Assembly (NCBI RefSeq): GCF_004802635.2
Contig: NZ_CP046052.1
Location: forward strand, 1,364,001-1,428,000
DNA: 64,000 bases
Direction of reading: 5' to 3'
From: Methylocystis heyeri
Lineage (GTDB): Bacteria; Pseudomonadota; Alphaproteobacteria; Rhizobiales; Beijerinckiaceae
In this document: piece after piece, positions 1-64,000 of the stretch
How the letters are laid out: each line of letters opens with the position of its first letter
Position numbering within the stretch: position 1 is the first letter of the stretch
Position numbers and translations under genes: made by a program
Notes under the pieces: model-generated
Seen by the model: the letters and a program-made list of their open reading frames with translations, nothing else
Told to the model about the DNA's origin: nothing
The model's database searches: none

Positions 1-26
1 TGCCCCTTCGCTGCCTGCTCGCTCAT
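1..26 (-). CDS. 5' end of an unidentified gene running off the window
   Basis: An ATG at 26-24 on the minus strand is preceded by a purine-rich stretch (GGGAGGGG, about 33-40) at usable ribosome-binding distance. Only eight codons (MSEQAAKG) are inside the window, so neither the product nor its reality can be judged. It would be divergent from the gene at 175. Confidence 0.3.
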
Positions 27-174
27 GAACCCCTCCCGCGCCGTTTGCTCGCCGGCCGCTCCCGCGGCCCTCGACGACCGCTCTATCACGCGCTGTTTTC
101 AGGTAAAAGCGAACCTGTTGCGATCAACCTGTCCTGTATGCTTTATGGACCCGGCGGCCCTGCGGCCGCCCTGA

Positions 175-735
175 ATGCGAGACGCCTTTTGCTGCAGCGG
201 CCACCACACAGCGACGCGGACCCCCATTGGCGTGACAATCGATCCTGACCCAAACAAGCCGCGAGATTTCACGCTCTCTTCGCGCCGAAGGAAAGCGCTT
301 TCAACGCCGTTGAGATTGCTTTGCCTCTGCGCGTTCGGCTTCGCCCTCGGGCTGTCGTCGTTCTCTTCGGGAGTCCCGGCCGTCGCCCACGGCGAAGCGG
401 CTCCCGCCGCCGGCAAAAAATCGGACGTAAAGAGCCGCTCGATCAAAAGGACGGCCAAGACCAGGGCGCCGCAACAACAAAAGAAGCAGGTTCCGCCGCC
501 GCAATCCCCTCCGCAGCGCCCCGCCGGCGAGCCGTCTCCGGAAGGAGCTTCGCCGAAAAGGCCGACGCTTGCGCCGCTGCCGCCGCCCGATACGTCGTCG
601 CCGCCGCCGATGCTGCCTCAGGCCTCTCGTGAGCGGATGCGAGAATGTGCGGAAGAATGGGCGCGCATGAAGACGCAGACTCCCGGCGCTCTGCCGATGT
701 GGCGAAACTTCGCGGCAAAGTGCCTCACCCGCTGA
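175..735 (+). CDS. Small secreted proline-rich protein with conserved Cys/Trp C-terminal module
   Basis: A 186-residue protein of unknown function. A hydrophobic stretch near residues 45-68, ending around AVAHG, looks like a signal peptide, so export to the periplasm is likely. The middle is rich in Pro, Ala, Lys and Gln and probably disordered. The last 35 residues hold a compact module (ECAEEWARMK, then MWRNFAAKCL) with two Cys and two Trp, a pattern I recall from many small Rhizobiales exported proteins. The start is uncertain: ATG 175 gives a long N-terminus before the signal, and an in-frame GTG at 232 would be more typical. A stem-loop at 818-857 separates it from the convergent histone-like gene. 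Confidence 0.6.
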   Translation: MRDAFCCSGHHTATRTPIGVTIDPDPNKPRDFTLSSRRRKALSTPLRLLCLCAFGFALGLSSFSSGVPAVAHGEAAPAAGKKSDVKSRSIKRTAKTRAPQQQKKQVPPPQSPPQRPAGEPSPEGASPKRPTLAPLPPPDTSSPPPMLPQASRERMRECAEEWARMKTQTPGALPMWRNFAAKCLTR

Positions 736-817
736 AATCGCGCCGGTTTGTCGCGCTGCAGCGCGCGCGGCCATCGCAGGGGCGCCGCCAGCCTTTGCGC
801 AATGCGCTCCAAACGAA

Positions 818-857
818 AATCACCCGAACCGCGCTTTGCAAGCAGTGTCGGGTGATT
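818..857 (-). terminator. Stem-loop between convergent genes, likely terminator
   Basis: Perfect 10-bp arms AATCACCCGA (818-827) and TCGGGTGATT (848-857) enclose a 20-nt loop. Read on the minus strand the stem is followed by a T-rich tract (TTCGTTT), which fits a terminator for the histone-like gene; it may act on both strands. Confidence 0.5.
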
Positions 858-918
858 GCTTAATCAGAACGTCGTGGCGGCGCGAAAGCGAAGACGCCCC
901 GAAGTCGCGTAGCCGCCT

Positions 919-1293
919 TCAATCGGTCTCGGAAGTGACCGGGGCCGGCGGAACGACTTTCGGCTTACGCGGCGCGGCGCGCTTCTTGACGGCCGCCTTG
1001 CGCGTGGTCTTCTTCACGGCAGTCTTTCTGGCGGTCTTCTTCGTGGCGACCTTCTTGGTCGCGCCCCTCTTCTTCACCGCGGTCTTGCGCGCAGCCGTCT
1101 TGCGGGCGACCTTCTTCGTCGCGGTCTTGCGGGTAGCCGCTTTGCGCGTCGTCTTCTTGGCGGCGGACTTTCTGGTCGCAGCTTTTTTCGACGCAGCTTT
1201 TTTCGTCGCGGACTTCTTGGTCGCGGTCTTACGCGCACCCTTCTTCGCTGCGGCCTTCTTGGCCGGCTTACGCTTGGTTGTTGCTTTCGCCAT
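919..1293 (-). CDS. Histone H1-like lysine/alanine-rich DNA-binding protein
   Basis: A 124-residue, extremely basic protein made almost entirely of Lys, Ala, Thr and Arg in short degenerate repeats (variants of KKAA, RKTA, KKTARK). It ends in a short neutral tail (VVPPAPVTSETD). This composition is typical of bacterial histone H1-like proteins (HctB/AlgP type), which bind DNA without sequence specificity and may compact the nucleoid. The start at 1293 follows a GGGG-containing ribosome-binding site (about 1301-1308); a longer in-frame extension upstream is not credible. The repeats make the length prone to change by slippage. No globular domain is visible. Confidence 0.75.
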   Translation of the reverse strand: MAKATTKRKPAKKAAAKKGARKTATKKSATKKAASKKAATRKSAAKKTTRKAATRKTATKKVARKTAARKTAVKKRGATKKVATKKTARKTAVKKTTRKAAVKKRAAPRKPKVVPPAPVTSETD

Positions 1294-1927
1294 CTTTGGT
1301 CCCCTTGGTCCCGTATTGTCGGAGTATCGTTCAGCCGACAACAGGTTGCGATAGCGTAACGTGGTTAATTGTGCGTTCAAGAGGCGCCGCACGAATTCAC
1401 TCCGCCGGCGAATATCTTTGCGACCAATGAAGCGCGTTACGACGCGTTACGAGCGCGACGCGCATGCGCGCCTTTGTTCGATCGAACGATCAGCAGATGC
1501 TCCGACGACATCTTCAAAGACCTCGCGAACGCATCGAGACAAGGCGAAGCCGAACCGGCAAACACGGACCCGCCAAGCTTGCCCGCGACGCTTCGACATC
1601 TGCAATTCGAATTTCAATACATTGATTTTCTTCGGCTACGCCGACAAGCGCGCAACGTCGCCGCGCATGCGCATAGTGTTCTCGGCGTATCGATTTTGCT
1701 TGATCGAAGGCGGCGCGCGCGAGGCGTTCGAGCCGCGGTCGAGACGCTTGGCGGCGACTGAAAAAAGAGACGAACGGCGCCGGTGTGGCGCTCTCGCCGC
1801 AATCAAAAAAAATTATGGAGGATGCTTCCGAAAGGTCGAAATTCGGCGTGTCGGACATGCTGCAAAAACAAAAATCGCGCAGCGCGCCGCAAAACTGATT
1901 CGTCTTGCGGCGCGCAACGCGTCGGGA
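1294..1927. other. Gene-free interval of about 630 bases
   Basis: It lies between the histone-like gene (reading away) and the 3' end of gatB. The reading frames across it are short or run antisense into gatB and show no recognisable protein. Local AT-rich stretches (for example 1800-1818) could hold a promoter or the gatB transcript end, but no clear hairpin with a T-run was found. Confidence 0.4.
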
Positions 1928-3400
1928 TCAGATGCCGAGCTTCTTCTTGAGAAGGTCGTTGACGGCCTGCGGATTGGCCTTGCCGCCGGTGGTCTTCATC
2001 ACCTGTCCGACGAACCAGCCGAGCATCGTGGGCTTCGCCAGAGCCTGCTCCACCTTGTCGGGGTTGGCGGCGATGACGGCGTCCACCGCAGCTTCGATCG
2101 CTCCGGTGTCGGTGACCTGCTTCATGCCCCGCGCTTCGACGATCTGTTCGGGATCGCCCCCCTCGGTCCAAACGATCTCGAACAGATCTTTTGCGATCTT
2201 GCCCGAAATGACTGTCTTCGAGATGAGGTCGACGATCGCGCCGAGCGCCTGCGCGGAAACGGGCGAACGGTTCACGTCCAGCCCTTCCTTGTTGAGGCGT
2301 CCGAACAATTCGTTGATCACCCAGTTCGCCACGAGCTTCGCGTCGCGCCCTTTGGCCGCCTCCTCGAAATAGTCGGCGCTCGCCCGCTCCATCACCAGCA
2401 CGCCGGCGTCGTAGGGAGGCAGGCCGTACTGCTCGATGAAGCGCGCGCGCTTGGCGTCGGGGAGCTCCGGCAACTCGCGCGAGAGCGCGTCGACATAGGC
2501 CTGATCGAACTCCAGCGGCAGCAGATCGGGATCGGGGAAATAGCGATAATCATGCGCTTCTTCCTTCGAGCGCATCGAGCGGGTTTCGCCTTTGCCCGGA
2601 TCGAACAGGCGCGTTTCCTGGTCGATGGCGCCGCCGTCCTCCAGTATCGCGATCTGGCGACGCGCCTCGACGTCGACGGCCTGTCCGATGAAGCGGATCG
2701 AATTGACGTTCTTGATCTCGCAGCGCGTGCCGAGCGGCTCGCCGGGCCGGCGAACGGAGACATTGACGTCCGCCCGCAACGAGCCCTGCTCCATATTGCC
2801 GTCGCAGGAACCGATATAGCGCAGGATTGTCCGCAACTTTGAGACATAGGCCCGCGCTTCTTCCGCCGAGCGCATGTCTGGCTTGGAGACGATCTCCATC
2901 AAAGCGACGCCTGAGCGGTTGAGGTCGACATGGCTCTCCGTCGCCGACAGCTCGTGGAGAGACTTGCCCGCGTCCTGTTCGAGATGCAGCCTCTCGATGC
3001 CGACATTGATGCGCTCGGTCGGAGAGACGTCGACGATCACCTCGCCTTCGCCCACGATCGGATGTTTGAACTGCGAGATCTGATAGCCCTGGGGCAGATC
3101 GGGATAGAAATAGTTCTTGCGGTCGAACACCGAACGCAGATTGATCTTCGCCTCCAGGCCGAGCCCGGTCCGGATCGCCTGCGCCACGCATTCCTCGTTT
3201 ATGACGGGCAACATGCCGGGCATGGCCGCGTCGACCAGAGAGACATGGTCGTTGGGTTCGCCGCCGTATTCGGCGCTCGCGCCTGAAAACAGCTTGGCCC
3301 TGCTGGTCACCTGGGCATGTATCTCCATGCCGATGATGACTTCCCAATCGCCAGTCGCGCCCTTGATGAGCTTGGAAGGAGTGGCCGGTGTAGCAGTCAT
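1928..3400 (-). CDS. gatB: Aspartyl/glutamyl-tRNA amidotransferase subunit B
   Basis: A 490-residue protein of normal GatB length. It opens with the family signature region [13 protein letters not shown] and carries [16 protein letters not shown], which belongs to the catalytic cradle that binds the tRNA acceptor end. The C-terminal YqeY/tail domain ends in LLKKKLGI. With GatA and GatC it converts Glu-tRNA(Gln) and/or Asp-tRNA(Asn) to the amidated form in the cytoplasm. It lies downstream of gatC, gatA and a chorismate mutase gene on the same strand, 261 bases after the latter, so it may have its own promoter. Confidence 0.96.
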
Positions 3401-3661
3401 GGGGGGTTCCTCGATCGACGCCGCAAAGATTGGCGCAAGATATAGACCAAAAGCCTGGATTGCCGAAAGCGGCGCCTGCGGCGGCGTGGCGATCCTCGGC
3501 GTTCAAAATACGCGAGGTTGCGGCCGCGGCGCCCTGCGATGGCGGCGACGGCGCGACGCGCGCTTCGCGACCGCCTGCGCGCCGCGGACCGAATGCCGCC
3601 TTCCCATCCGGAGCCGAACGCCTATCCGCGCCCCAACGAACCAGCCTGAACGCGGCCTGAT

Positions 3662-4015
3662 CTAGCCGCCGTCCTCCGCGGACTCGTCCCGCGACCGCGG
3701 CGCTTTGTCCCCCATGAGCTTCTCTTCATATTGGATCGACCACTCGATGGCGGCGCTCCAGAGTTTCAGGGCGAGCTCCATGGAAAGGCCCTCCCGCCGC
3801 GCCGCGCCCAGCACGCGCGCGATGACCTCGTCGACCCGCTCCTGAACCAGCGCCGGCACGCCGAGCAGCGGCTTTACGCGCGCCGCCCGTTCGATCTGCC
3901 GCTGCCGCTTGGCGAACAGCGCCACAATCTCATCGTCGAGACCGTCGATGGTCCTGCGCACATCGGCCATTTCTTCCTGCGGCGACATTTCCCGCGCGTC
4001 TGGGGCCTTGTTCAT
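3662..4015 (-). CDS. Chorismate mutase (AroQ type)
   Basis: A 117-residue all-helical protein of the AroQ fold. The first helix has the usual pattern (VRRTIDGLDDEIVALFAKRQ), and later helices contain RAARVK and WSIQYEEKL. It should convert chorismate to prephenate for Phe/Tyr synthesis. ATG 4015 is chosen because the GGTGGGG sequence upstream sits about nine bases before it. An ATG at 4024 would overlap the gatA stop as ATGA, but its ribosome-binding site would be too close. The placement inside gatCAB suggests co-transcription with gatA. The Pro/Ser/Asp/Glu-rich tail is not part of the domain. Confidence 0.85.
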   Translation of the reverse strand: MNKAPDAREMSPQEEMADVRRTIDGLDDEIVALFAKRQRQIERAARVKPLLGVPALVQERVDEVIARVLGAARREGLSMELALKLWSAAIEWSIQYEEKLMGDKAPRSRDESAEDGG

Positions 4016-4020
4016 GGAGA

Positions 4021-5517
4021 TCATCCCCACCACGGCGCAGGAGATTGGATCTTCGGCGCCGCCTGTTCTATCGCGGAAGCCAGCGAGAACAGCGTTTCCT
4101 CGTCGAATGGGCGTCCGATCAATTGCAAGGCGAGCGGCAGGCCATTGCCCGAAAGGCCCGCCGGCAGAGCGAGGCCCGGAAGCCCGGCCATGTTGACCGT
4201 CACCGTAAACACGTCGTTGAGATACATCTCCACCGGATCGGCGGAACCCTTTTCGCCGATCGCGAAGGCGGGCGACGGCGTGGCCGGCGTCAGCACGGCG
4301 TCGACGCCGGCGGCGAAGGCGATATCGAAATCGCGCTTGATCAGGCTGCGGATTTTCTGCGCGCGCACATAATAGGCGTCGTAATAGCCCGCCGAAAGCA
4401 CATAGGTGCCGATCATGACGCGCCGGCGCACTTCGGCGCCGAAACCCCTGGCGCGGGTTTTCTCGTACATGTCGGTGATGTCGCGGCCTTTCTCACGCAG
4501 GCCGTAACGCACGCCGTCGTAACGGGCGAGGTTGGAAGAGGCTTCCGCCGGCGCGATGATGTAATAGGCCGGCAGCGCAGTGCGCGTATGCGGCAGCGAA
4601 ATCTCGACGATCTCCGCGCCGGCGTCCTTCAGCCAGGCGACGCCCTGATCCCACAGCGCCGCGATCTCGGGCGAAAGTCCGTCCAGCCGGTATTCCTTCG
4701 GAATGCCGATCCGCTTGCCCTTCACCGAGGCGCCGATCGAGGCCTCGTAATCCGGAACCGGCGCGTCGACGCTGGTGGTGTCCTTGGGATCGTGGCCGGC
4801 CATCGAGCGCAGCATGATCGCGGCGTCACGCACGGTGCGGGTGATCGGACCGGCCTGATCCAGCGAGGACGCGAAGGCGACGATTCCCCAGCGCGAGCAG
4901 CGGCCATAGGTCGGCTTGACGCCGACGGTCCCGGTGAAGGCCGCCGGCTGGCGAATGGAGCCGCCGGTGTCCGTGGCGGTGGCGCCGAGGCACAGATGCG
5001 CGGCCACCGCGGCGGAAGAGCCGCCGGAGGAGCCGCCGGGCACGATCCTGGCGGTATCGAAACCGCCGCTCGCGTCTTTGCGGCGCCAGGGCGAGATCAC
5101 CGGGCCGAAGGCGCTGGTCTCGTTGGACGAGCCCATCGCGAATTCGTCGAGGTTGAGCTTGCCCAGCATCAGGGCGCCGTCGCGCCACAGATTTGCGCTG
5201 ACGGTCGATTCATAGGGCGGCGTGAAATCGTCGAGGATCCGGCTGGCCGCGGTCGTGCGCACGCCCTTGGTGCAATAAAGGTCCTTGATGCCGAGCGGCA
5301 GGCCTTCCAGCGGCCGCGCTTCGCCCTTCGCGATGCGCGCGTCGCTGTCCCTGGCGGATTGAAGCGCGAGTTCGGGCGTCTTGGTGATGAAGCAGTTCAG
5401 CGCGCCGGCGCGCTCGATGGCGTCGACATGGGCCTTCGTCAGCTCGGTCGCCGACAGCGTCTTGGCTTTCAGCGCGTCGCGCGCCTGACTTAATGTGAGA
5501 TGCGTGGGCTCGGTCAT
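4021..5517 (-). CDS. gatA: Glutamyl/aspartyl-tRNA amidotransferase subunit A
   Basis: A 498-residue amidase-signature enzyme. The glycine/serine-rich core is clear: [14 protein letters not shown] and GTDTGGS-like ([14 protein letters not shown]) supply the Ser-cisSer-Lys triad, with the Lys in LGIKDLY. GatA releases ammonia from glutamine for transamidation of misacylated tRNA, working with GatB and GatC. It begins 45 bases after the gatC stop on the same strand. Length and motifs look intact. Confidence 0.96.
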
Positions 5518-5562
5518 TATGGTTACTCGATGCTTCGCGGCGTCGGCTGAAGGGGCTGGAGC

Positions 5563-5850
5563 TTACTCGATCACCTTGGGCACGACGAAAAAATGATCTT
5601 CGCGCTCCGGCGCGTTGGCGAGGACGTCGTCGGCGATGCCGCCGTCGGTCACGACGTCGCTGCGCTTTTTCATCTTCATGGGCAGGACGGAGGTGAGCGG
5701 CTCGACCCCGGAGACGTCGACCTCGCTGAGTTCCTCGACGAAGGCGAGAATGGCGTTGAGCTCGCCCTGCAGACGCTCGACCTCGGCGTCCTCGACCGCA
5801 ATACGGGAAAGATGCGCGATACGGCGAACTACCGCTGAATCGACCGACAT
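5563..5850 (-). CDS. gatC: Glutamyl/aspartyl-tRNA amidotransferase subunit C
   Basis: A 95-residue protein typical of GatC, with the N-terminal pattern [24 protein letters not shown] and the central phrase [19 protein letters not shown]. GatC stabilises GatA and wraps around the GatA-GatB interface. It is the first gene of the gatC-gatA-chorismate mutase-gatB series. A good purine-rich site (GGAGAGC) lies just upstream of the ATG at 5850. Confidence 0.93.
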
Positions 5851-5961
5851 TTTGCTCTCCGTTGTTTCTTCTTGCTGGGGCTATAGCATCCGGCGCTTTC
5901 GCGGCGCAATGCGGCAGGAGGGCGAGCTTGTCGGGGAGGAACTTTTGATGTGGAGCGCCCT

Positions 5962-6125
5962 ACCTCCCCCGACGCGAGGAGGTCGACCGCCGAAGGCGGT
6001 CGGGTGGGGGCAAAAGGCGCGAGTTTGGGTGGAAAACCACCCCACCCCGCCGCTTCGCGGCGACCCTCCCCCTCGATGGGAGGGTAAGCGCCCTTCGCCT
6101 AAGCGCCCAGCCCTGCCCCGCCTTG
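5962..6125. repeat. Intergenic palindromic repeat, Rhizobiales type
   Basis: The stretch contains GACCGCC-gaa-GGCGGTC (5985-6001) and CGCCGC-ttcg-style hairpins near 6049-6062, within a C/G-rich segment. Translated, it gives the PPPTRGGRPP / HPTPPLRGD phrases that appear in many spurious alphaproteobacterial protein predictions. This marks it as a dispersed intergenic repeat, not coding sequence. It separates gatC from the TIR gene and argues against any TIR start upstream of about 6130. Confidence 0.6.
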
Positions 6126-6184
6126 GCTGGACGAGCCAAACCCTCTACCCTCGCGGCACAGTTTTCAGTCAGAGGGGGCTTTTT

Positions 6185-8263
6185 TTGGCCGGGGAAGCAG
6201 AAGGCGGCGAGCTGAAGATTTCGAGCCGAAAAGAACTGGAAGAATGGCTCAAAAGCCTGCCGCCCGAGCAGGGGCAGAGAGTTGCCGCGGCAATTGCCGC
6301 GCGGGCGGCGTTGCGCGTCGCTTGCCTTGCCGATGCTTACCGGATGCACAAGGTGTTTCCGCTAGGCGACTTGTCGACGCTGATGTTCGTGACATTTTCT
6401 CTAGCGGCCGTCGTCAGAGCCGCGACGCAATACCCCAATCGCGCCAATGAGCTTCGAGATTCCGCGGAATCCATCATCCGCGATTCACTCTCATTGCCCG
6501 GTTTCACCAATCCCGTCGGCGTCAATGTCCGAGACTGCACGGTTTCTGCCGCTCGCTCGGCGCTTTACGTTCCCGCTCCGGACATCTTTACCGGTTGGGC
6601 TGGATTCTGCGCAGCGTCAATTGAATACGCTACATTCGCAGCCGCAAATGCCGCCGCAGCCTCAACCCAGACTTTCTTTGCCGAAGCAGTGGTGGCCGCT
6701 CGCGACGACGCAGCGAAGCTGATCTGGGCGTCGGTCGCAGGCGACCTTTCATATTTCGCCTCGGGTAGCGCCCCGAAAGCTCTCGCTTCGAAACCGCTCT
6801 GGCCCGATGGCGAGCCTCCTTGGGCGCGCGACTTGAGAGTTTCGCTGCGCTTTGCGTTACCTCCCCAAAACGACTGGCAAGTCTGGTTCGATTGGTATGA
6901 CCGCCGCCTCGCAGGCGTTTCGGACCCCGAAGAAGTCGAACTCGTCTTCGCCACCGTCCCTGAATCCGAACGCGCCAAGGGCCCGGCAGCGGCGAACCGA
7001 TGGATCAGGGATCGGCTGGAGGAGCTGCAAAAGGAGGCGCTGTCGCAGCAGCCCGCTGCCTCTTGGGATTTCTTCATCAGCTACAGCACGCATGACGAGG
7101 CCGACGCCCGCGAGGTCGCCGCCGTGATCGAGCAGGCCGGCTATTCGACATTCGCGCAGTTCAAAGACATGGCTACCGGCAACAATTTCGTTCGTGAAAT
7201 GCAGGCGGGACTGGATGATTCAGGCCGGGTAATCGCGCTCTATTCGCCCAACTACGAAAAATCCGACCATTGTCAGGCGGAATGGTCCGCCGCCTACAAC
7301 AGCGATCCTTCAGGCAGGCAGCGCAAGCTCATTCCACTTCTTCTGCGCCCGACAGCCCTCAACCCGCTCGCGCGGCAAATCGTCTATAAATCGCTCGTCG
7401 GATTGTCGAAGGAACAGCGCGGGGTGGCAATCCTCGAGGCCATCGCGCCCAAGCCGGCGAAAAGAGACGTCACGCAAATCCGGGCTGAACTCGCCGAAAC
7501 CGCGAGCCCGCAACCAGCTCTCAATGACACGAACCAGCTGGATGCAGGCCCGAACAAGGTTTTCGACAAGCCGTTTGTCGATCAGGACTTGGTCGAACTT
7601 CCCTATATCCAGCGCACGCTGATCAAGACGATACGCCGCGCATTGCCGCCCAACGCTCCGAAAATACTGGATTCGGCGCTGCGCTCCTACGACGAGGAGC
7701 TGCAAGAGCGAGGCTTGCAACCGATTATCGGCATATTAAAGGCGCTCGCTTCCGCGCTGGAGAAGGAAATCGAATCCATCAAAGCCACAGAACCAGAGCT
7801 TCTGGGCGTCGGCAACGCCGATCTCTTCGAGTCGTTCTTGGAAAATCATGGCCTGCTCGTCACCCACTTTCCGCTCAAAAACGAAGAGAAGTTCGCCGAT
7901 ATCCCAATTGACGAAACCGAAGCCACTGGCGATGCTCTGATTCAGCCAATCGCGGAGGTCTCCGAAAAAATGCAGGAGATGGTTCAAGTCGGGCTCGCAA
8001 CCCAGAACATCGGCAAAATCACGGAGAATTCCGCTCAATTCGCCAAGGACATCGCGCCGTTGCCACCAGACATCGCAGCGTCCGATCCTGGCTCGCGCCA
8101 TGTGACCCTTAAGCGCCGTTACGTGCTCGGCACTCTCGGTTTTCTTGTCGCCCTCTATAATATCTTGGGCTCGACCGCCTCGATCCTCGCAACAGAGCAA
8201 GGCGCGGCGCTGTTCCAAGCCGTCGGTAAGGCGATTGAAGAATTGTCGAAATTCTTGATTTAG
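6185..8263 (+). CDS. TIR-domain protein with an uncharacterised N-terminal domain and C-terminal membrane segment
   Basis: A 692-residue accessory protein. The TTG at 6185 is taken as start because AGAGGGGG (6171-6178) sits six bases upstream; earlier in-frame codons lie in a repeat and antisense to gatC. Residues 1 to about 285 form a domain I cannot name, with LEEWLKSLPPEQGQR near the start and DWQVWFDWYDRRLAG followed by NRWIRDRLEEL near its end. I recall this arrangement from Rhizobiales multidomain proteins. Residues about 290-420 are a TIR domain (WDFFISYSTHDEADA, then HCQAEW) with the presumed catalytic Glu at 366, which would make NAD+ cleavage possible. Residues about 430-635 are helical and acidic. 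A single hydrophobic segment near 640-665 could anchor it in a membrane. Bacterial TIR proteins commonly act in anti-phage defence or as virulence factors; which applies is unknown. Confidence 0.75.
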   Translation: MAGEAEGGELKISSRKELEEWLKSLPPEQGQRVAAAIAARAALRVACLADAYRMHKVFPLGDLSTLMFVTFSLAAVVRAATQYPNRANELRDSAESIIRDSLSLPGFTNPVGVNVRDCTVSAARSALYVPAPDIFTGWAGFCAASIEYATFAAANAAAASTQTFFAEAVVAARDDAAKLIWASVAGDLSYFASGSAPKALASKPLWPDGEPPWARDLRVSLRFALPPQNDWQVWFDWYDRRLAGVSDPEEVELVFATVPESERAKGPAAANRWIRDRLEELQKEALSQQPAASWDFFISYSTHDEADAREVAAVIEQAGYSTFAQFKDMATGNNFVREMQAGLDDSGRVIALYSPNYEKSDHCQAEWSAAYNSDPSGRQRKLIPLLLRPTALNPLARQIVYKSLVGLSKEQRGVAILEAIAPKPAKRDVTQIRAELAETASPQPALNDTNQLDAGPNKVFDKPFVDQDLVELPYIQRTLIKTIRRALPPNAPKILDSALRSYDEELQERGLQPIIGILKALASALEKEIESIKATEPELLGVGNADLFESFLENHGLLVTHFPLKNEEKFADIPIDETEATGDALIQPIAEVSEKMQEMVQVGLATQNIGKITENSAQFAKDIAPLPPDIAASDPGSRHVTLKRRYVLGTLGFLVALYNILGSTASILATEQGAALFQAVGKAIEELSKFLI

Positions 8264-8269
8264 AGCGAT

Positions 8270-8362
8270 GTCATCGCGACCGCGAGCGAAGCGAAGCGGG
8301 AAGCGATCCAGGGGCCGCGCCAATCCCTCTGGATCGCCGCGTCGCTGCGCTCCTCGCGATGA
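8270..8362. repeat. Dispersed intergenic palindromic repeat (copy A)
   Basis: The ends are mirrored (GCGACCGCGAGCGAAGCGAA and its approximate complement in CTGCGCTCCTCGCGATGAC). The core GATCCAGGGG...CTCTGGATC is also an inverted repeat. A near-identical core lies in opposite orientation at 30704-30787, so this is a dispersed repeat, probably folding into a hairpin at the 3' end of the TIR gene. 8363-8452 holds nothing recognisable. Confidence 0.6.
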
Positions 8363-8452
8363 CGTTCCCTCTTATGGCGGGCGGAGCGCGCAACAATTGG
8401 CGCAGTGGCCATGCAAATTCCGCGCATGGCGGATCGCTTTCCCGCCCCGCCA

Positions 8453-9151
8453 CTATATCTCCAGCGCCTCGCCGATGCCCCCGGCCCACACCTTTGTATT
8501 CACCCCTTTCATGGCGGCGACGAAGGCGGAAGGATCGGGCGCGATAGCGTCGAAGGTGCCGTAGTGACACGGGATCACTGTGTCGAAACTGAAGAATTTG
8601 CGCACGGCGAACGCGGCCTGCGGCCCGTCCATGGTGAAGCGGCCGCCGACCGGAACGATGCCGATGCGCGGCGCGTAGAGCTCGGCGATCAACGCCATGT
8701 CGCCGAACACGCCGGTGTCGCCCATGTGATACAGCGTCGGCTCGCCAGGACTTTCGACGATCAGCCCATTGGCGGGGCCGAGATAGATCGGCGCGCCGTC
8801 GATCATGGTGCTGGCGGAATGCCGCGCATCGGTGAGGCTTACGGAAAATTCGCCGCAGGGAATGCGCCCGCCGGTATTGCCGGGATTGGTGTTTTGCGCC
8901 CCCTGCTCTTCCAGGAAGCTGCAGATCTCGAAATTGCCGACGATCTCGGCGCCGGTCTCGCGCGCGATCCGCAATGCGTCGCCCACATGGTCGTCATGGC
9001 CGTGGGTGAGCAGAATATGGGTCGCGCCGCGAATGGCTTCCTCGAAATCTCCGGTGAATTTCGAATTTCCGGTGAGAAAGGGGTCGGTCAGGATGACGCT
9101 CGATCCGATCTCGAGCCGAAACGCCGAATGGCCGAGCCAAACAATCTTCAT
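8453..9151 (-). CDS. Metallo-beta-lactamase fold metal-dependent hydrolase (UPF0173 type)
   Basis: A 232-residue protein starting [14 protein letters not shown]. It has the metal-binding signature [10 protein letters not shown], a distal [10 protein letters not shown] motif (His and Asp ligands) and a final CHYGTFD. This layout matches the UPF0173/YtkL branch of the metallo-beta-lactamase fold, whose physiological substrate is generally unknown. ATG 9151 follows AGAGGTC; the frame extends upstream but without family similarity. It is divergent from ruvX with about 100 bases between, which should contain both promoters. Confidence 0.85.
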
Positions 9152-9257
9152 GACCTCTTCGTCTCCCGCGCGGGCTCTCGCCGCCTGTCGCATGATAACG
9201 CAAAATCAGCGCCGGGTTTGCGTGGAATCTGCGCAAAAGCGTGATAGCACTTCGGCC

Positions 9258-9728
9258 ATGACCAAGGGACCAAAGACGCTCGAGGAACTCGCGGAAGCGC
9301 TTCCCGCAAAAGGCCGGCTCATGGGGCTGGACCTCGGCACGAAAACCATCGGACTCGCGCTTTCGGACGTCGAGCGCCGCTTGGCTTCGCCGCTGGACAC
9401 GATCCGGCGCGTGAAATTTTCAGCCGATGCCGAAGACCTGTTGAAACGCGCCCGGGATTTCGAGATCTGCGCCTTCGTCGTCGGCCTGCCGTTGAATATG
9501 GACGGCTCGGACGGCCCCCGCGTTCAGGCGACGCGCGCCTTCATGCGCAACCTCGCCCGGATGACCGAGTTGCCTCATGTCTATTGGGACGAAAGGCTCT
9601 CGACCGCGGCCGTCACGCGCGAATTGATCGCCCAGGACGCCTCCCGGGCCAAGCGTGCGGAAGTCGTCGATCGCATGGCGGCGGCTTACATATTACAGGG
9701 CGCGCTCGATCGGCTGGCTAGAATCTAG
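9258..9728 (+). CDS. ruvX: Putative pre-16S rRNA nuclease / Holliday junction resolvase-like YqgF
   Basis: A 156-residue RNase H-like protein. Key motifs are [11 protein letters not shown] near the N-terminus (first catalytic Asp), [14 protein letters not shown], and [11 protein letters not shown] (acidic residues), with the last Asp in [13 protein letters not shown]. The family matures the 5' end of 16S rRNA and is also annotated as a Holliday junction resolvase. The start at 9258 is chosen because homologues begin shortly before the RLMGLDLG strand; the longer frame upstream overlaps the divergent hydrolase. Length is normal. Confidence 0.88.
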
Positions 9729-9786
9729 CCGCGGCAGGATGTTGTCTCCATTGTGTCTGCGCGCGATTTCGACTTGACGGACGACG

Positions 9787-10116
9787 TCACCAGCCGCAGC
9801 CTCTTTCGAAGGGATAGCCGCAGTTGGGATAGCCGTAATAAGGATATTGCCAACCTTGGTAGACGTTTCCATCCCAGTAATAACCGGGATAGTAGTAATT
9901 GTAGCGCAGCCTCGGCTGCGTTGCGCATGCAGCGCGAGGACGGCGGCGGTGGCGAGGATAATCCTGGCAATTTCGGGCGGACGCCAGCGTAAAGCCGGCC
10001 TCTTCCATCGCGGAAGGCGTCGCCTCCTGACCGGGGCCGACCCAGGCGGCCGCACCCTGGGAAAAGCCGACAGCGACCATAGCGGCAAGAAGCGCGGATC
10101 TCGCGAAAGCCCTCAT
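9787..10116 (-). CDS. Small exported Tyr/Pro-rich protein, possibly frameshifted
   Basis: A 109-residue prediction starting MRAFARSALLAAMVAVGF, a convincing signal peptide. The C-terminus is strikingly rich in Tyr, Pro, Gly and Trp (YNYYYPGYYWDGNVYQGW), similar in style to small secreted proteins of methanotrophs and rhizobia. The middle (RHRRRPRAACATQ) is out of character. In another frame the same DNA reads as IILATAAVLALHAQ, a second signal-like stretch, so a frameshift or a fusion of two small genes is possible. ATG 10116 is preceded by AAGGGGAAA. Function unknown. Confidence 0.45.
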   Translation of the reverse strand: MRAFARSALLAAMVAVGFSQGAAAWVGPGQEATPSAMEEAGFTLASARNCQDYPRHRRRPRAACATQPRLRYNYYYPGYYWDGNVYQGWQYPYYGYPNCGYPFERGCGW

Positions 10117-10254
10117 CCCGTCTTTTCCCCTTTTCCTGTCAGGAAGCATACAACCAAAAAGGCGAACAACAACATATTGACAACCATTAGGAGTAATCGC
10201 ATTATAGCCTAAACAATTCCGCCCGTTACGAATTTAAGCTGGCAGCGAGTCGTT

Positions 10255-10506
10255 ATGGTCAATAATTCTAATTCGGCCTCGGGCAACGGCAAAAAACACA
10301 ACGGAGCCGCCTCGCCGCAAACCGACATAACAGATGCGGAGAGCCTTTCCGTCGCGGCGTATATCGCCGACCTGACCGCGGAGATGGCCCAGCTCGCCGC
10401 CCGGGGCAAGCTGCCCATGCTGGCTTACTTTCTGAATCTCGCCCGCGTCGAAGCTCAGATGTATGTGCGCGAGCACGGCCGGCAGGGAATTTCCGGCGAG
10501 AGCTGA
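10255..10506 (+). CDS. Conserved small alphaproteobacterial protein
   Basis: An 83-residue protein with a disordered polar N-terminus and a helical C-terminal half (VAAYIADLTAEMAQLAARGK, then LAYFLNLARVEAQMY). I recognise this pattern from short Rhizobiales hypothetical proteins, but no function is known to me. It is convergent with dprA, whose stop lies 29 bases downstream on the other strand. The upstream region is AT-rich (10150-10210) and probably carries its promoter. Confidence 0.65.
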   Translation: MVNNSNSASGNGKKHNGAASPQTDITDAESLSVAAYIADLTAEMAQLAARGKLPMLAYFLNLARVEAQMYVREHGRQGISGES

Positions 10507-10534
10507 CGAAGGCCGCCGGCGCGAAAAACCCCGA

Positions 10535-11833
10535 TCATCGCAGGACGGACGAGGCAGTCAGCGAAACGAGCGCTCCGCCATGGCGCTCCAGCAGCCCTTC
10601 GAGATCGAGATCGCAGAGCACGCTCTGGACTTCGCGCGCCGGCAATTCGGCGGCGCGAATGAGTTCGTCGAGCGGTATCGGCGCAGGCGAGAGCAACGAC
10701 AGCACCTTCGAACGAGCGTCGGGCTCCTCCCCGCCAGCGACCGCCCCCTCGTGACGAACGATCGCCGCCTCGGCCCGAAGCGGCGAAGCCGTGGTTTCCT
10801 GTGGCGGCGTCGCTGCGGGCTCGGGCGTTTCGGCCGGATGCGGAGCTTCGTCATCCCTGCGCTGAAGCCAGAAAAGGTCCAGCTCTTCGAACAGGGGCTC
10901 GCTTTCCAGGACCGAAGCCCTCTCGCCGAAGAGGTCCGCCCCCGGGGTCGGCCCCCGCCTGCGGGCGGAGGACAGTCCATCGACGACGTCCTTCACGTCG
11001 CTGCACAGCGTAGCGCCGTCCCTGAGCAGATCATTGGTTCCGCCGGCGCGCGGATCTAACGGCGAACCGGGCACCGCGAATATTTCGCGCCCCTGGTCCA
11101 GCGCGAAGCGGGCGGTGATCAGCGAGCCGGAGCGGCGCGCGGCCTCGACCACGATCACGCCGAGGCTGAGACCCGAGACGATGCGGTTGCGTCGCGGAAA
11201 ATCCCGTCCCCGCGGCTCCCACTCCAAAGGCATTTCCGAAAGCGCGACGCCGCCGGACTGCACGATCGCTTCCAGAAGCCGGAGATTCTCCGACGGATAA
11301 GGCTTCGCATGTCCGCCGGCGAGTACTGCGATCGTGCCCGTCTCCAGCGAGGCGCGATGCGCCGCGGCGTCGATCCCGCGCGCAAGTCCCGACACGATGA
11401 CATAATTCTCGCGACCGAGCCCGCGCGCCAGCATTTCGGTCATGGTCGTGCCGGACGCCGAAGCGTTTCGCGAGCCGACGACGGCGACGGAGGAGCTGCG
11501 CAACAAGGCGGGGTCGCCCCGCGCCGCGAGTATCGGAGGGGCGCTGTCGATCGCCCGGAGCCGAGGCGGATACAGCGGGTCGCTCATGGCGATGAAGCGC
11601 ACGCCCATTGCGGACGAGGCGTCGATCTCGCGCAAGGCCTCGTCGCGCTCCGCGATCCGTATCGCGCGCGCAGCCGAAGAACGCGCAATCAGGCCCGGCA
11701 GGGATTCGAGCGCGGCCGTGGCGGAGCCGAACCGATAGATCAACTGGCGAAAAGTGCGGGGGCCGATGTTCTCGCTGCGGATCAGGCGAATCCAATCCAC
11801 CAGCTCCGCGTCGGACAGCCCCCGGCCCTGCAT
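10535..11833 (-). CDS. dprA: DNA processing protein DprA (Smf)
   Basis: A 432-residue protein. The N-terminal helical region (WIRLIRSENIGPRTFRQL) is followed by the Rossmann-like core with VVGSRNAS, VSGLARGIDAAAH, IAVLAGG, YPSENLRLLE and FPRRNRIVSGLS. A Pro/Glu-rich linker leads to a C-terminal winged-helix domain (LIRAAELPAREVQSVLCDLD). DprA loads RecA onto incoming single-stranded DNA in natural transformation. The start at 11833 overlaps the plsY stop by one base (TGATG), giving a plsY-dprA operon; the in-frame extension upstream is the shadow of plsY. comM, another competence gene, is elsewhere in the window. Confidence 0.93.
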   Translation of the reverse strand: MQGRGLSDAELVDWIRLIRSENIGPRTFRQLIYRFGSATAALESLPGLIARSSAARAIRIAERDEALREIDASSAMGVRFIAMSDPLYPPRLRAIDSAPPILAARGDPALLRSSSVAVVGSRNASASGTTMTEMLARGLGRENYVIVSGLARGIDAAAHRASLETGTIAVLAGGHAKPYPSENLRLLEAIVQSGGVALSEMPLEWEPRGRDFPRRNRIVSGLSLGVIVVEAARRSGSLITARFALDQGREIFAVPGSPLDPRAGGTNDLLRDGATLCSDVKDVVDGLSSARRRGPTPGADLFGERASVLESEPLFEELDLFWLQRRDDEAPHPAETPEPAATPPQETTASPLRAEAAIVRHEGAVAGGEEPDARSKVLSLLSPAPIPLDELIRAAELPAREVQSVLCDLDLEGLLERHGGALVSLTASSVLR

Positions 11834-12435
11834 CAGGATTTCTGTCCGATGCGGCTTTCCTGGCCCGAAAGCAGGCGGGAGAGGTTTTCCCGATGCTTCC
11901 ACCACAGCAGCGCGGTCATCAGCGCCACCACCGCAGCCTCGTCGCCATGGCCGAAAGCCCACAACGAGGCCGGCGCCGCCACCGAGGCGAGCAGCGCCGA
12001 GAGCGAGGAGAAACGCCATATCGCCGCGGCCGAAAGCCACACGGCGCAGAACACCAGCCCCGCTGGCCAATAGAGCGCAAACAGTACGCCGAGGAAGGTG
12101 GCGACGCCCTTGCCGCCGCGAAACCCGAGCCAAACCGGCGCAATATGGCCGACGAAGGCTGCGATCCCGGCGAAAATTGCGGCCTGCGGCGAGAGCCATG
12201 CGCCGAGCAGCGTCGCCGCCGTCCCTTTCAGCGCGTCGAGCAGCAAAGTGGCGGCGGCGAGATCCTTGCGCCCGGTGCGCAGCACATTGGTCGCGCCTAT
12301 ATTCCCGGAACCGATGGATCGGATGTCGCCGGCTCCGGCGAGGCGCGTAAGAATGAGACCAAAGGGAATCGATCCCAGCACATAGCCGAGGGCGAGGGCT
12401 GCGATGTCGGCGGATACGGGGGATAGTGAGGACAT
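11833..12435 (-). CDS. plsY: Acyl-phosphate:glycerol-3-phosphate acyltransferase PlsY
   Basis: A 200-residue multi-pass membrane enzyme. It carries the three conserved cytoplasmic motifs: [20 protein letters not shown] and [13 protein letters not shown]. PlsY transfers the acyl group from acyl phosphate to glycerol-3-phosphate, the first step of phospholipid synthesis. ATG 12435 is used because the residues before it (RRARRHEGP...) are not family-like. It is translationally linked to dprA downstream. Confidence 0.93.
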
Positions 12436-12653
12436 GAGCGAAGGCGACGCGTCCGGGTTGAAGGGACCTTCATGGCGCCTTGCGCGCCGTCCCTCGGCTG
12501 GAATTCGCGCGATGCTAGCCGAGCCGTTGACTCGCCGCAACCAGAGCGTGGCGTCGGCGCGGGGCTTTCCCGCAAAAGGCTGAACCTCGATGCGAGGGTC
12601 TCCCCCTTTCGGCGCGAAAAGGGTAAAGGAGTGGCGCAGATTCAGAGGCAGGC

Positions 12654-13733
12654 ATGACAGAACCCGACCGCAGACCGCGGCCCAGAGCCTTTCGTCTTGA
12701 CGGCGACACCGTGGTGCCGCCGAAAAAGGAGCAACAGGCCGAAGAGGCCGCGCGCCCCTCCGCCGCTCAGGTCATAGAACCCGAGGTGGATGTTTTCGCC
12801 AATCGGCTTCTGGGCGCCGAAGGGACCCCGGAATCAGATGAACAGGCGGTCGAAGAAGCCCAGATCAGCGGGCTGCTGCGCAGGTTCATCCTCTCCTGGG
12901 GCGGCCTTTTCTGGTCGGCCCTGTCGGGGCTGGCCTCGCTGGCGGTCACACTGTGGCTCACCAATCTGATCGAGGGCCTGTTTCTTCATTCCGCGATTCT
13001 GGGAAGCGTCGGCCTCGTTCTGGCGCTGGCTTTCGGCGCCGCGGCGCTGGCTCTCTTTGCGGGCGAGATCCGCACCATGATGCGCCAGAACAAGATCGCG
13101 CGGCTTCATATCGCCCTGGCCGCGGCGCGCACGGCGGACGACGCGCAAGCGGCGCGGGAAAAGATACTGGAACTCTGCAAGATCTACGACGATCGCCCGG
13201 AAACCGGTCAGGCCCGCGCCCGCATCATCGAATACACCAGGCAGATCATCGACGGCCGCGATCTCATCGACCTCGCCGAAAGAAACCTGGTGCTTCCGCT
13301 CGACGAACTGGCCCGCCGCGAAATCGCGAATGCGTCTAAACGGGTTTCGGTCGTTACGACGATCAGCCCCCGCGCCCTGATCGACCTCATTTTCGTCGCC
13401 GGACAAGCCATCGCCCTGATGCGCCGGATCGCCGAAATTTACGGCGGCCGGCCCGGACTTCTGGGCTTCTTCAAGCTGGCGCGCTCGGTCGGCGCGCATC
13501 TCGCCATCACCGGCGGCCTGGCGATCGGGGACTCGCTTCTCCAGCAGCTCGTCGGACACGGCATCGCGGCGCGCCTCTCCGCGCGCCTCGGCGAAGGCGT
13601 GCTGAACGGCCTTCTGACGGCGCGCGTCGGACTTTCCGCGATGGCGGTCTGCCGTCCCATGCCGTTCTGCGCGGTGAAACAGCCCGGCGTCGCCGAAGTG
13701 GCGCCGTTCTTGTTCGGCGACAAGAAGGCCTGA
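12654..13733 (+). CDS. TIGR01620 / UPF0283 (YcjF-like) inner membrane protein
   Basis: A 359-residue protein. The charged, disordered N-terminus (about 80 residues, with RPRAFRLD) is typical. Two adjacent transmembrane segments follow ([20 protein letters not shown] and a second around [18 protein letters not shown]), then a helical domain with the conserved [31 protein letters not shown] stretch. YcjF homologues usually sit beside a YcjX-type GTPase; here the next gene is xthA, 17 bases downstream, so that partner is not adjacent. Molecular function is not established. Confidence 0.85.
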
Positions 13734-13750
13734 GTCTCAAAGAAGCCCCC

Positions 13751-14551
13751 ATGAAAATCACCACCTGGAACATAAACTCCGTGCGGCTGCGCATGCCGCT
13801 GGTCGTCCATTTCCTGAAAACCAACGCGCCTGACGTCATTTGCCTTCAGGAGACCAAGTGCCGGGACGCCGAATTCCCTTCGAGCGATCTCCGGGCGCTG
13901 GGCTATGAGCATCTCGCGGTGAATGGACAGAAGGGCTATCACGGCGTCGCCATCGCCTCGAAGCTTCCCGTCCGCCTGCTCGACAAGCAGGATTTTTGCG
14001 ACGCCGGACACGCACGCCACGTTGCGGTGGAGATCGACGCGGGCGGCGCCCCGCTTTCCCTGCATAATTTCTATGTTCCGGCGGGCGGCGACGAGCCCGA
14101 CGAGACGGTAAATCCCAAATTCGCGCACAAGCTCGGTTTTCTCGACGAGATGACCGAATGGATCAAACGCGAGCGCATCGCCGCCGGACGTTCGGTTCTC
14201 GTCGGCGACCTCAACATCGCCCCGCTGGAGCACGACGTCTGGAGCCACAAGGCCCTGCTGAAGGTGGTGAGCCACACCCCCATCGAGGTCGAGAAGCTCA
14301 ACAAGATGTTCGAGGCGGGCGAATGGATCGACTCGATGCGCCGCTTCGTGCCGCCGCAGGAAAAGCTCTACACCTGGTGGAGCTATCGCGCGTCGGACTG
14401 GGCGGCCTCCGACCGCGGCCGAAGGCTGGACCACGTTCTCGTGAGCCAGGCGCTCGGCGGCGCGCTGGCGGGCCTGCAAGTGGCGCGCGAAGCCAGGGGC
14501 TGGGAACGCCCGTCCGACCATGTGCCGGTGACCGTCGAACTCAGCCTGTAG
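13751..14551 (+). CDS. xthA: Exodeoxyribonuclease III
   Basis: A 266-residue enzyme of the exonuclease III/AP endonuclease family. Motifs run in order: TWNINSVRLR, CLQETKC (metal-binding Glu), YHGVAI, GDLNIAP (Asp, Asn), RRLDHVLVS and the terminal SDHVPV catalytic His. It removes nucleotides 3' to 5' from duplex DNA and cuts at abasic sites. It follows the UPF0283 gene by 17 bases on the same strand and is probably co-transcribed with it. Length is normal. Confidence 0.94.
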   Translation: MKITTWNINSVRLRMPLVVHFLKTNAPDVICLQETKCRDAEFPSSDLRALGYEHLAVNGQKGYHGVAIASKLPVRLLDKQDFCDAGHARHVAVEIDAGGAPLSLHNFYVPAGGDEPDETVNPKFAHKLGFLDEMTEWIKRERIAAGRSVLVGDLNIAPLEHDVWSHKALLKVVSHTPIEVEKLNKMFEAGEWIDSMRRFVPPQEKLYTWWSYRASDWAASDRGRRLDHVLVSQALGGALAGLQVAREARGWERPSDHVPVTVELSL

Positions 14552-14576
14552 AGCGTTTTCGATGCATGCGCGTTAG

Positions 14577-14609
14577 AGCGCGTTCGGTTCGAACGCAGTC
14601 GAACGCGCT
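14577..14609. repeat. Inverted repeat downstream of xthA
   Basis: Perfect 10-bp arms AGCGCGTTCG (14577-14586) and CGAACGCGCT (14600-14609) surround a 13-base loop. It lies in a 120-base interval between convergent genes and resembles AGCGCGTTCG-type repeats I associate with methylocystacean intergenic regions. It could end the xthA transcript, but there is no adjacent T-run. Confidence 0.5.
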
Positions 14610-14673
14610 ACAGAACTCATTGACGAAGCAAGTTCTTTTCCAAAAGCCGCTGCGCATTTTTTGAGAACATGCT

Positions 14674-15168
14674 CTAACGCCTCGGAGCCGCCTCGGCGCG
14701 CAATTCCGCCAGCGACGCATATCTCTGCGCGCCGTTGGGCGTTCGAACCTCTACGGCGCCGTCCGAATACATGACATAGGTGATGTCGCCGGACTCGTAG
14801 CGATCCACCTCCGCCGGCTCGCTTCGGACTTGCTCCTGCCACTTCGGCGCGGGCGGGGGCGCGGCCGAAGCCTGCGCGGCGCGCTCGCGCGGCGGGGCGT
14901 TTTCGACTTTCGCCGGCTTGATCGGGGCTGCGGTCTCCTGGGCCTCCCGCCCCTTCGACGCGATGATGAACTCATCGAGGCGCGCGAGGATCTGGCCAAG
15001 AGCGGCGACGATCAGCCCGCCGGAAAAAGCGATCGCCCCGCTGATGAAAAGACTCCAACCGCGCTCGACCTGAATCGTCTCCCAGCCGCTGGACATGGCC
15101 GCCGCGCCGGCGACGACCAGAACGAGGCCTGCGAGGCTGACGCCCCATCTCGAGATATTTCGCCACAT
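14674..15168 (-). CDS. Small two-pass membrane protein with a short C-terminal beta-like domain
   Basis: A 164-residue protein from ATG 15168. Two hydrophobic segments are clear (WGVSLAGLVLVVAGAAAM and WSLFISGAIAFSGGLIVAAL), followed by a Pro/Ala-rich linker and a short C-terminal element (DITYVMYSDGAVEVRTPNGA) likely exposed in the cytoplasm. I recall the last element from unnamed Rhizobiales membrane proteins; function is unknown. An in-frame ATG at 15258 would add 30 basic residues without obvious features. It is divergent from the xylanase-like gene. Confidence 0.6.
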   Translation of the reverse strand: MWRNISRWGVSLAGLVLVVAGAAAMSSGWETIQVERGWSLFISGAIAFSGGLIVAALGQILARLDEFIIASKGREAQETAAPIKPAKVENAPPRERAAQASAAPPPAPKWQEQVRSEPAEVDRYESGDITYVMYSDGAVEVRTPNGAQRYASLAELRAEAAPRR

Positions 15169-15433
15169 CGCAATGAGGATTCCTGTCGTTTCGCGGGCCG
15201 GCTCGGGACCCGTTGCACTCGGCTGCAGACGGCGTCTTCTCGCGCCGCCGTATTTCATTTCACGCTCTCTAGCGCGCTTTGCCCCCCGATGAAACGGCCG
15301 CGCCATCGAAGCCGACATGAGATCAAGCGCGTGGAGCAGTTTCAGGCCCAGCGCGCCGCGGCTCGCGCTTTACGGTCATAATCGAGCAATCCTTTCGCTC
15401 TAGCCTTTTCGCTCCTGAAACAGCGCGGTTCCG

Positions 15434-16738
15434 ATGCAGGCAAAACCAAAAGAGTTTTCGCGGCGCCAATTTGGTTCGGCGCTTCTCGGCGCCGGATTGA
15501 CGCCCGCGCTGGCGCCGCAGGCCCATGCAGGGCGCGTTTGCCGGGAGCCGTCGCCGCCTGTTTACCATTCGAACCAGCCTGCTGTTCCACTGGGCGCGAT
15601 CAACCCTCATGTCTCGTGGGGCGTCCATCTCGAAGGCGAGTCGATCTACGACACGAGCGTCGTCGAAGCGGTCAAAATGGAACGGCCCAATATTATCGCC
15701 ATAGGAAGCGGACTGAAATTCGGCAATCTCCATCCCGAATCCATCGCTTTCGAGCGCGAGGCCGATGGGAAAAAGATATCGACATGGACCGAAGCCGACG
15801 ACATCGTGCGCCTCGCATCGCGTCTCGGCGCTTCCGTCCGTGGCGACGCGCTGATCTGGAATGATTGGCTTCCGCCCTGGATCGAAAAGCTCGCGAAAGA
15901 ACGGCCGAAGGGCTGGCGCGATCAGTTGCAGGAAGCGTACGAAAAAAATCTGGAAAGCATTTTTTCCCGCTTCCAGGCGCTCGACCGCCAATATGGCAAG
16001 AGCGTGATGCCGTGGTGCGGCCTCATCAACGAGCCTTTCGCCTATTGGAAGGTCTGGTTCGGCAAGCCCGCCTGGCGGCAGGGAACATGGCTCGAGGCTT
16101 TCGATCCGATGCCGGACGGCGCGCCGGGATACATTCATCAAGCTTTCAACCTTGCGGAAAAATACAGCCGTTCCTCGAAACCGGCGCTTTTCTTCAATGA
16201 AGCCAATTGCGACACAGACAAACACGGTCCAATCCTGCGGGGCGCGATGCTCGCCCTCGTCGACAGCCTGCAAGCTGCGGGACGCAAGATCGACGCCGTC
16301 GGCCTCGAAAGCCACCTGCAGCCGGAGTGGATGAACGATCGCGACAAGCCGGATTGGCGACCCTTCGTCAAATTCCTGAAGGATCTCCAGGCCCGCGGCG
16401 TCGCGGTCTATATCACGGAGCTCGACGTCAATGATTGTGCGCTGGAAGACGCCGCCGCGCGCGACAAGCTCGTCGCGGATTACACACAGTCTTTCGTCTC
16501 GGCCGCGCTCGAGATTCCCGCGGTGACGATGGTCACGAACTGGGATTTCGCCGACAGCCTGTCCTGGTACCGCGACGAAGCTACGCCGGAGTCCACCTTC
16601 CCGGCGCTCGGCCGCTGGCCCGGCTGCGTCGCTAGACCGGCATGCCCAAGGCCGGCCATCTATGATCAGGAGCTTTCGCCCAAAGCCGCCCGCGACGCAT
16701 TGGCTGCCGCCCTCGCGGTCAAAAGCGACCAAAAATGA
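15434..16738 (+). CDS. Glycoside hydrolase family 10 (endo-1,4-beta-xylanase-like), Tat-exported
   Basis: A 434-residue protein. The N-terminus FSRRQFGSALLGAGL looks like a twin-arginine signal, cleaved near QAHA. The body follows the GH10 barrel: RGDALIWNDWLPPWI on an early strand, GLINEPFAYW with the presumed acid/base Glu200, GLESHLQPE, and VYITELDVND with the presumed nucleophile Glu329. Both catalytic Glu are present, so activity on a beta-1,4-linked glycan is plausible. Methanotrophs do not grow on xylan, so the natural target could be an exopolysaccharide or plant debris. No carbohydrate-binding module or transporter lies next to it. The ribosome-binding site is weak. Confidence 0.82.
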   Translation: MQAKPKEFSRRQFGSALLGAGLTPALAPQAHAGRVCREPSPPVYHSNQPAVPLGAINPHVSWGVHLEGESIYDTSVVEAVKMERPNIIAIGSGLKFGNLHPESIAFEREADGKKISTWTEADDIVRLASRLGASVRGDALIWNDWLPPWIEKLAKERPKGWRDQLQEAYEKNLESIFSRFQALDRQYGKSVMPWCGLINEPFAYWKVWFGKPAWRQGTWLEAFDPMPDGAPGYIHQAFNLAEKYSRSSKPALFFNEANCDTDKHGPILRGAMLALVDSLQAAGRKIDAVGLESHLQPEWMNDRDKPDWRPFVKFLKDLQARGVAVYITELDVNDCALEDAAARDKLVADYTQSFVSAALEIPAVTMVTNWDFADSLSWYRDEATPESTFPALGRWPGCVARPACPRPAIYDQELSPKAARDALAAALAVKSDQK

Positions 16739-16985
16739 CGCGCGAAACGCGACCGGGCCCGACCGCTTTCGGACAATTCGCATGATAGCGCGGCTTCGAC
16801 CCCGCCGCGCCGCAGCATAGCCTCGCCCATGAGAACCAAAGCGGCGCTCGCCCAGCTCAAGCATGAAATTTGCAAGCGCGTCATGGAAAGACGATATTGC
16901 CCGCGACGCTCCGCCGCACTAGGAAGAGCATGAGTGTGGCGCCCGCCCTAAATTCACTTCGATCGAAACTTCAGGAGACGCGATA

Positions 16986-17585
16986 ATGTCGTTTACGCTT
17001 GAGCCGCTGCCCTACGCCTATGACGCGCTGCAGCCGTATCTGTCGAAGGAATCCTTCGAATATCATCACGACAAGCATCACGCGACCTATGTGACCAACG
17101 CCAACAACCTCATCAAGGGCACGGAGTTCGAGGGCAAGCCGATCGAGGAGATCATCGTCGCCTCGCACGGCAAGAATGTGCCGATCTTCAACAATGTGGC
17201 GCAGCACTACAACCATCACCATTACTGGCATTGGCTGAAGCCCAATGGCGGCGGCGCCATCCCGGGCAAGGTCGAGAAGGCGATCATCGACTCCTTCGGC
17301 TCGGTCGACAAGTTCAAGGAAGAGTTCCAGGCCCAGGGCCTCGGCCAGTTCGGCTCCGGCTGGGTGTGGCTCGAGGTCAAGGACGGCAAGCTCGCGGTGC
17401 GCAAGACCGCCAACGCTGAAAACCCGCTGATCTTCGGCGCCAAGCCGATCCTCGTCGCCGACGTGTGGGAGCACTCCTACTACATCGACTACCGCAACCG
17501 TCGCGCCGACTACCTCAAGGCCTTCCTCGACCATCTCGTGAACTGGAGCCATGTCGAGGCGATGTTCGAGGCCGCCACGAAGTAA
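16986..17585 (+). CDS. sodB: Superoxide dismutase (Fe/Mn family, Fe type likely)
   Basis: A 199-residue enzyme of normal length. Metal ligands appear in FEYHHDKHHATYV (first His), QHYNHHHYWHW (second His) and VADVWEHSYYIDYRN (Asp and last His). It dismutates superoxide in the cytoplasm. The sequence pattern around NHHHYWHWLKP is more like Fe-SOD than Mn-SOD, which is an inference. AGGAGACGCGATA precedes the ATG, and a strong terminator follows at 17610-17639, so the gene is monocistronic. Confidence 0.94.
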   Translation: MSFTLEPLPYAYDALQPYLSKESFEYHHDKHHATYVTNANNLIKGTEFEGKPIEEIIVASHGKNVPIFNNVAQHYNHHHYWHWLKPNGGGAIPGKVEKAIIDSFGSVDKFKEEFQAQGLGQFGSGWVWLEVKDGKLAVRKTANAENPLIFGAKPILVADVWEHSYYIDYRNRRADYLKAFLDHLVNWSHVEAMFEAATK

Positions 17586-17609
17586 GGCGCCGAACCCTCG
17601 CGATTTGCT

Positions 17610-17639
17610 TTGGCCGGGCTCGTCCCGGCCAATTTTTTT
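17610..17639 (+). terminator. Rho-independent terminator of sodB
   Basis: Perfect 9-bp stem TTGGCCGGG/CCCGGCCAA with a 5-base loop, directly followed by seven T residues. Confidence 0.92.
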
Positions 17640-17694
17640 GTGAGAATAGAACGGCGGCCTTGCGCCATCGGAAAGCGCCGCATCCGCCGAGCCG

Positions 17695-18234
17695 TCACGC
17701 CGCCTGCCGCGTCTCGACGAGCTTTTTGAGGTTGGCGAGCCCGCGTTCGAAGTCTTTGCCGCAGAATTTGTCCGGATCGACGAACAGCGCGAACAATTTG
17801 CCGAAAATATCGTGCTTGCCCGACATGGACCAGACCAGCCTGGTTCCCGCGCCCTCGGGGGAAAGCGCGAAGGTCACGAGAGTCGTCGCCTTGATCGGCC
17901 GCTTAAGCGTGAGCCTCATGCGCAGCATCTCATCGCGCACGGATTCGAGAAGCGTCATCCTGCCCGCGCCCAGCTTAGCATTGCCGGCCCATTCGAAACT
18001 GGAGCCGACGACGCCGGGAACCCCGTCAAATATGCGCTTTGCGTTGGGGTCGAGCTTGGCCCAGGGCGACCACTCCTCCCATTTGTGAAAATCGCCGATC
18101 GACTCGAAAACATCGGCCGCCGGCGCGTCGATAATCGAATTGCGCGAGATGCTGAAGCTGTCGGGACGCAAGGAGGCGGCGGCGACCACGCCGCCGATCA
18201 GGCCGAGCAAAAGAAGAAGCACATAGGTCAGCAT
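17695..18234 (-). CDS. SRPBCC (START-like) family protein with N-terminal membrane segment
   Basis: A 179-residue protein. The first 25 residues (LTYVLLLLLGLIGGVVAAAS) form a membrane anchor or uncleaved signal. The rest matches the SRPBCC ligand-binding fold: ISRNSIIDAPAADVFESIGD, WEEWSPWAKLDP, then TRLVWSMSGKHD and a C-terminal helix with FERGLANLKKLV. Such proteins bind hydrophobic ligands; here neither ligand nor pathway is evident. ATG 18234 follows GGGAG. The promoter region is shared with the divergent kinase gene at 18480. Confidence 0.8.
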   Translation of the reverse strand: MLTYVLLLLLGLIGGVVAAASLRPDSFSISRNSIIDAPAADVFESIGDFHKWEEWSPWAKLDPNAKRIFDGVPGVVGSSFEWAGNAKLGAGRMTLLESVRDEMLRMRLTLKRPIKATTLVTFALSPEGAGTRLVWSMSGKHDIFGKLFALFVDPDKFCGKDFERGLANLKKLVETRQAA

Positions 18235-18479
18235 GGCGATGCTCCCAGCGAGACCCCTGTATCGTCTCAGAGTAGCCCGGAACGCGTCGAAAGCAAGCCG
18301 GGCGAGGCGCGCCTCGGCCCCGCGACGGATTTTCGGGACAAGTCCGTGAAAAACAGGGCATTTCTTCCCGCCGGTTAACCGGAAGGCAGAGGAAGGCGGG
18401 TAAATTTGCAGCGTGCACGCCTTCCCATCCATCGGCCGAGCGCCACGCCCGTCCGAGAGGCTATAGATGGAGGACAGGG

Positions 18480-21400
18480 TTGGAGCTCGCGTTAAATCGA
18501 TTTTTGCCGCACGGCCTGTGCTTTGGTTGGGATCCTTCCCTCATATTGCTGCATGTGGCGTCCGATACAGTCATCGTTCTTTCATACTTCGCCATCCCGG
18601 CCCTCATCCTCGCCTACCAGTATAAAAGGCGGAGCGCCGACAACTCCGCCATTATCGTGTTGTTCGCTTCTTTCATCGCGGCCTGCGGCGTCACCCACGC
18701 ACTCAATATCGTCACGATCTGGTATCCGATTTTCCTTTGGTCTGGCGCGGTCAAGGCGATTACGGCCGTCATCTCGCTCGCAACGGCGCTGTACATGGCG
18801 CCCAAACTGCCCGCGCTCCTGGCTTTACCCAGTCTGCCCGAACTGCTGGCGATCAACGACCAGCTCAAAGACGCCAACGCGCGCTACAAGAAAGCCGGCA
18901 AGGAGGCGCAACGGCAGGCGCGCGAGCTGACCTCCGCGCTCGACCGGCTGGAAATGGCCACGAAAGCCGCGGAAATCGGAATTTGGGAATGGGACGTGGC
19001 CGGAGGGACTCTGCTCTGGGACGAGCGCATGTACGAAATGTACGGCGCCACCGAAGAGGAGCGGAAGAGCGGGCTGGCTTATGAATTCTGGCAGTCCCGC
19101 GTCCATCGCGACGATATCGCGATGGTGGAGAGCATGTTGCGGGCGGAGATCGCCGGAACCGGGCGCTTTGATCCGGTTTTTCGCATTATGCCGCCGGACG
19201 GCCGGATCCGCTATATCCAGGCGGCCGCCTTCGTAGAGCGGGACGATAAGGGCGCGGTCCTGCGCGTGGTCGGGAGCAACCGCGACGTCACCGAAAGATA
19301 TGAAACCGAGCAAAGGCTGACGGAAACCTCCAGCCGCCTGAAAACCCTGCTGAACACGGCTAGGGACGGCGTCCACATCCTCGACGAGAACGGCGATCTC
19401 GTGGAATTCAGCCACTCCTTTGCGCAGATGCTGGGCTATACGGACGAGGAAGTCGCCCGGCTGAACGTGACCGACTGGGACGCCGCGTTTCCCCGCGAGC
19501 CCCTGCTGAGAGGCCTGATCGAACTCATGGCTGTCCCGGCGACTTTCGAAACCAGACATCGCCGCAAGGACGGCTCCATTTTCGACGTCGAAATCAACGC
19601 CCAGGGCGTCGAATTCGGAGGGCGCCGCTATCTACACGCTTCGGCCCGCGACATCACCAAGCGCAAGGAGGCCGAAACGGAGCTCCGGGAAAGCCGGGAG
19701 CGCCAGCGCCAGGCCAAAAAACAGGCCGAGACGGCCAATCTGGCCAAGAGTCAGTTTCTCGCCAACATGAGCCACGAAATCCGCACTCCGATGAACGCCG
19801 TGCTGGGTCTGTTGCAGCTGATGGAGCGCACGCCGCTCGACAAGCGGCAGAAGGACTATGTCCAAAAGGCGCAAGTAGCGGCCAATTCGCTGCTCGGGAT
19901 TATCAGGGACATCCTCGATTTCTCCAAGATCGAGGCCGGCAAGATGGAACTGGAGAGCGCGCCGTTCAGCATTCAGAACCTGTTCCATACCCTGTCTGCG
20001 CTGCTTTCGATTCAAGTTCGCGACAAGGACGTCGAGATACTTTTCGACGTCGACGGCGCGGCCCCGATAGATCTGATCGGCGACGCGCTTCGCCTGCAAC
20101 AGATATTGCTGAACCTCACCAGCAACGCGGTCAAGTTCACCTCCGTCGGCGCCATCACCGTCAAGCTGGCGCTCCTCGGCGCCTTCGACAAATCCGTCCG
20201 GCTGGAGTTCAGCGTCAGCGACACGGGCATAGGCATAGCGCCCGACAAGCAGGCGTCGATCTTCGAGGGCTTTACCCAAGCCGAGGCCTCGACCACCCGC
20301 CGCTTCGGCGGCACGGGACTCGGCCTCGCCATCAGCCGAAGGCTGGTGCAGCTGATGGGCGGCGACCTGCAGGTCGAGAGCAAGCTCGGCGAGGGCAGCC
20401 GCTTCTTTTTCACAATCGATCTGCCCGTTGGCGAAGCGCCCGCTTCGGCTCCGCAAACATTGGCCCAGTTGGGTCAGCGGACCCCGGGTCCTCTGTGCGC
20501 GCTGATCGTCGGCGACAACAACGCCGCCCGCAGCGTGCTGGCCAAAATGGCCCGGGACCTCGGCTGGCGGGCGGACACCGCCTCCTGCGGCCTCGAGGTC
20601 ATAGGCGATTTCGAGCGTCGCGGCGCCGACGATCGCCCCTATGACGCCGTGTTCCTGGATTGGAAGACTTTGGACATGGGCGGCTGGGAGCTGGCCCGCC
20701 GCATCCGGGCGGCCCATCCGCCCGCCGATCCCCCGATCTTCGTATTGATCACCGCCTATGGACGCCAGGTGATGCGCCGACACCTCGACGAGGCCGACAG
20801 TCCCTTCGACGGTTTTTTGACCAAACCTCTGACCCATTCGATGCTGGTCGACGCCGTATCCACAGCGTCCGACGGGAAGCTGGTGACGCCCAATCCGGCG
20901 CAATTGCCGGGACCTGACCGCCCTCTCGCGGGTCTGCGGCTGCTGCTGGTGGAAGACAATCCAACCAACCAGCAGGTGGCGCGCGAACTGCTCGAATTGC
21001 AGGGAGCCGAGATTGCGGTCGCCGGCAACGGCGCCGACGGCGTCAGGCTGGCGCAGACCGCCGAGCCTCCCTTCGACGCCGTGCTGATGGACATTCAGAT
21101 GCCGGAGATGGACGGCTTCGAGGCCACGCGCGTCCTGCGCCGGGAATACCGGCGGGCGAGACTGCCTATCCTGGCCATGACCGCCAATGCGCTATCCTCC
21201 GATCGCGAGGCCTGCCTCGCGGCGGGGATGGACGATCACGTCGGCAAACCCCTCGATCTCGGCGAAGTGGTCGCCAAGGTCATGACCTTGTGCGGACGCG
21301 GAAGCGCCGCGCGGGAAAGCTCCTCGGAGCCGGAGCCGGCGAAAGCGGCCTCCTCCGGTTTCGACCTCGCACAGGCCCTGCTCCGCATAGGGAATCGGAC

Positions 21401-21932
21401 CGACGCTTATCTCCGGTTTGCTGCGTCCTTCCGCTACGATCAGGCCGCGATCCGCAAGCGAGCGCGAAGGGCGGCGGATGAAAACGTCAGAGCCGATTTC
21501 GCCCGCGAACTGCATACGCTCAAGGGTCTGGCGGGAACGCTCGGCGCCGTTTCCCTTTCGGCTTCCGTCCAGGCCGCGGAGGATCGGGTGAAGACGGGTT
21601 CGCCGCTCGGCGAAGTGATGGGCGAACTCGACGCCGAAATCGAAAAGGCTCTCGTCGAACTCGACCAGATCACCGCTGATCTGGAGCTTCCGACCCCGGC
21701 AGTCGCGGCGCTCGACGCTCCCGCCCTCCTCGCCCGTCTCGACGAGCTCGAGCCCTTGTTGGCGGCGGGCAATCTGCGCATGCTCAGCGTCCTCGCCGAA
21801 CTCAAACGAGAACAGGGCGCCGCTTTGGGCGACGCCCTGGACAGCCTCGAAAGCGCCGTGGCCGAGATGAATCTCGAAGCCGCATCCAGAGCCTGCGCAG
21901 CCTTGCGCAAAATAATCGGGGAAGAGGCATGA
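18480..21932 (+). CDS. Hybrid histidine kinase with ethylene-receptor-type (ETR1-like) copper-binding membrane domain
   Basis: An 1150-residue sensor. TTG 18480 is the start, preceded by GGAGGA. Residues 25-115 form three membrane helices. The residues D29, Y36, I39, P40, I66, C69 and H73 match plant ETR1 D25, Y32, I35, P36, I62, C65 and H69 with a constant offset of four, so this is a strong candidate Cu(I)/ethylene-binding domain. After a coiled coil come two PAS domains (about 155-275 and 285-395), HisKA with H432 (NMSHEIRTPMN), HATPase (NLTSNAVKFT, DTGIGIAPD, GTGLGLAIS), a first REC with D727 but an unusual acidic pocket, a second canonical REC with D871, and an Hpt domain with H1012. It overlaps the GGDEF gene by four bases, implying an output to c-di-GMP. 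Ligand identity is inferred from the motif only. Confidence 0.93.
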   Translation: MELALNRFLPHGLCFGWDPSLILLHVASDTVIVLSYFAIPALILAYQYKRRSADNSAIIVLFASFIAACGVTHALNIVTIWYPIFLWSGAVKAITAVISLATALYMAPKLPALLALPSLPELLAINDQLKDANARYKKAGKEAQRQARELTSALDRLEMATKAAEIGIWEWDVAGGTLLWDERMYEMYGATEEERKSGLAYEFWQSRVHRDDIAMVESMLRAEIAGTGRFDPVFRIMPPDGRIRYIQAAAFVERDDKGAVLRVVGSNRDVTERYETEQRLTETSSRLKTLLNTARDGVHILDENGDLVEFSHSFAQMLGYTDEEVARLNVTDWDAAFPREPLLRGLIELMAVPATFETRHRRKDGSIFDVEINAQGVEFGGRRYLHASARDITKRKEAETELRESRERQRQAKKQAETANLAKSQFLANMSHEIRTPMNAVLGLLQLMERTPLDKRQKDYVQKAQVAANSLLGIIRDILDFSKIEAGKMELESAPFSIQNLFHTLSALLSIQVRDKDVEILFDVDGAAPIDLIGDALRLQQILLNLTSNAVKFTSVGAITVKLALLGAFDKSVRLEFSVSDTGIGIAPDKQASIFEGFTQAEASTTRRFGGTGLGLAISRRLVQLMGGDLQVESKLGEGSRFFFTIDLPVGEAPASAPQTLAQLGQRTPGPLCALIVGDNNAARSVLAKMARDLGWRADTASCGLEVIGDFERRGADDRPYDAVFLDWKTLDMGGWELARRIRAAHPPADPPIFVLITAYGRQVMRRHLDEADSPFDGFLTKPLTHSMLVDAVSTASDGKLVTPNPAQLPGPDRPLAGLRLLLVEDNPTNQQVARELLELQGAEIAVAGNGADGVRLAQTAEPPFDAVLMDIQMPEMDGFEATRVLRREYRRARLPILAMTANALSSDREACLAAGMDDHVGKPLDLGEVVAKVMTLCGRGSAARESSSEPEPAKAASSGFDLAQALLRIGNRTDAYLRFAASFRYDQAAIRKRARRAADENVRADFARELHTLKGLAGTLGAVSLSASVQAAEDRVKTGSPLGEVMGELDAEIEKALVELDQITADLELPTPAVAALDAPALLARLDELEPLLAAGNLRMLSVLAELKREQGAALGDALDSLESAVAEMNLEAASRACAALRKIIGEEA

Positions 21933-22864
21933 ACGCGCCCCCGTTTCCGACCAAGACGCCTCGAATCCTGATCGTCGACGACCAGCCGATCAACATCCAG
22001 CTTATGTACGACGCGATCCGGGAGCTCGGCGAAGTCTTTTTCGCCACCAGCGGCGAACAGGCGCTGGCTTTCTGCGCCAAGACCCCGCCGGATCTCGTGC
22101 TGCTGGACGTGGAAATGCCCGGCATGGACGGCTACGAGGTATGCCGGCGCCTAAAGGAAGTTCCGGAACTCGCCCAGATTCCGGTCATTTTCGTGACCGC
22201 CCGCGGCGGCGTCGAGGACGAGGTGCGGGCACTGGAAGCCGGCGGCGTGGATTTCATCACCAAGCCGGTGAATCTCGCCGTCGCGCGCGCGAGGGTGAAA
22301 ACCCATCTGGCGCTGAAAGCGCAAAGCGACTTCCTGCGCAATCTGGCGTCGATGGACGGGTTGACGGGGATCGCCAACCGTCGCCAGTTCGACCGTCTGA
22401 TGCCCCTGGAATGGCGCTACTGCCAGCGCCACAATTTTTCCCTCGGCGTGTTGATGATCGATGTCGATCACTTCAAACTCTACAATGATCGCCTCGGTCA
22501 CCAGAGCGGCGACGCCTGCCTGCAAAGCGTCGCCGCCACCATCACCAAGCATCTTCGCCGGCCTCACGATTTAGCCGCGCGCTACGGCGGCGAGGAATTC
22601 ATCTGCCTGATGCCCGAAACCGATTCCGATGGAGCCGAAGCCAGAGCCGAGGAAATCCGCGCCGCGGTGGAGCGTCTCGGCCTGCCTCATCCCGCTTCGG
22701 AGACCGCGCCCGTCGTCACGGTCAGCGTGGGCGCCGCCAGCGCGAGTCCGGGCGAGGATGTTTCGTGTACTGATCTGACTTTGCGCGCCGATCAGGCGCT
22801 CTACGCGGCAAAAGCGGCGGGGAGAAACCAGGTGTGCCTCGCCGAAAGGAATCGGCTGGAATAA
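21929..22864 (+). CDS. Response regulator with REC and GGDEF domains (diguanylate cyclase)
   Basis: A 311-residue PleD/WspR-like protein. The REC domain (ILIVDDQPINIQLM, LLDVEMPGMDG, Lys in FITKPVN) occupies residues about 12-130. The GGDEF domain has an intact active site GGEEF (220-224) and an inhibitory RxxD site (RPHD) exactly five residues before it, so it should make c-di-GMP with product feedback. It overlaps the hybrid kinase by ATGA, so the two are translationally coupled and the kinase Hpt is the likely phosphodonor. Confidence 0.94.
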   Translation: MNAPPFPTKTPRILIVDDQPINIQLMYDAIRELGEVFFATSGEQALAFCAKTPPDLVLLDVEMPGMDGYEVCRRLKEVPELAQIPVIFVTARGGVEDEVRALEAGGVDFITKPVNLAVARARVKTHLALKAQSDFLRNLASMDGLTGIANRRQFDRLMPLEWRYCQRHNFSLGVLMIDVDHFKLYNDRLGHQSGDACLQSVAATITKHLRRPHDLAARYGGEEFICLMPETDSDGAEARAEEIRAAVERLGLPHPASETAPVVTVSVGAASASPGEDVSCTDLTLRADQALYAAKAAGRNQVCLAERNRLE

Positions 22865-22900
22865 TCCCGCGCGGGTCGGAGCGGGCGCATCGCCTTTCGC

Positions 22901-24127
22901 TCAGGCCTGCGTCAACCCTTTCATCGGCGCGATCGACGCGGATTCGGGAAAGACCTTTTCAGCCAGAGCCTGCGCGGAAAGGCCGAACTGATCGGCGAGC
23001 ATGCCCTTGAGCACGGCGCGTAAATCCATGGTCGGCGCAAGGTCGCGGCCCTGATAAAGCTGGTTTGCCTTGAGCCCCGGCCAATTGGCGATCACGCGGC
23101 CGCCGGCCACCGCCCCGCCCGCCAGCAAGGCGACTGTTCCGGTTCCATGATCGGTGCCGTTGGTTCCGTTGATCCGCGCGGTGCGGCCGAATTCCGTAAT
23201 GGCGAGGACGATGGTGTCCTTCCAGCCTTCGCCAAGCCCTTTCTCAAGCTCTTCAAAGGCGCCGTCGAGGCCCGAAAGCCGGGTCGCGAGTTGTCCCGTG
23301 ACGCCGCCTTCGTTCTGATGCGTGTCCCAGCCATCGAAAGCGAGCGCGGCGACGCGCGGCCCTTCCGGCGCCGCCAGCAGGCGCGCCGCGCCGGCCGAGG
23401 CCTGTCTCATGCCGCCGGGCTGATCCATGCCGCCCTTGTTCTTTCTGGCGTCGTCGCTCATGCCGCCCTGGGTCGCCACGCGCTCGGTGTCGAGGCCGGA
23501 CTCGAGAGCGGCGGCGAGCGCAGGATCGCGGTGTCGGTAGAGATCGAGCGTACGCATGGCGAGACTGTCGCCGGCGCTGGGAAGGCCTTGCGGCGCCCAG
23601 CCCAACACCGGCGCCGGGCCGCGCATGACAAGGGGAGCGGTGACGCCGACGCCGAGCCCCCGCCGCGCGGAGCCTCCACTCGAAGGCAGCACCGCCACGG
23701 CGCGGTTGAGCCAGCCGCTTTCGGTGCGGCCCGGACCCGGAAAGCCGCTTTCCAGAACGTCCTGGCCGTCGAAATGCGAGCGCTCGCGGTAGCTGGTCGC
23801 GACGGCGTGAACCACCGCCCCGCGCTTCTCGCGATAAAGCCGCGCGAACGCCGGCATGGCCGGATGCAGGGCGAAGAATCCGTCGAGCGGGAGGCCGGCG
23901 CGCTCGCCGGTAGGCGCAAGCGCCAAAGCCCCATGCAGAGGCGCGTAATCGGGATCGCCGACCGGAGCCACGGCGGCGAGCCCGTCCAATGCGCCGCGCA
24001 AGATGATCACGACGACGCGCGGATCGCGGGCGCCGGCGGCGCTGAGCGGCCGCGGAGCGAAAGCGGCGGCGCAGGCGACGCTCATGCCCTGCAGCGCGCG
24101 GCGGCGCGAGAAGACGCGAGAATTCAT
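22901..24127 (-). CDS. DUF1501 family Tat-exported protein
   Basis: A 408-residue protein with a Tat-like signal (SRRRALQGMSVACAAAFA). The DUF1501 fold is indicated by RVVVIILRGALDGLAAVAPVGDPDY near the start, the central HFDGQDVLESG, and ITEFGRTARINGTNGTDHGTG near the C-terminus, a pattern reminiscent of the alkaline phosphatase/sulfatase superfamily. Biochemical role is unknown. ATG 24127 is preferred because AGAGGAG lies about seven bases upstream; ATG 24133 overlaps the upstream stop. It is translated together with the DUF1800 gene. Confidence 0.85.
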   Translation of the reverse strand: MNSRVFSRRRALQGMSVACAAAFAPRPLSAAGARDPRVVVIILRGALDGLAAVAPVGDPDYAPLHGALALAPTGERAGLPLDGFFALHPAMPAFARLYREKRGAVVHAVATSYRERSHFDGQDVLESGFPGPGRTESGWLNRAVAVLPSSGGSARRGLGVGVTAPLVMRGPAPVLGWAPQGLPSAGDSLAMRTLDLYRHRDPALAAALESGLDTERVATQGGMSDDARKNKGGMDQPGGMRQASAGAARLLAAPEGPRVAALAFDGWDTHQNEGGVTGQLATRLSGLDGAFEELEKGLGEGWKDTIVLAITEFGRTARINGTNGTDHGTGTVALLAGGAVAGGRVIANWPGLKANQLYQGRDLAPTMDLRAVLKGMLADQFGLSAQALAEKVFPESASIAPMKGLTQA

Positions 24128-24129
24128 GC

Positions 24130-25575
24130 TCATCTCCTCTGGAATTCCGGCGACATGAGCAGCAAGGCCAGCGCCTGCTGCCGCGACTCCGCATGCTGCA
24201 GCGCTTCGCGCGTCTCCCGCGAAGCCGCGAGCCCGCTGGCCGTATCGAGCACGCTGAGCGGCGACCCGACATCGCGGGCGCGCTGCGCCATTTGCCAGGA
24301 GGCGTCGAGCCGCAATTTCATCTGCTCGGGCGAAGCCCAGGCCGCCACCGTATCGGGATAGCCATTGGGGCCTGCCGGTTGCCATAAGGGCATGCCGAGC
24401 GCGTTCAAAAGCCCCAGCGCCTGCCCCGGTTCGCTGAGCGCGAAGCCGGTCGCGCGCATGGCGGCGGCTACGAACTCCGACGGCGTGCGGATTTTGGTCG
24501 CGGGCGCGCTCCAGGCGCGGTCATGCGCAATCAGCGCAGCGCAGACGACGCCGAGATCGCCGTCGCTGTCCAAAAATGTCTTCGTCAGCGCGTCGACCAC
24601 ATCCGCAGGTGGATCGTCCGCAATGAAGTGCCGCGCGAGCTTGGACGCGACATGGCGCGCGGTGGCCGGGCGCCGCGCGAGGTCGAGCAAGGCGGCGTCG
24701 CCCTGAGCCCGGCCTTCCTGGGCATAGGTCTTTCCGAGCAGCGTTTGCGCGCCGGGCTCGTGCCAATTGGTCTTGAAGAAGAAGGAGCCGGGTTCTCCGG
24801 TCTCGCCGCCCGCTTCGGCGAAGCTCCAACCGGTGATGATGCGCGCGAGCGCGGTCACGTCTTCCTGGCTGTAGCCGCCGCCGACGCCGAGCGTATGCAG
24901 TTCGAGAATTTCGCGCGCGAGATTTTCGTTGAGCCCCTTGGCGTCGAAGCGGCCAGCCCTGGAGCCGGGCCCGATGGAGCGCTGGTTGTCCAGAAAGAAG
25001 ATCATCGCGGGGTGGGATTCCGCCGCGATCAGCAATTGGGAAAACTTTCCCAGCACATGCGGACGGATCGCCTCGCGCTCGAAGGCCCCCGCCGTCACGC
25101 GGATGAACTGCCCCTTGGCGACCGAAACCGCGAAATGGTTGGACCAGAAGGCCACCAGCCGCTCGACAAAACCACAAGACGCGTCGAGCTGCGCTTTGAA
25201 GCGCGCCATCGCCTCGGCGCGGAAGATCTTTTGCTCGGCAGGCGGTTCCGCGGGTTTGGGCTTCCCCTCGACGGGTTTTCCGGCCATCGCCGGCTCCGCC
25301 ATGGCGTTTGCTGCGGGCATCGGCGCTACGGCCGCCATCGCGGCAGCTTCCCGCGCGATGCGCTGTTGCTGCTGATCGGCGAAGAACATCTGCAGCGCCT
25401 GCGGAGACGCGATCAGATCGCCCGGCTCTATCCGACCGGAGCCGGGAGCGTGAAGCTCCTCGAGCAGAAAACCGCGCGGATCGCCCGCGGCGGCGGCGAG
25501 GTCGCCCGGCCGCGCCCCAAGTCCGAAACGATTGAACGCCGTCATAGCGGCGAAGGGATCCGGTCCGACGGCCAT
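24130..25575 (-). CDS. DUF1800 family protein
   Basis: A 481-residue protein that begins in the DUF1800 manner (FNRFGLGARPGDLAAAAGDP). It contains MARFKAQLDASCGFVERLVAFWSNHF-type text (about residues 130-155), NENLAREILELHTLGV, and RIITGWSF, all diagnostic of the family. DUF1800 and DUF1501 genes are almost always paired; no activity is established. No clear signal peptide is seen here, unlike its partner. Residues about 90-125 are an Ala/Pro/Lys-rich insert. A 278-base gap upstream holds a small inverted repeat. Confidence 0.88.
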   Translation of the reverse strand: MAVGPDPFAAMTAFNRFGLGARPGDLAAAAGDPRGFLLEELHAPGSGRIEPGDLIASPQALQMFFADQQQQRIAREAAAMAAVAPMPAANAMAEPAMAGKPVEGKPKPAEPPAEQKIFRAEAMARFKAQLDASCGFVERLVAFWSNHFAVSVAKGQFIRVTAGAFEREAIRPHVLGKFSQLLIAAESHPAMIFFLDNQRSIGPGSRAGRFDAKGLNENLAREILELHTLGVGGGYSQEDVTALARIITGWSFAEAGGETGEPGSFFFKTNWHEPGAQTLLGKTYAQEGRAQGDAALLDLARRPATARHVASKLARHFIADDPPADVVDALTKTFLDSDGDLGVVCAALIAHDRAWSAPATKIRTPSEFVAAAMRATGFALSEPGQALGLLNALGMPLWQPAGPNGYPDTVAAWASPEQMKLRLDASWQMAQRARDVGSPLSVLDTASGLAASRETREALQHAESRQQALALLLMSPEFQRR

Positions 25576-25771
25576 TGCGCGCCTTTTGTTCGCGAGAAGC
25601 GTCGCGAGTAAAGCAGGCTGAAGCTGACCAGATTATGAATATGACGCCGAAATTACGGGCTGGAATGAAAGATTGGGCGAAGGGCGATTACTCTCCGGTC
25701 AAAGGCTGATGGAGCCACACGTCTCGAAAGTCGCCAACCCCGACAATGACGGCGCCCAGGAGAGATGTGTG

Positions 25772-25795
25772 CCTCCCCTGGCTGCCAAGGGGAGG
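25772..25795. repeat. Short inverted repeat
   Basis: CCTCCCCT (25772-25779) and AGGGGAGG (25788-25795) form an 8-bp stem with an 8-base loop, located between the convergently placed 3' end of murA and the 5' end of the DUF1800 gene on the same strand. No T-run follows on the minus strand, so a terminator role is unproven. Confidence 0.45.
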
Positions 25796-25853
25796 TAGGG
25801 GCGCCCCACGCCAAAGGCTCCCGTCCTTCACCTCATCGCTCAGAGAACGAGCC

Positions 25854-27149
25854 TCACCCCTGCCCGCTGACGCGCTCGATGATCGCGCCGCATCCCCGGA
25901 GCTTATGCTCCAGCCTCTCGAAGCCGCGGTCGAGGTGATAGACGCGGTTGATCGTAGTTTCTCCACGGGCCGCCAGCGCCGCGATGACCAGAGACACCGA
26001 CGCGCGCAAATCCGTCGCCATCACCTGCGCGCCGTCGAGGTGGTCCGCGCCGGTCACGATGGCGCTGTCCCCTTCCAGCCGGATGTGGGCGCCGAGACGC
26101 GCCAGTTCCTGAACATGCATGAAACGGTTTTCGAAAATGGTTTCCGTGATGCGCGAGACGCCCTTGGCCCGCGTCATCAGGGCCATGAACTGGGCCTGAA
26201 GATCGGTCGGAAAAGCGGGGAAAGGCGCCGTCGTCACGTCGACCGGCGCGATCCCCGAACCGTTGCGCGTCACGCGCAAGCCTTCGTTGGTCTCTTCGAT
26301 ATGCGCGCCGGTTTGCGTGAGAACGTCCAGCGCGGCCTGCAAGAGATCGGCTCGCGCCCCTGCGAGGAGCACATCGCCGCCGGTCATGGCGACCGCCATG
26401 GCGTAAGTGCCGGCCTCGATGCGATCGGGCATGACGGCGTGGCGCGCGCCATGGAGCGAAGTAACGCCCTCGATCTCCACGGTGGACTGGCCGGCCCCGT
26501 GAATCCGCGCGCCCATCTTGTTGAGGCATTCGGCGAGATCGACGATCTCGGGCTCGCGAGCCGCGTTGCGCAGCACGGTCACGCCGCGCGCCAAGACGGC
26601 GCCCATCAGGGCGGTGTGGGTGCCGCCCACCGTGACCTTGGGGAAAACAATCTCGGCGCCGCGCAGGCCGTCTTTGGCGGTCGCGACCACATAGCCGTTT
26701 TCGATGTCGATCTTGGCGCCGAGCTTCTCCATCGCCATCAGGAGGAGATCCACCGGACGCGTGCCGATGGCGCAGCCGCCGGGCAGAGACACCCGCGCCT
26801 CGCCCATGCGGGCCAGCAGGGGCGCGAAGACCCAGAAACTGGCACGCATGCGCGACACCAACTCGTAGGGCGCGGTGGTGTCGACGATCTCGCGCGCCGT
26901 AAAATGCACGGTATTGCCTTCGTCCCCGGTGGCGCCGGCGCGCTTTCCCGCGATCGTGTAATCGACGCCGTGATTGGAGAGAATGCGCTCGAGCTGGGTG
27001 ATGTCCGCGAGCAGCGGCATGTTTTCCAGCGTCAAGGTCTCGCGGGTGAGAAGCGAGGCGATCATCAGCGGGAGAGCGGCGTTTTTCGCGCCTGAAACGG
27101 GGATTACGCCGTTGAGCTTGTTTCCGCCGGTGATTTTTATTTTGTCCAT
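25854..27149 (-). CDS. murA: UDP-N-acetylglucosamine 1-carboxyvinyltransferase
   Basis: A 431-residue enzyme of normal length. It starts [14 protein letters not shown] and has [17 protein letters not shown], the loop [18 protein letters not shown] with the catalytic Cys, and [13 protein letters not shown] near the C-terminus. MurA transfers enolpyruvate to UDP-GlcNAc, the first committed step of peptidoglycan synthesis. ATG 27149 overlaps the end of the upstream 68-residue gene by 13 bases, so both are probably one transcript. Confidence 0.96.
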
Positions 27150-27343
27150 TTCGCCTCGTCTTCGGCCTTGGTCTCGGGGCCGCTTTCCTGCTCGCGGGCG
27201 CGCTGGGCCTGCTTGCGCCTCTGCAGATTCGCCCGCAGCGCATTCGAGAGCGCAGTCGTGTCTTTTTTGGGAACGCGGCCCGCCTCGGGCTCGAGCGCTT
27301 CGCCCTCGCTCGCCGGAGAACCCTTGTCCGCCTTGTCGCTCAC
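27137..27343 (-). CDS. Conserved small basic protein upstream of murA
   Basis: A 68-residue, highly charged protein. The core [20 protein letters not shown] is a pattern I recall from a short Rhizobiales protein family of unknown function. The flanks are Glu/Lys-rich and probably disordered. Its stop overlaps the murA start by 13 bases, a linkage suggesting co-translation. Confidence 0.7.
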
Positions 27344-27582
27344 CGCCGCCGGCGCTCCTCGATTTCATCTTCGCCTGCGCCGTTCCTAGGCGCTTGCCCC
27401 GTTTCAGGCAAGACGCGGGCTCGGACCGGAGGCGATTACGCGGAGCAAAGCTCGAGCTGGCCCGGATGCGCCGCGCCTTGCCAGCTTCGCCCGCGTCGCT
27501 TATAGACTTGCGCGGCGCGCCGTGTTTCCGACACCCCTGGAGGCGAAAGGCGCGCTTTTCTATTTCTTGAAGGATGAATCAA

Positions 27583-28209
27583 ATGGCCGAGACCAAGAAG
27601 CTCGCGGCCACGGTTCGCAGCGGGACCGGCAAGGGGGCCGCCCGCAGCACACGCCGTGAAGGCCGCACTCCCGCAGTGATCTATGGCGGCGGCGAAGCGC
27701 CGACTCCGCTTTCGCTCGAAACCAGAGAAGTCACCAAGCTGATCTTCGCGGGTCACTTCCTGACCACGATTTTCGAGCTCGACATCGACGGCAAGAAAGA
27801 GCGCGCCCTCCCGCGCGACTATCAGCTCGATGTCGTCAAGGACACGCCGGTGCATATCGATTTCCTGCGATTGCGCCCGGGCTCCCGCGTCCGCCTCGAA
27901 GTGCCGGTTCACTTCGTCAATCACGAAGCTTCGCCCGGCCTCAAGCGCGGCGGTTCGCTGAACATCGTCTATCACTCCGTCGAGATGTGGGTGCCGGCCG
28001 ACGACATTCCGGACGGCATCACCGCCGATCTGACCGGATTCGACTTCAACGATTCGCTGCATATTTCGGCGATTCCCCTGCCTCAGGGCTGCAAGCCGAC
28101 CAATCCGGACAAGAACTTCACGGTGGCCAGCATCACGCCTCCGGTCGCTGCGCCGGAAGAGCCCGCCGCGGCCGCCGCCGCCCCCGCCAAGGGCAAAGGC
28201 AAGAAGTAA
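27583..28209 (+). CDS. rplY: 50S ribosomal protein L25 / general stress protein Ctc
   Basis: A 208-residue long-form L25 (TL5/Ctc type). The N-terminal 5S rRNA-binding domain includes [20 protein letters not shown], followed by the C-terminal beta domain ([20 protein letters not shown]) and an Ala/Pro/Lys-rich tail. ATG 27583 is used because AAGGA lies eight bases upstream; ATG 27574 would put the ribosome-binding site inside the gene start. A strong terminator follows at 28220-28251, and pth lies next on the same strand, the usual alphaproteobacterial order. Confidence 0.94.
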
Positions 28210-28219
28210 ACGCCTGTCA

Positions 28220-28251
28220 CTCTCCCGCGCCGCGGCGCGGGAGAGTTTTTT
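28220..28251 (+). terminator. Rho-independent terminator of rplY
   Basis: CTCTCCCGCGCC (28220-28231) pairs perfectly with GGCGCGGGAGAG (28234-28245), followed by six T residues. It would make pth expression depend on read-through or its own promoter. Confidence 0.92.
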
Positions 28252-28349
28252 CGGGCGACCGGCCAAGGAACCGCCCGCCTCCTTTTCAGGCGAGGGCCGC
28301 CGCCCGGCGCCCTGGCGAGCAAACCTTCGGGCCGCGCCGGAGTCGTTCC

Positions 28350-28955
28350 ATGCTGCTCTTCGTAGGGCTCGGCAATCCCGGCCGCGAATATTCCAGAAAC
28401 CGCCACAACATCGGCTTCATGGCGCTCGACGCCATCGCGCGCCGGCACAATTTCCCCGCCCCGCGCGCCAAATTCCAGGGCCTCCTCCGCGAGGGGACGA
28501 TCGGCGGAGCGCGCGTGCTTCTGCTGCAGCCCCAGACCTATATGAACGAATCAGGCCGCTCGGTGGGCGAGGCGGCGCGGTTCCACAAGATCGCGCTGTC
28601 GGAAATCGTGGTGTTCCACGACGAGCTCGACCTCGCCGCCGGAAAGCTGCGCGTGAAGGTCGGGGGCGGCGACGCCGGCCATAACGGCCTCCGCTCGATC
28701 ACCGCCCATATGGGCGGCAACTATAAAAGAATCCGCCTCGGTATCGGCCATCCCGGCGACAAGGCGCTGGTCCACAGCTATGTCCTCGGCGATTTCGCCA
28801 AAGCGGACGAGCCATGGGTCGCTGCGATGTGCGACGCCATAGCCGACAATGCGACGCTGGTCGTCGCCGGCGAGGACGCCGGACTCCAGAACAAGCTGCA
28901 TCTCGCCATGGAAGCGGCGGGCTTCGGCACGATCAAGCGGCCTGGGGAAAAATGA
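28350..28955 (+). CDS. pth: Peptidyl-tRNA hydrolase
   Basis: A 201-residue enzyme starting [14 protein letters not shown]. The catalytic His is in [10 protein letters not shown], and the conserved [24 protein letters not shown] and [13 protein letters not shown] blocks are all present. It recycles peptidyl-tRNA released by stalled ribosomes, which fits with the tmRNA gene close by. The next gene starts inside its stop (ATGA overlap). Confidence 0.96.
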
Positions 28956-29212
28956 CGGCGCGCGCGCTCACGGCCTGCCTGTTGTTTCTGGCGGCCGCTA
29001 CGACGGCCGCGGCGCAGACGGCGGGCGCCGGCGAAACGGCGCAAAAGCCTGTCGCAGCCTTCGGCGACGACAATCCGGACTGTCCGAACTGGGGCGACGG
29101 CTGCGTCGTTTGCAGCAGGCAGCCCGACGGCGCCGTCGCCTGCTCGACGCCGGGAATCGCCTGCCTGCCTGGAGAGCCCACATGCGGCCGCGGGCGAAGA
29201 CGCAACCCCTAA
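28952..29212 (+). CDS. Small exported Cys-rich protein
   Basis: An 86-residue protein with a clear signal peptide ([18 protein letters not shown]). The mature part has seven Cys ([14 protein letters not shown], then [15 protein letters not shown]), suggesting a disulfide-bonded periplasmic domain. I recall similar short secreted proteins in Rhizobiales, without a known function. The ATGA overlap with pth shows the real start and a shared transcript. Confidence 0.7.
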
Positions 29213-29280
29213 TCAAGCGAAATTCACAGCCGCGGCCCCTTTCCGATCAAGATCGGAATGCGTATATTGATTTCGCCGTC

Positions 29281-29598
29281 CTACGGGGCGGCTATGGCGA
29301 TAAACGAACTCCGTAATAAACCTATCGGACCCGGGGGCGGTACCCGGCGCCTCCACCCGAGGCCATGAAGCAAAACTGCGTGGCCTGGGGCGGGGGCGAA
29401 ATAGGATCGACGAGGGCGTAAAGGGTGCTTTTTCGCTCGGCATGATACCGCCGTTATCGGGTCAAACCTTATAGTTGCCAATGACAACTATGCTCCGGTG
29501 GCCGTCGCTGCGTAATGCAGCGCCTGTACTGGGATCAAAGCCCTAAGGGTTCGCACCTTTAGGCGGGGCTCGGAGGCGCCTGGCAACAGAAGCCTCCA
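29281..29598 (+). ncRNA. ssrA: Two-piece (circularly permuted) tmRNA
   Basis: The alphaproteobacterial permuted layout is seen. The acceptor piece comes first, with a T-arm-like segment (CCCGGGGGCGGTACCCGG) and a 3' end CGCCTCCACC near 29350-29360. The coding piece then begins GGGGGCGAAATAGGATCGAC (about 29390-29410). GGGGGCG and CGCCTCC pair as the acceptor stem. The tag frame is at 29477-29515 and reads ANDNYAPVAVAA then TAA. tmRNA rescues stalled ribosomes and marks the product for ClpXP. Exact 5' end and processing sites are estimates. Its adaptor SspB is encoded immediately downstream. Confidence 0.92.
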
Positions 29599-29603
29599 CT
29601 TTT
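29572..29603 (+). terminator. Terminator of the tmRNA gene
   Basis: GGAGGC (29572-29577) and GCCTCC (29592-29597) form a stem followed by AC and four T residues. The stem may also be part of the final tmRNA fold. Confidence 0.6.
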
Positions 29604-29662
29604 CCCGCTAGCCACGCCGTCTTACCGCGAAGCGGCGCCAAAAGAAGTTTTCGCTGAGCGCC

Positions 29663-30226
29663 ATGGCCACCGATCTCATTCGATATGATCTCATCGTTCA
29701 GGACGCCATGCGCGGCGTCATGCGCAAGGTTCTGGGCGAAGTCGCCGCCATGGGAGCGCTGCCCGGCGAGCATCATTTCACCATCAGCTTCCGCACCGAC
29801 GCTCCGGGCGTGAAGATTTCCCGCCGGCTGGCCCAGCAGTGGCCGCAGGAAATGACCATCATCCTGCAGCACCAATATTCCAACCTCAGCGTCGACGATC
29901 AGGGTTTCGGCGTTACGCTCTCCTTCCGCTCGATCCCGGAAAATCTCTATATTCCCTTCGCCGCCGTGACGGTGTTCTCCGACCCTTCCGTCGAATTCGG
30001 CTTCAAGTTCAATCTCGAGGACGAGCGCGGAGAGCCGGAGGAGCAGCAGCCCGCCAAACGTCCTGGACCGAGCCTCGTGCGGCCCGACCAGGATTACGAA
30101 GCGCCGGCTGCGCCGCCGGCCCCTGCCCCGCAAAAGAGCGAAGCGGCAAGCGAGCCGGACGCCGCCGCAGCGAGCGCCGACGGCGACAAGATCGTTTCGA
30201 TCGACGCCTTCCGCAAAAAGACCTGA
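29663..30226 (+). CDS. sspB: ClpXP adaptor SspB, alphaproteobacterial type
   Basis: A 187-residue protein. The N-terminal domain (IRYDLIVQDAMRGVMRKVL, HHFTISFRTDAPGVKI, LSFRSIPENLYIPFAAVTVF) matches alpha-type SspB, which binds ssrA-tagged proteins and delivers them to ClpXP. The last 60 residues are Pro/Ala/Glu-rich and end in VSIDAFRKK, a short conserved tail that in SspB contacts ClpX. It begins about 60 bases after the tmRNA terminator, so the tag and its reader are neighbours. It leads a small operon with the next two genes. Confidence 0.9.
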   Translation: MATDLIRYDLIVQDAMRGVMRKVLGEVAAMGALPGEHHFTISFRTDAPGVKISRRLAQQWPQEMTIILQHQYSNLSVDDQGFGVTLSFRSIPENLYIPFAAVTVFSDPSVEFGFKFNLEDERGEPEEQQPAKRPGPSLVRPDQDYEAPAAPPAPAPQKSEAASEPDAAAASADGDKIVSIDAFRKKT

Positions 30227-30237
30227 AAGCCTCCATC

Positions 30238-30447
30238 ATGGGCGAAGTCGTGAACCTCCGACGCGCCAGAAAAGACCGCGACAGGCGCGCCCAGGAGGCC
30301 GAAGCCGCCGCCAATCGCGCCGCCTTCGGCCGCACCAAAACCGAGCGGACTCTATCCGAGGCGGAGGCGAAGCTCACCCGCGAGCGGCTGGAAGCCCATC
30401 GGTTGGAGACTCCCGACGACGGCGAATCGGGACCGAGCGAGGCATGA
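30238..30447 (+). CDS. DUF4169 family small protein
   Basis: A 69-residue, highly charged helical protein starting MGEVVNLRRARKDRDR. The VNLRRARK opening and AAANRAAFGRTKTER stretch are typical of DUF4169. Function unknown. It begins 11 bases after sspB and overlaps the next gene by four bases (ATGA), so it belongs to the sspB operon. Confidence 0.8.
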   Translation: MGEVVNLRRARKDRDRRAQEAEAAANRAAFGRTKTERTLSEAEAKLTRERLEAHRLETPDDGESGPSEA

Positions 30448-30689
30448 GCGCCGACTCGGGTCGCTCGGGCAAGGTCGTCAAGCGCTCCGTTGTGATCTCC
30501 GGCCATCGCACCAGCGTGTCGCTGGAAGAGGCTTTTTGGGGCGCGCTCAAAAACATCGCCGCCTCTGACGGCGTTTCGCTGGCGGGACTCGTTGCGCAGG
30601 TAGACGCCGAACGGGGCGACGCCAATCTGTCATCGGCGCTGCGGGTTTTTGCGCTCGAACGCGCGCAGACGCAATCGCCCGAACGATAG
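30444..30689 (+). CDS. Ribbon-helix-helix domain protein
   Basis: An 81-residue protein of the RHH_4 type. The beta strand VVKRSVVISGHRTSVSLE is followed by two helices (EEAFWGALKNIAASDGVSL, LSSALRVFALERA). Ribbon-helix-helix proteins usually bind DNA as dimers, so a small transcriptional regulator is possible; no target is known. It overlaps the DUF4169 gene by ATGA. Confidence 0.82.
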   Translation: MSADSGRSGKVVKRSVVISGHRTSVSLEEAFWGALKNIAASDGVSLAGLVAQVDAERGDANLSSALRVFALERAQTQSPER

Positions 30690-30703
30690 CAACTCGATCT
30701 GTC

Positions 30704-30787
30704 GTCGTGAGGAGCGTAAGCTCCGCTGCGATCCAGGGGGATTGGCGCGGCTCTGGATCTCTTTTCGTTTCGCTTACGCTCGCGGAC
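30704..30787. repeat. Dispersed intergenic palindromic repeat (copy B)
   Basis: The core GCGATCCAGGGGGATTGGCG ... CTCTGGATC matches, in inverse orientation, the repeat at 8270-8362. The outer parts (GAGGAGCGTAAGCTCC and TTCGCTTACGCTCGCG) are mirror-like. It sits between two convergent genes and probably forms a hairpin. Confidence 0.6.
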
Positions 30788-30796
30788 GCAAACCAA

Positions 30797-31570
30797 TCAG
30801 CCGGAAGCAGTTGTATCCGGCCCCTGTTTGAAGCCGCAACGCATATGCAGCGGCACGCGGAGCGGCAAGGCCGGCGGCTCCAGCGCCCATGCCTCGGAAA
30901 GTTCACGCGCGAACAGTGCGAGAGCGTCCTCTCCGGAATGCTGCCGAAATTTGAGCAGAGCCGACCAGGTGGCCAGAAATCCGCTAAGCTCTTCCCTGGA
31001 ACCGGCGATCTCCATGCGGAACTGCGGAGGCTCGATTTCAGAGAAGGGAAAGGGCAGGTTTCGGTAACGCCCGAAATAATGCACAGAGTTCTCGCCCCAG
31101 AAAGGGCCCAGAATATCTTCCCTCAGCTTGCGCAGAACCGCGTCCACCGCCCCCGAGCCGGTCCAGGGCCAGTCATAGGTCCAGGCGGCGATGACGCCCC
31201 CTCGCTTGAGCGCTTGGGATGCCCGTTGGTAAAAAGCCGGCAGGTTGAACCAATGGATCGAACAGCCGCAGGCGATGAGGTCCACGGCCTCGTCGAGCCC
31301 GAGGTCTGCCTCCGCCTCGGCGCGACGATATTCTATATTTGGCCGGCGCGGGGCCAGGGCGAGCTGGCGGTCGTCGACATCCGTGGCGACGATTTTGCTG
31401 AAATGGGGCGCAAGCCCGAGGGCCGCCTGACCGCTGCCGGCGCCGCAATCCCAGGCCAGTTCGCGCGCGGGCGCAAGGCCGCTGAGCCATTCGAAGAGTT
31501 CGTCGGGATATCGAGGGCGGGCTGCAAAATACCGGTTTGCCTCATGCCCGAACAGCGTCGCCTGATTCAT
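30797..31570 (-). CDS. Class I SAM-dependent methyltransferase
   Basis: A 257-residue protein. It starts MNQATLFGHEANRYFAARP, a form typical of the group that includes yeast Crg1/Tmt1-like and plant-type small-molecule methyltransferases. SAM-binding motif I is AWDCGAGSGQAALGL, followed by VATDVDDRQL and the post-motif ACGCSIHWFNLPAFYQRA. The substrate cannot be told. It stands alone, convergent with the sspB operon and divergent from the helicase gene. Confidence 0.85.
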   Translation of the reverse strand: MNQATLFGHEANRYFAARPRYPDELFEWLSGLAPARELAWDCGAGSGQAALGLAPHFSKIVATDVDDRQLALAPRRPNIEYRRAEAEADLGLDEAVDLIACGCSIHWFNLPAFYQRASQALKRGGVIAAWTYDWPWTGSGAVDAVLRKLREDILGPFWGENSVHYFGRYRNLPFPFSEIEPPQFRMEIAGSREELSGFLATWSALLKFRQHSGEDALALFARELSEAWALEPPALPLRVPLHMRCGFKQGPDTTASG

Positions 31571-31669
31571 GCGGAAGCTTTGTACATGAAGGAAGCCCCA
31601 TGAGAAGAGATTCCGCGCCTATCTGCTTGCGTTCTCCTGTATAATCGCCGGAATCAAAGGAGCCCAAGC

Positions 31670-34006
31670 TTGTCCTCGCCCGCGCCCGCACATCAGCCCG
31701 CGCCCGGCGGCCTCGCCGCCCAGGCCGCCGCCATGGCCCGCGCGCCTCGCTATCTCGACGCGCTGAACCCCGAGCAACGCGCCGCCGTCGAAACGCTGGA
31801 CGGTCCGGTCCTGGTGCTCGCCGGCGCCGGCACCGGCAAGACCCGCGTGCTGACCACCCGCATCGCTCATATTCTGGCGAGCGGCCGCGCCCGCGCCTTC
31901 GAGATTCTCGCCGTCACCTTCACCAACAAGGCGGCGCGCGAAATGCGCGAGCGGGTCGAAACGCTGGTCGGCCAGGGCGCCGAGGCGATGCAGTGGCTCG
32001 GCACTTTCCACGCCATTTCCGCCAAGATCCTGCGCCGCCACGCCGAGCTCGCGGGCCTCAAGCCCAATTTCACCATTCTCGACACCGACGACCAGATCCG
32101 CCTGCTCAAGCAGGTGCTGAAAGCCGAGAACATCGACGACAAGCGCTGGCCGGCGCGCGCGCTCGCCATGCGCATCGACGGCTGGAAAAACCGCGGCCTC
32201 TCATACGCCCAGGTTCCCGCAGGCGAAGCGCAGAGCTTCGCCGACGGCAAGGGCGCCGCACTCTACGCGCTCTATCAGGAGCGGCTCAAAATATTGAACG
32301 CGGTCGATTTCGGCGACCTGCTGCTGGAGACTCTGCGGCTGTTCCGGGAAAACCCCGACGTCCTCGCCGACTATCACCGGCGCTTCAAATATATTCTGGT
32401 CGACGAATATCAGGACACCAATACCGCCCAATATCTCTGGCTGCGCCTCATCGCCCAGGGCCGCCACAATGTCTGCTGCGTCGGCGACGACGACCAGAGC
32501 GTCTATGGCTGGCGCGGCGCCGAGGTCGAAAACATCCTGCGTTTCGAAAAGGATTTTCCCGGCGCCAGGATCGTGCGGCTGGAGCGCAACTACCGCTCCA
32601 CGGGACATATTCTCGCCGCCGCCTCCCACCTCATCGCCCATAACGAGGGCCGGCTCGGCAAAACGCTGTTCACCGACGGCGCCGAAGGCGACAGGCCTAC
32701 GGTCACCGGGGTATGGGACAGCGAAGAGGAAGCCCGCGCGATCGGCGAGGACATCGAGCAATTGCAGCGGCGAGGCCATGATCTCGAGGAAATCGCGATT
32801 CTGGTGCGGGCTTCGTTCCAGATGCGCGAGTTCGAGGAGCGCTTCATCACCCTCGGCTTGCCCTATCGCGTCATCGGCGGTCCGCGATTTTACGAGCGGG
32901 CCGAAATTCGCGACGCTCTCGCCTATCTGCGCTGCGTCGCGCAGCCTGCGGACGATCTCGCTTTCGAGCGCATCGTGAACACGCCCAAGCGCGGCCTCGG
33001 CGACGCCACGCTGCAGATGCTGCACGAATACGGGCGGCGCGAGAACACGCCCCTGATGACGTCGGCCCGCATCCTGGTCGAAAGCGAAGAGATCAAGGCG
33101 AGGCCGAGGGCCACCTTGCGCGCCCTGCTCGCAGACTTCGAGCGCTGGCGTTCGCTCATCGACGTCAAGCCGCATCACGAACTGGCCGAGATGGTGCTGG
33201 ACGAATCCGGCTACACCGAAATGTGGCGGCAGGACAAAACCCCGGAGGCCGCCGGGCGGCTCGAAAACCTCAAAGAGTTGGTGCGGGCGATGGAGCCCTT
33301 CCCGGACCTCGCCGGCTTCCTCGAGCATGTCTCGCTGGTGATGGAGACGGACGAAGCCGCGGGCGCCCAAAAAGTTTCGATCATGACGCTGCACGGCGCC
33401 AAGGGACTCGAGTTCGAGACCGTCTTTCTGCCGGGCTGGGAGGAAGGGCTGTTCCCGCATCAGCGCTCGCTGGATGAAAACGGCCGCGCCGGATTGGAGG
33501 AGGAACGCCGCCTCGCCTATGTCGGTCTCACGCGGGCCAAGCGCCGGGCGAAAATCTATTTCGCCACCAACCGCCGCATTCACGGCCTGTGGCAGAGCAC
33601 GATGCCTTCGCGCTTCATCGACAATCTTCCGCCCGCCCATGTCGAGGTGGTGGAAGCGGCCGGGGCGTCGCAATACGGCTCCTACGGCGTCTCGCGCTTC
33701 GCCAATCTCGACAGCTACAACTCCGGCTACGACACTCCGGGCTGGAAAAGAGCGCAGAGCGCGCCGCGGGAAAACTACGCCAAAAGCGCGGGCCGTGACA
33801 GCGGAAGGGCGCGGCAGCCGAAGACGATCGAAGGCGAGGTCGTGGGAAGGTCGAGCCCCGGCTCCCGTTTCGCGCCGGGAGCGCGGGTGATGCATCTCAA
33901 ATTCGGCCCGGGCACGGTCGCCGGCGCCGATGGCGCCAAACTCACGGTCGACTTCGACAAAGCCGGCCGCAAGATGGTGCTGGAGAGCTTCGTCGAAGCG
34001 ACCTGA
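31670..34006 (+). CDS. uvrD: UvrD/PcrA-type ATP-dependent DNA helicase
   Basis: A 778-residue superfamily 1A helicase. TTG 31670 is the start, with AAAGGAG eight bases upstream. Motifs in order: Q-motif region LNPEQRAAVETL, Walker A GAGTGKT, motif Ia (FTNKAAREMRERV), Walker B VDEYQDTN, motif III (GDDDQSVYGWRGA), motif IV RNYRS, motif V (MTLHGAKGLEFE) and motif VI (YVGLTRAKR). The C-terminus ends in a Tudor-like fold (GARVMHLKFGPGTVAG), which in PcrA/UvrD binds RNA polymerase or other partners. It acts in nucleotide excision and mismatch repair. Confidence 0.93.
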   Translation: MSSPAPAHQPAPGGLAAQAAAMARAPRYLDALNPEQRAAVETLDGPVLVLAGAGTGKTRVLTTRIAHILASGRARAFEILAVTFTNKAAREMRERVETLVGQGAEAMQWLGTFHAISAKILRRHAELAGLKPNFTILDTDDQIRLLKQVLKAENIDDKRWPARALAMRIDGWKNRGLSYAQVPAGEAQSFADGKGAALYALYQERLKILNAVDFGDLLLETLRLFRENPDVLADYHRRFKYILVDEYQDTNTAQYLWLRLIAQGRHNVCCVGDDDQSVYGWRGAEVENILRFEKDFPGARIVRLERNYRSTGHILAAASHLIAHNEGRLGKTLFTDGAEGDRPTVTGVWDSEEEARAIGEDIEQLQRRGHDLEEIAILVRASFQMREFEERFITLGLPYRVIGGPRFYERAEIRDALAYLRCVAQPADDLAFERIVNTPKRGLGDATLQMLHEYGRRENTPLMTSARILVESEEIKARPRATLRALLADFERWRSLIDVKPHHELAEMVLDESGYTEMWRQDKTPEAAGRLENLKELVRAMEPFPDLAGFLEHVSLVMETDEAAGAQKVSIMTLHGAKGLEFETVFLPGWEEGLFPHQRSLDENGRAGLEEERRLAYVGLTRAKRRAKIYFATNRRIHGLWQSTMPSRFIDNLPPAHVEVVEAAGASQYGSYGVSRFANLDSYNSGYDTPGWKRAQSAPRENYAKSAGRDSGRARQPKTIEGEVVGRSSPGSRFAPGARVMHLKFGPGTVAGADGAKLTVDFDKAGRKMVLESFVEAT

Positions 34007-34017
34007 TGTTGATGCTG

Positions 34018-34200
34018 TTTCCGCCCGGGAACGGCCGGTCCCCCTCACCCTGATGAGCCCGCACTCACCTCACCCTGAGGGCTCGCGCAGCGGGCGTCTC
34101 GACGGGTGTGTTGCTTGATCGGCTCGTGAGCCGAAGGCCCAGCGATCCTGGGCCTCGTGGGTCGCCACGGAGCTTGCGCTCCTCGCGAGGACGGCGTGAA
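34018..34200. repeat. Intergenic repeat-rich segment after the helicase gene
   Basis: It contains a directly repeated CTCACCCTGA-type unit (near 34045 and 34068) and a GAGCTTGCGCTCCTCGCGAGG palindromic stretch (34170-34190) reminiscent of the ends of the repeats at 8270 and 30704. No protein is convincing. It lies between convergent genes. Confidence 0.45.
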
Positions 34201-34208
34201 GCCGACAG

Positions 34209-35887
<1,679 letters not shown>

Positions 35888-36124
35888 ATGTCGCTCGCAG
35901 ATAAATTTGACGATCACATTGAGCCCGCATTCACGCGCAGTTTCGACCGCGAAAGCGCGCGGCGGCAGTTTCGCATGTCGATCACGCTGGTCGCGGCCAT
36001 GGGCGTCGCGGCTTTTGTCCTCGGGTTCGCACAGCCCTTGACCGCCCCGGCGCCTTCGAAACAAGGCGCCCTCGCGACCGACGGCGGCTTTTCTGGGCGG
36101 CTGGTGTCGATAGACGCCAACTGA
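35888..36124 (+). CDS. Small single-pass membrane protein
   Basis: A 78-residue protein. An acidic and Arg-rich N-terminus (SLADKFDDHIEPAFTRSFDR) precedes one membrane segment (ITLVAAMGVAAFVLGFAQPL) and a short tail. AGGGGG sits seven bases before the ATG. No family is recognised. It is convergent with the PCuAC gene and lies at the edge of the copper region. Confidence 0.55.
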   Translation: MSLADKFDDHIEPAFTRSFDRESARRQFRMSITLVAAMGVAAFVLGFAQPLTAPAPSKQGALATDGGFSGRLVSIDAN

Positions 36125-36192
36125 ACCTCGACGTCTGAACCCGCTTCCACCTGCGAGACAGTGACGCGCCGGGCGTGGCCCGGCGCGAAATT

Positions 36193-36807
36193 TTATTGCT
36201 TGGCGGCAGGCGCAGCGTCGTGATGATGGTCATGATCGCCATGGTCGTGATGATCATGGTCATGCCCACTGGCGGCCGGCCCCGCTGTGTCCTTGTTGTG
36301 GGCCTTCTCCCAGCGGGCCTGCGCTTCAGCGTCATGGGCGTGCAGAGCGTCGGGAGCCTCGATGGCGGCGTCGATCACCACCTCGCCGGCTTTTTCGAAG
36401 ACGAGAGTCATCTCGAGCCCCCAGCCGACCTCGATATGCTTTTTGAAATCGGTGAGCAGGACATAGGCGCCGCCCGGAGCGAGCGTGGTCGATTGCTTCG
36501 GCGGGAGGATCACGCCGGTCGCGGCGCCGTCCTGCCGCGCGTCGGGTTGGAACTCGATCTTGCCGAATTTCTCGGCCTTGATCCCGATGAGCCGGTCGGG
36601 GGCGTCTCCATTGTTGTGGATGAAGGCGTAGAAATAGGCCTTGTTGTCGCCGTCGGCGGGGGCCCGAACCCAGGGATGCTCCACGATGAGCTTGCCGATT
36701 TCATATTCATGCGCGCTCGCAGGCGAAGGCCCGACAAGGCTCGCCGCCGCTGCGCCGCCCAGCAGGGCGCAGCCCGACAACAACAAATCACGCCGCTTGA
36801 TCATCAT
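36193..36807 (-). CDS. PCuAC-domain copper protein of the PmoF type with His-rich tail
   Basis: A 204-residue periplasmic protein. KRRDLLLSGCALLGG is a Tat-like signal that should be cut after SPASA, leaving His33 as the mature N-terminus. The PCuAC fold is visible (HPWVRAP, YFYAFIHNNGDAPDRLIG, STTLAPGGAYVLL). The canonical copper motif is absent: the usual HxM is replaced by AYVLL. Methanotroph PmoF1/PmoF2 proteins are known to lack it and to bind Cu(II) by a histidine brace using the N-terminal His, which fits here. The tail after about residue 175 has ten or more His mixed with Asp and could store or relay metal. It is last in the pmoD-copC-copD series and is preceded by GGAGG. Confidence 0.85.
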   Translation of the reverse strand: MMIKRRDLLLSGCALLGGAAAASLVGPSPASAHEYEIGKLIVEHPWVRAPADGDNKAYFYAFIHNNGDAPDRLIGIKAEKFGKIEFQPDARQDGAATGVILPPKQSTTLAPGGAYVLLTDFKKHIEVGWGLEMTLVFEKAGEVVIDAAIEAPDALHAHDAEAQARWEKAHNKDTAGPAASGHDHDHHDHGDHDHHHDAAPAAKQ

Positions 36808-36919
36808 TGTTTCCTCCCTCTTGCCGCCGGCTAACCCGCCGGCTTGAGCCCTTTGCAGACGAATGCGTCCCGACACGTTCTGGTCACGAGAGTCTGCCGA
36901 TTTTTGCGAATGCGCTCCA

Positions 36920-36966
36920 GAGCAAAATCCGAAAAAGTTGATAGACTTTTTCGATGAGATTTTGCT
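36920..36966. repeat. Long inverted repeat between copD fusion and PCuAC gene
   Basis: GAGCAAAATC...GAAAAAGT and ACTTTTTC...GATTTTGCTC form an imperfect hairpin with a 6-base loop. A second, shorter one (GACCAGACG/CGTCCGGTC) follows around 37000-37020. They lie in the 223-base gap and could stabilise or attenuate the transcript or be a dispersed repeat. Confidence 0.6.
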
Positions 36967-37030
36967 CCAGCTTCCTGAATCTGGAGCGATTTCTTATCGA
37001 CCAGACGATTCCGTCCGGTCGGAAAGCGCT

Positions 37031-38941
37031 CTAGTGCGAGTGCAGGCTGATCACCACGATAGGCTCCTTAGCCATCAGCGCAACCTGCGATTTAAGCCGC
37101 CCGACGCTTCCGTCGTACTCCGCGAAATGTCTGAAACGCGCCCGAACATAGCCCGATCGGTCAATCAGGAAATGAGCTTCGCCGATTTCCTTCGACGCCG
37201 TTTCGTTGGGATAGCGATTGATCACCGAATATGCGCTCTCGACCGCCATCGGATGCACAGGCTTGCGGGCCTCGACGTTTCCGGGGCAGTCGCCCTGATA
37301 GACGGTCACCTGATTTGCGCCCGCCGCCATGGCCGCCTCATGCGCGAGTTCGAGACTCTTCTCCAGTTCCTTCTCATCGGCTTCGGGCGCATTGCAGCGC
37401 GCGAAGGACAACAGGGTCGGAACGCCGCGCAGATTGACCAGCGAGGTTATCTTGTCCTCGGGGTCGACAAGGGCGAAGTCAGGCGCGATCAGCCATTGAA
37501 TCATGCCGCTGGGACCGATGAAACGCGACTGGTTCGAACTGGACAGGATGAGGAGGAAGTTGATGACGTCCCAGCGATCGTCGACGTCGAGGGCGTCCTT
37601 GAAGCTCGGCATCACCCCGCTTTGCCCGCCGAAGGAGAGCCAGTGGAAAATGTCTCCGATGGTGTGGGTGCCGACATGGGGCGCGGTCAGATCGGCCGGG
37701 GGAACCTTGAGGCTCTTGGCCATCTCGCCGTTGCCTTCGCCGCCGACCCCGTGGCATCCAATGCAGTTCTCGGAGAAATGCTTCTGGCCTCGCGCAATCG
37801 ACTCCGCGGTGAAGTCGACCGTAGGATCATTATAAGTGTCGGTGTAAGCCTCGGTCGAAAAAGAAGCGGCTATGGCGAGAATGCCTACGACGAGCGTCGC
37901 CGGCGACGCATAACGCCGCCATGCCCTCGTCTTCGGCCAAATCCACAACACGCCCGCCAGCGCCGCGAGGATTACGCCGACGACCGCATACCAGAAGGGC
38001 GCGCTGTTGGTCGGAACCTTCAGGCCCCAATATCCCCAGGTCGCAGCCCAGGACAGACGGAACGGAAGCGGCCAGTAGAGATCGGTCTCGTGCGAGGCCG
38101 GCGTGCTGACCGAGATATAGCCGGCGATGAAAAGCAGGCCGACCGCCGCGACCGCTTCCGCTCCGCCGACGCGGCCGTACCAATCGAAATCGAACGCGCC
38201 CGCCGGCCTGCGATTGAGATAAAGCGCCAGAGCGAGCGCCGCCAGCATCGCGGCGCTGAAAAGCGCCAGCTTCACTGTCAACCAACGTCCATAGGGCGTC
38301 GCCAACAGATTGGCGAAGCTGCCCACGTTCTCCCACGCCATCACCAAGCCGCTGGCCAGAACCAGAAGGATGGCTACCTTGGCGATCTGAGACCAGCGCT
38401 CGGCCAGTTTGGCGGCCACGTCCGGCGATTTTTGCCGCCCCGTGAACATCCACCAGACGAGGCCGAGAAGCCCCCCGATCCAGGTCAGGCCGGCGAAGGT
38501 GTGCAGGAAAAAGCTCGCCTGAGTGAACAGGGTGAAACTGTCGTCGATCGCATGTCCCGTCACCGAAGTGACGGATAGAACCAGTCCCCCGGCGGCAAGC
38601 GCGGCGTAATCGAGCCACGTCGCATTCAGGAAGAGACGCAAGATCGAAAGAGCGGCGAAAGCCAGCGCAATGGCCTGGGTGACGACCCAGGCTTTTCCGA
38701 CCACGGTGGAAAAACAGAAAGTGAGCAGCGTGTCGTAATCGACCGGACGGTCTGCCGGGATAATGGCGCGCGCAATCGCAGCGATAAGGAAGAAGCCGAG
38801 GACCGCCCGCACCGATGCGAACAAGGCGACGATCTTCTTGAAGCGGCCGCCGTCTTCCCCGATGAGGCGCGGCAGAAGCAGCAATCCCACCGCGAGAGCC
38901 GCCGGCAGGCTCTCGAAGAAGCGAAGAAACGCCAGTTGCAT
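37031..38941 (-). CDS. copD: CopD copper-resistance membrane protein fused to cytochrome c and a thioredoxin-like domain
   Basis: A 636-residue three-part protein. Residues 1 to about 370 hold the CopD membrane domain with eight or more helices (LAVGLLLLPRLIG; FLHTFAGLTWIGGLLGLVWW). A class I cytochrome c domain follows with the heme site CIGCH (393-397) and a Met-containing SGVMPSF axial region. Residues about 475-636 resemble a thioredoxin/Sco fold (IAPDFALVDPEDKITSLVNL, HFLIDRSGYVRARFRHF) but have FARCNAPE with no CxxC or CxxxC pair, so redox activity is doubtful. The tail ends HSH. CopD normally moves copper across the inner membrane with CopC; the fusion suggests coupling of copper import with reduction. 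It lies 151 bases after copC. Confidence 0.85.
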   Translation of the reverse strand: MQLAFLRFFESLPAALAVGLLLLPRLIGEDGGRFKKIVALFASVRAVLGFFLIAAIARAIIPADRPVDYDTLLTFCFSTVVGKAWVVTQAIALAFAALSILRLFLNATWLDYAALAAGGLVLSVTSVTGHAIDDSFTLFTQASFFLHTFAGLTWIGGLLGLVWWMFTGRQKSPDVAAKLAERWSQIAKVAILLVLASGLVMAWENVGSFANLLATPYGRWLTVKLALFSAAMLAALALALYLNRRPAGAFDFDWYGRVGGAEAVAAVGLLFIAGYISVSTPASHETDLYWPLPFRLSWAATWGYWGLKVPTNSAPFWYAVVGVILAALAGVLWIWPKTRAWRRYASPATLVVGILAIAASFSTEAYTDTYNDPTVDFTAESIARGQKHFSENCIGCHGVGGEGNGEMAKSLKVPPADLTAPHVGTHTIGDIFHWLSFGGQSGVMPSFKDALDVDDRWDVINFLLILSSSNQSRFIGPSGMIQWLIAPDFALVDPEDKITSLVNLRGVPTLLSFARCNAPEADEKELEKSLELAHEAAMAAGANQVTVYQGDCPGNVEARKPVHPMAVESAYSVINRYPNETASKEIGEAHFLIDRSGYVRARFRHFAEYDGSVGRLKSQVALMAKEPIVVISLHSH

Positions 38942-39092
38942 TGTAGGGAACTTCCGTGTTTGACGCTCTTAGACGGAAAACCCGGGCCCTTGCGCATTCG
39001 GGCCGCCGATGGCTCCGCCCCTTCATATCCGCAGCGGCGCAGCGCCGCGGCCGAGCGGAAGCCGATACCGGCTTCCGAGGCCTGCCGCGAGC

Positions 39093-39476
39093 TTATTTCC
39101 CGTCGACGGTAAAGTCGTAATTGCCCTCGACGATATGGCCGTCGGTCGAAAGCACGCGATACCTCACGATATAGCGCCCGGGAGCGAGTTCAGGCGCGTC
39201 GAGAGTGAGTTCGCGCGGGCTCTCCGGCTTGCCTACCGCGCCCTGGGCCAGCACTTTTCCATCCGGCGTCTCGATCGTCAGCTTCGAATAGGCGGGCTCT
39301 ACGCCGCCGCCGAACTTCAGCCTCACGGACTTGGGCGCGGCGACGTGGTCTTTCGAGGACGGATTGGCGTCCACCAGGAACGAATGCGCCAGCGCAGGTC
39401 CCGAAACGAACAGCAATCCGAGCATCGCCGTCGCCGTCGCCCTGCTCAATGAAAAGCCTTTGCGCTTGTCGAGCAT
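39093..39476 (-). CDS. copC: Periplasmic copper-binding protein CopC
   Basis: A 127-residue protein. The signal ends GPALA, so the mature chain starts with His31 (HSFLVDANPSSKDHV). The beta-barrel ends with STDGHIVEGNYDFTV, giving the Asp and His of the known Cu(II) site (N-terminal His, Asp, His). The Met-rich Cu(I) site of classical CopC is not seen. It should hand copper to the CopD domain encoded next. GGGAG lies upstream of the ATG. It follows pmoD by 42 bases. Confidence 0.93.
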   Translation of the reverse strand: MLDKRKGFSLSRATATAMLGLLFVSGPALAHSFLVDANPSSKDHVAAPKSVRLKFGGGVEPAYSKLTIETPDGKVLAQGAVGKPESPRELTLDAPELAPGRYIVRYRVLSTDGHIVEGNYDFTVDGK

Positions 39477-39518
39477 GTTCCAACTCCCTTCGAGCTTTAT
39501 TGTTTGTCTGGACGGAAT

Positions 39519-40121
39519 TTACGCGCTGGCCTGTTTCGCCGCAGGACGCCGACCCGGATGGCTGTGCTTCCAGTAGACGAGAACCACAAGACCGATGAGC
39601 ACCGCGCCCAGAACATAAGACACATATTGCCAGAGCGTCTCGCCGACCGAGAACTTGAACATCTGGGTTTCTTTCTCGCCATTGTCCTTGGTAAGCGTCA
39701 CCAGTCCAATGTAATGCCCGTTGTTCTTGTACTCGTGCTCGAAGCTGAAGGTGCCCTTCTTGTATTGCTGCGCCGGGAAATGCACCTCGGTGAGCGGCTC
39801 GAGATCGGAGTTGACGTTCACGGGAGTCAGAGGATCGCGAATGATCCGGATTTCGATCGGCAGATCCCGGAAATGCGGGTTCTCGATGTCGAACACCATG
39901 ATCACCTTGCCGGTGGCGGGTATCTCCTCGCAATATTCGCTGCGCGATTTTCCGGGCAGGTACGACGTGATGTGGATCATGTCGTAGCCGAACATCACCA
40001 TGCACATATTGCCCATGGTCATCGCTTCCGGACCGGCGCCCCCTTCGGCCCTGGCGGCGGGACTGGCGACGACGAACATCAAGGCTCCGAGAACTGCTGC
40101 CCAAACCCCACGCCATTTCAT
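39519..40121 (-). CDS. pmoD: PmoD, periplasmic copper protein of methanotrophs
   Basis: A 200-residue protein. ATG 40121 is preceded by AAGGGAAG; the frame upstream is not coding. The signal peptide (WAAVLGALMFVVASPAARA) is followed by a Met/Cys/His cluster, MTMGNMCMVMFGYDMIH, the region that in PmoD supplies ligands for the unusual dimer-interface CuA-like site. A second Cys is in SRSEYCEEIP. The domain ends in a C-terminal membrane helix (VSYVLGAVLIGLVVLVYW). PmoD is found only with methane and ammonia monooxygenase genes and is needed for growth on pMMO in Methylosinus. It starts its own gene group after the pmoB terminator. Confidence 0.92.
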   Translation of the reverse strand: MKWRGVWAAVLGALMFVVASPAARAEGGAGPEAMTMGNMCMVMFGYDMIHITSYLPGKSRSEYCEEIPATGKVIMVFDIENPHFRDLPIEIRIIRDPLTPVNVNSDLEPLTEVHFPAQQYKKGTFSFEHEYKNNGHYIGLVTLTKDNGEKETQMFKFSVGETLWQYVSYVLGAVLIGLVVLVYWKHSHPGRRPAAKQASA

Positions 40122-40581
40122 CTTGTGCGCTTCCCTTATCGTTTTCTCGGGCCGCCCCGAAAAGCCTCGTTCCACGATGGAAACCTGCCCGACTTGGCCC
40201 CGTTTTGCAAGGAGTCTCAAATTACTCTCGCCCAAAACCAATACAGTTTCGAGAAAAAAGCGAAAGCGTCCTTTGCGACTTTTGGACGCGCGACGAAGGA
40301 GCCTCTGGCCAACGCCCGCCGGGCCGGCCACGGAGGGCTCACATTCCGGCGATGGAGGTTCGGGCCGCCGAAACCAACCGAGCGATGGGAAGATCGTAGA
40401 TCCACGCCGTGCAGCGCGCTCCTCGAACCCTCAGGCTCGCTTGTTCTGCAAGCTCAGGATGTCGCGCAGATCGAGCGCCGGGAACCAAGCAAAGCGAAGA
40501 ATGGGCGACTTGGCCGATGACGCCGCGCGCCGGGCCGCGACGCCGCTCGCGCTGAAACATCGTCAAAATCTGATCCCCCGG
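40122..40581. other. Long pmoB-pmoD intergenic interval
   Basis: About 460 bases between the pmoB terminator and pmoD, without a convincing gene on either strand. A promoter for pmoD-copC-copD is expected in its pmoD-proximal part, where AT-rich stretches occur (40240-40260), but I could not define a clean -35/-10 pair. Confidence 0.4.
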
Positions 40582-40615
40582 AAAAAAGCGACCGGCCGGA
40601 TTTTGGTCCGGCCGG
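40582..40615 (-). terminator. Rho-independent terminator after pmoB
   Basis: Perfect 9-bp stem CCGGCCGGA/TCCGGCCGG with a 6-base loop (40592-40615). On the minus strand it is followed by CGC and six T residues. It lies 31 bases after the pmoB stop and should end most pmoCAB transcripts. Confidence 0.9.
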
Positions 40616-40645
40616 CGCAATCATCAGACTAGGCTGACTGTTCTA

Positions 40646-41905
40646 TCAGGGCATGTCGCCCGCGACGAACTTCGGAATGACCGGTCCGCCGATTTCAGCC
40701 GCGAAGCGCTTTCCGCTCGGGGTGAAGAAGAAGAACAGGCCGCCGACCTGAGAGTCGGTGTCGTAGGCCAGATCCGACAGGCGCTCGATGTCCCAACGGG
40801 CGTCCTGGATCTTCACCACGATTTCCTTCGTCTCGCCGGGGGCGATCGGAGTCGCGTCAACCGACAGGCCACGATCGGCCAGCAGGTAGTCGGGGAACTC
40901 GGGCTTGGTCGTGAACACGTCGGGGTTCAGGAAGCGCAGGCCGGCCGCGGTGTATTCGCCGAGACGGATCGGCTCCGAAGCGCCGTTGGTCACCTTGACG
41001 TTCACGGTCAGTTCGCGGCCCGGAACCTTGTAGACGCCGCCCTGGAGCTCGGCCTTGACCTGCTCTTTGCCGACGCCGGCGGTTCCTTCGGTCACGATCG
41101 GGGTCAGCGGCTTCTGCAGACCAGCCTGGAGCGGGATGGTGCGCGGGAAGGTGCTGTTGGTCACGGCGTAGCCGACGATCGTCGCCAGGATCGTGAGAGC
41201 CAGAGCGATCGCGCCGATGCGGCGGTCTTCGTCGGTCACGGCTTCGTCAGCCTTGCCTTCGGCGACACGCAGATAGGACGCGATGATGCCCTTGCGGACG
41301 AACCAGAAGAAGATCCAGCCCGCGCCGACAGCCAGCCACGGCAGGTGCCACGCGTAAACGCGGTCGATGCCGTAGTGCTCGAGGTCGACAGTGGTGCCGT
41401 CGAGGAGCGTCACCGGATCGGTGAAGTCCTTCATGTCGCCCTTGATCTCGATCCACTGGCCCGGTCCGATGATCGGTCCGCCGCCTTCGACGTTGATCTG
41501 AGCGTGAACGTGCCAACGGCCCGCGCGACGACCCTTCAGGTTGAGCGAGAACGCATAGTCGTTGCCCGGAACCAGCGACACCGAGCGAGGAGCGAACTGC
41601 TCGCCGATGAACTGAGCCGTGCGCACCAGAACCGGACCGGGTTCGCCGGCGTTCAGGAACGAAACGCGCGGGTTCGCCACGGCCTGCGGCCAAGCCGAGA
41701 ACACGTGCACCTTGCCCGAAAGCACCATCTCTTCGTTGACGTTGACCGTCGTCTTCGACCACTGAACGTCATACCAGTTCAGCGTGCGCATACGAAGGAA
41801 CGCCTGCTGCGACTTCTCGCCGTGAGCCGACGCAGGAGCGATCGCTCCGAGCGTCGCGACGACGGCCGCCGCGCCAACCGCGGCAAGCTTCACCAGGTTT
41901 CTCAT
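40646..41905 (-). CDS. pmoB: Particulate methane monooxygenase subunit B
   Basis: A 419-residue subunit. ATG 41905 follows GGGAGG at seven bases; an earlier TTG is less likely. The signal is cut after IAPASA, exposing His28, which with the HVH pair in RWHVHAQINVEGG forms the copper (CuB) histidine-brace site. Two membrane helices (HLPWLAVGAGWIFFWFV and LALTILATIVGYAV) separate the two cupredoxin domains, and the second domain has FPRTIPLQAG. PmoB is the soluble periplasmic part of the pMMO trimer and is encoded last in pmoCAB. Confidence 0.97.
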   Translation of the reverse strand: MRNLVKLAAVGAAAVVATLGAIAPASAHGEKSQQAFLRMRTLNWYDVQWSKTTVNVNEEMVLSGKVHVFSAWPQAVANPRVSFLNAGEPGPVLVRTAQFIGEQFAPRSVSLVPGNDYAFSLNLKGRRAGRWHVHAQINVEGGGPIIGPGQWIEIKGDMKDFTDPVTLLDGTTVDLEHYGIDRVYAWHLPWLAVGAGWIFFWFVRKGIIASYLRVAEGKADEAVTDEDRRIGAIALALTILATIVGYAVTNSTFPRTIPLQAGLQKPLTPIVTEGTAGVGKEQVKAELQGGVYKVPGRELTVNVKVTNGASEPIRLGEYTAAGLRFLNPDVFTTKPEFPDYLLADRGLSVDATPIAPGETKEIVVKIQDARWDIERLSDLAYDTDSQVGGLFFFFTPSGKRFAAEIGGPVIPKFVAGDMP

Positions 41906-42087
41906 ATACAAACCTCCCAGTTTCTCTTAGCGGCCCAGGCCGGTGATCAAACCGCGCCGGTTCCGCGCCTCGTCTCTTTTCTCGGGAGCGGCCATACCCT
42001 TGCGGGATGATGAAGGCCGCCCCTCTTCTTCTTGTCGCTAGCTTGTGGACGGGAGCCGCATCGGCGCCTCCCCTCCGGAGAGACTGC

Positions 42088-42846
42088 TTAGATCTTCTCG
42101 ATCTTGGCGGTCGTCGAATACCAGCGGCCCATGAACCACCACAGGAAGTAGACCATCATCGAGACGAAGCCCGAGAAGAAGGCCGCAACCGGAACGACGT
42201 CCTTACCGAAGGTGCGCAGCGTGCCGCGCTCGACCATGCGGATGTATTCCGGCATCGAGGTGCGCACGAAGTGGAAGCCGATCAGATCCGCGAGGGTCAT
42301 CAGCTGGCCGTGCTGCTCGGTGGCCTGGTGGAACGCCGCAATCGCCGGCCAGTTGTTCGGGTAGAACAGCAGGCCCCAGCCCAGCGAGCCCACGATCGCC
42401 GTGATCACGTAGCTGCCCGAGAGGAGCAGGATCACGTCGAGCCAGATCGCCGGAACCATCAGAGCGGACGGGAACACCAGGGAGATCGGGAAGTAGGTCC
42501 AGCCCCAGAAGTTCACGTAGCGGTTGATCCACTCGCCGATCAGAAGGCCCAGAACCGCGAAGGTCGCGCCGAACGGAAGGCGGAAGTTCACCCAGAAGAA
42601 CGCCTGAGAAGCGGCCGCGAAGGTCACGCCCAGGATCGGAACCACGGTCGGCCACATACGACGGTCTTTCCAGTCGACCCAGAAGTCCCAGTCGCCCGCC
42701 GTCAGCATGAAGTGGACGTGGTAGCCGCCGAGAACGGCGAAAAACAGCAGTGTCAGAAGCAACCAGTCGGTGGTTTGAACGCATCCCGCCGCTTCGGCGA
42801 CGGAATGGAACGGTCCGACCGCCCCCCCGCTCTTCGATGTCGACAT
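42088..42846 (-). CDS. pmoA: Particulate methane monooxygenase subunit A
   Basis: A 252-residue integral membrane subunit, the usual phylogenetic marker of methanotrophs. Stretches such as GDWDFWVDWKDRRMWPTVVP, NFRLPFGATF and NFWGWTYFPISLVFP are essentially as in Methylosinus and Methylocystis pMMO1. There are about seven membrane helices. AAGGAG precedes the ATG at 42846. It lies 238 bases after pmoC and 182 bases before pmoB, both spacers without genes. With PmoB and PmoC it oxidises methane to methanol at intracytoplasmic membranes. Confidence 0.98.
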   Translation of the reverse strand: MSTSKSGGAVGPFHSVAEAAGCVQTTDWLLLTLLFFAVLGGYHVHFMLTAGDWDFWVDWKDRRMWPTVVPILGVTFAAASQAFFWVNFRLPFGATFAVLGLLIGEWINRYVNFWGWTYFPISLVFPSALMVPAIWLDVILLLSGSYVITAIVGSLGWGLLFYPNNWPAIAAFHQATEQHGQLMTLADLIGFHFVRTSMPEYIRMVERGTLRTFGKDVVPVAAFFSGFVSMMVYFLWWFMGRWYSTTAKIEKI

Positions 42847-43084
42847 ATTTTTTCTCCTTGGTGTCTCAATAAGTCCCGGCTTCTCTTGCGCCGGATTTTC
42901 TGCTACCTTCCGAGACCGCCCTCATTGCCCTATCCCCGCAGGGAGAGGGCCGGCTCTCCAGACATAGTTCGAGCGTCTCGCGAAAGCGTCGCGCCCAAAT
43001 CGTCCCTGTGTTGCCGTTTGTCTTTGAGTGGACCCGGAAAGCGCGGGCCGCCGCTTTGCGACGCGCGGCCCGCTTTCTCTCACA

Positions 43085-43852
43085 TCACGCCAGCAGCGCG
43101 ACGCCTTCCTTGCCGACCAGCGCATGAATGCGGGCCAGGATCTGCAGAACCACGCCGAACACGCCGAGCGCCATCCAGCCGAAGAACACGAAGCCCCAGT
43201 GCAGCGGAGCGACGAACAGCTCTTCCATGAACCAGAAGGTGTGGCCCCACTCGTTCAGGCCGACGTTCGGGATGATCATGAACGGGCCGATGGCGACGAT
43301 CAGGAACGCCAGCGAGTAGCCATGAGCAAAATACGGAATGCGGGTCTTCGCATAGAAGAACGCGCCAACCGCGATGATCGAGTAGATCGGGTAGCTCATG
43401 TAGAATTCGATGATGTGCGACGGCGTGAAGTCCGTGTCGCGAATCACCGTCATGTGCCAGGTGCCGTCCTGCTCGGTGAAGAACGAAGCGCCCCAGTAGA
43501 TGGCGACGCCGTAAACGGTCAGCCACTGAACCAGAACGACGAGGCGGCGCATCTCTTCGCGCGGCGAAACCGCGTCGACGTTGCGGTCGCGGGTCTTCCA
43601 CAGATAGCCGGCGAGGCCGAGGCCCGAAACCAGCTCGAGCGGAATTTCCGTCCACAGGATCGACAGCCAGTAGGTCTGGAACTCCGGAGCGAAGGAGTCC
43701 AGGCCGGCGCGCCAGCCGAAGATCTGCTCGTAAATGCGGACGATCAGATAGAAGGTGTTCAGAACGGCGAGGCCGATCCACATCCCCTTCAGATCGACGA
43801 CTGTATCTGTGCCAGCAGCTGCGCCCGCAGCTGTCTCGGTGGTCGAACTCAT
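43085..43852 (-). CDS. pmoC: Particulate methane monooxygenase subunit C
   Basis: A 255-residue membrane subunit, first gene of pmoCAB. The conserved DTDFTPSHIIEFYMSYPIY segment provides Asp and His ligands of the membrane copper site (CuC/CuD region), and VGLNEWGHTFWFMEE supplies further conserved Asn and His. The N-terminal 20 residues are variable and Ala/Thr-rich. AGGAGG lies upstream of the ATG. The 5' region up to about 44300 holds candidate regulatory palindromes. All conserved ligand-bearing blocks are present. Confidence 0.97.
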   Translation of the reverse strand: MSSTTETAAGAAAGTDTVVDLKGMWIGLAVLNTFYLIVRIYEQIFGWRAGLDSFAPEFQTYWLSILWTEIPLELVSGLGLAGYLWKTRDRNVDAVSPREEMRRLVVLVQWLTVYGVAIYWGASFFTEQDGTWHMTVIRDTDFTPSHIIEFYMSYPIYSIIAVGAFFYAKTRIPYFAHGYSLAFLIVAIGPFMIIPNVGLNEWGHTFWFMEELFVAPLHWGFVFFGWMALGVFGVVLQILARIHALVGKEGVALLA

Positions 43853-44123
43853 GCTTTATCCTCCTAAGTGCTCCCAGGGATTTGCGCGCGATCGGTTACG
43901 CTCCGCCTCCCAGAACGGAACTCGTTCGTCCTCTTTTTTAAGTTCGCTTGGGGCGCTCCCGGCGCCCAACCGCCCTTTATCTCTCCCGCGGCTTGCGAAA
44001 CGGGCCTGCGCCCCTCCCCGCCGCTGTTGTTTTTTATCGGACGAACACCGATGTCGCCGCCTAAGACGGAAGCCGCGTTCGGTCCGAAAGGACCGCCAGA
44101 GACCCCGCTTAGCGTGGCGTAAC

Positions 44124-44152
44124 AATTTATGTTCGCGACCCTAAAAACAATA
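44124..44152 (-). promoter_or_regulatory. Candidate sigma70-like promoter of pmoCAB
   Basis: On the minus strand, TAAATT (44129-44124) could be a -10 with TATTGT (44152-44147) as a poor -35 at 17 bases. It is a weak match placed about 270 bases before pmoC; a long leader would follow. A more AT-rich segment at 44268-44300 is an alternative. Confidence 0.3.
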
Positions 44153-44185
44153 CTCGGGTGGGTAGCTGGGGACAATCTATTGAAG

Positions 44186-44212
44186 AGGTCTATTGACCTA
44201 TTCGGGTAGGTC
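44186..44212. promoter_or_regulatory. Nested inverted repeats upstream of pmoC, possible operator
   Basis: AGGTC-tatt-GACCT (44186-44199) shares its right arm with GACCTA-ttcggg-TAGGTC (44195-44212). This gives three alternating half-sites, AGGTC, GACCT, AGGTC, with regular spacing. They lie about 35 bases upstream of the weak promoter at 44124-44152, where an activator would bind. The regulator is unknown. Confidence 0.45.
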
Positions 44213-44219
44213 ATATCCC

Positions 44220-44701
44220 ACCCTAATCCTGAGACACGGACATCATCGAGCCGCCCGACCGCTCCCGACGAAAAAATGATACATACATATTATCAATGCA
44301 TTGCATCAAACCTATCCGCCCGACTCCGGTTCTCCCGGCTCCTTCCGACGGCCTACCCGCAAGGCTGCGACATCCTGTGCTGCAACGCACCATACAGGCG
44401 GCGCCGGCCTTCGCTCAGAACTTGAGACCGAAACCCCGGCTTCAGCCGCCCGAACCCCGCTAAGCCCCTATCCCTCAACGCCGTCCAAAAAACGCGCGCT
44501 GCAGGATATTGGGCGAGCGAGACCTGCTCCGCCTTCTTCGAATTTTTCTAAAAAACCGCCCCGCTGGAGGTTATTCTTCTTCCACCCAGGGCTCCACCCC
44601 GCCCAGATCCGCTCCCGCCGCCGCTGAGACAGGCCTCGCCGCCTCTTGCCGGAGATGGCGCAGGAGCATTGCGGATCTTTCTGTCGCGGGCGCGGAGCGC
44701 T
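44220..44701. other. Intergenic interval between pmoC regulatory region and phosphoesterase gene
   Basis: No convincing gene in about 480 bases. An AT-rich patch (44268-44300) is followed by the perfect 10-bp palindrome CAATGCATTG (44294-44303); either may contribute to pmoC control. The remainder is C-rich, with frames that lack start signals and domains. Confidence 0.4.
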
Positions 44702-46105
44702 TTACGGCTCCAGGGCGTTGCGCAGGTCGGCGGCGGAAGCGTCTCGCGTTCCCAGCGGCGCGAGATCGTAGCGCCGCTCCAGTGTGCGCAGGATCGACGT
44801 GGTGTCGTAGACGGTATGGTCGACATAGCCCTTCCTGGCGAAGGGCGAGATGACGAGGGTCGGCACGCGCACGCCGGGGCCGAAGCGATCGATCGCGGGC
44901 GGCGCCACATGATCCCAGTAACCGCCGTTCTCATCCGCTGTGACGACGATCAGCATGTCCGACCAGTTCGGGCTCCTGCGCAGCCTTTCGACAATTCTGG
45001 AGATTTCGTCATCCCCGGCCCCGACCGTGGAATAGAGGGAATGGCCGTCCCGGTCGGCGATCGGCTTGTAGAAAGACACCTGAGGCAGCGCGCCGGCGTC
45101 TGCGGCGGCGAGGAATTCCGCAGCGTCCTTGAGATGCTCCGCGCGCCCGGGCGAGCCCGGCCCATAATTCTCAAAATAGAGGAACGGCGCATGATGGGTC
45201 AGAAATCCGGCCCCCGAGATTCCGGGCTCGCGAACGCCCGCCTGGACGTCGGCCCAGCCGCCGGCGTACCACGCCCAGGACACGCCTTTCCGGGTGAGCC
45301 TGTCTCCGATGGTCGGCATCTTCTGGGGCGGCAGCAATTCGGCGGAGGCTTTTGACGGCTTCGGCCCGACCTGCAATTGGGGCAGCAGGGTGCCGTAGGC
45401 GTAATAATCGGGCGTCACCCTGCCGGAATGAGCCCATCGAGGCGGTCCCTGGAGCGGATCGGCCGGCGAATCCACGGCGCGCACGAGCCGCGTTCCCGAC
45501 TCGTCGACCTTCGCGATGAAATTTGCGGGAGCGTCGGGAAAGAGCGGCGCGCATGCGCAAACGAGAAAAAAATGGTTGATGAAGGAGCCGCCGAAGGCCG
45601 CATGGAAAAAATGATCGGCCAGGACGAATTCCTGCGCCAGCTTCCATTGCTTCAGACGCGAGGCGTCATAATAGCCCATCACGAGGCCGCCGGCGTTCGA
45701 GGCCTCGACGAAACGGTCCATCTTACCGCCGTCGATCTGCTCCTGCTCGACATAGAAATCGTGAACGGGGTCGTCGGTCGCCTGAGAGTCGACGCCGATG
45801 TAAGGCTCCAGTGCGAAGGGCCGGTTCTCGAGCCCCGCCGGAATGCGCTTGTCCCTGGGCGATCCGGGAAGAGTTTTCAGTGGCGCCCCCTTCATGTCGA
45901 CCTGGGGGAAATGCGCCTTGGCGGCGTTGAGCCCGTCCGCGCCCGGGAAAAGCCCGAAAATATGATCGAAGCTTCGGTTCTCGGTATAGATCACCACGAA
46001 ATGGCCGATCTTCGCGAAAGGGTCGCGATCTTCCGCGCCGGTCTGAGCCACGGAGCAGAGCAAACCGGAGACCGCCAGCGCGGCGGCGAGCTTGGTCGAT
46101 TTCAT
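44702..46105 (-). CDS. Exported acid phosphatase / phospholipase C-type phosphoesterase
   Basis: A 467-residue protein of the phosphoesterase family that includes AcpA and bacterial phospholipase C. A signal peptide (TKLAAALAVSGLLCSVAQT) precedes VVIYTENRSFDHIFGLFPG, the metal and nucleophile region, and VTADENGGYWDHVAPP carries the distal metal ligands. ATG 46105 is chosen as AGGA is then nine bases away. It would release phosphate from phosphate esters in the periplasm or outside; the substrate is unknown. It lies downstream of the di-heme peroxidase gene, with a terminator-like hairpin between them. Confidence 0.85.
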   Translation of the reverse strand: MKSTKLAAALAVSGLLCSVAQTGAEDRDPFAKIGHFVVIYTENRSFDHIFGLFPGADGLNAAKAHFPQVDMKGAPLKTLPGSPRDKRIPAGLENRPFALEPYIGVDSQATDDPVHDFYVEQEQIDGGKMDRFVEASNAGGLVMGYYDASRLKQWKLAQEFVLADHFFHAAFGGSFINHFFLVCACAPLFPDAPANFIAKVDESGTRLVRAVDSPADPLQGPPRWAHSGRVTPDYYAYGTLLPQLQVGPKPSKASAELLPPQKMPTIGDRLTRKGVSWAWYAGGWADVQAGVREPGISGAGFLTHHAPFLYFENYGPGSPGRAEHLKDAAEFLAAADAGALPQVSFYKPIADRDGHSLYSTVGAGDDEISRIVERLRRSPNWSDMLIVVTADENGGYWDHVAPPAIDRFGPGVRVPTLVISPFARKGYVDHTVYDTTSILRTLERRYDLAPLGTRDASAADLRNALEP

Positions 46106-46193
46106 TGAAACCATTCCTGCGCCAGGGAAATGAAAAACTTCGGCGTCGCATTGTTCCAGGGCGTGAAACGACGGGCCCTGACAAAAAGATGAA

Positions 46194-46219
46194 GCGCGCC
46201 CCGCCATGAGCGGGACGCG
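46194..46219 (-). terminator. Terminator of the peroxidase gene
   Basis: GCGCGTCCCGC and GCGGGGCGCGC pair (one mismatch or bulge) with a short loop; a T-rich stretch (TTCATCTTTTT) follows on the minus strand. It separates the peroxidase from the phosphoesterase gene. Confidence 0.65.
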
Positions 46220-46254
46220 CGGGCAATTTTGCGATCAGAGCGCAGACTGCGCGA

Positions 46255-47295
46255 TCAATATTGCGGGTGCGGCGTGTCCTTGGTGCGCGCGGGGAGGACC
46301 GGATAGTCCACCTTCGGCTGGTCGCCGGTCAGCGTGTTGAGGAAGGCCACGATCGCAGCGGTGTCCTCCGCCGGAAGGGTCTCGCCGAGCTGGGTCTTCG
46401 CCATAACGGTGACGGCCTCCTCGAGCGTCCAGACCTTGCCGGAATGGAAGTAGGGAGCCCGCAAGGCCACGTTGCGCAGGGGAGCGACGCGGAAAGCGTA
46501 ATCGTCGGCGCTGCTCTTGGTGACGGCGCTGCGGCCCTTGTCCGCGGCCGGACGGATCTCTTCGTCGGGCTTTTCCGATACGCCGAAGGGGAAGTAGCCA
46601 GAGCCGCCCACATTGGCGCCGCTGTGGCAACCCGCGCAGCCCTTGTCCATGAACAGGCGCAGGCCCTTCTTCTCCTGGTCGTTGAGCGCGGTCGCATCGC
46701 CCTTCAGGAATTTATCGAAGCGCGAATTCGGGGTGACGAGGGTCGATTCGAAAGCCTCGATCGCCTTGGCCATATTGTCGAACGACACCGGAGCGACGTC
46801 GCCCGGGAAGGCCTTCTGGAACTCACCGACATAGCCCGGGATGCTCTTGAGCGTGGCTTCGACGGCCGCCGGGGTGTTGGCCATTTCGACGCCGGCCTGA
46901 ACGGGCCCCTTGGCCTGGGCCTTCAGATCCTCCGCGCGGCCATCCCAGAACTGGGCGCCGTTGAACACGGAGTTCAACACGCTGGGAGCGCGGCGCGGGC
47001 CTTTCTGCCAGGCATGGCCAACCGAGGTCGGGCCGGCGTCGACGCCGCCGGTGGAAAGATTGTGGCAGGTGGCGCAGCTGATGAGCTGGCTCTTCGAAAG
47101 CCGGGGATCGAAGAACAGCTTGTGTCCGAGCTCCACTTTCGCGGGCGTGATCTCGTTGTTCTTGACCTGCTTGGCGACAGCCGCGGGATCGATGGGCTGA
47201 AACACCGCCGCGGCGTCCTGCCTCAAATCGCCGGCGGACGCTGAAAGCGGGAACAGGATTATCGCGCTCAGCGAGGCGATCCATGACCTTGACAT
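46255..47295 (-). CDS. Di-heme cytochrome c peroxidase (MauG/CcpA family)
   Basis: A 346-residue periplasmic enzyme. A signal peptide (ASLSAIILFPLSASA) precedes two heme c sites: CATCH (74-78) and CAGCH about 150 residues later. GHKLFFDPRLSKSQ and RAPSVLNSVFNGAQFWDGR are classic for bacterial cytochrome c peroxidase, as is the C-terminal RNVALRAPYFHSGK. It reduces hydrogen peroxide with electrons from c-type cytochromes; a MauG-like maturation role is possible. ATG 47295 has AAGGAGG upstream. The heme-export genes ccmAB are elsewhere in the window. Confidence 0.92.
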   Translation of the reverse strand: MSRSWIASLSAIILFPLSASAGDLRQDAAAVFQPIDPAAVAKQVKNNEITPAKVELGHKLFFDPRLSKSQLISCATCHNLSTGGVDAGPTSVGHAWQKGPRRAPSVLNSVFNGAQFWDGRAEDLKAQAKGPVQAGVEMANTPAAVEATLKSIPGYVGEFQKAFPGDVAPVSFDNMAKAIEAFESTLVTPNSRFDKFLKGDATALNDQEKKGLRLFMDKGCAGCHSGANVGGSGYFPFGVSEKPDEEIRPAADKGRSAVTKSSADDYAFRVAPLRNVALRAPYFHSGKVWTLEEAVTVMAKTQLGETLPAEDTAAIVAFLNTLTGDQPKVDYPVLPARTKDTPHPQY

Positions 47296-47514
47296 TGTTG
47301 CTCCTCCTTGGGTGGGCTCAGATTTTTTTGTCTTTGCGCCTGCGGAAACGCGAGTTTCGAGGGGAGTCCGTATCACAAGGCGCGGCGGCGGCAAAGCCAA
47401 GCACGCGTTCGGTCGGTCCCCAGCAGGCCCTGTAGGCCATAGGATTATTACGGCAGCAAGAATATAGCCGTACGCAACACCACGATGGAAGCAGGCTTGC
47501 GCAGGGCGCTCCGA

Positions 47515-48750
47515 TCAGGCCGACGCGCCGGCGAGGGAGGCCTCGTCCGCGCCGCCCTTGCGCGCCCGCAAGACGATCGAGGCGAACAACAATATGCAGG
47601 CGGAGACGCCGAAGGGAAACGAAACCGCGACGGCGAACGGCCGCGCCACGAAAGGCGCCATGAAAGCGACGGCGAGAATTGTTTTCTCGAACGGCGCAAA
47701 TCCCTTTTCCCGTCCGTGAGCGGCCAGCAGGGCGAGAGCGGGCGCAAGCGCCATCATGTCGTAATCGAGACAATAAGGCGTCGTCAGAAGGGTCGCGGTG
47801 AGCGTCGCGGCGCTCTTCAGGCGAAAATCCGCGCTGGAGCGCCAAAGCCAGAACAGCGCCGCGATCGTCGCGGCAGTCGCCACGGCCTGAAGCGCATAGG
47901 CCGCGGCGACGTCGCCGCCCAGAAGACGCACGCCCGCGAACACGCTCTGGATTTTCGCAAAGCCGGCGGCGCCCTGCTCCACCGCGATTCTCCGGGTGAA
48001 GTCCAGGCTCTCGAAAAATGCGCTCCAGCTCCGCAGGCCGAACTCGGCAATGGTCGCACCGGTCATGACGGCGAGCGTCGCGGCGGCGGCGGCGAGCGCC
48101 CGCCAACGGCGATCGAGGACGAGAGCCAAGGGCAGAACAAGCGCCAAATGAGGCTTATAGGCCAGCAGCGCGAATAGGACTCCGGCGAGCGCTGGGCGCT
48201 TTTCCAGCGCCAGAAATCCGCCGCCGAGCAAGGCCGCCGTCAGAAAGCCGTTCTGACCGTGGCCGAGATTGACCAGCGTCGCCGGAAAAGCCAGCGCGGC
48301 GATGATTATCTGTCCGGGATTCAGCGCGAAACGCCGCGCGATCGCCGCCATGACCAGAAGATAGAGCGTGAGGGTCGAAAGCTGCCACAGGAAAAGCGCG
48401 GGAAGATAGGGCAGATGCGCCAGCAAGGCCGCCGGCGCCAGAAAATAGGGCGGATAGTGCCAGCCATATACGGCGCTGTCGGCCCCGAACTCCGCTCGCT
48501 GTTCCGCGATGTGGCGGGCGACGTCGAAGGGTTCGTCGGGATGGCCGCGAAGCGCCTCGTTTCCCGCGACCCACACCTGCGAAAAATCGGTGCCGAGCTG
48601 GTTGTGGTCCGGCCCCATGCGGCCGTGGCTCAGGGCCAGCATCGCGCATATGGAGGCGGCCGCGATCGCAAGCAGCAGAAGCGGATAGATGCGCATGCGC
48701 TCTGGAGTGAGCCAGCTTCCGCTCCTAGCCGCGTCCAGCATTTTTTCCAT
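47515..48750 (-). CDS. Multi-pass membrane protein, DUF2029 / GT87 family (putative mannosyltransferase)
   Basis: A 411-residue protein with about ten membrane helices. The periplasmic loop after helix 1 has TDFSQVWVAGNEALRG and YGWHYPPYFL, the motif pair typical of GT87-like polyprenyl-phosphate-mannose-dependent transferases, and later YKPHLALVLPLALVLDRRW and TPYCLDYDMMAL. The acceptor is unknown. ATG 48750 is used; the frame upstream lacks family character. It runs downstream of the OlsB-like gene on the same strand, 91 bases apart. Confidence 0.82.
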   Translation of the reverse strand: MEKMLDAARSGSWLTPERMRIYPLLLLAIAAASICAMLALSHGRMGPDHNQLGTDFSQVWVAGNEALRGHPDEPFDVARHIAEQRAEFGADSAVYGWHYPPYFLAPAALLAHLPYLPALFLWQLSTLTLYLLVMAAIARRFALNPGQIIIAALAFPATLVNLGHGQNGFLTAALLGGGFLALEKRPALAGVLFALLAYKPHLALVLPLALVLDRRWRALAAAAATLAVMTGATIAEFGLRSWSAFFESLDFTRRIAVEQGAAGFAKIQSVFAGVRLLGGDVAAAYALQAVATAATIAALFWLWRSSADFRLKSAATLTATLLTTPYCLDYDMMALAPALALLAAHGREKGFAPFEKTILAVAFMAPFVARPFAVAVSFPFGVSACILLFASIVLRARKGGADEASLAGASA

Positions 48751-48841
48751 GAGCCCAACCGCCTGCGCTACCGAGGACGCCGGGACCGGGTCCCTATCGG
48801 GATCATAGAAAACGCGGGTTAACGGCTCGCCAACGCCTCGA

Positions 48842-49753
48842 TCACGCCGCCTGTCTGGCCTTCTCGGCATGACCGCCGAAATGCTCGAGATAACGGGCGT
48901 CCATTTTCTCGACCGGCATCACCACGAAAACATCCACCGTGTTGAACTTGCGATCCACGACGGCGCCGTCGCCGAAGCGCGCGCCGATCCGCAGATAGCC
49001 CTTGATCAGAGGGGGCAGCGCCGCCAGCGCCCTGCGCTCGTCGACCGCTTCGCGCCCCAGCATTTCCATCGGAGTGCGGCGCGACTCGCGGGCGCGCACC
49101 TGCCACTCCCCCTCGGCCCGGGCGTGATAGGCGAGAAAACTCAACTGCGCGGCATGGGTGAAGGCGTTGGCGCCCTCGAAGCTCGCGCAGCCGATCAGCG
49201 CGTCGATGTCGTAATGCCGGATATAGGCCAGAATGCCGCGCCACAGCAGGTCGATCGTGCGTTTGCCGCGATAATCCGCTAGCACGCAGGAGCGCCCGAG
49301 CTCCAGGAACCGCTTGTGCGGATGGCGTTCGAGCAGGCTCGCGACCTCATATTCATCGGCCGAATAGAAGCCGCAGTTTTTCTCCAGCGCCACGTCGCTG
49401 CGCAACAACCGATAGGCGCCGACCACTTTCGGCTTGATCTTGCCGAACCGGTTGCGCGTGGAATGATCGATGACGATGAGGTGATCGCAAAATTTGTCGA
49501 AACGATCCGCGTCGCGGCGGGTGAGCTTGGTCTTTGCGTCGGCGACGGCGCCGCCCTCGCCAAAAAACACCTTGAATCGCAGCCGCTGCGCCTTGCGTAT
49601 TTCTTTCCTTGTTGCGGCGAGCCGAACTTCCATGGCGCCGACCTGCGCAATCGACCCCTGCAGCGGGCTGCGCCGCTTTTTCGATTTCGGCTGGAAGGCG
49701 GGAAATGCGCCGGCGACGATGTTGCGTCCAGCGTTCAGATTTATGGCCCACAT
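48842..49753 (-). CDS. olsB: OlsB-like N-acyltransferase (ornithine lipid synthesis)
   Basis: A 303-residue GNAT-fold acyltransferase. The conserved blocks are AQRLRFKVFFGEGGAV, CDHLIVID, VVGAYRLL, FLELGRSCVLADYRGKRTI and DALIGCASFEGAN, matching OlsB, which acylates ornithine with a 3-hydroxyacyl chain. An OlsA partner is not adjacent. ATG 49753 is one of several possible starts; family homology begins near residue 40 (MEVRLAATRKE). Ornithine lipids replace phospholipids under phosphate limitation, which fits a nearby phosphoesterase, as inference only. Confidence 0.8.
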   Translation of the reverse strand: MWAINLNAGRNIVAGAFPAFQPKSKKRRSPLQGSIAQVGAMEVRLAATRKEIRKAQRLRFKVFFGEGGAVADAKTKLTRRDADRFDKFCDHLIVIDHSTRNRFGKIKPKVVGAYRLLRSDVALEKNCGFYSADEYEVASLLERHPHKRFLELGRSCVLADYRGKRTIDLLWRGILAYIRHYDIDALIGCASFEGANAFTHAAQLSFLAYHARAEGEWQVRARESRRTPMEMLGREAVDERRALAALPPLIKGYLRIGARFGDGAVVDRKFNTVDVFVVMPVEKMDARYLEHFGGHAEKARQAA

Positions 49754-49850
49754 GGCTCGAGGTTCTCCGCACGGGCGCCGACGGATAGCCGACGCGACGG
49801 ATAGATCACCTCGCGGCAAAGTTTTTGTGACGGAGCTTCGGTCGTCCTGA

Positions 49851-51587
49851 TTACGACTTTCCGCGCATTTCGAATTTGGGAGGAGCGGCTTCTCGCAACG
49901 CTCGAATCGTATCGGCGAGCTTTGCGAATTCGACCGGCTTCGTCAGCGTCGCGTCGACGCCCGCGACCTTCGCCGCGCGCAAGTCCTCCTCGAGCGCGGT
50001 CGCGGTCAACGCGAGGATCGGCGTGCGGGGGGCCCCTGCCCGAGCCTCGGCGCGACGAATCCGCTTGGTCGCCTCCAGGCCGTCGAGTTCCGGCATGAAA
50101 AGATCCATGAGGATCACGCCGTAACGGGCTACGGCTCCCTCGATGGCCGCTGCGGCCAATTCCACCACGCGCGCGCCGTTTTCGGCGCGTGTGATCATGG
50201 CGCCGAGCGCATTGAGATGGCGGACCGCGATGAGGGCGTTGATGTCGTTGTCCTCCGCAAGCAGGACATGGAGCCCTGCAAGGCACGGCTCCGGCGCGGC
50301 GGGTCTCGGCGCCGCCCCCGGCGGCGTCGCATCCGCGAGTCGTTCGATCAACGAAGACGCCCGCACCGGCTTGACCAGCCAGCCGTCGAAATCGCCGAGC
50401 GCGGCCTCTCCGAAAGCGCGCCGCTCGAACGGGGAAAACAAAAGAAAGACCCGCGCCGCGCCGCCCGCGCGGGCTGCACGCGCCAAGGACTTGGTGGCCT
50501 CTTCTCCGAAGGCGCAGTCGACTATGGCGTCGTCATATCCATTCGCTTCGGAGCTGAGCAGCGTCATCGCCTCTTCCCTGGAGACGATGCGCGCGGACGC
50601 TCCGGCCTCGCACAAATATCGCGCGAGGAAAGGCGCCTCGAAACGGCTTTCGGAGACGATGAGAACGCGTCTCTGCTTCGGCAGCCGGCGCCGATTTTCA
50701 CCCGGCTTTCCCGTCTCGGCGACGGCCGGCAGACGAAAGGCGAACACCGTTCCTCGCGGCGAGGTGGCGGCGATCTGCAGTTCGCCCCCCATACGCTCGA
50801 CCAGCCGCCGGGAGATCGCCAGTCCGAGGCCCGTGCCGCCCTGGCTTCGCGTGGCGGAACCGTCGCCCTGTTCGAACTCCTCGAAGATGAGCTTGCGGGC
50901 CGAGGCTGGCACGCCGGGTCCGGTATCCTCCACCTCGAAGCGCAGGACATCCGGCGATTCGGCGACGACTCGAACCGCGACCCCGCCTTTTTCGGTGAAA
51001 TTTACCGCATTGCCCACGAGATTTATCAAAACCTGCCGCAACCGGGCCTGATCGCCCAAAATGCGCTCCGGCGCATCGGCCGAAACGAAGCTGGAGATCT
51101 CCAGGTTCTTTCCGTGGGCCCGGGGAGCAAGCAGCTCGACCACGCTCTCGACGAGCTGCGTAAGGCCGAAGGGTTCGATTCGCAGCTCCAGCTTGCCCGC
51201 CTCGATTTTGGAAAAATCCAATATGTCGTCGATCAGCCGCGCCAGCGCGCGCGAGCAATCCCCGATCGCCTCGACATAGCTCGCCTGCTCGGCCTCCAGC
51301 TGCGTCATCGACAGCAATTGCGCCAGGCCGAGAATCCCGTTCAGGGGGGTGCGGATTTCATGGCTGACCGTGGCGAGAAAGCGGGACTTCGCCCGGCTCG
51401 CGGCTTCGGCCTTGTCGCGCGCCGCCGACGCCGCGCGCAGCTCCCATATCTCGTCGCGCAGGGTCTCGATTTCCGCCTCCATGGCGTGCCGGCGCTTGCG
51501 GAACGCGGATAAAGCCGCCCCGAGGCCTGCGGCCGCCAGGACGAGCCCAAAGACGAGAAGAGCGATCAGCAACGCGCTCGACGACAT
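49851..51587 (-). CDS. Hybrid histidine kinase with degenerate and canonical receiver domains
   Basis: A 578-residue membrane sensor. One N-terminal helix (LLIALLVFGLVLAAAGLGAAL) and a short coiled coil lead directly into HisKA with H76 (TVSHEIRTPLNG). No sensory domain of size is present. HATPase follows (NLVGNAVNFT, DTGPGVPAS, GTGLGLAIS). The first REC (VLIVSESRFEAP) lacks the acidic pair and is probably inactive in phosphotransfer; the second (LLAEDNDINAL, VILMDLFMPELDG, TLTKPVEF) is canonical. No Hpt or output domain is encoded, so a partner elsewhere is needed. Confidence 0.9.
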   Translation of the reverse strand: MSSSALLIALLVFGLVLAAAGLGAALSAFRKRRHAMEAEIETLRDEIWELRAASAARDKAEAASRAKSRFLATVSHEIRTPLNGILGLAQLLSMTQLEAEQASYVEAIGDCSRALARLIDDILDFSKIEAGKLELRIEPFGLTQLVESVVELLAPRAHGKNLEISSFVSADAPERILGDQARLRQVLINLVGNAVNFTEKGGVAVRVVAESPDVLRFEVEDTGPGVPASARKLIFEEFEQGDGSATRSQGGTGLGLAISRRLVERMGGELQIAATSPRGTVFAFRLPAVAETGKPGENRRRLPKQRRVLIVSESRFEAPFLARYLCEAGASARIVSREEAMTLLSSEANGYDDAIVDCAFGEEATKSLARAARAGGAARVFLLFSPFERRAFGEAALGDFDGWLVKPVRASSLIERLADATPPGAAPRPAAPEPCLAGLHVLLAEDNDINALIAVRHLNALGAMITRAENGARVVELAAAAIEGAVARYGVILMDLFMPELDGLEATKRIRRAEARAGAPRTPILALTATALEEDLRAAKVAGVDATLTKPVEFAKLADTIRALREAAPPKFEMRGKS

Positions 51588-51719
51588 GACGCCATATCCC
51601 TGCGAGGAGAAACGGGTCTAGATCGACGCCGTTAAAAATTCGTCCGCGCGCTGCGGATCCGCGTCCCACGCGACCGCGGTTCGCCCAAGCGCCGTCCGCT
51701 CCCGGTCAGGATCGCTCGA

Positions 51720-53258
51720 TTACGCGGCCCGCCGCATTCCCGTGAGGCCGGAGCGATAAGCGAGGGCCTCGGCGAGATGCGGGCGGGAAACCGCCTCGCT
51801 CGCTTCGAGATCGGCGATTGTGCGCGCGAGCTTGAGCACGCGGTGGAAGCCTCGCGCGGTGAGGCCGAAGCGCTCCGAGGCGTCTCTGATCAGGGCCGTT
51901 CCGCCGGCGTCGAGCCTTGCGACGCTCTCGATGACATTGGCCGGGGCGGCCGCGTTGGTCGTGACGTTCTCCCGCCCGAGGGAGGCGTAGCGCGCGCGCT
52001 GGATTTCCCGCGCCGCGGCGACCCGCGCCGCGACCTCCCGCGAGCCTTCCGCCGGAGGCGGCAGAACCAGATCGGCGGCGGTCACTGCGGCGACTTCGAT
52101 CTGGAGATCGAAGCGGTCGAGCAGCGGTCCCGAAAGCCGCGCCTGATATTGGGCCGCGCAACGCTCGTTGGGCTGGCGCTTGCAGGCGAAGCCCGGATCG
52201 AGCGCATGGCCGCAGCGACAGGGGTTCATCGCGGCCACGAGCTGGAAGCGCGCCGGGTAGATCGCGCGGTGATTGGCGCGGACGATGGCCACCTCCCCGG
52301 TCTCCAGAGGCTGACGAAGACTGTCGAGCGCCTGGGTGTTGAACTCGGGCAGCTCGTCGAGGAACAGTACGCCGTTGTGGGCGAGCGATATTTCTCCGGG
52401 CCTCGCATGGGCGCCGCCGCCGACCAGGGCCGGCATGGAGGCGGAGTGGTGCGGCGCGCGGAAGGGACGTCGGTCGGTCAGCTCGCCGCCCGCGATCTGC
52501 CCTGCGACGGAGTGAATCATGGAGACTTCCAGCAGCTCCTGCGGCGTGAGCGGCGGCAGGATCGAGGGCAGCCTCGCCGCCAGCATGGATTTGCCGGCGC
52601 CGGGCGGGCCGTTCATCAGCAGATTGTGTCCGCCCGCCGCCGCGATCTCCAAGGCGCGCTTGGCGCTCTCCTGACCCTTCACGTCGGCGAGATCGGGCAT
52701 GTCCAGCGCGGGCGGCCTCACCGCCGGCGTCGGCCTCGACAGGACTTGCGTTCCCTTGAAATGATTGACGAGCTGGACCAGCGACCGCGGCGCGATGACT
52801 TCCATATCCCCGGACGCCCAGGCGGCCTCCGGCCCGCAGGCGGCCGGGCAGATGAGGCCGTGATTGCGCATATTGGCGGCGACGGCGGCCGGCAGAACGC
52901 CCGCGACCGGGGTCAGGGTTCCGTCGAGCGCCAATTCCCCCAGAACCGTGAACCCTTCGAGCGCGTCGGCGGGAATGGCGCCGATCGCGGCCATCACGCC
53001 CAGCGCGATGGGCAGGTCGTAATGGCTTCCCTCTTTCGGCATGTCGGCGGGCGCGAGATTCACCGTGATCCGTTTTGCCGGCAGGGCGAGCCCGGCCGCG
53101 ACGAGCGCCGCCCTCACCCGCTCGCGCGATTCGGCCACCGCTTTGTCGGCGAGCCCCACCAGAGTGAAAACGACATTGCCGTTGGCGATCTGCACCTGGA
53201 CGTCGACGGGTTTGGCCTCGATCCCCTCGAAAGCGACGGTTGCGACCCTGACGACCAT
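51720..53258 (-). CDS. comM: ComM / YifB family Mg-chelatase-like AAA ATPase
   Basis: A 512-residue protein. An N-terminal Lon-protease-like domain (FEGIEAKPVDVQVQIANGNV, FTVLGELALDGTL) is followed by the AAA core with Walker A GPPGAGKSM, Walker B LFLDELPEF and the Zn-like Cys cluster NPCRCGH...CAAQYQARLSGPLLDRFDL, then a C-terminal helical lid. ComM is a branch-migration helicase that extends recombination in natural transformation. ATG 53258 starts MVVRVATVAFEG, the usual N-terminus. dprA at 10535-11833 is a functional partner elsewhere in the window. Confidence 0.94.
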   Translation of the reverse strand: MVVRVATVAFEGIEAKPVDVQVQIANGNVVFTLVGLADKAVAESRERVRAALVAAGLALPAKRITVNLAPADMPKEGSHYDLPIALGVMAAIGAIPADALEGFTVLGELALDGTLTPVAGVLPAAVAANMRNHGLICPAACGPEAAWASGDMEVIAPRSLVQLVNHFKGTQVLSRPTPAVRPPALDMPDLADVKGQESAKRALEIAAAGGHNLLMNGPPGAGKSMLAARLPSILPPLTPQELLEVSMIHSVAGQIAGGELTDRRPFRAPHHSASMPALVGGGAHARPGEISLAHNGVLFLDELPEFNTQALDSLRQPLETGEVAIVRANHRAIYPARFQLVAAMNPCRCGHALDPGFACKRQPNERCAAQYQARLSGPLLDRFDLQIEVAAVTAADLVLPPPAEGSREVAARVAAAREIQRARYASLGRENVTTNAAAPANVIESVARLDAGGTALIRDASERFGLTARGFHRVLKLARTIADLEASEAVSRPHLAEALAYRSGLTGMRRAA

Positions 53259-53370
53259 GACGCGCGCTCCAGCAAGCAAAGAAAAACAACGAAATCGGCG
53301 CATGAAACTTAGCCCGGGCAAAAGTCTCCCGCAAGAACAATATGCGAACAAACCCGATCCGAAGTCTTTC

Positions 53371-54036
53371 CTACAGCTGGCGCAGCGCGGCCGCCGCGGC
53401 GAAGGGGCAAAGCGCCAGCGCGACGAGGGTGATCGCGCCGAGAATGGCGAAGGGGGTGAGGAAGGGCACGGTTCCGCCCGCGGCGGCGTTGGCGGCGGAG
53501 ACCCCGAAGATCAAAACCGGAATGGCGAGCGGCAAGACCAGAAGCGCCATCAGCAGCCCGCCGCGTCGCACGGTGACGGTGGCTGCGGCCCCGATGGAGC
53601 CGATCAGAGTCAGCGCCGGCGAGCCCACGGCGAGGCTCGCCACCACGCCCAGCAGGGCGGCGCCGTCCTGCTGCAGCATCAGGCCGAGCAAGGGCGCGGC
53701 GAGAACCAGCGGAAGCCCCGCGGTCGCCCAATGGGCCGCGCATTTGACCAGCACCGCAAGCTCCAGCGGAACCTGCGAAAGATGCAGGAGATCTAGCGAG
53801 CCGTCTTCGGCGTCGGCCTGGAACAGCCGGTCGAGGCCGAGCAGGCTGGCGAGCAGCGCTGAAATCCACAGCATGGCGGGCCCTATGCGGGCGAGCAGAT
53901 TGGGATCAGGCCCCACCGCGAAAGGCGTGATGGCGACGAGGGTGAGGAAGAACGCCACGCCCATCGAGCCCGAACCGCCGATGCGCCGGGCGATGCGCAG
54001 CTCCCGAATGAAAAGCGCGCTCAGTTCCGAACTCAT
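53371..54036 (-). CDS. ccmB: Heme exporter protein CcmB
   Basis: A 221-residue membrane protein with six helices. It starts in the CcmB manner (LSALFIRELRIARRIGGSG) and has LFQADAEDGSLDLLHLSQVP and a final LALCPFAAAAALRQL. With CcmA it forms the ABC part of the system that prepares heme for CcmE in cytochrome c maturation. It overlaps ccmA by four bases (ATGA). The next gene downstream is comM, so ccmC and ccmD are not adjacent. Confidence 0.93.
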   Translation of the reverse strand: MSSELSALFIRELRIARRIGGSGSMGVAFFLTLVAITPFAVGPDPNLLARIGPAMLWISALLASLLGLDRLFQADAEDGSLDLLHLSQVPLELAVLVKCAAHWATAGLPLVLAAPLLGLMLQQDGAALLGVVASLAVGSPALTLIGSIGAAATVTVRRGGLLMALLVLPLAIPVLIFGVSAANAAAGGTVPFLTPFAILGAITLVALALCPFAAAAALRQL

Positions 54037-54695
54037 GACATGGCTCCCAGCGGCATGGAGCGCGCCTCCTCGATCCCCAGCGGCTCATGGGTCGCGGCGA
54101 CGATGATTCCGCCGAGGGCGCAATGGTCCTGCATCGCCTTGGCGAAGCGCCGGCGCGAGGCGGCGTCGAGCGCGGTCATCGGCTCGTCCAGCAGCCACAC
54201 CGGCCGATGGGCGACCAACAGGCGCGCCAGCGCGACGCGGCGCTTCTGGCCCGCCGACAATATGCCGACCGGCGCCTGCGCGACATGCGGCAGACCGACA
54301 GCCTCCAGCGCGGCGGAAGGCGAAAGGCTCTGAGCCGGATGGCCGGCGTCGAGATAGCGCGCCCAGAATTCCAGATTCTCCAGCACGGTCAAAGGCGCCT
54401 TCAGAGCGTCGGCATGGGCGAGATAATGAGCCTGCGCGGAAAACTCGGCTTCGCCCGCGCCTTCGAGGACGGCGGCTCCGGAAAGGAGCGGAAGCAGCCC
54501 CGCGAGCGCCCGCAGCAGGGTCGATTTGCCGACGCCGTTGCGGCCGGTCACGACCAGGGTTTCTCCGCCCGAAAGCGCAAAGGAAATGTCCCGCAGCACC
54601 GTCCGGCCGCCACGCTCGACACAGAGCCGCTCGACCTTCAGATGCAGGGGAGAATGGAAATCCGCGTGAGGTCTATGGAAGCCGGGCATGGCCAA
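54033..54695 (-). CDS. ccmA: Heme ABC exporter ATP-binding protein CcmA
   Basis: A 220-residue ABC ATPase. Walker A is GRNGVGKST, the signature region is LSAGQKRRVALARLL and Walker B is VWLLDEPMTAL, followed by the His switch in VAATHEPLG. Together with CcmB it drives release of heme-loaded CcmE. The first 20 residues are extra and start choice (54695 or a few codons later) is uncertain. No neighbouring ccmC is present. Confidence 0.93.
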   Translation of the reverse strand: MAMPGFHRPHADFHSPLHLKVERLCVERGGRTVLRDISFALSGGETLVVTGRNGVGKSTLLRALAGLLPLLSGAAVLEGAGEAEFSAQAHYLAHADALKAPLTVLENLEFWARYLDAGHPAQSLSPSAALEAVGLPHVAQAPVGILSAGQKRRVALARLLVAHRPVWLLDEPMTALDAASRRRFAKAMQDHCALGGIIVAATHEPLGIEEARSMPLGAMS

Positions 54696-54835
54696 GCCAT
54701 AAAGGCTTGAAGTGAAATGCGCCAGTGGGGGCGATCAGACGAGTTGCGCTGCGACGCCGATCCATTTTATCTTTGGCGCGCGCCCAACATCCGCTCTCGC
54801 TCGTACGAGTGCTTCCAGAGGCCACGCGCGCTGCA

Positions 54836-55390
54836 ATGAATCATCTGGCGGAACTCTGCTTCAACTGGGCGCAACAGTTCACGCAAACGGGGATTCGTGT
54901 CGCCTGCTCCGAACGTTTCGACCAAGACTATGGACAGTATTTATCGATCGAAATCGAACCGCCGTCCATTGAACAAATTATGGTCGAGATAATTGTTACT
55001 GAAGAATCCATCGGGTTTACCATAGAAAATTGGCGTCGACTGCACGCTAGAGCACATCAGATTACGCTGGACGAATACACCAATGAGACCCCCGATCGCG
55101 TTGGAGCATTTGTAGAGCCGGGTGTTGTGACGATATACAGATGCGCAGAAATTTTAGATGCTATCGCTTCCGGGCGTGCCGGTATTACAATCAATCTGTT
55201 CAGGGGTCGCATTACCAGCACCAAAGCCCTGATAAGACTAGACTGCGAGCTTATTTACCTGAATGGACCATCGCTCTGGACAGATACTATTCGTTGCATA
55301 TTCGGGGGAGAAACACTTGATGTCAGTTACCTCGGATGGTCCGACAATGCGTTTTCCCTCGCTGAAAATATAAGAGGCGCGTTCTCATGA
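54836..55390 (+). CDS. Orphan protein of unknown function, atypical base composition
   Basis: A 184-residue protein with no family that I recognise. Its DNA is visibly AT-richer than its neighbours (for example 54960-55320, with AAT, ATT, GAA and TTT codons), suggesting recent transfer. The sequence is soluble, with no membrane segment or signal; it alternates predicted strands and helices (YLSIEIEPPSIEQIMVEIIV, ITINLFRGRITSTKALIRLD). ATG 54836 is a natural start; a frame upstream adds 37 Arg-rich residues unlike the rest. It ends 15 bases before the ATPase gene on the same strand, so co-transcription is likely. Confidence 0.6.
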   Translation: MNHLAELCFNWAQQFTQTGIRVACSERFDQDYGQYLSIEIEPPSIEQIMVEIIVTEESIGFTIENWRRLHARAHQITLDEYTNETPDRVGAFVEPGVVTIYRCAEILDAIASGRAGITINLFRGRITSTKALIRLDCELIYLNGPSLWTDTIRCIFGGETLDVSYLGWSDNAFSLAENIRGAFS

Positions 55391-55405
55391 TCCAAAGAGG
55401 GCTCC

Positions 55406-56170
55406 GTGCGGCGGCGGCGTGACATCGGGCTGAAAGCCCCCTACCTCAAGCGCATCTGGCTCGAACCCGAGCGCGTCGCCGACGAAAACGCCTATCCCTT
55501 CTGCCTCCCGCTGTTCCGCGGCAAGGATTTCGAACTCTTCTTCGACCGACCGGTGACGATCATCGTCGGCGAAAACGGAACCGGCAAATCGACGCTGCTG
55601 GAAGGAATCGCCGCCCTGGCGGGCTATGACGACGCCGGCGGCGGCAAGGGCTATATGCCGGTCGATCATTCTCGCGCCATAGAGAAGCAAGGCGGCAGGC
55701 TTGCGAACGCATTGCGCGCGAGCTGGTTGCCGAAAATCACTACCGGCTGGTTCTTCCGCGCCGAAAGCTTCTATGCGGTGGCGCGTTATCTGGACATCGC
55801 GGCGCTGGACGTGGGCGCCATGCCGCCGGACTTCCTGTCGCATTCGCACGGCGAGGGCTTTTTGCGTTTCTTCGAGGAGCGTTGTCAGCGACAAGGCATT
55901 TACATCTGGGACGAACCGGAATCGGCGCTGTCGCCCGAACGCCAGATCGCATTTCTCAAGCTCCTGCGCCGCATGGAGGATTCCGGCGTCTGCCAGGTGA
56001 TCCTCGCGACCCATTCTCCCCTGCTGATGGCGCATAGAGGCGCGGCGCTGGTCGGCCTCAACGGCCGCGAACTCGCGCCCATCACTCTGCGAGAGACCTC
56101 CCATTTCAAGCTGCTCAAGGAATTCTGCGCCGATCCGGAGGGCTTTGTGGAGACGATGATTGAAATTTGA
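55406..56170 (+). CDS. Predicted AAA ATPase (COG3910-like, ABC/SMC-type core)
   Basis: A 254-residue ATPase. GTG 55406 is the start, with AAAGAGG upstream. Walker A is GENGTGKST. The helical insertion lacks a long coiled coil. The signature-like region and Walker B are in YIWDEPESALSPERQIAFLK, followed by a conserved His in VILATHSPLLMAH. This compact form is widespread in bacteria and usually of unknown role. It has host-like base composition, unlike the AT-rich gene before it, so the pair may be accidental. Confidence 0.85.
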   Translation: MRRRRDIGLKAPYLKRIWLEPERVADENAYPFCLPLFRGKDFELFFDRPVTIIVGENGTGKSTLLEGIAALAGYDDAGGGKGYMPVDHSRAIEKQGGRLANALRASWLPKITTGWFFRAESFYAVARYLDIAALDVGAMPPDFLSHSHGEGFLRFFEERCQRQGIYIWDEPESALSPERQIAFLKLLRRMEDSGVCQVILATHSPLLMAHRGAALVGLNGRELAPITLRETSHFKLLKEFCADPEGFVETMIEI

Positions 56171-56338
56171 GGCCCGCGCCCGAGCTCCGAGAGCGTCTCT
56201 GCTCCCACCCTCGCGTAGGCGGGCGTTGGCAAGGATTCAGGAGAATGAAAAGCTCGCTGCACAGGCAAGGCCGCACATCTTTCCTTGCGCGGGTAGCATC
56301 CCCTTTCTTTTTGCATTCGGAAGTTCTAGATTTCTTGC

Positions 56339-56569
56339 ATGACAAAGCTGCTCGACCGAGCTCTTGAGACCGTGCGTTCTCTTCCATTGGCCGCGCAGGA
56401 CGAAATCGCCCGCGCCATGCTCGCGCTTGCAAAGACAGGCGAAGGCGAGCCAGAGGACATCGACCTTGGGCATCTAGCCGAGGTTCTCGAAGGGCTGGCG
56501 CAAGCCCAACAGCGTCAATTTGCTACCGATGCAGAGGTCGCCGCCGCCTTCGGTCGATTTGAGGCGTGA
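56339..56569 (+). CDS. Antitoxin-like small protein of a ParE/RelE-type module
   Basis: A 76-residue protein with an N-terminal helical region (MTKLLDRALETVRSLPLAAQ, then DEIARAMLALAK) that I recognise from antitoxins paired with RelE/ParE toxins, and an acidic middle ending in FATDAEVAAAFGRFE, the usual toxin-wrapping part. Its stop overlaps a GTG start (GTGA) of the truncated toxin gene that follows. It is therefore probably an orphan antitoxin. Confidence 0.7.
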   Translation: MTKLLDRALETVRSLPLAAQDEIARAMLALAKTGEGEPEDIDLGHLAEVLEGLAQAQQRQFATDAEVAAAFGRFEA

Positions 56570-56664
56570 AGCTGCGATTCACGCCTCGTGCGGTAGAGAA
56601 TATCGCTCGAATCGCCGACTACTTTCGGGAGCGGACGCATCCACTTCGGCTGGAAACGCTCTAA
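56566..56664 (+). pseudogene. Truncated ParE/RelE-type toxin remnant
   Basis: GTG 56566 overlaps the antitoxin stop. Thirty-two codons read (V)KLRFTPRAVENIARIADYF and then a few more residues to a TAA at 56662. The FTPRAVENIARIADY segment matches the start of ParE-type toxins, which are normally 90-100 residues. The break coincides with the 3' end of pabC on the other strand, so the rest of the toxin was deleted. Confidence 0.65.
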
Positions 56665-57329
56665 TAGAGCCTTGCTCTCACCAGCCCGCGCACCGAATTG
56701 CCCATAAAGAAATCCGCGCCTTCGAAATCCGAAAGGCGCAGGACCGCCTCCTTCGCCCTGCCCTCGCGGAGCAGATTGGCGCGCAGCGTGCCCGGCAACA
56801 GGCCGCAGGAAAGCGGCGGGGTCAGCAGCTTCCCGCCCCGCTCCAGAAAGACATTGGCGCGGGCGCCCTCGCAAACCTCGTCGCGCTCGTTGAGGAACAA
56901 AACCTCGTCGGCGCCGGAGGCGGCGAGCTCGCTCTCGTAAAGCTCCCGCCGGGTGGTCTTGTGGCCCAGGAGCGGCTGGCCCGAATCGAATCGGGCCCTT
57001 GCTACGGCGACCCGCCAGACCGTCTGCGGCGGAACCGGCTCGATCGCGACAGCGCCGACCTCGAGCGCTCCGCCCTGCTGCAGCACGAGGCGGACGCGCA
57101 AGGCTTGGGGCGGAGTGGCGGCGCCTTGGGAGAAACCCTCGACAGCCGCGATCAGCGCGGCCAGGGCAGCGGCCCGATCAAACGAAAACCCGAGCCTGCG
57201 CGCGGAATCGCCGAGCCGCCCGAGATGCAGGTCGAGCAGGAAAAAGCCGTCGGATGGCGTCCAAAGGAGAGTCTCGATGAGGCCGAAACCGCTCACGCCC
57301 CCGTCAGGAACCGCGCCTTGATCAGACAT
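56661..57329 (-). CDS. pabC: Aminotransferase class IV, probable 4-amino-4-deoxychorismate lyase
   Basis: A 222-residue PLP enzyme of fold type IV. The Lys is in LLGHKTTRRELYESEL, followed by ADEVLFLNERDEVCEGARAN and GLLPGTLRANLL, typical of the PabC/BCAT/DAAT superfamily. Its position after pabB, with a 37-base overlap, supports the PabC role: splitting aminodeoxychorismate to p-aminobenzoate for folate. Branched-chain or D-amino-acid transaminase activity cannot be excluded by motif alone. The stop abuts the truncated toxin gene. Confidence 0.82.
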   Translation of the reverse strand: MSDQGAVPDGGVSGFGLIETLLWTPSDGFFLLDLHLGRLGDSARRLGFSFDRAAALAALIAAVEGFSQGAATPPQALRVRLVLQQGGALEVGAVAIEPVPPQTVWRVAVARARFDSGQPLLGHKTTRRELYESELAASGADEVLFLNERDEVCEGARANVFLERGGKLLTPPLSCGLLPGTLRANLLREGRAKEAVLRLSDFEGADFFMGNSVRGLVRARLY

Positions 57330-58468
57330 TCGTCATACTCTTCGCGGGGCCTCGAATCCGCCACCACGGCCGAGCCGACGTTGCAGACGAGGCTGTGGTC
57401 GGGGAAAATGGTCAGTGTCCGGATCGCGACATTGAAGCTGATTTCGCCGTCGGGCGCGATGACGCCGAGCGAGCCGCAGTAGACGCCGCGGGGCGCGCAT
57501 TCGAGATCGCGGATGATCTCCATCGCTCGTATTTTGGGCGCGCCGGTGACCGAGCCGCAGGGAAAAAGCCCGGTGAACAGGTCTTTGAGCGTCACGCCCT
57601 CGCGCAGCCGCGCCTCGATGCCGGAGGTCATCTGGTGGAGGGTCGGATAGGTGTGGACCGTAAAGAGATCCGCCACCTTGACCGAGCCGACCTCTGCGAG
57701 GCGCGAGAGATCATTGCGCAGCAGGTCGACGATCATCAGGTTTTCGGCCCGGGATTTCTCGTCCTCGGTGAGATATTTGGCCCGCGCCATGTCCTCGAGC
57801 GGCATGAAGCCGCGCTGCGCGGTGCCCTTCATCGGCCGGGCGCGGATGTCGCGGCCCCTGGCCTCGAAGAAAACTTCCGGCGAAAGCGAAACGACGGTTT
57901 CCTCGCCGAGCGCCACGACGCCGCCATAGGCGACCGGCTGACGCTTGCGGAGCCCGCGATAGAGCGCCATCGGATCCCCGTCGAAGCGGCCATAGAGCGG
58001 GAATGTCAGATTGATCTGATAGACATCGCCGGCGAAGATGTAATCGCGGCATTTCTGGAAGCGCTCGGCGTATTCCTCGCGGCTCCAGGCCGGCTGGAGC
58101 GCAATCTGCGCAGGCTCCTCCTCGCCGGCGGGCGGGACGTAGGGCTTCGGCGCTTTGAAGGCCCCGAACAGCAGCAGCGGCGTCGGCGAGGCAGGCGTCG
58201 CCTGAGCCCGGAACCTGGGCTCCAAGGCGTAGCCGAGTTCGTAGCTGGCGTAACCGGCGAGATGCAGTCCCCTCCGCGAGGCCGCCTCCATGCGCGAGAA
58301 CGCTTCCGCGACCTCCGCTGCGCTGCGCGCGACGATGATCTCCTCGGGCGCGTCGAACAACAGGGAACGCCCCTCGTCGCGCCCGTCTTCAAACAGCACG
58401 AAAGGTCGATCGATCGAGGCGCCCGTATTTTGGGCGGAAGGGCCGGAGAGGCCTACGGCGTTAGTCAT
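57293..58468 (-). CDS. pabB: Aminodeoxychorismate synthase component I
   Basis: A 391-residue chorismate-binding enzyme. Typical motifs are GDVYQINLTFPL, SLSPEVFFEARGRDIRARPMKGT, ENLMIVDLLRNDLSR and LFPCGSVTGAPKIRAMEIIRDLE. The short N-terminal half matches stand-alone PabB that uses PabA for ammonia; no pabA is adjacent. The next gene pabC is overlapped by 37 bases. The two act together in p-aminobenzoate synthesis. Confidence 0.9.
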   Translation of the reverse strand: MTNAVGLSGPSAQNTGASIDRPFVLFEDGRDEGRSLLFDAPEEIIVARSAAEVAEAFSRMEAASRRGLHLAGYASYELGYALEPRFRAQATPASPTPLLLFGAFKAPKPYVPPAGEEEPAQIALQPAWSREEYAERFQKCRDYIFAGDVYQINLTFPLYGRFDGDPMALYRGLRKRQPVAYGGVVALGEETVVSLSPEVFFEARGRDIRARPMKGTAQRGFMPLEDMARAKYLTEDEKSRAENLMIVDLLRNDLSRLAEVGSVKVADLFTVHTYPTLHQMTSGIEARLREGVTLKDLFTGLFPCGSVTGAPKIRAMEIIRDLECAPRGVYCGSLGVIAPDGEISFNVAIRTLTIFPDHSLVCNVGSAVVADSRPREEYDECLIKARFLTGA

Positions 58469-58609
58469 TTAAGGCGGCGCCCATATTTGCCTTTGGATTA
58501 CAGCAGCTGCTTCACCTAAGGAATGACGCACCGATGAGCAATCCCCGGGCCGCAAAATTGCCCCGGAGGCCGCCGCGCGCTATGGGCTGGGATGAGTTCT
58601 GGAGAAGAG

Positions 58610-59458
58610 ATGAGCCAAGAGACCGCCTCCCCCTTGCGCCTGCTGTTCATCGGCGATGTCGTCGGCCGCGCCGGCCGCGCCGCCGTGCAATCGCGCCTGC
58701 CGCGCCTGCGCGAGTCCTGGGCGCTGGATTTCGTCATCGTCAACGGCGAAAACGCCGCCGGCGGCTTCGGCATCACCGAGGCCATCTGCGAGGAAATGCT
58801 GCAGGCGGGAGCCGATTGCGTGACGCTCGGCAATCACGCCTTCGACCAGCGGGAAGCCCTGGTCTTCATCGAACGCCAGCCGCGCCTGTTGCGGCCGGTC
58901 AATTATCCGCCGGGCACGCCGGGACGCGGGGCCAATCTTTTCGCGGCCGCCCGCGGCCAGCAGGTGCTGGTCGTCAATGTCCAGGGCCGGGTGTTCATGG
59001 ATCAGCTCGACGATCCCTTCGCCGCCATCGAGCGGGAGCTCGCCGCCTGCCCGCTCGGGGTCGCCTGCGACGCGGCGATGATCGACATGCACGCCGAAAC
59101 CACCAGCGAAAAAATGGCGATGGCGCATTTCGTCGACGGCAAGGCTTCGCTCGTCGCCGGAACCCACACCCATGTCCCGACCGCCGACTGCCAGATCCTG
59201 CCCCACGGCGCCGGCTATATTTCGGACGCCGGCATGACCGGGGACTATGATTCCGTGATCGGCATGGACAAGGAGGAGCCGCTGCGGCGCTTCATCCGCA
59301 AGACGCCCGGCGCCCGCTACGAGCCGGCGCAGGGCGAAGCCACGCTCTGCGGCGTCGCTGTCGAGATCGGCGGATCTGGCCTCGCGCAGAAGATCGCGCC
59401 GGTGCGACTCGGCGGCAGGCTGTCCCAGGCCTGGCCCGAATTCTGGGGCGCGCCCTGA
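58610..59458 (+). CDS. YmdB-family metallophosphoesterase (TIGR00282)
   Basis: A 282-residue calcineurin-like enzyme. Metal-binding motifs are FIGDVVGRAGR, VNGENAAGGFG, LGNHAFDQRE and GTHTHVPTADCQIL, giving the YmdB form, which hydrolyses 2',3'-cAMP and related phosphodiesters. ATG 58610 is preferred because GGAGAAG sits at proper distance; ATG 58592 lacks one. The following 77-residue gene lies 70 bases downstream on the same strand. Confidence 0.9.
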   Translation: MSQETASPLRLLFIGDVVGRAGRAAVQSRLPRLRESWALDFVIVNGENAAGGFGITEAICEEMLQAGADCVTLGNHAFDQREALVFIERQPRLLRPVNYPPGTPGRGANLFAAARGQQVLVVNVQGRVFMDQLDDPFAAIERELAACPLGVACDAAMIDMHAETTSEKMAMAHFVDGKASLVAGTHTHVPTADCQILPHGAGYISDAGMTGDYDSVIGMDKEEPLRRFIRKTPGARYEPAQGEATLCGVAVEIGGSGLAQKIAPVRLGGRLSQAWPEFWGAP

Positions 59459-59528
59459 GCGGAGCGGCAGGAAAGGCTTCTCGCCGCGGATCGGAAAGGT
59501 CTATCTTTTGAGGAGAGCAGGAGCAGCC

Positions 59529-59762
59529 ATGCCGGACGAAACCATTCACGACATCGAAGCCTTTTATCCATATGGATATAAGGGCCGCGAAATGATCGCC
59601 GTCTGCGCGCCTTTCCCCATGTCCGGGGAAGCTCCGGAAATCGTCGGCCGCCGCGTCGCCATTGGCGAGTCCGTCTATCGCGTCCTCAGCGTCGCCCGGC
59701 AGATCACCGGAAAAATCCACAAGGGCGAACCCATCGGCCTCGAGGTCGCGCTGGAGGGCTAA
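59529..59762 (+). CDS. Conserved hypothetical small protein
   Basis: A 77-residue soluble protein (FYPYGYKGREMIAVCAPF, then RRVAIGESVYRVLSVAR and KGEPIGLEVALEG). The repeated short strands suggest a small beta-barrel. No family is recognised. ATG 59529 is preceded by a double purine tract (GAGGAGAGCAGGAGCAG). It may be in one transcript with the YmdB-like gene. Confidence 0.6.
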   Translation: MPDETIHDIEAFYPYGYKGREMIAVCAPFPMSGEAPEIVGRRVAIGESVYRVLSVARQITGKIHKGEPIGLEVALEG

Positions 59763-59765
59763 GAG

Positions 59766-59871
59766 TGTTTTCGAGCGAAGTGGATACCGGTTCGCGTGAA
59801 GAAAACACGATTAAATAAAGACTCTAAAGCGTTTCCAGCCGAAGTGGACGCCGGTTCGGCGTGGGAAACGC
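59766..59871. repeat. Two tandem copies of a Rhizobiales intergenic repeat
   Basis: Copy 1 (59766-59807) contains GCGAAGTGGATACCGGTTCG; copy 2 (59831-59871) contains GCCGAAGTGGACGCCGGTTC. Each has complementary ends (GTTTTC...GAAAAC and GTTTCC...GGAAAC) and so can fold into a hairpin. Similar units occur widely in alphaproteobacterial intergenic regions by my recollection. Confidence 0.7.
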
Positions 59872-59897
59872 GTCGAAACAAACACTCCAGACCGCGC

Positions 59898-62345
59898 TCA
59901 AATCGAATCCGCCTCCTGCAGAAGCGCCCGGATTTCGCGCGTCGACGCCGGCTTGGTCAGATGCACGTCGAAACCCGCCATTCGGGTGCGGATGCGGTCT
60001 TCCGCCTGCCCCCAGCCGGTTACGGCGACGAGCGTGTAGCGCCCGCCGGGATGGCCCTCGCGGATGCGGCGCGCGGTTTCGAAACCATCCATGGCCGGCA
60101 TTCCGAGATCGATGAAAACGATTCTGGGCTTGAATTCGCGCACCGCCGCGACCCCCGACGGGCCGTCGTAAGCCACGCAGACGGCCGCTCCCAGGCTTTC
60201 GAGCAGAAGGCCGAGACTGTCGCCGACGTCGGGTTCGTCGTCGATGACGAGCACGCGCTGCGGGCGAGCGAGAGAAGCGACGTCATCGTCCGCGGCGGCT
60301 TCCGGAACCGGCGATCCTCCGCAGAGCGGCAGGCGAACCGTGAATTCGCTTCCCTTTCCCGGACCGTCGCTGTGGGCCTGGACCGAGCCGCCGTGGAGAT
60401 CGACGAGATCTCGAACCAGGGCGAGGCCGATGCCGAGGCCTCCTTCGGCGCAATCTGCGCCATTGTCGATCTGCGCGAAGAGTTCGAACACGCTCCCGAG
60501 CATGTCGGGGGCGATGCCAACACCGCTGTCGCGGACACGAAAAATCGCCGAACCCTCCTCTCGGCCGAGTTCGACGGCGATGCGCCCGCCGGGACGGGTG
60601 TATTTCGCGGCGTTGCCGAGGACATTGGCCATGATCTGCACCAGACGCGCCGGATCGCCATAAACGCCGAGCGGTTCGGAGAGGCCGCCGATCGCGACGG
60701 CGTGGCCTTTCTTTTCGATCAGCGGCCGGCAGGTTTCGAGCGCATCGCGCAATGTCGCCGACATGTCGACGGCCTCGCGGCGCAGCTCGATTTTGCCCCG
60801 GCTGATGCGGGAGATCTCGAGCAGGTCGTCCACCAGCCTCACCAGATGCTCGACCTGGCGCCGCATGACGTCGAGCAGTTCGGCGTCGGGATCGCCGACG
60901 CCTCCGTGTCTCCTGCCGAGAACGTGAATCGCGTTGTAGATCGGCGCGAGAGGGTTGCGCAGCTCATGGGCGAGGGTGGCGAGAAACCTGTCCTTGCGTC
61001 GGTCCGCCTCCCGAAGAGCCTGTTCCGCCTGCTTGAGGGGGGTGATGTCCAAAAATGCGCCGATCGCCCCGCGCGGTCGCCTCGCTTCGTCGAAGAGAGG
61101 CGTCGCCTTGACGAGGACGGTCACTATCCGGTCTCTGGTTTTCACGTCGATGATCTGGCCGTCGACGGTCTCGCCCCTGACCGCCCGCTGCATCGGCAAT
61201 TCTTCGGTGACGAGCGGCCTGCCGTCCTGAAGCACGACTATAGGCGGCGGCTCGGGGCTCGTCATGGAAAGCTGGGCGCCGGGCCGAAGCCCGAACAACT
61301 CCACCTGCGCCCGGTTTCCCCTGATGTTCGCGCCCTCGGGATCCAGCGCGATGGATACGCCGATGGGAGCGAGATCGAGCAGGGTCTCGAGCTCTTCGGC
61401 GCGTAGCCGCTCGCGTTCCAGACTCTCGCTCAGTTCCGTCTCGGCTCGCTTGCGTTCGGTGATTTCGAGGCCGATTCCGCCGACGTAGCGGCGCCCGGCG
61501 GCGTCGCGGAACGGAAATTTCGTTACGAGCCAATGAAGGCGATCGCCGTCCGGGCCGGGGGTTTCCGAAGCGATCTCCATCGCCCGCCCCGCCGCCAGCA
61601 CGTCTTCGTCGCTCCTGCGGAATTCAGCGGCCACATCCGGCGGCCACAGCTCGGCGTCGGTCCTGTTCCGCCATTCCGAAAATCGCACGCCGAAACGCTG
61701 CTCGAAGGCGCGGCTGAAATAGACATATCGACCGTCTTCATCCTTGACCCATGCGATGGTGGGACTGTTGTCCATGAACAGCCGGAACCGCTCCTCGCTC
61801 TCGCGCAGCGCCTCTTCGGCCTGCTTGCGCGCTTGCGACTCCGAATATTGGGAGATGATTATGGAGGCGGTATTGGTCAGAATCGCGCAAAGCTCCCGGT
61901 CCCGGGGCGCGGGTTCGCGCGGGCAGCGGGAATATACCGCCAGCGTCCCGATCATTTTTCCGGCCGAACTGTGGATGGGAAAGCTCCAGCAGCCGCGATA
62001 ATCGAAACGGTCGGCCAGCCACAACCACGGCTCCCAGCGAGTATCCTTGGTCACGTCGCCCGTTACGACCGGCTGGCCGGTGTGCGTCGCCAGGCCGCAG
62101 GCCAGCGACTCGGGCCCGATCTTTAACCCGTCCACCATCCGAGCATAATCGGCGGACATGCCCACCACATGGTGCAAGGAAGTGCGGGCGCCGTCAGATA
62201 GGTAGAAAGCGGCGCGCGTCTCCTCGCCCAGCCCATGAATCGCGGTGCGCACCAGCGCATCCAGCGAGACCTGCAGCGGCGCGCCGTTGATGGCGGCCTC
62301 CAGCGCCTCGCGCTGGCCGCGCAACCACGCTACATGTTCAGGCAA
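59898..62345 (-). CDS. Hybrid histidine kinase with GAF and PAS sensor domains
   Basis: An 815-residue soluble kinase. TTG 62345 follows GGAGG. Domains in order: GAF (about 20-170, with ACGLATHTGQPVVTGDVTKD), PAS (about 185-310, FMDNSPTIAWVKDEDGRYVY), a second PAS-like region (about 320-435), HisKA with H460 (LATLAHELRNPLAP), HATPase (NVLGNAAKYT, DSGVGIAPD, GLGIGLALV), and a C-terminal REC (VLVIDDEPDVGD, VFIDLGMPAMDG, VHLTKPAS). The HELRNPL form places it in the HWE-unlike HK family common in Rhizobiales. No cognate regulator adjoins it. The signal is unknown; GAF/PAS suggests a cytosolic small molecule. Confidence 0.92.
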   Translation of the reverse strand: MPEHVAWLRGQREALEAAINGAPLQVSLDALVRTAIHGLGEETRAAFYLSDGARTSLHHVVGMSADYARMVDGLKIGPESLACGLATHTGQPVVTGDVTKDTRWEPWLWLADRFDYRGCWSFPIHSSAGKMIGTLAVYSRCPREPAPRDRELCAILTNTASIIISQYSESQARKQAEEALRESEERFRLFMDNSPTIAWVKDEDGRYVYFSRAFEQRFGVRFSEWRNRTDAELWPPDVAAEFRRSDEDVLAAGRAMEIASETPGPDGDRLHWLVTKFPFRDAAGRRYVGGIGLEITERKRAETELSESLERERLRAEELETLLDLAPIGVSIALDPEGANIRGNRAQVELFGLRPGAQLSMTSPEPPPIVVLQDGRPLVTEELPMQRAVRGETVDGQIIDVKTRDRIVTVLVKATPLFDEARRPRGAIGAFLDITPLKQAEQALREADRRKDRFLATLAHELRNPLAPIYNAIHVLGRRHGGVGDPDAELLDVMRRQVEHLVRLVDDLLEISRISRGKIELRREAVDMSATLRDALETCRPLIEKKGHAVAIGGLSEPLGVYGDPARLVQIMANVLGNAAKYTRPGGRIAVELGREEGSAIFRVRDSGVGIAPDMLGSVFELFAQIDNGADCAEGGLGIGLALVRDLVDLHGGSVQAHSDGPGKGSEFTVRLPLCGGSPVPEAAADDDVASLARPQRVLVIDDEPDVGDSLGLLLESLGAAVCVAYDGPSGVAAVREFKPRIVFIDLGMPAMDGFETARRIREGHPGGRYTLVAVTGWGQAEDRIRTRMAGFDVHLTKPASTREIRALLQEADSI

Positions 62346-62731
62346 GACTGCCTCCTACCGCCGGCCCACCCCCGCGGGCGGGTATGGGTTCTCGACGCAT
62401 CTGACAAGATTACGGCGCCCCGCCCTTCACGCCAAGGGTTTGGCGATTTCACGGATTGCCGCCCCAGGATAGCAGGCGGCGGCGCCTTGGCTCCCGGCCG
62501 CATGGCTGCTATGAGGGTCGGGAGCGCGGGGCCAGACGGCGATGCAGCCTGTGGCTCCGCTCTCCTTCGGTTCGTTCATGCACGGCCGCTCTTCGGCAGA
62601 TCTGCGCGCGCCGCGCTTTTTGGGGGCGTTCGCGGCAGCGGCAGAGACAGGTGTGCGCGCCGCTTTCAGAGGATCTTATCGCCTTGGACCGCGAGACCAG
62701 CGGAGCTTTGAGCAACATCGATCGAGAAAAA
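62346..62731. other. Intergenic interval between divergent genes
   Basis: About 385 bases. A frame crossing it on the plus strand runs into the next gene but has Arg/Ser-rich, non-conserved sequence and no ribosome-binding site. Promoters for both flanking genes are expected; none is clear. Confidence 0.4.
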
Positions 62732-63487
62732 ATGATTTCTTGCGTCGGCTTCGGCCATAGCCATATCGTCGCCCTCGCGCATGGCTGTTACGCGCTGATG
62801 GAGCGCGGAGAAAAATTCGACGATCGGCTTCTCGAAGCCCGGTTTTACTATTTTGACGGCGAAGAGCTGTCTCCCCCGGTCGTGGAAGGCGCCCTGAACC
62901 CCAACCTGCTGAAAAAAATCGCCGAACAAAACGCCCAATGCGTCCTGCTCTCGGTGGGCGGCAATGAGCACTGCGCCCTGTCGATCGTCCAGATGCAGGA
63001 GCGATTCGATTTCATTCTCGGCGCCGAGCCGGATCTGCCGCTGGACGCTGAAGCCACGGTGCTGCCGGAAGCCGTGGTGCGCGAGACTCTGCGGGAGGCC
63101 ATGGCGGAAGTAATCGACACGCTCAGGGCGTTTCGCGAGGCCACCGATTTGCCGTTGGCGCAGATCCAGCCGCCGCCGCCTCTTCCCGGAGCGCAGGTTC
63201 TCGCCAAGCCCGGAGAGTTTCTGCATACGATCGTCGACGCCGACCGCCTCTCGTCCGATTGGCTGCGCTACAAGATGTGGCGCGTGCAGGACGGCCTCTA
63301 CCGCGAGACATGCGCGCGTCTCGGCGTCTTTTATGCGCCCGTGCCGGCGGAATTCCTCACCGGGAACGGAACGCTCGCCCCCCTCGCCTGGGGAAAGGAC
63401 GCGACGCACGCCAATTCCCTTTTCGGCGAGCGAATGGCGCTCGAAGCGCTGTCGCTGATTTTGGCCCGTCCGAACTCGAGCGTTTGA
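62732..63487 (+). CDS. SGNH-like hydrolase/transferase, partner of GSCFA protein
   Basis: A 251-residue protein. It opens MISCVGFGHSHIVALAHGC, with GFGHSH in the place of the usual GDS-type nucleophile block, then LLSVGGNEHCALS resembling the GxND block, and a C-terminal DATHANSLFGERM that supplies the Asp-x-x-His pair. These suggest an SGNH fold acting on esters or acetyl groups of a polysaccharide or lipid. Block I has no clear Ser nucleophile in GDSL position, so activity is uncertain. ATG 62732 is chosen, with a weak upstream GAG. The GSCFA gene starts four bases after its stop. Confidence 0.65.
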   Translation: MISCVGFGHSHIVALAHGCYALMERGEKFDDRLLEARFYYFDGEELSPPVVEGALNPNLLKKIAEQNAQCVLLSVGGNEHCALSIVQMQERFDFILGAEPDLPLDAEATVLPEAVVRETLREAMAEVIDTLRAFREATDLPLAQIQPPPPLPGAQVLAKPGEFLHTIVDADRLSSDWLRYKMWRVQDGLYRETCARLGVFYAPVPAEFLTGNGTLAPLAWGKDATHANSLFGERMALEALSLILARPNSSV

Positions 63488-63491
63488 TCGA

Positions 63492-64000
63492 ATGGCTTCT
63501 CACCCCTACAGCCGCCTGCCCGATTATGCGAACTGGCGCCGCGCCGTCTCGCGCGTCGCGCCCGGCGAACTCGACCCCATGGTCGAGGCTCCTTTTCGTT
63601 TCGACGCCGGCGCGCGAGTCGTCACCGCGGGAAGCTGTTTCGCACAGCACATCGGCCGGTTCCTGAAAGCGAAAGGCTGCTGCTACCTCGTCACGGAGCC
63701 CGCGCACGCCATCGTCGGCCCCAAAGCCCGGGATGTCCTCAACTACGGCCTCTACAGCGCGAGATACGGAAACATCTACACCAGCCGGCAATTGCTGCAG
63801 CTGTTCGAGCGGGCCTATGGCCGCTTCGTTCCCGGGGAAGACGTCTGGCGGGAAGACCAAACCGTTTTTCTCGACCCTTTCCGGCCCAATATCCAGCCGC
63901 TCGGTTTCAACTCGCTGCGCGAATATGAGATCGACCGGGCGAGGCATTTTCAGGCCGTCCGCGACGCCTTCGAGAATCTCGACGTCTTCGTCTTCACGCT
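63492..64000 (+). CDS. GSCFA family protein, 5' part
   Basis: Open from ATG 63492 to the window end, 169 residues without a stop. The family name motif is present as AGSCFAQHIGRFLKAKG, after the N-terminal PYSRLPDYANWRRAV, and LNYGLYSARYGNIYTSRQLL follows, typical of this group. GSCFA proteins belong to the SGNH superfamily and occur near polysaccharide loci. It directly follows an SGNH-like gene with four bases between, so the two likely act together. The C-terminal half lies beyond the window. Confidence 0.85.
   Translation, partial: MASHPYSRLPDYANWRRAVSRVAPGELDPMVEAPFRFDAGARVVTAGSCFAQHIGRFLKAKGCCYLVTEPAHAIVGPKARDVLNYGLYSARYGNIYTSRQLLQLFERAYGRFVPGEDVWREDQTVFLDPFRPNIQPLGFNSLREYEIDRARHFQAVRDAFENLDVFVFT

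Follow-up and report, generated by a model that had tools for sequence, protein, structure and literature searches.

The window analysed here, a stretch of 64,000 nucleotides from contig NZ_CP046052.1 of Methylocystis heyeri, encodes a hybrid histidine kinase whose membrane part resembles that of the plant ethylene receptor ETR1 and whose gene runs into that of a diguanylate cyclase. The first-pass annotation of this DNA suggested that the pair could be a copper or ethylene sensor controlling c-di-GMP and attachment in a methanotroph. The locus thus raises the questions of what the membrane domain senses and whether the adjoining cyclase receives its signal. As set out below, domain content, conserved residues and gene neighbourhood point to a two-gene system that is probably responsive to ethylene and would steer c-di-GMP by direct phosphorelay.

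The ETR1_N domain and the kinase that carries it

The kinase gene (18480..21932, + strand) is an intact open reading frame for 1150 amino acids that begins with TTG, 6 nt downstream of a GGAGG ribosome-binding site read from the sequence (18469..18473, +), and the metagenomic homologue P0002 shares this N-terminus. Pfam profiles yield the domain order ETR1_N-PAS-PAS-HisKA-HATPase-REC-REC-Hpt, and the arrangement of PAS, kinase, two receiver and Hpt domains claimed earlier is thereby borne out (PAS_3, PAS, HisKA, HATPase_c, two Response_reg, Hpt). All on the + strand, the two PAS domains occupy 19014..19661 (PAS_3, residues 179-266; PAS, 286-387, with a PAS_9 region to 394), HisKA and HATPase_c 19743..20426 (residues 422-487 and 534-649), REC1 with its phospho-Asp position D727 20547..20909 (approximate limits, residues 690-810), REC2 20943..21281 and Hpt 21429..21647 (residues 984-1056). 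H432 of HisKA (19773-19775, +), the phospho-acceptor D871 of REC2 and H1012 of Hpt do not vary among the 32 aligned kinases of the cassette type described in the next section, and the acceptor column of REC1 holds Asp in 28, Glu in one and a gap in three of them. The REC1 site of the near homologue P0003 is Glu, which fits a pseudo-receiver, and REC1 of the M. heyeri kinase is perhaps one too.

The ETR1_N profile (PF25487) matches residues 21-116 (18540..18827, +) with an E-value of 1.3e-26 and 93.2 bits compared with a curated cut-off of 27, so that the match is not due to chance. In the profile alignment, residues D25, Y32, I35, P36, I62, C65 and H69 of ETR1 fall on D29, Y36, I39, P40, I66, C69 and H73 of the M. 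heyeri kinase, seven of seven at the constant offset of four that had been proposed, and K91 of ETR1 aligns with K92 (18753..18755, +). The ETR1 letters in this alignment are those we take to be correct; their numbers agree with the literature, that of Y32 being presumed. An AlphaFold2 model of the membrane domain (34 sequences, mean pLDDT 89.3) consists of three helices, the first of which (19-49) bears D29 (18564..18566, +), Y36, I39 and P40, the second (56-81) I66 as well as the segment from C69 to H73 (18684..18698, +; equivalents of the ETR1 copper ligands C65 and H69) and the third (85-115) K92. The first-pass annotation would have been refuted if D29, C69 and H73 had lain off the equivalent helix positions; the model gives no such refutation, Asp being on helix 1 and Cys and His on helix 2. 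Profile match, residues and helix positions together support the view that the site is of the ethylene-receptor type, and on all features examined (domain, residues, helices and kinase part) the protein belongs to the ETR1_N receptors.

All seven site residues are present in 105 of the 137 aligned ETR1_N rows and in 49 of the 59 loci that had been chosen without a sequence pattern (15/16 plus 34/43). The near homologues P0002 and P0003 each retain these seven together with an eighth, the equivalent of K91. In the three pairs formed by these two proteins and the M. heyeri kinase, the membrane domain is 79-84% identical vs. 92-95% for HisKA.

The cyclase and a recurring kinase-cyclase cassette

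The start of the cyclase gene (21929..22864, +) lies within the kinase stop (ATGA), which confirms the coupling of the two genes noted before. Its product, one of 20 GGDEF matches in the M. heyeri genome, is composed of Response_reg and GGDEF domains according to Pfam and possesses a phospho-acceptor (D60), an I-site RPHD (211-214) and the motif GGEEF (220-224). As judged from the two protein sequences, the relay residues H432, D871, H1012 and D60 are all intact.

Among the matches listed, kinase and cyclase each have only two close homologues, all of them separate protein entries: P0002 and P0003 for the kinase (88% and 82-83% identity, followed by a steep drop), P0013 and P0014 for the cyclase (87% and 86%, followed by values of at most 65%). 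A search with kinase residues 150-1150 gave, beyond P0002 and P0003 and within the best 120 matches listed, hybrid kinases that lack ETR1_N and share no more than 53% identity. Those with names come mainly from beta- and gammaproteobacteria and from Magnetofaba, and a small number from elsewhere, e.g., Desulfogranum. Cyclase relatives past the top two, among the matches listed, belong to similar taxonomic groups. Because at least ten contigs were apparently common to both lists, a linked pair was suspected and the regions upstream of cyclase relatives were surveyed. A sample of 398 Pseudomonadota genomes contained 55 with a cyclase match at E 1e-80, M. heyeri included, only one other of these being from the same class. 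Forty relatives, mostly top matches, were picked by hand from more than 100 places listed, and in 31 of these 40 the same strand encodes a hybrid kinase no more than 300 bp upstream. The nine others, including L233, where the contig ends at this point, and L243, where it ends 2.1 kb upstream, count against the explanation favoured here.

Together with that of M. heyeri, the surveyed genes gave 32 cassette kinases, all of which contain HisKA, HATPase_c and Response_reg and 30 of which contain Hpt according to Pfam. Their sensors are diverse, with CHASE in twelve, Diguanyl_cycl_sensor in four, dCache_3 in three, CHASE2 in two and MASE1, dCache_1 and a bacterial sensor domain in one each; ETR1_N occurs in the M. 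heyeri kinase alone. By layout and residues, the M. heyeri proteins belong to this kinase-Hpt/REC-GGDEF kind, and as the cassette recurs with varied sensors, the pair can be regarded as the ETR1_N version of an existing cassette. The c-di-GMP output put forward earlier thereby gains support beyond what the sequence of the locus by itself had offered, given the recurrence of such pairs.

The two genes also share their absence. Genome G130, that of a close relative, has a superoxide dismutase (SOD) 96% identical to that of M. heyeri and the same flanks but lacks kinase and cyclase. At this locus (L200), about 20 bp separate the end of a DUF1501 remnant (5108) from the start of the match to SRPBCC residues 46-245 (5128), while DNA alignment yields a gap of about 70 bp facing 18248 to 22912 of the window. 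The segment missing from G130 measures about 4.6 kb and comprises both genes and little else, the DUF1501/DUF1800 flank of G130 being itself partly deleted. The pair was not seen in any other genome of the genus. SOD, SRPBCC and DUF1501 occur together in none of the six other genomes whose flanks were fetched or partly matched, so that the comparison of presence and absence rests on G130; by this comparison, kinase and cyclase are present or absent as one unit.

Distribution of ETR1_N and competing readings

At E 0.001 or better, ETR1_N matches were found in 14 of 39 genomes at the level of the genus, in 19 of 119 at that of the family and in 64 of 397 at that of the order (55 of the last above the cut-off), each count including the M. 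heyeri genome itself. M. heyeri encodes two further ETR1_N proteins, a 598-aa kinase-REC protein and one of 204 aa without kinase. In the other genomes of the genus, 13 of the 14 loci encode ETR1_N-kinase-REC proteins of 524-690 aa, and the remaining one, L143, encodes a 370-aa ETR1_N protein with an adjoining REC gene. The M. heyeri layout is absent from all 60 loci fetched from genus, family and order; it was seen in M. heyeri only, and the novelty lies in the attachment of ETR1_N to the kinase-cyclase cassette. A scan of named organisms provided 71 ETR1_N loci ranging from cyanobacteria to Acidobacteria and including Methylobacter luteus, a gammaproteobacterial methanotroph; since the patterns used to find these loci contain site residues, the residue counts for this set are biased. 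A tree of ETR1_N domains (132 of the 137 rows, divergent or fragmentary ones having been removed beforehand) places the M. heyeri domain weakly, on few columns, near Limnobacter and a gammaproteobacterial MAG. Grouping it with receptors of its own genus was not rejected (AU test, p 0.311), so that the tree does not settle the origin of the domain, a point counted against the best explanation.

The methanotroph setting emphasized in the first-pass annotation stands in part. A search confined to the M. heyeri genome revealed three pmoA-family genes (PF02461), which identify the host as a methanotroph as had been stated, one of them within the window (42103-42804, - strand), about 19 kb away. The tie of the receptor to this way of life is loose, in view of the spread of ETR1_N through genus and order. 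Pfam analysis of seven nearby genes identified SRPBCC, Fe/Mn SOD, GH10, DUF1501, DUF1800 and endo/exonuclease-phosphatase proteins and one without a match, and thus none for copper efflux, storage or a chaperone; on this neighbourhood the copper sensor was rejected as first choice.

That the membrane domain keeps its Cu(I) site and gauges copper status, linking copper supply to c-di-GMP, would agree with the intact ligands C69 and H73 and with a host that has three pmoA-family genes. For ETR1, however, the KD of the Cu(I) cofactor is reported to be 1.3e-15 M (PMC6586836), an affinity more in keeping with a cofactor than with a gauge. Also the distance of the pmoA gene and the seven neighbours speak against such a role, and the retained equivalents of Y32, I35, P36 and I62 are residues listed for ethylene binding and not as copper ligands. 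The copper sensor put forward earlier is thus not supported and seems improbable; copper as a tightly held cofactor rather than a signal would be the best reading. It is likewise unlikely, if less easily dismissed, that sensing falls to the PAS domains, in response to redox, oxygen or light, and that ETR1_N merely anchors the protein in the membrane, perhaps as a relic. Two PAS domains do lie between membrane part and kinase, and PAS occurs in 20 of the 32 cassette kinases, at least seven of the 32 being without any other recognised sensor domain. Yet the three homologues retain all eight site residues despite differences at 16-21% of positions between their membrane domains, and a mere anchor would have no need of a buried Cys-His-Asp set.

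A further reading accepts ethylene as the stimulus and denies that the adjoining cyclase is the partner of the receptor. The recognised partner is a REC domain in 30 of 57 ETR1_N genes of genus, family and order (fused in 23, adjacent in 7), and no cyclase follows any of the 55 other such genes with enough flanking sequence, a result that we count against the path from ethylene to c-di-GMP. The M. heyeri genes nevertheless overlap by ATGA, are missing together from G130, have matching profiles of close homologues among the matches listed and represent a cassette that recurs in 31 of 40 cases, which makes an unconnected cyclase very improbable. In the named set, GGDEF accompanies 11 of 65 receptor genes, fused in two and downstream on the same strand in nine, the other six of the 71 having less than 1.5 kb downstream. 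The corresponding control was 2/14 for the other kinases of the same loci, both scored via a GGDEF gene that had also been counted for the ETR1_N gene of that locus, and no enrichment of ETR1_N genes beside cyclases is claimed.

A predicted phosphorelay and its counterparts

For the preferred reading, an ethylene-responsive kinase acting on its cyclase, the following course can be proposed. The three-helix N-terminus would dimerise in the inner membrane, hold Cu(I) at C69/H73 and bind ethylene there, and by analogy with homologues ethylene would lower kinase activity. From the architecture and from the Anabaena CdgK/CdgS pair discussed below, phosphate is predicted to pass from H432 to D871 of REC2, on to H1012 of Hpt and finally to D60 of the cyclase, whose activity would then rise. 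Without ethylene, kinase and cyclase would be on, c-di-GMP would be made and the cell would be attached; with ethylene, both would be off, c-di-GMP would be lower and the cell may detach, input, sign and attachment being the parts that we infer. More tentatively, the locus may be a one-operon line from ethylene to c-di-GMP in which ETR1_N has replaced the usual sensor of the cassette and a gas sets attachment in a methanotroph. Ethylene is a gas of plant roots and flooded soils, and pMMO converts it to toxic epoxyethane. A warning of this gas or a cue for nearby roots could be a reason for keeping such a receptor.

With regard to layout, a close counterpart is CdgK/CdgS of Anabaena PCC 7120, which shares HisKA-HATPase-REC-REC-Hpt and a downstream REC-GGDEF protein with D60. 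The two genes are described as co-transcribed, the relay as running from the kinase His via Asp of REC2 and His of Hpt to D60 of the cyclase, with a rise in activity, and REC1 of CdgK as dispensable (PMC9927289). CdgK differs in its sensor, which is made up of CHASE, several PAS and GAF domains and for which the signal is given as unknown (PMC9927289). With regard to the sensor, AzoEtr1 of the soil alphaproteobacterium Azospirillum brasilense, reported to bind ethylene (PMC11819568), is comparable. Its length and residue numbers (525 aa, D35, C75, H79, K98) identify it with the gene of strain Sp7 in our locus L208. Like the M. heyeri protein, it has ETR1_N with the same eight residues and its gene overlaps a downstream response-regulator gene; in contrast, it has 525 residues, a single PAS and neither REC nor Hpt, and its response regulator, 135 aa in length, has no other recognised output. 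Bacterial ethylene receptors are thus established, and the ETR1_N domain as such is no novelty.

SynEtr1 of Synechocystis and plant ETR1 resemble the M. heyeri kinase in the membrane domain and its ethylene-binding residues. SynEtr1 differs in being a light sensor as well and in signalling to slr1213 (PMC11819568), and ETR1 in its GAF, kinase and REC domains (PMC6586836) and in signalling that is mostly independent of its own kinase activity (PMC11819568). GeiEtr2 of Geitlerinema is comparable by neighbourhood, being a putative ethylene receptor with a gene for a diguanylate cyclase domain nearby, but its host is a cyanobacterium (PMC6682694). With GeiEtr2 and the eleven of 65 genes of the named set, the M. 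heyeri kinase is not the first ethylene receptor with a cyclase nearby. Titles and abstract openings in the open-licence literature yielded no paper on ethylene receptors of methanotrophs, and a sensory ethylene response in these organisms would pose a new question in methane ecology.

The physiological response itself has precedents of either sign. In A. brasilense, c-di-GMP and biofilm are reported to fall after ethylene, and the authors predict lower kinase activity of AzoEtr1 in its presence; in Synechocystis, the opposite is described, biofilm formation rising with ethylene (PMC11819568). For Azospirillum, the same report states that the route from receptor to c-di-GMP and biofilm is unknown (PMC11819568). 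In M. heyeri, the genes for receptor and cyclase form an apparent operon and their products have every relay residue in place, so that here the route could be tested with two purified proteins.

Further ETR1_N genes in the Methylocystis heyeri genome

Apart from the hybrid kinase, the genome encodes two proteins with the ethylene-receptor membrane domain ETR1_N. One of them, located on the forward strand at about 1.87 Mb of contig C1 (locus L002, 1213-3009), comprises 598 aa with a fused REC domain and belongs to a type that is common in the genus. As this is the third ETR1_N gene of the genome, the methanotroph may possess three receptor-like proteins. The other, a protein of 204 aa encoded on the reverse strand at about 2.79 Mb of the same contig (L001, 1429-2043), lacks a kinase and consists of ETR1_N with an additional hydrophobic stretch at the N-terminus; in the alignment, serine occupies the position of ETR1 P36. 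Comparable short stand-alone forms are present in Chelativorans (L137, 215 aa) and at locus L171 (202 aa).

Genes near the pair and the empty site

The methanotroph genome carries a xylanase-type glycosyl hydrolase family 10 gene (window 15434-16738, Pfam), which is retained in G130, the close relative lacking the kinase-cyclase pair. In the DUF1501 gene adjoining the empty site of G130 (L200, 4860-5108), only residues 410-492 of 494 are matched, and a search of 10 kb at this locus gave no match to DUF1800.

ETR1_N proteins in other organisms

An ETR1_N-kinase-REC gene of Methylobacter luteus (L084, 6968-9049) encodes all eight site residues. GGDEF genes directly follow ETR1_N hybrid kinase genes in Hyella (L088), Acaryochloris (L115) and a deltaproteobacterial metagenome-assembled genome (L097). 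ETR1_N and GGDEF are united in single proteins of Oceanococcus (L120, 6965-8629) and Microcoleus vaginatus (L109, 6917-10522), and these fusions represent the same receptor-cyclase coupling as the window pair, realized within one protein.
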